Part shown: one piece after another, positions 1-21,009 of the stretch | How positions within the stretch are numbered: the first letter of the stretch is position 1 | Layout: every line of letters starts with the position of its first letter | From: a virus | Reading direction: 5' to 3' (one strand) | Virus record (IMG/VR): IMGVR_UViG_3300017737_001556 | Span: 1-21,009 of that record | Length of the DNA stretch: 21,009 nt | Made by a program: the position numbers and the translations under genes | Notes under the pieces: generated by a model | What the model saw: only the letters and a program-made list of their open reading frames with translations | What the model was told of the DNA's origin: nothing | Databases searched by the model: none

Positions 1-642
1 CATTGGGTTACCTATACCTGTAGAGCTTGAACCATAAAGAGTTGTTATTTGGCTTGAAGAAAGAGAGTAATTATAAATGGATACAGCGTCTACTTTGCCA
101 TCTATAGCAAATGGGTTTGAACTTGAATATCTTCCAATCTCTAAATTATTATAAGCAATACCTGATGGTGAAGTTGTTATATTGTTAAATGTAGCAACAT
201 TTGAATTATCAATAAATAAATTCATATCAGTTCCATCAGAAACTATTACAATATGATGAAAATTGTTATCACTTATTGCAGATGTTTTTTCAATTTTATC
301 TTGCGCTCCACCACCAGCACCTCTATAAAGTGAAAAGAAAATTGTATTTGTTCCAATGCTTGTTCTATTATCATAAGCTAACCAAAACCCGTGCTGACTG
401 CTACCACTTCCATTAGTTTGTAAAATAGTTTGTAAACTATTAGCATTGTAATTATCAAATTTAATCCAACAAGAAATACTAAAAACACCAGTTTGTTGTA
501 CAAAATTAAATTTTTCATTACACGTTATATAACTACTCCCATCAAAGTCCATAGAATAGTTACTCTGCTTGTTAACATTGCTTTCCGTGCCATTAAAAGC
601 GTTAGGAAGTCTCCATTGGTCATTTATAAATTCTGTACTCAT
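1..642 (-). CDS. LamG-like (concanavalin-fold) virion protein, 3'-truncated by window edge
   Basis: This is a reading frame of 214 codons without a stop that runs off the left edge. It starts at an ATG one base after the stop of the upstream adhesin gene, with GGGAG just upstream as a plausible ribosome site. Visible features are SMDFDGSSYITC near residue 33, VFSISCWIKFD around 55-65, FHHIVIVSDGTDMNLFIDN around 130-150 and IDGKVDAVSIYNYSLSSSQI near the end. This is the strand order of a laminin-G/concanavalin-like jelly roll, a fold that commonly binds glycans. The same pattern ends the neighbouring 827-residue protein, so the two genes probably serve the same host-surface binding function. 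Role and fold are inferred from motif spacing. The C-terminus is unknown. Confidence 0.75.
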   Translation of the reverse strand, partial: MSTEFINDQWRLPNAFNGTESNVNKQSNYSMDFDGSSYITCNEKFNFVQQTGVFSISCWIKFDNYNANSLQTILQTNGSGSSQHGFWLAYDNRTSIGTNTIFFSLYRGAGGGAQDKIEKTSAISDNNFHHIVIVSDGTDMNLFIDNSNVATFNNITTSPSGIAYNNLEIGRYSSSNPFAIDGKVDAVSIYNYSLSSSQITTLYGSSSTGIGNPM

Positions 643-643
643 A

Positions 644-3127
644 TTAATCTCCCATTCTATTCCAGTAAATTAGGTTTGAACCTGATACTGTGGTTAAGTC
701 TTTAGTTAAATTAGTTGATGTTCCATTATATATCTCTGCTACTTGTGTAGATGTTAGAGCTGTGTTCCAGATTCCTACTTCGTCAATAGAACCGTTAAAA
801 TATAATTCTTTTCCAGTATTACCATTATTAGTTCTTGCACCTATAACGATATCAATATCTTCTATATTAACACCACTTACATCTGTTTTACTTCCATCTA
901 AAGAACCATTAATATAAATTTTAATAGTATTTGAACCATTAAAAGTTACAACACCGTGATACCAAGTATTTAAACTTAATGTAGTACCACTTGAATTAGG
1001 AAAATCTGCGTTAGCACTACTATTACCCCAACCTAATTTATATGATGGTGAAACATATAAAATATTTTCATTTGTGCTATTAGCTCTACCTGTACTTAAA
1101 ATCATTGGATAACCAGACGGAGCTGATGCTAATTTAAACCAAGCTGACATACTGAAAGGATTGCTTCCTGTTATTCCAGAACCAGAACCAGCACTTAAAT
1201 AATCATTTGAACCATCAAAGCTCATACTGTAATTATTAGCAATTCCAGCTACAGCTATTTCTACAGTTTGAGTAGATGTATTTGGACAAACACTTGAACC
1301 ACTTGAAGTAGTATTATAAGTAACTGTATGACTCGCAACAGTAGAAGCACTTAAATCTATCTCTCCAGTAGTTGAGTTAATTACTAAACCAGTAGTTCCG
1401 CTAAACGTTCCACCTGTTAATCCTGTAATAGTTGGCGTTGGGTCTGCATCTGTAGGTTCGTAACTACTTGCAGAGTAACTAAATGCAGCATTGTCTAAAG
1501 GTGTTTCTGTAACTGTTACACTTGATGAAGTAGTAGAACAACCATTAGAATCTGTTCCAGTAACAGTATAACTTCCAGCGGTTGCAGTTATGCTTTGAGT
1601 AGTTTCACCACTTGACCATAAATAACTACTTAATCCAGCAGTAGCAGTAAGTGTAGTATTTGAACCAGCACAATAAGAAAGAGTTCCGCTAATAACTACA
1701 TTAGGAGCAGCATTAATAGTTAAAGTTTGAATAGAACTATTTGGACAGCTTCCACTTGTTACAAAACCAATAACATAAGTTCCAGCAGTAGAAGCATCTA
1801 AATCAACCTCACCTGTAGAAGTGTTAAGACTTAAACCAGTAGAAGAACTAAATATTCCTGTAGTACTTTTAGTTGGTGTTGGGTCTGTAACATTATCACA
1901 GTAAGCATTTGAACTATAAGCAAAAGTAGCATTATCTAAAGCAGTTATAGTTATTGAATTAGTTACAGTAATTGGACAACTACCAGTAGTAGTATATTCT
2001 ACGCTATATGTTCCAGCAGTAGAAGCGTTTTTATCAATAACACCATTTGCATCAATACTTAATCCGCTTGGACTATTAAAAGTTCCGCTTTCACCTGTGA
2101 TAGTAGGAGTAGCAGTTAAAGAATAATTACCATGATAAACTACTATACCAGCGTTTGGCATATAGTAAGTAATTCCGCTTAATGTGTGGCTGTGAGATGT
2201 ACCATCTGAACTAACTGCATTAGAAGCAGATTCAGTAGAATATAGTGGATAGTAACCCTCTACAGCTAAAGCACCAGTTGGCATTTGACAATAAGAACTT
2301 GAATCATAAACAACCGTTGCAACATCTAAAGGAATTTCAGAAACTGTAGAAGCAGAAGAAGTAGCACTACAGCCATTGCTATCAGTACCAGTTACTGTAT
2401 AACTACCAGCAGTTACATTTATAGCTTGTGTAGTTGCTCCAGTACTCCATAAATAAGAAGATAAACCAGCAGTTGCAGTTAGTGTTGTTGTACTACCAGC
2501 ACAATAAGTTAAAGTTCCTGATATTTCAACAGTTGGTAAAGCATTAACTGTTATTTGTGTAGAGCCAGAGCTTGTACAACCATTAGAATCTGTACCAGTA
2601 GCAGTAAATAAAGTTGTAGTAGTAGGTGAAACTGTTATTGAATTGCCTGTAGATCCATTACTCCAAGAATAAGAAGCAGCACCACTTGCAGTTATAGTTG
2701 TACTTTCACCAACACAAATTGTACCAGCAGAAACACTTACAGTTACACTAGGTAAAGCATGAATAGTTAAGTCAAAAATAGCAGTTGCTGCATCAGTATC
2801 TGTATAAGTTACGGTGTATGTAGAAGCAGTAGAAGCATCTATATCAATTACACCAGTTGTAGAATTTATTACTAAACCAGTAGTAGAACTAAATGTACCA
2901 GCACCAGCATTATTAGAAACAGTTGGTGTAGGATCTGAAGCATCAGCACAAAAAGAATTAAAAGCATAAGAAATAGAAACAACTGGTTGACCACCAACAA
3001 TATTAGTTAAACCAGCATTTGTAGATTCGTAAATTTTACCAAATCCATTAGTAGAATTAGCTTTTGCTTTTCCGTAATCGTTAGAATTATTAACTGCACC
3101 TTGTCCCCATCCGTTTTCTACTGCCAT
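644..3127 (-). CDS. Large Ig-like repeat adhesin with C-terminal LamG domain (candidate tail fibre / receptor-binding protein)
   Basis: The product has 827 residues. The N-terminus (1-40) is rich in Gly and Asn with NGWGQGAVNN, a motif common at the start of phage appendage proteins and possibly a virion anchor. Residues 50-628 hold alternating Ig/PKD-like repeats. One type carries DPTPT, G(T/I)FSS(T/S)TGL and (I/L)DASTAGTY (about 50-121, 335-395, 400-470, 547-628). The other carries YCAGS, SYLWS and GTDSNGC (about 128-197, 200-268, 477-546). Such repeats are typical of SprB-like, secreted Bacteroidetes adhesins. Residues 284-333 hold an inserted segment with GYYPLY, GTSHSHT and YYMPN. Residues 630-805 form a LamG-like domain (SMSFDGSNDYL, FSMSAWFKL, WYHGVVTFNGS, GSIDEVGIWNTAL). 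No signal peptide is seen, as expected for a virion protein. Receptor binding is inferred. Confidence 0.8.
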   Translation of the reverse strand: MAVENGWGQGAVNNSNDYGKAKANSTNGFGKIYESTNAGLTNIVGGQPVVSISYAFNSFCADASDPTPTVSNNAGAGTFSSTTGLVINSTTGVIDIDASTASTYTVTYTDTDAATAIFDLTIHALPSVTVSVSAGTICVGESTTITASGAASYSWSNGSTGNSITVSPTTTTLFTATGTDSNGCTSSGSTQITVNALPTVEISGTLTYCAGSTTTLTATAGLSSYLWSTGATTQAINVTAGSYTVTGTDSNGCSATSSASTVSEIPLDVATVVYDSSSYCQMPTGALAVEGYYPLYSTESASNAVSSDGTSHSHTLSGITYYMPNAGIVVYHGNYSLTATPTITGESGTFNSPSGLSIDANGVIDKNASTAGTYSVEYTTTGSCPITVTNSITITALDNATFAYSSNAYCDNVTDPTPTKSTTGIFSSSTGLSLNTSTGEVDLDASTAGTYVIGFVTSGSCPNSSIQTLTINAAPNVVISGTLSYCAGSNTTLTATAGLSSYLWSSGETTQSITATAGSYTVTGTDSNGCSTTSSSVTVTETPLDNAAFSYSASSYEPTDADPTPTITGLTGGTFSGTTGLVINSTTGEIDLSASTVASHTVTYNTTSSGSSVCPNTSTQTVEIAVAGIANNYSMSFDGSNDYLSAGSGSGITGSNPFSMSAWFKLASAPSGYPMILSTGRANSTNENILYVSPSYKLGWGNSSANADFPNSSGTTLSLNTWYHGVVTFNGSNTIKIYINGSLDGSKTDVSGVNIEDIDIVIGARTNNGNTGKELYFNGSIDEVGIWNTALTSTQVAEIYNGTSTNLTKDLTTVSGSNLIYWNRMGD
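1493..1690 (-). repeat. Ig-like repeat copy A inside the adhesin gene
   Basis: This stretch encodes residues 480-545 of the adhesin. It is nearly the same protein as copy B at 2327-2521: both carry YCAGS, TTLTATAGLSSYLWS, TAGSYTVTGTDSNGC and PLD in the same order. At DNA level the copies differ at many synonymous positions, including serine codons of different classes (AGT versus TCN). A more distant third copy covers residues 128-197. Confidence 0.8.
2327..2521 (-). repeat. Ig-like repeat copy B inside the adhesin gene
   Basis: This stretch encodes residues 203-267 and pairs with copy A at 1493-1690. The protein is highly similar, but the codon choice is largely different. Confidence 0.8.
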
Positions 3128-3130
3128 AAT

Positions 3131-3637
3131 CTATCTTAAATACCACCCATTAAAATTATCATCATAATCTGGGTTAATGTCCTCATTTTGATTTGTAAAA
3201 TATTCTGGAAAATTTGCACTTGCATTAAAATTTAAGTAGTCTATCATTCTAGTTGAATAGTACTGAGCTGCATCACGTTCAGCTTCTACTAAATATTCTA
3301 CTTCATCTTTGCTTAATGCAGTAGCATTTTCTGCGCTGTTTCTGTAAATACCACCATTAGCTATTGTTATGCCTAAATATGGTAAAGCTCTCATAAATCC
3401 GTAGTGAATAAGTATCGGTTTTATATAAGTATCTACAAGAGTTAAATAATTACCTGTTAAAGTGCCACCATCAATATCAGATTTAAGTTTTTCATAAAGA
3501 TCAGTACCTAATAACCTCTGAACCTCTATATCTTGTGCCATCTCGACATAAGGCAATAGTTTATCAGTATCTACATTGCCATTGGCTGCTGTAAATGTTA
3601 CTAAATCCTTTCTTTGTATGAATAAAACTTTAGCCAT
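3131..3637 (-). CDS. Probable head-tail connector/adaptor protein (DUF6712-like)
   Basis: The product has 168 residues. The pattern of helices and motifs (AQDIEVQRLLGTDLYEKL around 34-51, YIKPILIHYGFMRALPYLGI around 91-110, a C-terminal NQNEDINPDYDDNFNGWYL) resembles a conserved family of Bacteroidetes-phage virion proteins that occupy the head-tail adaptor position. It lies two genes past the portal and just before the adhesin genes, with ATG one base after the stop of the preceding gene. By analogy with gp6-type adaptors it would form a ring under the portal. The family name is from memory of such proteins, and the adaptor function is inferred from size, helical content and position. Confidence 0.65.
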   Translation of the reverse strand: MAKVLFIQRKDLVTFTAANGNVDTDKLLPYVEMAQDIEVQRLLGTDLYEKLKSDIDGGTLTGNYLTLVDTYIKPILIHYGFMRALPYLGITIANGGIYRNSAENATALSKDEVEYLVEAERDAAQYYSTRMIDYLNFNASANFPEYFTNQNEDINPDYDDNFNGWYLR

Positions 3638-4069
3638 TTATATTGTTACGTTAGGTATTTGGCTTGCTTCGTATGCTACTTTTTTAGCTAAATCAGGGTA
3701 ATTTTGTAATTCAGATTTTAATTCTTTGTACCCTTTTACATCATTTGCTGAAACTCCTAATTCTTTTGCAATTTTTTCAACTTTTGCTAAAACATCTTTT
3801 AATCCAGCACCTTTATTAGATAATTTTTCAACTTTTGCTTCTAAATTATCTTGTGCATCTAAAGCACTATTATAAGCTTTCAATTGTGCTTTTTCATATT
3901 TATCTTTTTCTTTTTCTACTTGTGCCATTAAACCATTTAAGTCATCATAACTTTTTTTAATGTTTTTTAACCCTTTAGTTACGTCATCTGCTACAGACAA
4001 TTCTACCTTCTCTGACTTTAACTCTACTTTGTTAAGTGCTTCGTACACTCTTTCTAATGTTGTTTTCAT
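3638..4069 (-). CDS. Coiled-coil virion-associated protein, paralogue of the next gene upstream
   Basis: The 143-residue protein is Lys/Glu/Ala-rich and almost entirely helical by composition. Residues 7-24 (RVYEALNKVELKSEKVEL) closely match residues 5-22 of the 106-residue protein encoded at 4080-4400, and the segment KIAKELGVSANDVK near residue 93 matches KELGVSPKDM there. The two genes therefore look like a tandem duplication, with this copy carrying a longer central coiled coil (about 40-95). It follows an A-rich leader (TAATAAAAATG). The function is unknown. The position between portal and adaptor suggests a minor head protein, a portal-associated protein or an ejected helical protein. 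Confidence 0.7.
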   Translation of the reverse strand: MKTTLERVYEALNKVELKSEKVELSVADDVTKGLKNIKKSYDDLNGLMAQVEKEKDKYEKAQLKAYNSALDAQDNLEAKVEKLSNKGAGLKDVLAKVEKIAKELGVSANDVKGYKELKSELQNYPDLAKKVAYEASQIPNVTI

Positions 4070-4079
4070 TTTTATTATT

Positions 4080-4400
4080 TTATGCGTTTGAAATATCTTT
4101 TGCTAGTTTTTCTGCTTGTTTTATATCTTGAAATAATTTTTGTAAGTTCATATCTTTAGGCGAAACACCTAATTCTTTTGCTATTTGTTCAGCTTTATTA
4201 GCATCTTTATTAAATTCTTTTATTTCTGTTTCAATAGCAGCTGCTGTATATTTTGCTTTTGCTAATTGACTTTCTGCTGTTTCTTTAAATTTCATTATAA
4301 GATTATAATGAGTTTTAGTATCTTGCCATAGACCTAACTCTATCTTCTCAGACTTTAGCTCTACCTTATTTAACTTTTCGTATACTCTTTTTATTTCCAT
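4080..4400 (-). CDS. Small coiled-coil protein, paralogue of the 143-residue neighbour
   Basis: The 106-residue protein is charged and helical. It begins with MEIKRVYEKLNKVELKSEKI and has AEQIAKELGVSPKDMNLQKL in its last third. Both blocks recur in the 143-residue protein encoded immediately downstream, while the middles differ in length and sequence. This indicates duplication followed by divergence of the central coiled coil. The ATG lies two bases beyond the portal gene's stop. No enzymatic motif is visible. The function is unknown, with a structural role near the portal inferred only from context. Confidence 0.7.
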   Translation of the reverse strand: MEIKRVYEKLNKVELKSEKIELGLWQDTKTHYNLIMKFKETAESQLAKAKYTAAAIETEIKEFNKDANKAEQIAKELGVSPKDMNLQKLFQDIKQAEKLAKDISNA

Positions 4401-4402
4401 AA

Positions 4403-6211
4403 TTATTTACTTGTTGGATATGCTCCTCTATCACTTCTTGTTCTTTCTGCTTTTGCAGCTCTTTTATGTCCTCTTGGCTTTGCTTTATAGCTTTTAGGTA
4501 TTTCCTTAACTACATCATAATCACCTAACTTTTTACTTCCTTTTTTACCATCTAAAGCAGCATCAATTTTCATTTTATATAAAACTTCTCTCCACTTATG
4601 TCTACAATAAATCCCACCTTTGAACTTAAATAGGTCGTACTTTTGACCATTATGCATAGGTAGTTCAGCAGCTTTAAAATTTAAATTTCTACTTGCTTTA
4701 TCAATATCTTCTAATCTAAATACAACACCTCTTTTGCTTCTAGACATCATTTCCTCACAGAACTTTCTAGAACTGCTCTTAGAACCTTTCTTAGTGCCTA
4801 CATCGTACTTGTACCTAACTTTGTAATAAGACTTATCTAATATTGAAAATCCTTCTGGATTGTTTTTAATAGGTGTATCACTTTTAACTGCTTCTGCTAA
4901 GTGTAAAACATTGCCAGCCCATTCTTCAACATTTGAGTTTTCTTCGCTAACATCTCTAATGTCTGCTATTTCCCATTCATCACTCATTAATTCACCTTCT
5001 AAACCTTCTAAAACAGTATCAAATACATCATCAGGTATATCAGTTTTTTTAGAAGCCATCATTTCTAGCTTAGAAAAATCATCTTCTTTTACACCAGTTT
5101 CTTCTTCTTGTACTTCGTCATTAGCTACTTCAACTTCTATAAATTCTAAAGGATCACTTGTCTTAAAGTAAAGGTTTAAGCTTATTCCGTTAACCTCTAG
5201 TATCTCGTTTAAAGCATCACAAATTAAGTCTTGATATGGTTTTATAGTAGTGTTAGAAAATAACCTTTGTGCAGTTCTAATTTCATCTTCATTAGAACCT
5301 AATCCACTACCACCCATGTCTCTTAATCCAATAAGTAATGGAGAAGTAACACGATGTGTTAAAAGAATCATTCTCTTGCATTCTTCACTTAAATATTCAT
5401 AAAGCTCTGGTGCTTGTTGTACTGGTAAGCTGTCGATGGTCGTTTTTTGCTCTGCATTGTGGTTAAATGCTACAATTACCTTTTCGCCATTTGCTCCAGT
5501 TAGTCTATTTAAAACTTGAGATTTAATCTCTTGCATTTTTTGTTCTGAAGGTACTCCACTATTGAAATTAACTATAGTTCTAGAATTAAAACTAGACATA
5601 GTTTCATTAATAAGATAATCTGCAATCTCCGATTCTAGAACGGGGTACGAAGTAGACCAATCACAAGGACTATAGTAGTAATAAGAAGGGATATATTTCT
5701 TAATTACATAAATTTCATTGCCACTATTTTTAGAGCCAAAAACAGGCATCTTAGTTAGTTCTGTAGCTTGGGTTACTTTAGTCCAATCAGGTGCATAGAA
5801 GTAGTTCTCTATCTTCCCTTTATCGTTCATTTTTTCAGCACGTAAAGTTTCTCTAGGGAAATGAGAAATTGAAGCTATTTTTTTACCTTTGTAAGTAACT
5901 TGTAAAGAAGCTTCTCCTAACATTTTAAGATCTAAACATACCTTTCTTAAACAGTCTGGTTTTAGCAGTCCTTTCATTTGAGCATATTGCTCTGGTTTTT
6001 TAGAAGAATCTGTTGCATCTAATCCTCTACCGTAAATTTGTTGACCTATTCCTGTAATAACACTTCTATTTGTTGTGCTATTCATATAGGCATCTATAAG
6101 GTCTTGATAGTAGTTATTATCTTCTCCTATTCCAACCCAGTCTCTGTTCTTTTCTTCAGTTATTACTGGTTTTTCGTATTGGCTTAATTCAAGTAGATGT
6201 ACGTTGTTCAT
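4403..6211 (-). CDS. Portal protein with C-terminal MuF-like domain (fusion)
   Basis: The product has 602 residues. Residues 1-360 match the layout of tailed-phage portal proteins: an N-terminal WVGIGEDNNYYQDLIDAYMNS segment, VCLDLKMLGEASLQV around 91-105, a Tyr-rich stretch at 173-181 and a helical HRVTSPLLIGLRD core around 286-298. An acidic linker covers about 360-425. Residues 455-548 contain SRKFC (481-485), GVVFRLEDID (495-504) and FKGGIYCRHKW (530-540). This Cys-to-CRH spacing is typical of MuF-type minor head proteins. A Lys/Arg-rich tail ends the protein. The portal forms the dodecameric DNA gate. The start overlaps the previous stop as ATGA. The portal call is firm; the MuF assignment is from pattern recognition. 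Confidence 0.85.
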   Translation of the reverse strand: MNNVHLLELSQYEKPVITEEKNRDWVGIGEDNNYYQDLIDAYMNSTTNRSVITGIGQQIYGRGLDATDSSKKPEQYAQMKGLLKPDCLRKVCLDLKMLGEASLQVTYKGKKIASISHFPRETLRAEKMNDKGKIENYFYAPDWTKVTQATELTKMPVFGSKNSGNEIYVIKKYIPSYYYYSPCDWSTSYPVLESEIADYLINETMSSFNSRTIVNFNSGVPSEQKMQEIKSQVLNRLTGANGEKVIVAFNHNAEQKTTIDSLPVQQAPELYEYLSEECKRMILLTHRVTSPLLIGLRDMGGSGLGSNEDEIRTAQRLFSNTTIKPYQDLICDALNEILEVNGISLNLYFKTSDPLEFIEVEVANDEVQEEETGVKEDDFSKLEMMASKKTDIPDDVFDTVLEGLEGELMSDEWEIADIRDVSEENSNVEEWAGNVLHLAEAVKSDTPIKNNPEGFSILDKSYYKVRYKYDVGTKKGSKSSSRKFCEEMMSRSKRGVVFRLEDIDKASRNLNFKAAELPMHNGQKYDLFKFKGGIYCRHKWREVLYKMKIDAALDGKKGSKKLGDYDVVKEIPKSYKAKPRGHKRAAKAERTRSDRGAYPTSK

Positions 6212-6564
6212 GGTGCAGAGTAATATGTGTATTCATTAGCTCCTGTATTGTGTTGTGTATAAACACCAGAAGTCATTTCATAAGTTGATGAAGCTTGATT
6301 AGTACAAAAAACCTTGTCTCTAAATATTAATTTATCGTCTGTAGTATTTTGTATTTCTATCATGTAAAAAGAACCCTCTATAAGAGCTTGTGAGGTTACA
6401 TAAGTAGAATAGAAACTATTGCTGCCTATTGATGCATTAGAATCCGTTAAAATCACCTTATTCTTGTTTTTAGAAGTTATTTTTAAAGTGTAGGTTTTAC
6501 TACTAGAAATATCCTCTCTAGGTATAAAATTTATTGTTCCGCCTGTTGTACTTAATATCTGCAT
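6208..6564 (-). CDS. Conserved beta-rich structural protein of unknown function
   Basis: The product has 118 residues. It is rich in Thr, Ser, Tyr and Ile with alternating polar/hydrophobic stretches (TINFIPRED near 10, YTLKITSKNKNKVILTDS around 25-42, SFYMIEIQN near 66), which suggests a small beta-sandwich. It is the first gene after the terminator at 6576-6610 and overlaps the portal start by 4 nt, so it is co-translated with the portal. No catalytic motif is seen. A small virion protein, for example a decoration or head-tail joining protein, is plausible but unproven. Confidence 0.65.
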   Translation of the reverse strand: MQILSTTGGTINFIPREDISSSKTYTLKITSKNKNKVILTDSNASIGSNSFYSTYVTSQALIEGSFYMIEIQNTTDDKLIFRDKVFCTNQASSTYEMTSGVYTQHNTGANEYTYYSAP

Positions 6565-6575
6565 CTTAATCTTTT

Positions 6576-6610
6576 AAAAAAAAAGGTGGTTTAAAATTAA
6601 TCGAACCACC
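6576..6610 (-). terminator. Rho-independent terminator after the tail-tube-like gene
   Basis: On the minus strand GGTGGTT (6610-6604) pairs with AACCACC (6591-6585) across a 12-nt AT-rich loop. The stem is followed directly by nine T (6584-6576). It lies between the 182-residue gene and the 118-residue gene. Confidence 0.85.
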
Positions 6611-6623
6611 CTTTTCACACCCT

Positions 6624-6650
6624 GTACTATATGTACTTTACATATAATAC
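6624..6650. repeat. Near-perfect inverted repeat, possible operator or RNA hairpin
   Basis: TATATGTA, CTT, TACATATA forms a perfect 8-bp palindrome (6628-6646). It extends by GTA/TAC (6624-6626 and 6648-6650) after a single mismatched position on each side. It sits between the stop of the 182-residue gene and the terminator. It has no T tract of its own, so it is not a terminator. It could be a protein-binding site or a 3' mRNA stabilising hairpin. Confidence 0.6.
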
Positions 6651-6662
6651 CCACTAAACATC

Positions 6663-7211
6663 TTAACTGTTTGTACCTACAACTACAGTTGCAGTAGCAC
6701 TAGACATTCCAGCAAATGGATTGCCAGCAACAGCTCCAGCTATAAAGTTTGCTGGTAATTTTTCACTACCTGAAAGAGTTAATGTTGTTCCACTCATGTC
6801 AGCGAAAGCTGCTCCAGTAGTTATACTACCACCCGAAACACTAAGACCGAAATCTTTTCCAGCCAAAAACGCATTATTATTATTGTCAACAATAACACAA
6901 TGAGGTCGGCTAAAAGCCATAAGCTTAAATTGAACCATATCTTCTTTAGTAAGTTTCTGTAGGTTTAATGTTAAAGTTTGCTCGAAAAAAGTAGTTCCAG
7001 CATCTTGAGAAGAAGTAATAGCTTGCTCTAATGAGTTAGCACCCTTTACTAGGTACTTATACGCTGAAAATGTTCCAGCCATGTCTGTAATCTCATCTGA
7101 GCTTTCTGTTATAGCACCAAGATCACCAAAGTCTACAAAGTAAACTGCATCAATCCCACCTACTACATCTTTACAAGGTACATTTCTACCCGCTGATAAA
7201 TCGCATGCCAT
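6663..7211 (-). CDS. Probable major tail (tube) protein
   Basis: The product has 182 residues. It begins MACDLSAGRNVPCKDVVGGI, continues with VYFVDFGD and has a YKYLVKGANSLEQAITSS segment around 51-68 and FFEQTLTLNLQKLTKEDMVQF around 74-94. This arrangement of beta strands is seen in tail-tube-like proteins of Bacteroidetes phages. It is followed by HCVIVDNNNNAFLAGKDFG and an Ala/Gly/Ser/Thr-rich C-terminus. The gene directly follows the major capsid gene and is flanked by intrinsic terminators on both sides, a setting expected for one of the most abundant virion proteins. A head decoration protein is an alternative. An A-rich leader precedes the ATG. Confidence 0.65.
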   Translation of the reverse strand: MACDLSAGRNVPCKDVVGGIDAVYFVDFGDLGAITESSDEITDMAGTFSAYKYLVKGANSLEQAITSSQDAGTTFFEQTLTLNLQKLTKEDMVQFKLMAFSRPHCVIVDNNNNAFLAGKDFGLSVSGGSITTGAAFADMSGTTLTLSGSEKLPANFIAGAVAGNPFAGMSSATATVVVGTNS

Positions 7212-7224
7212 ATTTGTTATTTTT

Positions 7225-7249
7225 AAAAAGGGGAGTATTACAACTCCCC
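7225..7249 (-). terminator. Rho-independent terminator after the major capsid gene
   Basis: On the minus strand GGGGAGT (7249-7243) pairs with ACTCCCC (7236-7230) around a 6-nt loop. Five T (7229-7225) follow, and the next gene starts at 7211. It probably allows partial readthrough, since no clear promoter separates the two genes. Confidence 0.85.
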
Positions 7250-7265
7250 ATTATTAGTTAATTAA

Positions 7266-8210
7266 TTAGGTATAGTAAGTAACTTCTTCAAGTAACCCAG
7301 TCTGAATACCAGCTTTAAATCTTGCAACAAATCTTACATTTTGGTCACCTAGCGTTGAACTTGTATCAATTAAGGACATTTCTGATAAGTCCCCTTCAAT
7401 ACCACAACCAAAGAATAAGTTTGATTTTTGTGCAGCAGCCATGTCATTAGTTGGTAATCCAGGAGCTTTAAATATTTTGATTCCATCAAACATTAATGCA
7501 TTTCCTAAATCTTGGTTGTTACCTTTTCCATCAAAACCATTAGCACCTAAACCAGCAGCACCAAAACCACCAAGTGATCTTACATACATTTGATAAATGT
7601 GATTTGATACATAGATGTGTAAATCTTCTTTGTCTAATAAAGCAGAATTGTTTGCACTTACATTGTCAACTACTTTTCCAATTTCGTCTACAACATTAGC
7701 AGCAGTTACAGTAGTACCAGTAACAACAGCTCCACCAGCTAGTGAAGAAGCATTAGCAGCCCAAGTAGTTGTGAAACCATCAAAAGCATTTGCTCCAGCT
7801 GCACCTTGCCAAATCATTGTCTCAACATTAGCAGCAATTTTAGCTACATATTGTTGTGAGATAAAATCTGCATAACTTTTAGGTAGTACATAATTAGGTA
7901 CTGAATAACCCATTTGTGCGCTAGTCCAATCCTGTGAGAATGTAGTTTTACACTCTGTTTTGTTTATTTGAAATTCTTTTACTTCTAGTACTCTTTCTGA
8001 AATTGTTACAGTTCCAGCATCTGTATAATCACAAGAAGCACCAACCATTAAGTCGTTACCTAGTGCAATTTTCTTTATTACTTCTTTATAAGCTACATTT
8101 GGATAAACTGTAACCCCACCATTATCAAGTGTCTTACCACTCAATAAAGCTGCTGCTATCATTTTATCTTTATATTCCCCTACGTAACTTGTCGTTAACG
8201 ATGTTGCCAT
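7266..8210 (-). CDS. Major capsid protein (HK97 fold)
   Basis: The product has 314 residues, a usual size for a capsid subunit whose scaffold is separate. Features are an N-terminal arm (MATSLTTSYVGEYKDKMI), an extended-loop-like region (LEVKEFQINKTECKTTFSQDW around 75-95), a long spine-helix candidate (FISQQYVAKIAANVETMIWQGAAG around 116-139) and a C-terminal strand set (VRFVARFKAGIQTGLLEEVTYY). It sits directly after protease and scaffold genes and is followed by a terminator, as expected for an abundant product. The leader is A-rich (AATAAAATAAAATG) without a Shine-Dalgarno site. The call rests on context plus this architecture. Confidence 0.85.
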   Translation of the reverse strand: MATSLTTSYVGEYKDKMIAAALLSGKTLDNGGVTVYPNVAYKEVIKKIALGNDLMVGASCDYTDAGTVTISERVLEVKEFQINKTECKTTFSQDWTSAQMGYSVPNYVLPKSYADFISQQYVAKIAANVETMIWQGAAGANAFDGFTTTWAANASSLAGGAVVTGTTVTAANVVDEIGKVVDNVSANNSALLDKEDLHIYVSNHIYQMYVRSLGGFGAAGLGANGFDGKGNNQDLGNALMFDGIKIFKAPGLPTNDMAAAQKSNLFFGCGIEGDLSEMSLIDTSSTLGDQNVRFVARFKAGIQTGLLEEVTYYT

Positions 8211-8222
8211 TTTATTTTATTT

Positions 8223-8807
8223 TTATTGATTAAGTTTTTGATAAATTCTATTTTGGATAGTGTTGGGATAGCTCTTTTTTAATAAAGACTTAGTTTCAGA
8301 TTTAGCTTCTGGATTGTGAACAACTGGTTCAGCAACTTCAGCAGATAATTCTTCTTTTTCTACTTCTTCTTTCATTTCTTCTTTAGACATATTTTCAATC
8401 ATGCCTTTAATTTCTTCCATAGCTTTAGAAAATTCTTCTTTAGTGACATATTTCATTTCTTCTTCTTCTAATTCAGTTTCTTCAACTTTTTCTTCTTCAG
8501 TTGCAGTTTCTTCAGAAGCTTCTACCTCTTCTTCTTCCTTAACTTCTACTTCTCCAATAGCATCAATAAGGCCTTCTTCTTTAACCATTAATTTTCTGCC
8601 ATCTTCTAAAGCATACTCACCTACTGGTAAAGCAATATTTTCATCATCTTCTGATTTAATAAATATTGATTCTCCTGATTCGAATTTTTCGGCAACTAGG
8701 ATAGTTCCGTTATCTAATTTGATTTCTTCTAGTTGTACAGATACCTCTTCAGATAGTTCAATACCTACAACTTCTTTGATTTTACTAAGTATTTCTTGCG
8801 CCTTCAT
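8223..8807 (-). CDS. Probable capsid scaffolding protein
   Basis: The product has 194 residues. Residues 25-80 form a small predicted beta domain (DNGTILVAEKFESGESIFI, NIALPVGEYALEDGRKLMV, EEGLIDAI). Residues 85-155 are extremely Glu-rich, and 119-155 look helical and coiled (VTKEEFSKAMEEIKGMIENM). The C-terminus is basic (LLKKSYPNTIQNRIYQKLNQ), a common way for scaffolds to contact the coat protein. The gene lies between the protease and the major capsid protein, the usual scaffold position. It starts at an ATG preceded by the repeated 36-nt element shared with the tail chaperone gene. Confidence 0.75.
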   Translation of the reverse strand: MKAQEILSKIKEVVGIELSEEVSVQLEEIKLDNGTILVAEKFESGESIFIKSEDDENIALPVGEYALEDGRKLMVKEEGLIDAIGEVEVKEEEEVEASEETATEEEKVEETELEEEEMKYVTKEEFSKAMEEIKGMIENMSKEEMKEEVEKEELSAEVAEPVVHNPEAKSETKSLLKKSYPNTIQNRIYQKLNQ

Positions 8808-8840
8808 ACTAGTTATCCGTACAAAAGCGCAAATTGATAT
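8805..8840 (-). promoter_or_regulatory. Repeated upstream element, copy 1
   Basis: Read on the minus strand, this 36-nt element contains ATATCA, one variable base, TTT, a 10-nt variable segment and ACGGATAACTAGTATG, ending in the start codon of the scaffold gene. Copy 2 at 17655-17690 has the same layout and length, with 27 of 36 positions identical. GGAT may serve as a weak ribosome site; the distal block could be part of a promoter or operator. Confidence 0.55.
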
Positions 8841-8860
8841 ACTTATTTTTAAACTTTTTT

Positions 8861-9016
8861 TTAGCCAGCTCCTATGCCTTGAGCGTGTAATGATCCATCA
8901 CAGCATTTTTTACTGTATGTTTTACTATCTGCACATAAGCAACCACGCTTTCCACCTACTGGGGATGTTCTGCTTTTTCTACCTGAAGGTATTTTTTCAA
9001 CTTTTCTTCTTTTCAT
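8861..9016 (-). CDS. Small Cys-rich basic protein (51 residues)
   Basis: ATG at 9016-9014 opens a 51-residue frame ending in TAA at 8863-8861, which fills the gap between protease and scaffold genes. The N-terminus is strongly basic (MKRRKVEKIPSGRKSR). The C-terminal half reads GCLCADSKTYSKKCCDGSLH followed by AQGIG. The four cysteines in CxC and CC pairs look like a compact metal- or disulfide-bearing peptide, and I recall similar short proteins in other Bacteroidetes phages. It starts 2 bases after the protease stop, so it is translationally linked. The function is unknown. Confidence 0.7.
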   Translation of the reverse strand: MKRRKVEKIPSGRKSRTSPVGGKRGCLCADSKTYSKKCCDGSLHAQGIGAG

Positions 9017-9018
9017 CT

Positions 9019-10197
9019 CTATTTAATTGGTACACAGTTAGGTACTTTTTTACCATTTTTTATCTTCATTCCATACTGCTCATAACCAGCTTGACAAGGT
9101 TTTTTCATTTCGTGCTTTTCACAAGGCATAAACCAGTCTTTATCTTCAAAATTATGAACGTGAAACCCTTCACAACCTAAGTTTTTAGCCATTTGTTCTG
9201 CTTTTTCTTGTGTACTGTAAGCTAATCTGTCATCTATTATTGCAAAATTGTCATCTACTACCATAGAAGCTAGATCTATTTCTCCTAATTTTTTTAGTTT
9301 GCTTTCACTCCATCTAAGGGCAGCTTTACCACCCCACAACAAATAAGAAATAGTACCACATGCTTCATTGTTTCCTTCGTCATAGTATTCACCAGCTCTG
9401 CTTAAATAAGAATACATTCTTTTAATTGTTTCTACTGAAAGATTTCTTTTTGCTTCTAAATCAGCACTCCTTATTTTTCCTATATCAGTTGCACATTTAT
9501 TATTTACTTTTTCATTAAGTTCTCTGCCTCTTTTAGCATTGTTACTAACTGCATCTGGATAATCATTATAAGATTCTAGTTCTACATTCTCATCAGATAA
9601 AATGTTTTTAATATTACTTAGCATGTATTCAGCTTCTTCTTCTTCTATAGCTGCCATTTCAGATTTAGCATCTGATTTTTTAATAGAAGCTTTATCTGCA
9701 AAATATCCTTCAATAGAAAAACCTTTATATTTTTTACCTTCTTTAATTTCTGCCCATAATTCATCATCTGTAATTTTCATTGAAATCATCCAAGTTCCTT
9801 TTGGCACATCTAAACCATAAATTCTAGATTTATCTTGTTCTCCTTCAACTATCCAACTTTCGACCACCGTAAGGCCAGAAGCTTTCATTTGATGCTCTAA
9901 GGTTGCATTACTTTGGTTGCCATTTTGAAAGAATAATTCACTTGACCTTCTAACTGTATCTTCTGAAAAATAAACATAAAACATAGTATCGTTTCTCTTT
10001 CTAAATATTGGCTTGTTAGGTATTAAAGCAGCACCCATAACAATACGCTTTTCATCATCTACTTTAGCCAGTTTTATTTCTTGATCTGCTAGTGCTATAA
10101 AATCACTTTCAATTGCTGGGTTTTCTACGATAGAAACAGCTTCTATACCTACCATTTCTTCGTTTTCTTCATCTAATATTAATTCTATTATATCCAT
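9019..10197 (-). CDS. XkdF-like prohead protease with extra C-terminal domains
   Basis: The product has 392 residues. Residues 15-170 match the XkdF-type phage serine protease layout: VSIVENPAIESDF near 21-33, VMGAALIPNKPIFR around 53-66, the candidate catalytic His in NATLEHQ (H102) and the candidate Ser in KGFSIEGYF (S161). Residues 215-305 form a helical domain (NAKRGRELNEK, CATDIGKIRSADL, ACGTISYLLWGGKAALRW). Residues 325-392 are Cys/His-rich (AYSTQEKAEQMA, GCEGFHVHNF, WFMPCEKHEM, PCQAGYEQYG, VPNCVP). The protease would mature the capsid, and the scaffold and coat genes follow at once. The later domains are of unknown role, perhaps auxiliary virion parts released by cleavage. Confidence 0.8.
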   Translation of the reverse strand: MDIIELILDEENEEMVGIEAVSIVENPAIESDFIALADQEIKLAKVDDEKRIVMGAALIPNKPIFRKRNDTMFYVYFSEDTVRRSSELFFQNGNQSNATLEHQMKASGLTVVESWIVEGEQDKSRIYGLDVPKGTWMISMKITDDELWAEIKEGKKYKGFSIEGYFADKASIKKSDAKSEMAAIEEEEAEYMLSNIKNILSDENVELESYNDYPDAVSNNAKRGRELNEKVNNKCATDIGKIRSADLEAKRNLSVETIKRMYSYLSRAGEYYDEGNNEACGTISYLLWGGKAALRWSESKLKKLGEIDLASMVVDDNFAIIDDRLAYSTQEKAEQMAKNLGCEGFHVHNFEDKDWFMPCEKHEMKKPCQAGYEQYGMKIKNGKKVPNCVPIK

Positions 10198-10208
10198 TTT
10201 GTTTTGTT

Positions 10209-12077
10209 TTAAAAAGTTGCTTGTTGAATAGTGTTGTTAGCGAGTTGTTGTGCGGTAGTAACATCTCCAGAAACTACAAATGCTTGTACTGGTTGTTGTT
10301 GGCCTAATGCTCCAGCTACTTGGTTAAACCCTGATTGACCCACAACATTAAAACTTGGAGCTTGCGTTGGAGAAGTATTTGCTCCACCAGTACTTGTTGA
10401 AGGTGATGTAGTATCAAAAGAACTACTATTAAATTGTGTTTTTTGTATGTTCTTTACTTGTGCAATACCAGATGCAGTTACTATTGCTGCATTAATAAAA
10501 TTTAGAGGTGGTGCAGAACTTGCTAATGCTTTAGAAACACCAACAGAAGTATTTATTATTGCGTTGGCTATTCCTATTGCTTTATTTACTTCAAATGCTT
10601 TCTTTTGGCTTGCTTCATCTTCTTTTGCAAATGCTTGTGTTAATTCATTGATAGCAATTAAAGCATTCATTGTTGTGGCTGCTGCTATTTCAAAAGCATC
10701 TAAGTTTTCTTGTCTTGATTTTTTAGTTTGTTCTTCTACACTAATTGTTTGGTCAGCAATTTCTTTATCTCTTAATAAGTTTTGTTGTCTTGATTGTTCT
10801 TTAAACTCATTTAAAGCAATTTCAGCATCTATCTTAGCTTGTGTACCAGCATTAGCATTATCTATTACAGTTTGCAGTCTTGCAGTTTCTATTTCTTGTT
10901 CTTCAGCATCTATTTTTTGTAATTCTAATAACCTTTTCTTTTCATCTTCTATTTGTTCTGCATTAAACCTTTTTCTTTCAATAGCTAAATTATTTTCAGA
11001 TTCAAGTTTAGAATTGATAAGTTCTTGTGCTTCTTTTTCAAGTGCTGCTTCATTTGTCTGTTGTTCACTTCTAAAACCAGCTACTTGCGCTCTAACTGCT
11101 GCAAGCTCGTTCTCAGCTTCCATTACAGCTTTTTTAGACTCTACATTATCTTTATCTTTTTTTAGTTCTGCTCTTGCTGATCTTAATGAAATTTTAGCAT
11201 TTTCAAGCATTGCAGCTTGTTGTTTTTCAAGTATTAAACCAAGTTCATCATTTGCTTTTTTTCTCTCGTCTATACTTTTTCTTTCATCATCTCTTATCTG
11301 TCTTTGTGATTCAGCTAATAAATCATATTTTTCAATAAGGCCTTGATTAGCTACAGCAGCAAGTTCGGCAGTTTTTTTAAGTTCTACATTTGCAGTAGCT
11401 TGCTTTACTGTAGATTTAGTGTATTCTGTTAATGCAGTTACACCCTCACTAATTACTTCTGTTGCTTTCTCTACTGAATTTTCTACTCCTGTAATTGAAT
11501 CTACAAATGAACTACCAGCATCTTTTGCAGAATCCATAGCGCCAGAAAAATCACCTTTTAAAACTTTAGCAACTACTTTAGACAAATGACCAAAAGTGTC
11601 TATTGTTGCTTTTATTCTATTAATTATATTTTCTATAACAGCTTTTCCAAATGCTTTTATACTTTCTACAGGATCATCAAATATTTTCTTGAAAAAGCCA
11701 GAAACTGCACCTACATTTTTAGATATAAAATTAAAGAAGTCATTAAAAGCTATAGACAAACCTTCAAATGCAATATTAAAAGTATCTACTACTTTTTGGT
11801 TTTCTTCAAATAGTTGTTTTAATAAACCAAATGCTGCAATTGCTAACCCAATACCAGCAGCTTTTAATGCAGTACCCATCATTTTAAAACCACCAGCAAC
11901 TCCTTTAGCACCTTTTTTTAATGTATCTAATGCTTTACCACCTTTTTTTAAATCACCTACTTCAGTATTAGTTTTTTCTAAACCAGTATTAAGAGTTTCA
12001 ACTTCACTAGATAAATTTTCAATATCTTTTTCAGCTTTACCAGTCTTTGTTATTATTTCAAATATTTTAGTTATCAT
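10209..12077 (-). CDS. Tail tape measure protein
   Basis: The product has 622 residues. An N-terminal coiled coil (about 10-50) is followed by a Gly/Ala/Lys segment and a hydrophobic stretch (MMGTALKAAGIGLAIAAFGL, about 67-86). Residues 250-450 are a long charged coiled coil rich in Gln, Glu, Lys and Ala. A second hydrophobic region around 500-540 (INTSVGVSKALASSAPPLNF) precedes a Ser/Thr/Gln-rich C-terminus. This is the standard tape-measure layout. At the usual 1.5 angstrom per residue it predicts a tail near 90 nm. Unusually, the tail chaperone gene is about 4.8 kb upstream instead of adjacent. The start overlaps a 47-residue ORF by 11 nt. Confidence 0.85.
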   Translation of the reverse strand: MITKIFEIITKTGKAEKDIENLSSEVETLNTGLEKTNTEVGDLKKGGKALDTLKKGAKGVAGGFKMMGTALKAAGIGLAIAAFGLLKQLFEENQKVVDTFNIAFEGLSIAFNDFFNFISKNVGAVSGFFKKIFDDPVESIKAFGKAVIENIINRIKATIDTFGHLSKVVAKVLKGDFSGAMDSAKDAGSSFVDSITGVENSVEKATEVISEGVTALTEYTKSTVKQATANVELKKTAELAAVANQGLIEKYDLLAESQRQIRDDERKSIDERKKANDELGLILEKQQAAMLENAKISLRSARAELKKDKDNVESKKAVMEAENELAAVRAQVAGFRSEQQTNEAALEKEAQELINSKLESENNLAIERKRFNAEQIEDEKKRLLELQKIDAEEQEIETARLQTVIDNANAGTQAKIDAEIALNEFKEQSRQQNLLRDKEIADQTISVEEQTKKSRQENLDAFEIAAATTMNALIAINELTQAFAKEDEASQKKAFEVNKAIGIANAIINTSVGVSKALASSAPPLNFINAAIVTASGIAQVKNIQKTQFNSSSFDTTSPSTSTGGANTSPTQAPSFNVVGQSGFNQVAGALGQQQPVQAFVVSGDVTTAQQLANNTIQQATF

Positions 12078-12210
12078 GCTTCATTCTTAATTGGTTTAAA
12101 CCTTCTCTAATTGTTAGTGGTACTTTGTTAGATCCTAATGCTATATTAATGTGTTTATCATATAATTTATTATCCTTACAAAATTCTAATGCTTCTAATA
12201 TTGTTTTCAT
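12067..12210 (-). CDS. Small hypothetical protein (47 residues)
   Basis: ATG at 12210-12208, two bases after the stop of the large tail gene, opens a 47-residue frame ending in TAA at 12069-12067. It overlaps the tape measure start by 11 nt. The peptide (MKTILEALEFCKDNKLYDKH, then NIALGSNKVPLTIREGLNQL) looks like a compact helical protein and fills an otherwise unexplained gap of about 135 bases. The tight spacing on both sides supports translation. The function is unknown; a tail assembly accessory is possible. Confidence 0.6.
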   Translation of the reverse strand: MKTILEALEFCKDNKLYDKHINIALGSNKVPLTIREGLNQLRMKHDN

Positions 12211-12212
12211 AA

Positions 12213-14495
12213 TTACCCCCCTGAATCTGAACCACTTGAACCACTTGTACTATCTGAACTGCTTGAGCTATCTGAACTGCTTGAGCTTGTAGGTAGTTCT
12301 GATGGTTCGTTTAGTAGTTCAAAATTTGTTTCTCCTGATTGTAGTTTAGTGGACATTTTATTAATTGTATAAGCTCTTGTGCCAACCACAATTAAATCAT
12401 CTAATGTTAGATTTAATAATACTTTTAAAGGCAATATTGCAGAGAACTTAAATATCCTTGTTTTTTTGTTAAATACTCTTGTAATGTAGTTAGTGTAGTA
12501 AGTTTGAAATAAACTGTTATTATTACCACCATAATCTGTTAATTGATAACTATCTATTTCACTACCAAAATTTAAGTTGTATGTAGGTGGTGTTGTAGAT
12601 GTGCCTAATTCATTACAAGCACTTGGAATCCAGTAATCGTTTAAACTTGTGTTTGTCCCTATTGGACACAAAGCACCATATGTTTCTGGTCTTGTACTTT
12701 CTAAATAATTTATATTGTCTTGATTCTGTTGATAGATAGCATAAAATAAAAGTGGTTGCCCTATACTTGGATTTAAATCATCATCTAAGAAACTGCCAAC
12801 TTGTATTGTGCTTAAAGCGCCACTTGTTTTATCTTGTAGTCTTTCAAACAACATATGCTCAAATGGTAAAGTAATTTTGTATTCATTCTTTTTACTTGCA
12901 TCACCAATGTAGTTTAGTTCACCATATCTTCTGTTGTTCATACTTCTAAAAGTTTGAGCAAGTATGCTTTTTGGCTCACTATATTCTAAATCTACGTTTG
13001 AAAATGGCAATGCCTCTCCTACAGTATGTTCATCTGTTTTAACAAACTCTGTAATATTAAAAGTATCACCAGCGGCATAATAACTATCTAAAGTTTTAAC
13101 TACTATCTGGTCATTAAAATCAACATAAGCAGTCAAGTTAAAAGCTCTAAACAAGCCATTTAAAAAATCTTTAATTGATAATTCTGGTATTTGTTCAGTA
13201 ATTATTATTGTAGCACTTGTTACAATACTTGAAGATGAGCTAGTGTAGTTTGCTGTTAAACTATAATCATACCTTCCTAAAGCTAAATCAAAATAAGAAT
13301 GTTCTATTGAAAGCGCAGCAGAAAATGTTAAAGGATCAACACTTCTTACTCTTGCAAATAATCTCTTAGACTCATTTAATGATAGTGTGTTAGTTTGTAA
13401 TTTACCATAACCTATTGAATGGCTTTGAGTGCCTAATAAATTATTTGCAGTTGCAACAATAGTATCTGTTAAGCTATCTACTATTTCAATTGAATAAGGT
13501 ATTGTGCTTGAAGCTGGTGTTATTGTAGCAGTAAATTTAAATCCTTCTTCATAACCATTTGTATACGCTTGTGTAAATATGTAATCACCATTACTAAATT
13601 GAACAGATGGATAAAGAACACCATTATAATGATTACAGTTAGAAGTGCCTGAAGTACAGTTAAAGGTTGTGTTGCTTAATTCAGTTAATAAATCTCCAGT
13701 AATTCTTCCTTTTGCTCTATGTAGCCACAAATACAAATTAGTCATTGCAGCAGAGTCTAGAAATTCACTTGTTTTAAAAGTTATATTATACTGTTCTTCA
13801 ATTGCTTTAATAATATTCTTTACTGGTATAGCTGGTTTTAAATCTTCTGGAACTACACCCCTTTGTTGATGATGTGATGAATTTGTACTAATATTTAAAC
13901 CATTGCTTAAATTAGCTGAACCATTTTGATTATCGTAAATATAACTTTGTGAATGTGCTATTAATGGATATATAATTGCATTGTTATAAGTAACTGAATC
14001 AATAACAAAATCTTTTCCATTTTCTAAAGCATCTTTTACATAATCAGCATCTGCATCGTGATTAAAGTTGTTTAACCAAACTAAATCACTAAGCTGGTCT
14101 TCATTAATCTTATCTTTAAAAGTTACTGTATTACCAAAGAATGTTACCTTATACATTGAAGGTTCTCCAAATTTCATTACAACTTCATTAAGCTGTATTT
14201 TACCAAACCTAAAATGTAAATGGTTTAATTCAATTCTTGATTCACAAAATACATTAGCATCAAATCCTTCTATATCTGGATTGTACCAATGCTTAAAAAT
14301 CTTGTTATTAGTTTTACTTGCTGGTAAATTAAAAGTTCTACTGTAATCAGTAAACAGTTTATCTATATCACTAACATCTTGAATAACTTGAGTTAATGAA
14401 ATTAATTCTTCTTCCATTAAATCAACTCTAACATAGTCTTGTGTAGTTGTTGTATTTCTTAACTGTGGCTGTATGTATAGAATAACTTTTTGCAC
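12213..14495 (-). CDS. Large distal-tail/baseplate protein with Ser/Asp/Gly-rich C-terminal tail
   Basis: The product has 760 residues and starts at GTG: the sequence TAGTG joins the previous gene's TAG stop to this start. The N-terminal 150 residues (LTQVIQDVSDIDKLFTDYSR, TFNLPASKTNNKIFKHWYN, FDANVFCESRIELNHLHFRF) form a conserved block I associate with Bacteroidetes-phage tail proteins. A mixed alpha/beta body follows, with ELSIKDFLNGLFRAFNLTAY around 460-480 resembling domains of tail hub proteins. The last 24 residues are almost only Ser, Asp, Gly and Thr, encoded by short tandem DNA repeats. Its place next to the tape measure supports a distal tail or hub role, but the exact component is not resolved. 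Confidence 0.7.
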   Translation of the reverse strand: MQKVILYIQPQLRNTTTTQDYVRVDLMEEELISLTQVIQDVSDIDKLFTDYSRTFNLPASKTNNKIFKHWYNPDIEGFDANVFCESRIELNHLHFRFGKIQLNEVVMKFGEPSMYKVTFFGNTVTFKDKINEDQLSDLVWLNNFNHDADADYVKDALENGKDFVIDSVTYNNAIIYPLIAHSQSYIYDNQNGSANLSNGLNISTNSSHHQQRGVVPEDLKPAIPVKNIIKAIEEQYNITFKTSEFLDSAAMTNLYLWLHRAKGRITGDLLTELSNTTFNCTSGTSNCNHYNGVLYPSVQFSNGDYIFTQAYTNGYEEGFKFTATITPASSTIPYSIEIVDSLTDTIVATANNLLGTQSHSIGYGKLQTNTLSLNESKRLFARVRSVDPLTFSAALSIEHSYFDLALGRYDYSLTANYTSSSSSIVTSATIIITEQIPELSIKDFLNGLFRAFNLTAYVDFNDQIVVKTLDSYYAAGDTFNITEFVKTDEHTVGEALPFSNVDLEYSEPKSILAQTFRSMNNRRYGELNYIGDASKKNEYKITLPFEHMLFERLQDKTSGALSTIQVGSFLDDDLNPSIGQPLLFYAIYQQNQDNINYLESTRPETYGALCPIGTNTSLNDYWIPSACNELGTSTTPPTYNLNFGSEIDSYQLTDYGGNNNSLFQTYYTNYITRVFNKKTRIFKFSAILPLKVLLNLTLDDLIVVGTRAYTINKMSTKLQSGETNFELLNEPSELPTSSSSSDSSSSSDSTSGSSGSDSGG
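12228..12285. repeat. Short tandem repeats encoding a Ser/Asp-rich tail
   Basis: Two perfect 9-bp units (12228-12236, 12237-12245; TGAACCACT on the plus strand) are followed by two perfect 18-bp units (12250-12267, 12268-12285; CTATCTGAACTGCTTGAG). All are multiples of three in the minus-strand reading frame, so copy-number change would keep the frame of the 760-residue protein. Confidence 0.85.
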
Positions 14496-15637
14496 TATCT
14501 AATATTGTTTACTAAAGCAAAAGATTTATCAAAACTCATTGTGTAATTAATTAACCTATCGTTTAAACCTGTTTTATAAGTAAATGAACTATCTTTTAAA
14601 TTAACTGGATAAATATTAGCATTAGAATCTGTTAGCCAGATGTATTCACTAACCATTAATTCTTCAAAATATGGATTCATTAATTCATTAACAAAACCAG
14701 TATTTAAAACAACTGATTCTGTAGCGTTAGCATTAAATGTTTTCTTTGCGTGTGCTGTTGTTGAATACAAATTATATTCTGTTGTGATTCTACAAGGGTC
14801 TTCTGGTCTCGATCCAGGGTCAATATTTACTCTCCTTGCCTGAAAAATACTTGCATTATAATTTTCACTTCTTGATTCTAAAGTTTCTGTTGACTTCTTA
14901 AAAAAGAATAAATCTTGAATTGCTCCCCATCTATTTACAAATGTTATTTTATTTACTGAATATTTACATTCTTCAATACCTTTTAAATTTATAGTTTTAA
15001 AAGTTGAGTCATTATATATTACAGCTTTAGTTAAATCTTCTACATAAGTTTCAGCATATTGAGAGTATTGTATTTTTTGATTTTGATTGCCATTGTCAGA
15101 ATAATTATCTTGTTGCAGTAAAGTTCCATTAGAGTTATAAAATTCTACACGAGTAACTCTTTCTACATTTACTGGTATAGTAACACGTGTTCCTTTATGA
15201 TATTCAAGGTATGTTCCACTAATCATTGCAATAGGTTCAGTTGTGTAGTTTACACCTTCTTTAAATTTATTATACCCTTCTTGTGCTAAGTAAGTGTTTG
15301 TTGTTACTGAACCAATAGCTGTTCCATCTGATTCTCTTGCTGATGTTGTTACAGTCACCCAAATAGAACTTTTTTCTGAAGATGCAGAATAAAAACCAGT
15401 AAATATTTGCTCTATGTGATCGTTTACTATTTCACTTATATCAACAGTAACAGAATCTTCTGCTCCTAATGGTTTTTTCTGTAATGAGTAAGCTGCATAT
15501 AAGTCATCACATAATTCTGATGATGTAGCTATACCACCAAATACAGTTATGTTAATTTGAAAGTAACTTAAACTGCTACTTGTTTGTTGTGGTGTTCTTA
15601 TAAAGAAAGGGCTTCTTGTTCTAATTATTGTACTCAT
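14495..15637 (-). CDS. Tail/baseplate structural protein
   Basis: The product has 380 residues. It is rich in beta-forming stretches: IRTRSPFFIRTPQ at the start, VTVDISEIVNDHIEQIFTGF around 63-82, GTYLEYHKGTRVTIPVNV around 140-157, a conserved-looking ITFVNRWGAIQDLFFFKKST near 229-248, and a C-terminal LNDRLINYTMSFDKSFALVN. I associate the RWGAIQDLFFFK pattern with tail proteins of Bacteroidetes phages. The gene is coupled to both neighbours (ATGA overlap upstream, TAGTG overlap downstream). Its place between the gp10-like gene and the large 760-residue tail gene supports a tail role. No enzyme motif is visible. Confidence 0.65.
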   Translation of the reverse strand: MSTIIRTRSPFFIRTPQQTSSSLSYFQINITVFGGIATSSELCDDLYAAYSLQKKPLGAEDSVTVDISEIVNDHIEQIFTGFYSASSEKSSIWVTVTTSARESDGTAIGSVTTNTYLAQEGYNKFKEGVNYTTEPIAMISGTYLEYHKGTRVTIPVNVERVTRVEFYNSNGTLLQQDNYSDNGNQNQKIQYSQYAETYVEDLTKAVIYNDSTFKTINLKGIEECKYSVNKITFVNRWGAIQDLFFFKKSTETLESRSENYNASIFQARRVNIDPGSRPEDPCRITTEYNLYSTTAHAKKTFNANATESVVLNTGFVNELMNPYFEELMVSEYIWLTDSNANIYPVNLKDSSFTYKTGLNDRLINYTMSFDKSFALVNNIR

Positions 15638-16203
15638 TTTTTAACTAATTCTTTTAATACATCATTACCATAGGAGACTGCAATATCATCTCCAAATCTT
15701 TTAATACCAGCTTCAAAAGGTTTTGTAAAAAACATACTTGGTCTTAGTCCTCTATTGTAGATGTTACTTGCTATAACATATCCTAAAGACTTATAACCAC
15801 CTTTTTTATACCTTCCTTTATCATCTCTAAATCTTATATTTTTTCTTTGTGCAAATGCTGACATTTGATTTACAAAATCTTTAAAAGTTTTGTTTGATTT
15901 ACCACTACCAAATCTAAATTTAGAATTTGGTGCTTGTTGTCCCTTTATTTTTGCGTTAGGTGAAACTTTACTTGGGTCTTTTCCTTTAACTCCTTGATCT
16001 TGGAAAACTCCATAATCTTCCATTAAGAACTCTACAGAATACCCTGTTGCAAATCTACCACCAGAACTTCTTCTTTGTTGTATGATATAATCTAAACTGT
16101 TGTATAACTTACCACCACCTTTTTTTTCTTTTGTCAGGTTACTTTTAGCTTGTTGTACAACATACTTTGCATAAGCTTCTATGGCTTGTTTAAATTCACT
16201 CAT
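15634..16203 (-). CDS. HK97 gp10-like / minor tail-completion protein
   Basis: The product has 189 residues and is strongly basic. It begins with a helix (FKQAIEAYAKYVVQQAKSNL), then GGKLYNSLDYIIQ, a Gly-containing strand region (FATGYSVEFLMEDYGVFQDQ) and a C-terminal PSMFFTKPFEAGIKRFGDDI. This order is that of HK97 gp10-like head-tail closure and tail proteins, which act at the head-tail interface. Its neighbour upstream looks like a tail completion protein, consistent with that role. Starts and stops interlock (TAATG upstream, ATGA downstream). The family assignment is by pattern only. Confidence 0.7.
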   Translation of the reverse strand: MSEFKQAIEAYAKYVVQQAKSNLTKEKKGGGKLYNSLDYIIQQRRSSGGRFATGYSVEFLMEDYGVFQDQGVKGKDPSKVSPNAKIKGQQAPNSKFRFGSGKSNKTFKDFVNQMSAFAQRKNIRFRDDKGRYKKGGYKSLGYVIASNIYNRGLRPSMFFTKPFEAGIKRFGDDIAVSYGNDVLKELVKK

Positions 16204-16658
16204 TAGCAGTAAGTCATTTCATCTTTAGCATTCACATCAAACGTTACTGCCCAGCCAGCTAAAGCATTATCAAATCTTTCAGTAAAGGGTTCACAGCTTG
16301 CTGCATTAGGCAATTCAAAATCTTGTTTGTATAGGTTGCTTTTTTGTAATACTCTTATAACTCTAGTAGCTAGAGCTGCTTGTGTATTTAACACGTCCTG
16401 TGTATTGTCATTCCCTAGAAATAAACTAGCATCTGGTTCTTTACTTACATCTACTAAATCCATTAGAAATAGTGTTACATTAAATGAAACGTGTTGTTGT
16501 TCTACAGTCATATTATTTACCATGATATGAGCTAATGGAAAAATACTTTGCTTACTTAAATCAATGTCTGCTATATCTCCAAAACTTACATTGTTGTTAA
16601 ATGGTTCTGCATTTACTGCTGTCTTAATACTGTCTATTACGTTGTAAAAACTTTTCAT
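16203..16658 (-). CDS. Probable tail terminator/completion protein
   Basis: The product has 151 residues. The pattern of an N-terminal helix (FYNVIDSIKTAVNAEPFNNN), IFPLAHIMVNNMTVE near 39-53, a strand HVSFNVTLFLMDLVDVS near 56-72, a helix TQAALATRVIRVLQK near 91-105 and a final strand LAGWAVTFDVNAK resembles tail-terminator and tail-completion folds (a beta sheet packed on helices). It lies before the gp10-like gene, as is common in siphophages. It overlaps the 88-residue gene as ATGA. The function is inferred from fold pattern and context. Confidence 0.65.
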   Translation of the reverse strand: MKSFYNVIDSIKTAVNAEPFNNNVSFGDIADIDLSKQSIFPLAHIMVNNMTVEQQHVSFNVTLFLMDLVDVSKEPDASLFLGNDNTQDVLNTQAALATRVIRVLQKSNLYKQDFELPNAASCEPFTERFDNALAGWAVTFDVNAKDEMTYC

Positions 16659-16921
16659 GTGCTTTTTATATATAATGGTGTTCCTTCACCTAAATCTTCT
16701 TCTACAAATTCTTCTAAGTAATCAATGGCATCATCAAAGTCTACACCCTCTTTATGTATGATACAGTCTAAACACTTCCAATAGTCATAAATTACTCTCT
16801 TGGGTTTAGTTACAGTAATACCTAAAAAAGCATCTTCAAAACCATCTGCAAGCATTACATACTCATAGTCTTGTAAATCTTCTTTATTTATTATTATATC
16901 TAATATTTCTTCCCTTGTCAT
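16655..16921 (-). CDS. Conserved small phage protein (88 residues)
   Basis: The sequence YEYVMLADGFEDAFLGITVT (around 19-38), RVIYDYWKCLDCII (around 42-55), DDAIDYLEEFVEEDLGE and TPLYIK follows a pattern widespread in phages: DGF.-AF.GI, then YDY-KC, then EAI.Y, then a TP ending. It is acidic and soluble. In this window it begins with ATGA overlapping the stop of the -1 frame of the tail chaperone, so its translation is coupled to ribosomes that have frameshifted. Its biochemical role is unknown to me. Confidence 0.75.
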   Translation of the reverse strand: MTREEILDIIINKEDLQDYEYVMLADGFEDAFLGITVTKPKRVIYDYWKCLDCIIHKEGVDFDDAIDYLEEFVEEDLGEGTPLYIKST

Positions 16922-17172
16922 TTGTTTCTTTTTAGTAGGTGTTGCTCTAGTTCATATTTATCTTTTTCAAATGCTAACTGCATTAAACACTTATGTAATT
17001 TTTGTTTAGTTATTTCATTAAAGTGGAGGATGCTTCCATTTGCCAGTCCATAGATAGATTGATACCAGCCCCATTTTTGAGAGAATCCTGAAGTTCTTGA
17101 GAGATCGGCACTTCCGTTTGATTCGCCAAATAATTCAGGATATGAGTCTGTAATTCGTTTCTTAGTTTCCAA
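16918..17172 (-). CDS. -1 frameshift extension of the tail assembly chaperone (T domain)
   Basis: This open stretch in the -1 frame covers 84 codons if read from TTG at 17172, with no ATG near its start. It is better read as the C-terminal part of a fusion made by slipping at T TTT TTT. The product would join 162 residues of the upstream frame to these residues (246 in total). The sequence WGWYQSIYGLANGSILHFNE then ITKQKLHKCLMQLAFEKDKY resembles the C-terminal domains of frameshifted tail chaperones, which bind the tape measure or tube protein. Its stop overlaps the next start as ATGA. About 160 bases are read in both frames. Confidence 0.75.
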   Translation of the reverse strand: METKKRITDSYPELFGESNGSADLSRTSGFSQKWGWYQSIYGLANGSILHFNEITKQKLHKCLMQLAFEKDKYELEQHLLKRNK

Positions 17173-17657
17173 AAAAAAACCATTGAGCCAAACACAACAT
17201 CTAAAGTCATTTGTTTCATGTTGTACTTATCAGCAGTTTCATATTCTTCTATCAAGTATTGATTCTTCTTCTTAAAAGTTATTGGTCTATATAATACACT
17301 CATTGCTTTGTGCATTAGTTGCCAGTCTGCTAAGTAAGTATCTAAGTCTACATATTCTCCAAAAGTCATGTCATCTAGCTTAGGTATAAAACCAAAGTCT
17401 TGATCTTGGTATTTAAATCTGTCAATGAACTTATTTTCTTTTTGATTAAATAGCTTAGATATTTGAACCACTATTGATTCTATATCTTTTGCTTTAATCA
17501 GCATTACTTGTTTCAGCGTTACACCACAGAATATTTCTATCATCTTCTGCTGTAAGAAGTTGTCTAGCTCCTTATCTTCTGCAACTTTTAACCATTGCTG
17601 GTACTGATCTAAAGTAACTTCGCTTAGTGATTCGGGTATGTTTAGTGTTAGCTTCAT
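17010..17657 (-). CDS. Tail assembly chaperone (gpG-like), zero-frame product
   Basis: The product has 215 residues. It is helical and acidic-to-neutral: LTLNIPESLSEVTLDQYQQW (3-22), FCGVTLKQVMLIKAKDIESI, FIPKLDDMTFGEYVDLDTYL (about 91-110), then LMHKAMSVLYRPIT and MTLDVVFGSMVFFWKLRNEL. The FGEYVDL and LYRPI motifs recur in tail-chaperone proteins of many siphophages and myophages. Codons 160-163 read GTT TTT TTT TGG, a run of nine T, where the frame can shift to the overlapping -1 ORF. The zero frame continues 53 codons past the slip site and overlaps that ORF. The gene opens the tail module right after terminase, behind a repeated 36-nt element. Confidence 0.8.
   Translation of the reverse strand: MKLTLNIPESLSEVTLDQYQQWLKVAEDKELDNFLQQKMIEIFCGVTLKQVMLIKAKDIESIVVQISKLFNQKENKFIDRFKYQDQDFGFIPKLDDMTFGEYVDLDTYLADWQLMHKAMSVLYRPITFKKKNQYLIEEYETADKYNMKQMTLDVVFGSMVFFWKLRNELQTHILNYLANQTEVPISQELQDSLKNGAGINLSMDWQMEASSTLMK
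17085..17141 (-). other. Possible stem-loop downstream of the frameshift site
   Basis: On the minus strand ATCCTGAA (17141-17134) can pair perfectly with TTCAGGAT (17092-17085) across a 41-nt loop. It begins 30 nt after the slippery heptamer, farther than classic stimulators, so its role is uncertain. Confidence 0.35.
17172..17178 (-). promoter_or_regulatory. Slippery heptamer T TTT TTT for -1 frameshifting
   Basis: The minus strand reads G followed by nine T and GG (17180-17169). In the zero frame this is GTT TTT TTT TGG. The heptamer T TTT TTT fits the X XXY YYZ rule exactly, with both tRNAs re-pairing after a one-base backward slip onto the -1 frame that encodes the T domain. Confidence 0.75.
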
Positions 17658-17690
17658 ATTAGTTATCCGTTATAATGTTTAAAATGATAT
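17655..17690 (-). promoter_or_regulatory. Repeated upstream element, copy 2
   Basis: On the minus strand this has ATATCA, a variable base, TTT, a 10-nt spacer and ACGGATAACTAATATG ending at the tail chaperone start codon. It has the same layout and length as copy 1 at 8805-8840. It occupies most of the 41-nt gap after the large terminase gene, one of the few true intergenic gaps here. Confidence 0.55.
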
Positions 17691-17698
17691 CCACGTTT

Positions 17699-18874
17699 TT
17701 AATATAAATGATAAGTTCCCCTATTAGGATTTTCTAATTCCATCATCATGGCATACCTAGCAGCATCTATTGCATGGTCTCCTGTCATAGGGTTTGGCTT
17801 CTGTAAACTATTGCCTTGTTTGTCTTTCATCCAGATATAACCTTCTAATTCTTTCTTTAGGTTTTTGCTTCTTGATGTTACAAATACTTCATTCTGATTT
17901 ATTAGGTTAATACCATACACAATAGAATCTCTGCCTTTAGTTACTGGATAAACATCTACACCACTAAGTCTTATTTCTGCAATTGATTTAGGTTCTGCTG
18001 AATCTGCATAGATGTAACAGTCAATATTATTGTTCTTGATAAAATTAGATATGTCTCTATTTAACATTCCTGTTTTATAAAGCACTTCATCAAATATGTA
18101 GCTATCGTTGTATTTGTATAGTAAGCACATAGCAGAACTATCTACAGAATAACCAAAGTCTAATCCAGCACAAAGCAATCTAGCTTCTTCTGGTATCATG
18201 TCAATTTCTTTCCAGTCTGGAATGCAAGCACCTTCTAAACTTCCTACTTCACCATCTAAATAAACTCTACACCAATTCTTCCAATAGCTAGAAGTCTTTG
18301 CTTTTACTCTAGCTTTCTCTAGTTCGTTTACTATTGATTCTGGTAGTGATTCATTGTCTTTGTAAGTAAGTGTAATAAAGTCTGTATCAGATTGCCCTAT
18401 CAATTCTTTGTCGACCCAGAATAAAGAAGTTGGATTATAATCTAGCCAAATGTTTTCAGATGTTCTTATACTTAATTCTTGGTAGCTGCTAAATGGTACG
18501 TTGTTACATTCGTTGATATAAAGATCTGTTCTTCTAGCACCTCTTAGTTTGTCAGGTTGGTCAGTAGAAAAGAACTCTATGTAAGAACCTGTCCAAAATT
18601 CGTATTTTAAAGTGCTTCTATTAAATTCTTTTTCCCTATACCTATTTAGACCTTTCATAATGCCTAAGAAGTCTTTTAAAGCACCTCTACGCAAATGTGG
18701 TATTGATTCACTAACTACACTTATTTCTTTGTTCTCGTGTCTTAAAGCATAGTCTATTAAAATACATAGAATTGCTATTGTCTTACCAGCACTAGATCCA
18801 CCTCTTACAATCTTAGTTCTTTGATTAAGTTTCCTTAACCTTTTAACTGCTGTTGTTCTTTCTGGTTTCATCAA
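17699..18874 (-). CDS. terL: Terminase large subunit
   Basis: The product has 391 residues. The ATPase domain has a Walker A motif GGSSAGKT (25-32), LRGARRTDLYINE (110-122) with the Walker B acidic pair at its end, and a motif III-like LDYNPTSLF (144-152). The nuclease domain has CAGLDFGYSVD (candidate metal ligand D239), YIYADSAEPKSI (D291) and GDHAIDAARYA (D366/D370). This is the motor that cuts concatemers and pumps DNA through the portal. It is short compared with many terminases but holds all expected motifs. It starts within the small-terminase stop (4-nt overlap). No domain loss is apparent. Confidence 0.95.
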   Translation of the reverse strand: MMKPERTTAVKRLRKLNQRTKIVRGGSSAGKTIAILCILIDYALRHENKEISVVSESIPHLRRGALKDFLGIMKGLNRYREKEFNRSTLKYEFWTGSYIEFFSTDQPDKLRGARRTDLYINECNNVPFSSYQELSIRTSENIWLDYNPTSLFWVDKELIGQSDTDFITLTYKDNESLPESIVNELEKARVKAKTSSYWKNWCRVYLDGEVGSLEGACIPDWKEIDMIPEEARLLCAGLDFGYSVDSSAMCLLYKYNDSYIFDEVLYKTGMLNRDISNFIKNNNIDCYIYADSAEPKSIAEIRLSGVDVYPVTKGRDSIVYGINLINQNEVFVTSRSKNLKKELEGYIWMKDKQGNSLQKPNPMTGDHAIDAARYAMMMELENPNRGTYHLY

Positions 18875-19107
18875 TCAATAAACAGTGGCAAATCTTTATT
18901 TACTGTTATGTCTTTTGTTTCTGTTGGTTTTCCAAATCTTCTATCTAAGTATATTGTAATAGCTCTTAGATCACCTTTTTTAATTAGTTCATTAAGCTTA
19001 TGTATTACTTCATCTTTATCTATAATTCTGTCTAACCTTTCTATAAGCTTATCTTCATCTGCTTTAGTTGGTCTACCAGCTCCTTTTCTTACACCACCAT
19101 GTCCCAT
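18871..19107 (-). CDS. Terminase small subunit-like DNA-binding protein
   Basis: The product has 78 residues. It begins GHGGVRKGAGRPTKADEDKL, and the GAGRP motif is typical of small terminase and related phage DNA-binding proteins. Two helical stretches follow (LDRIIDKDEVIHKLNELIKK and LRAITIYLDRRFGKP), with the RRFGKP block often seen near the end of such proteins. It lies directly before the large terminase with a 4-nt overlap. It is short for a complete small subunit (often 140-180 residues), so it may be a minimal form. Confidence 0.75.
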   Translation of the reverse strand: MGHGGVRKGAGRPTKADEDKLIERLDRIIDKDEVIHKLNELIKKGDLRAITIYLDRRFGKPTETKDITVNKDLPLFID

Positions 19108-19126
19108 AATCTTGATTTAATCTTGT

Positions 19127-19558
19127 TTATTCAAATACTATTTCTTCGTTAGGAAGTGGTACTTCTACGTTAAACCATTCTTTTAGAAAGTCTCTGCATT
19201 GTGTGTGAAATACCTCTTGTTTAGTAGTGGTGTTTTCTGTTGATGAAGAAGGGACTTTGATAACTTCACTTGTTTCTGGATTTACCTTTTCTTCATATAA
19301 GAATAAAGACTTGTACAGATTGTGAGCTTTCTCTATGTCCCATGTTTCCCCCCATTCGTTTTCAACTGCTTGAATAGTAATTGGTATAACAACACCAAAG
19401 TAATAAGCGTTCTGTTGGTTGCTTCTGTGGTTTGTTTTTCTTTTCACTATTATTTCAATTTCTTTTCCTTCAAAGCTTTGTACAGCTTGTTTTACTTTAG
19501 CCCTGTTTCTAATTAGTTTGCCATTAACAACTTTTGATATAACTTTAATTTGTTTCAA
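19127..19558 (-). CDS. ninB: NinB-like recombination protein
   Basis: The product has 143 residues. It begins at TTG, overlapping the previous stop as TTGA. No ATG codon appears near the start of the frame, so this start is preferred. A basic strand (EIEIIVKRKTNHRSNQQNAY, about 31-50) leads to YYFGVVIPITIQAVE, KAHNLYKSLFLYEEKV, a SSSTENTTTKQEV segment and FLKEWFNVEVPLPNE at the end. The RS-QQNAYYF, then AH--L, then ST--T, then PLPN order is the NinB (lambda Orf) pattern, a single-strand/SSB-binding recombination mediator. A NinG-like gene lies three conserved ORFs upstream, matching the lambda nin region pairing. Confidence 0.75.
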   Translation of the reverse strand: MKQIKVISKVVNGKLIRNRAKVKQAVQSFEGKEIEIIVKRKTNHRSNQQNAYYFGVVIPITIQAVENEWGETWDIEKAHNLYKSLFLYEEKVNPETSEVIKVPSSSTENTTTKQEVFHTQCRDFLKEWFNVEVPLPNEEIVFE

Positions 19559-19722
19559 GAGCCACAGCTAATACATTCTTCATCATCTATATCACAACTT
19601 CTTTCTGGATTGTTAGAAGGAGCATTTACTATTGCCCTAACCTTTTTACCTAAGTCTTGGTCATTGGGTGTTAAACCAGCTAAAAATTGTAGTTCTCTTA
19701 ATATGTTGTCGTTATCTTTCAT
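19555..19722 (-). CDS. Small hypothetical protein with C-terminal CxxC (55 residues)
   Basis: ATG at 19722-19720 opens a 55-residue frame ending in TGA at 19557-19555, coupled to the NinB-like start by a TTGA overlap. The peptide has a helical start (DNDNILRELQFLAGLTPNDQ), a basic centre (LGKKVRAIVNAP) and an acidic, Cys-containing end (CDIDDEECISCGS). Three cysteines near the C-terminus could bind a metal. The coupling to NinB supports translation. The function is unknown. Confidence 0.5.
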   Translation of the reverse strand: MKDNDNILRELQFLAGLTPNDQDLGKKVRAIVNAPSNNPERSCDIDDEECISCGS

Positions 19723-19822
19723 TTGGCTTTTTGTCTTTAAATATTTTACTTAGTTCATGTTTGTGTTTAGTTAGGTATTCTAGTAGTTTGGCTTTTGGCT
19801 GTTCTCTAACTTTCCTGTTCAT
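19712..19822 (-). CDS. Very small basic ORF (36 residues), uncertain
   Basis: ATG at 19822-19820 lies inside the end of the 119-residue gene (17-nt overlap). The frame ends in TAA at 19714-19712, overlapping the 55-residue ORF by 11 nt. It is Lys-rich (KVREQPKAKLLEYLTKHKHE) and helical. It fills a gap of about 80 bases that otherwise has no assignment. There is no clear ribosome site, so this may be a chance ORF. Confidence 0.35.
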   Translation of the reverse strand: MNRKVREQPKAKLLEYLTKHKHELSKIFKDKKPNER

Positions 19823-20165
19823 ATGCTTTATATAATTTGTTTAATGTGTTGTATAATTCTTTCACGCATGAGCCACAAGAAGAAGATTGTTTGTTTGCTT
19901 CAAATACTCTGTTGTATATCTCTAGCATCTTGTGTTGCTCGTCTCTGCTAATAACTTGTCTTTCTACTGACATGTAATTATGCAACCAGTTGTATTCTTC
20001 TTCTACTAAACAGTTCTGTTTGGTAGTGTAAGGGAATAAAGCATTTAGTTTAGCTTGTCTTTGATCGCATCCGCAGTCTTCTCCAGCTATCCATTTAACC
20101 AACTTATCTATTTTTGTTGCCTTGGTTACTTTAGCAATTGTATCTCCTAAACCTTTACTTTTCAT
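19806..20165 (-). CDS. Conserved Bacteroidetes-phage protein with Cys pairs, unknown function
   Basis: The product has 119 residues. The N-terminus reads GLGDTIAKVTKATKIDKLVK, then WIAGEDCGCDQRQAKLNALF, followed by NCLVEEEYNWLHNY (about 51-64) and a C-terminal SSSCGSCVKELYNTLNKLY. The GLGDT--K-TK--GID block with EDCGCD is one I associate with a recurring family beside sigma-like and terminase genes of Bacteroidetes phages. The CGC and CGSC pairs could bind zinc or iron-sulfur. It overlaps the sigma-like gene by 11 nt, so the two are probably translated together. No enzymatic fold is recognised. Confidence 0.65.
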   Translation of the reverse strand: MKSKGLGDTIAKVTKATKIDKLVKWIAGEDCGCDQRQAKLNALFPYTTKQNCLVEEEYNWLHNYMSVERQVISRDEQHKMLEIYNRVFEANKQSSSCGSCVKELYNTLNKLYKAYEQES

Positions 20166-20649
20166 TTATTTTTCTTTTTATTTCTTCTTTACATTCTTTG
20201 ACAGTTTTCCAAACTACCTTATAACTAATCTTAGTTGCTTCAGATAATTTTCTAATAGATTGAAACTTGCTAGAGTACAGCTTAAACATCTTCTTGTGAA
20301 ACCATTGAAACTCATTTACAACATCATCAATACTTTGATAGAATAAATTATCGCTTTCTTTTTCTTCTATATCGTTTTTAATTGGCATGCTTTTAGGTTC
20401 AGTTCTATGAATATTTACTACAATATCATGAAGTGTATTATAAACTATTCCATAATGTGGCTTACCCCCTATTATTATATCCGTAAACTTTAGCTTTTTT
20501 TTCCTTAATTTTTCATAAATTTTTATATACATATCTTGAACAACATCTTCTTCTGTGCTAATTCTGTATTTTGGCAACATTCTTTCTGCCATTATTAACC
20601 ATGCTGGATGATTTCTGTATAGTATTTTTAAAACTTCATCGTTACTCAT
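20155..20649 (-). CDS. RNA polymerase sigma factor-like protein
   Basis: The product has 164 residues. The segment ISTEEDVVQDMYIKIYEKLR (30-49) has the region-2 signature of sigma-70 (A/E-D-.-.Q-.F/Y-.K-.). The segment SIRKLSEATKISYKVVWKTV (131-150) reads as a region-4 helix-turn-helix that would contact the -35 element. The middle (about 52-110) is loosely similar to other short phage sigma factors. Placed just before packaging and virion genes, it is a candidate late-gene activator that redirects host polymerase. The start codon overlaps the NinG-like stop as ATGA. Anti-sigma or other DNA-binding roles are less likely. Confidence 0.7.
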   Translation of the reverse strand: MSNDEVLKILYRNHPAWLIMAERMLPKYRISTEEDVVQDMYIKIYEKLRKKKLKFTDIIIGGKPHYGIVYNTLHDIVVNIHRTEPKSMPIKNDIEEKESDNLFYQSIDDVVNEFQWFHKKMFKLYSSKFQSIRKLSEATKISYKVVWKTVKECKEEIKRKINEK

Positions 20650-21009
20650 TTGTTCTTATATTTTTCTATGACATCAAGTAGATAGAATCTATCCCATTTG
20701 AAGCCATACTTCTTAGACATTTGAGTGGTTAGGGTAATCTTGTCAAATCGTTCTTGTCCTATCTTTTGAATAAGGTTGTCTCTGTAGGGTAACAGGTTGC
20801 CAGATAGGAAGTAGTTACATCGCTTGCATTGGCCATGAACATTATCTTCATTAAATTTTGTGGAGGGGTGGTTGCCAGCACTATAAAAGTGTCCAGCTTG
20901 GAGCGTAGTATATTTACCACAAGAAATACAGGGTTGGTCTTGATCCCTTGTTCTTATGAACTTATGAAAGTGTCGTACTGCTATCGCTTTTAATTGCGAT
21001 ACTGTTTTA
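20646..21009 (-). CDS. ninG: NinG-like (Rap) recombination endonuclease, 5'-truncated
   Basis: The frame is open from the right edge for 120 codons, then TGA at 20648-20646 overlaps the next ATG. Visible are PCISCG (first Cys pair), LQAGHFYSAGNHPSTKFNED, NVHGQCKRCNYFLSGN (second Cys pair) and YRDNLIQKIGQERFDKI. This CxxC, GHF, FNE-N-HGQC--CN, SGN order is diagnostic of NinG/Rap, a lambda-family Holliday-junction endonuclease with a zinc-binding, HNH-like core. The N-terminal part lies outside the window. It probably works with the NinB-like protein in recombination-dependent replication. Confidence 0.88.
   Translation of the reverse strand, partial: KTVSQLKAIAVRHFHKFIRTRDQDQPCISCGKYTTLQAGHFYSAGNHPSTKFNEDNVHGQCKRCNYFLSGNLLPYRDNLIQKIGQERFDKITLTTQMSKKYGFKWDRFYLLDVIEKYKNK

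Follow-up and report, generated by a model that had tools for sequence, protein, structure and literature searches.

Frameshifted tail chaperones are already known, and the closest described system is the G/GT gene of phage lambda. This gene lies directly before the tape measure gene and encodes two products, gpG and gpGT, which have a common N-terminal domain and of which the longer results when decoding shifts by -1 close to the 3' end of G. Shifts of this type are ribosomal and low-level, and seemingly proceed without stimulatory signals (PMC5009743). A second point of reference is given by genes expressed through transcriptional slippage, such as Thermus dnaX, Shigella mxiE/spa13, and those of IS elements, in which about nine or more A or T in the coding sequence lead to products with differing C-termini. 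Bacterial polymerase is known to slip with high efficiency on stretches of nine A or nine T (PMC5009743).

The window, i.e., the whole stretch of 21,009 nucleotides that we analysed (IMG/VR record IMGVR_UViG_3300017737_001556), holds a gene that resembles both kinds of system; all of its elements are on the minus strand. The zero-frame gene (17010..17657) encodes 215 aa, a G-like product made of a 162-residue N-terminal domain and a 53-residue tail, and matches PHROG_32199, a family of unknown function. Its codons 160-163 (GTT TTT TTT TGG, 17169..17180; Val160-Phe-Phe-Trp163) contain a homopolymer of nine T (17171..17179), which is the slip site. The open -1 frame extends over 84 codons plus a stop (16918..17172), from a TTG at 17172 to a TGA at 16920-16918, has no ATG near the slip site, and encodes the all-helical, T-like C-terminal domain of the fusion. 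A -1 shift at the T9 gives a fusion of 162+84 = 246 aa. Because the zero frame extends 53 codons beyond Phe162, about 160 bases (17010..17172) are decoded in both frames. The third (+1) frame meets a TAA (17162..17164) two codons past the run. The next gene (16655..16921, 88 aa), a match to PHROG_13182, also of unknown function, begins with an ATG at 16921 that overlaps the -1 stop as ATGA. An earlier note, made from the sequence alone, had placed the T9, the 84-codon -1 frame, the 53-codon overlap, and the ATGA junction; we re-found them all at the same positions.

As in lambda gpG/gpGT and the counterparts in other long-tailed phages, the two predicted products have a common N-terminal domain and the longer one arises by a -1 shift; likewise, the gene lies among tail genes in a phage that encodes a tape measure protein, and a stimulatory RNA signal is not apparent. 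It differs from lambda in that the slip site is a homopolymer of T9-T11, and in that the zero frame continues for 15-83 codons (53 in the window) as a selected tail. Furthermore, the gene follows that of the large terminase (TerL), some 5 kb before the tape measure gene, and we detected no sequence homology with the lambda proteins. The transcriptional slippage genes share with it the length of the run and the differing C-termini, but they are not phage tail genes, and here an in-phase ribosomal heptamer is present as well.

Homologues are carried by two isolates, P12024S (isolated on Persicivirga/Nonlabens IMCC12024) and P12024L. In Nonlabens phage P12024S, gp38 and gp39 (L082:12001-12695, JQ823122.1; PHROG_32199 and PHROG_38404) look like one frameshifted gene: the homologous pair follows TerL, has C-T9-A in the same codon phase, and encodes the second domain in the -1 frame, although its zero-frame tail is shorter (24 codons). 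The deposited record describes two separate hypothetical genes, the second starting from an internal ATG, and gp39 thus annotated misses its first residues. Bacterial genomes rarely contain homologues (3/299 genomes from the family to which a Winogradskyella MAG belongs). One bacterial homologue lies deep within a long contig and is therefore probably part of a prophage. A homologue in a bacterial genome, L377, has in-frame stops, so that it probably belongs to a decaying prophage, and retains the T9 run.

We gathered 345 distinct homologous genes, diverging down to ~25% protein identity, from IMG/VR contigs, bacterial genomes, phage records, and 299 genomes of one bacterial family. Every one of them has at least nine T at the site (T9 in 271, T10 in 73, T11 in 1, shorter in none) and places its second domain in the -1 frame, which is the direction of shift claimed before. 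Among the 281 distinct genes tabulated, the codon pattern is invariably NNT TTT TTT TNN, and the T_TTT_TTT heptamer is always in the zero-frame phase. Elsewhere, TTT represents 76% of the Phe codons, GTT 40% of those for Val, CTT 16% for Leu, and ATT 38% for Ile. No residue of the gene is better conserved than the T run. The T10 cases arise by substitution in the flanking codons and not by indels, thus preserving the frame relation. At 32% GC, ~3.5 A/T runs of nine or more are expected in the window and 2 are seen; a lone T9 is unremarkable in such AT-rich DNA, and the part that chance does not explain is its conservation. The window's second run of nine (6576-6584) forms the U-tract in what looks like an intrinsic terminator (6576-6610, minus strand), GGTGGTTCGATTAATTTTAAACCACC then T9, between the genes of a 182-aa and a 118-aa protein.

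These data bear on two trivial explanations. A chance overlap of the frames is rejected, the T run and the -1 relation being kept in 345/345 genes. A sequencing or assembly error in the homopolymer deserves mention because T9 runs are prone to errors in certain sequencing chemistries; its probability is negligible given the agreement of 345 distinct genes, the isolate P12024S included, and the substitutional origin of the T10 cases with their frame relation intact. Recoding at the T run is thus real and conserved, and a long tail that is dual-coded accompanies it. The earlier note's claim of two products from a single gene is supported by the universal -1 relation together with the selection on both frames described below.

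Could the -1 ORF instead be a separate gene, expressed from an internal start or by translational coupling? This is how P12024S was annotated, with an ATG that overlaps the zero-frame stop. Yet a -1-frame ATG near the junction is missing in 274 of the 281 genes, TTG or GTG is found there in only 100/281, and the similarity reaches right to the T run. Independent initiation is therefore very improbable, and the claim that the -1 frame lacks a start of its own holds across the family, where start codons at this place are not conserved.

We then analysed the overlap with three tests, on substitutions by codon position, openness, and conditional similarity. In close pairs, the zero-frame DNA upstream of the overlap changes at rates of 0.031/0.012/0.123 at the three codon positions and the -1-only DNA at 0.028/0.020/0.117, while the overlap changes at 0.027/0.090/0.076 at zero-frame positions 1/2/3. 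The third-position rate hence falls from 0.12 upstream to 0.076, and zero-frame position 2, which is the third position of the -1 frame, changes at 0.090 versus 0.117 in -1-only DNA. Both silent classes are slowed in the overlap, where change is slowest at the position that counts most for the two frames alike. For the openness test, we shuffled synonymous codons with the -1 protein held fixed: the simulated zero frame closes at a median of ~5 codons, whereas the real tails have a median of 54. Each of the representatives has a tail above its simulated median (108/108; median P 0.0075). Since the representatives are related to each other, combined P values are not to be taken as probabilities and we quote none. 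The reverse test holds as well. Given the -1 protein, the similarity of the zero frames has a mean z of 2.8-3.5, against 1.3-1.6 for the control (third) frame; since the control is itself above zero, the evidence is in the excess and not in the raw z.

The rival view of the tail is that it has no function and is conserved merely as a shadow of the -1 domain. Part of its motif, e.g., NGDGINxSM, indeed directly mirrors the KWGWYQSIY motif of the -1 frame, and its length varies among relatives from 15 to 83 codons. The 53 codons of the window are accordingly no fixed feature: a long overlap is the rule and its exact length is not. This view is nevertheless unlikely, because the zero frame is open far longer than simulated at a fixed -1 protein, is conserved more than the control frame, and overlaps third positions of the -1 frame that change more slowly than those in -1-only DNA. 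By all three tests, selection acts on both frames in the overlap. The comparison of codon conservation in both frames proposed in the earlier note thereby bears out its claim of true dual coding. In a freshwater group (L357:3992-4758 and other loci), the zero frame is open over 83 of the 91 codons of the -1 frame, and the second domain is dual-coded almost throughout.

Two mechanisms are the main candidates for the slip. If it were transcriptional slippage alone, the polymerase would yield mRNAs with 8-11 U, and from these zero-frame, -1-frame, and quickly ended +1-frame products. If it were classical -1 ribosomal frameshifting, tRNA-Phe would slip in tandem on U_UUU_UUU, and the flanking T's would be kept only for the residues they encode. 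The length of the run speaks for the polymerase: it is at least nine throughout the 345 genes, and slippage is established at nine A/T in bacteria (PMC1088944, PMC5009743). In five genes, from approximately three lineages, the 5' T is lost (codon 1 is AGT or GGT), and codon 4 is TTN in each of them, so that their run holds at 9-10 and never falls to 8; this, too, weighs against ribosomal frameshifting. L033 and L034, which are 95.8% identical over 240 upstream bases, differ by both the loss of the 5' T and the codon-4 change. As TTN occupies codon 4 in ~16% of the other genes, three independent cases have a chance of ~0.004, a post hoc figure that depends on our count of lineages. Amino-acid constraints in both frames could explain part of the rule of at least nine. 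The heptamer speaks for the ribosome: T TTT TTT is in phase in every gene tabulated and is as invariant as the run, so ribosomal slippage stays a candidate. In E. coli, U_UUU_UUU is much less shifty than A_AAA_AAG (PMC5009743), which weighs against it.

Stimulatory signals were not found. Across 106 representatives, we detected no downstream structure among pseudoknot-free folds (mean folding z 0.16 and 0.10), and SD-like 4-mers occur in only 9. This favours slippage by the polymerase, although lambda-type G/GT shifts, which are known to be ribosomal, apparently do without a stimulator too (PMC5009743). A stop in the +1 frame, which would quickly end the third product of transcriptional slippage, follows the run by 2-3 codons in 281/281 relatives. 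It seems largely forced by the conserved Leu codons of the zero frame and the Lys/Arg codons of the -1 frame, and we therefore reject it as a designed fail-safe and give it less weight as evidence for the polymerase.

The avoidance of T runs elsewhere in these loci gives further information. In the other ORFs of related loci (1354 ORFs, 1.0 Mb, with shift sites excluded by homology), we saw 1 run of at least nine T against 40 expected from synonymous shuffling. T8 runs starting at codon position 1, which lack an in-phase heptamer, number 6 against 30 expected, a roughly five-fold avoidance that fits a cost at the level of transcription and that ribosomal frameshifting does not account for. For T7 runs, the ratio of observed to expected is 0.44 in the slippery phase versus 0.66 and 0.55 out of phase, and this somewhat stronger avoidance in phase is on the side of the ribosome. 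The phase test used 1368 ORFs, including 14 chaperone-like genes that leaked into the control set and apparently account for its 14 T9 runs at codon position 2; the T8 comparison is unaffected. Overall, avoidance is largely independent of frame, in line with slippage by the polymerase. Termination of transcription at U-tracts could contribute to it, instead of or beside slippage. The coding strands in these phages avoid runs of at least eight T far more strongly than they do A runs of equal length. In a study of 108 bacterial genomes, selection against A/T runs commonly sets in at length nine, although some AT-rich genomes do not avoid 9A/9T and may suppress slippage (PMC1088944), a reservation that applies here.

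Judged on these sequence patterns, slippage by the polymerase alone has about an even chance of being the mechanism, classical ribosomal frameshifting may be given somewhat less than that, and the rest goes to both or to something else. The earlier note described a "perfect T TTT TTT" slip site. The heptamer stands, in phase in 281/281 genes; its use by the ribosome is made less certain by the run that is never below nine, the lack of a stimulatory signal, and the frame-independent avoidance.

The neighbourhood of the gene suggests a role. The large terminase gene lies directly upstream (17699..18874, minus strand; TIGR01547, E 8.9e-26, with 91.2 bits, under the family's curated cut-off of 105), and similarity to TerL is found upstream on the same strand in 266/281 loci. 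Homologues of the downstream genes of the window also follow on the same strand in related loci. The tape measure gene (10209..12077, minus strand), which matches tail length tape measure PHROGs, is ~5 kb downstream, and 14 of 18 larger related records have a homologue of it. By the gene order of the window, the recoded gene therefore lies among tail genes, in a phage that encodes a tape measure protein, though it does not directly precede the tape measure gene in the way that lambda G/GT does. The gene order from 4403 to 19107, all on one strand, is unusual in that the terminase, the tail genes, and the tape measure are followed by a protease and by major capsid-like and portal-like proteins, the last two labelled by eye from sequence. 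A single protein (9022-10197, minus strand) has an XkdF-type protease domain (PF14550) followed by a match to DUF3721 (PF12518).

Homology searches with the gene products were less informative. We found no family for them in Pfam or NCBIfam and no convincing match in sequence and fold searches of the PDB. A second look with another structural aligner gave just small DNA-binding and unrelated matches (Z <= 2.6), which we take as noise; from this lack of matches it does not follow that the fold is new. In PHROG, the matching families have no known function, and 9/76 members weakly hit phrog_166 ("tail protein"). We modelled the zero-frame protein and the -1 domain apart with AlphaFold: the former has helices and two beta pairs (pLDDT 81, with low confidence from about residue 181), and the latter is all helical (pLDDT 76). 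Matches in BFVD are mostly uncharacterised phage proteins, among them I6R9M9 of P12024S, and include one weak match to a protein named as a chaperone (E 0.13). Another weak BFVD match, from Flavobacterium phage 6H (TM ~0.3), does not establish a relation: it has no T9, and its -1 frame closes right after an FFY stretch of similar appearance. Since the searches returned no known chaperone, the role is deduced from architecture and position, by which the best reading is that the pair is probably a tail assembly chaperone of the lambda G/GT type. The "chaperone-like T domain" of the earlier note fits in these two respects and has no match to a known tail chaperone in sequence or in the PDB.

Taken together, we find it likely that this is a recoding site by which one gene makes two proteins in tailed phages probably infecting Flavobacteriia. 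Most decoding would remain in the zero frame and give the 215-aa G-like protein, while a minority would slip at the T9 into the -1 frame and give the 246-aa GT-like fusion, which exchanges the 53-residue tail for the 84-residue helical domain. Both tails would be functional protein, so that the overlap would be dual-coded, as the selection tests support. By analogy with lambda gpG/gpGT, the common domain may bind the tape measure protein and the -1 domain may recruit tail tube subunits. The slip itself would be driven by the homopolymer, and we slightly favour a polymerase that adds one U at T9-T11 over tandem slippage of tRNA-Phe; both may contribute. Tentatively, and short of calling it probable, these aquatic phages may form a large and hardly characterised group in which slippage of the polymerase at T9-T11, and not frameshifting by the ribosome, makes a G/GT-like pair of which the short form has a selected, dual-coded tail. 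A fixed T9-T11 slip site with a long selected alternative tail, shared by a large group of aquatic phages, was not described in the literature that we searched, whose coverage of subscription journals is thin, and this is no proof of novelty.

Where this gene pair was annotated at all, it appeared as two unrelated hypothetical proteins, and it can now be read as one recoded gene, probably a tail chaperone, that hundreds of phages from marine and freshwater habitats carry. Given so long an overlap under selection, one may ask what role the alternative tail plays in the short form. If the polymerase does slip, the ratio of the two forms would be set at transcription, and this would be a different way of setting the chaperone ratio that controls tail assembly.
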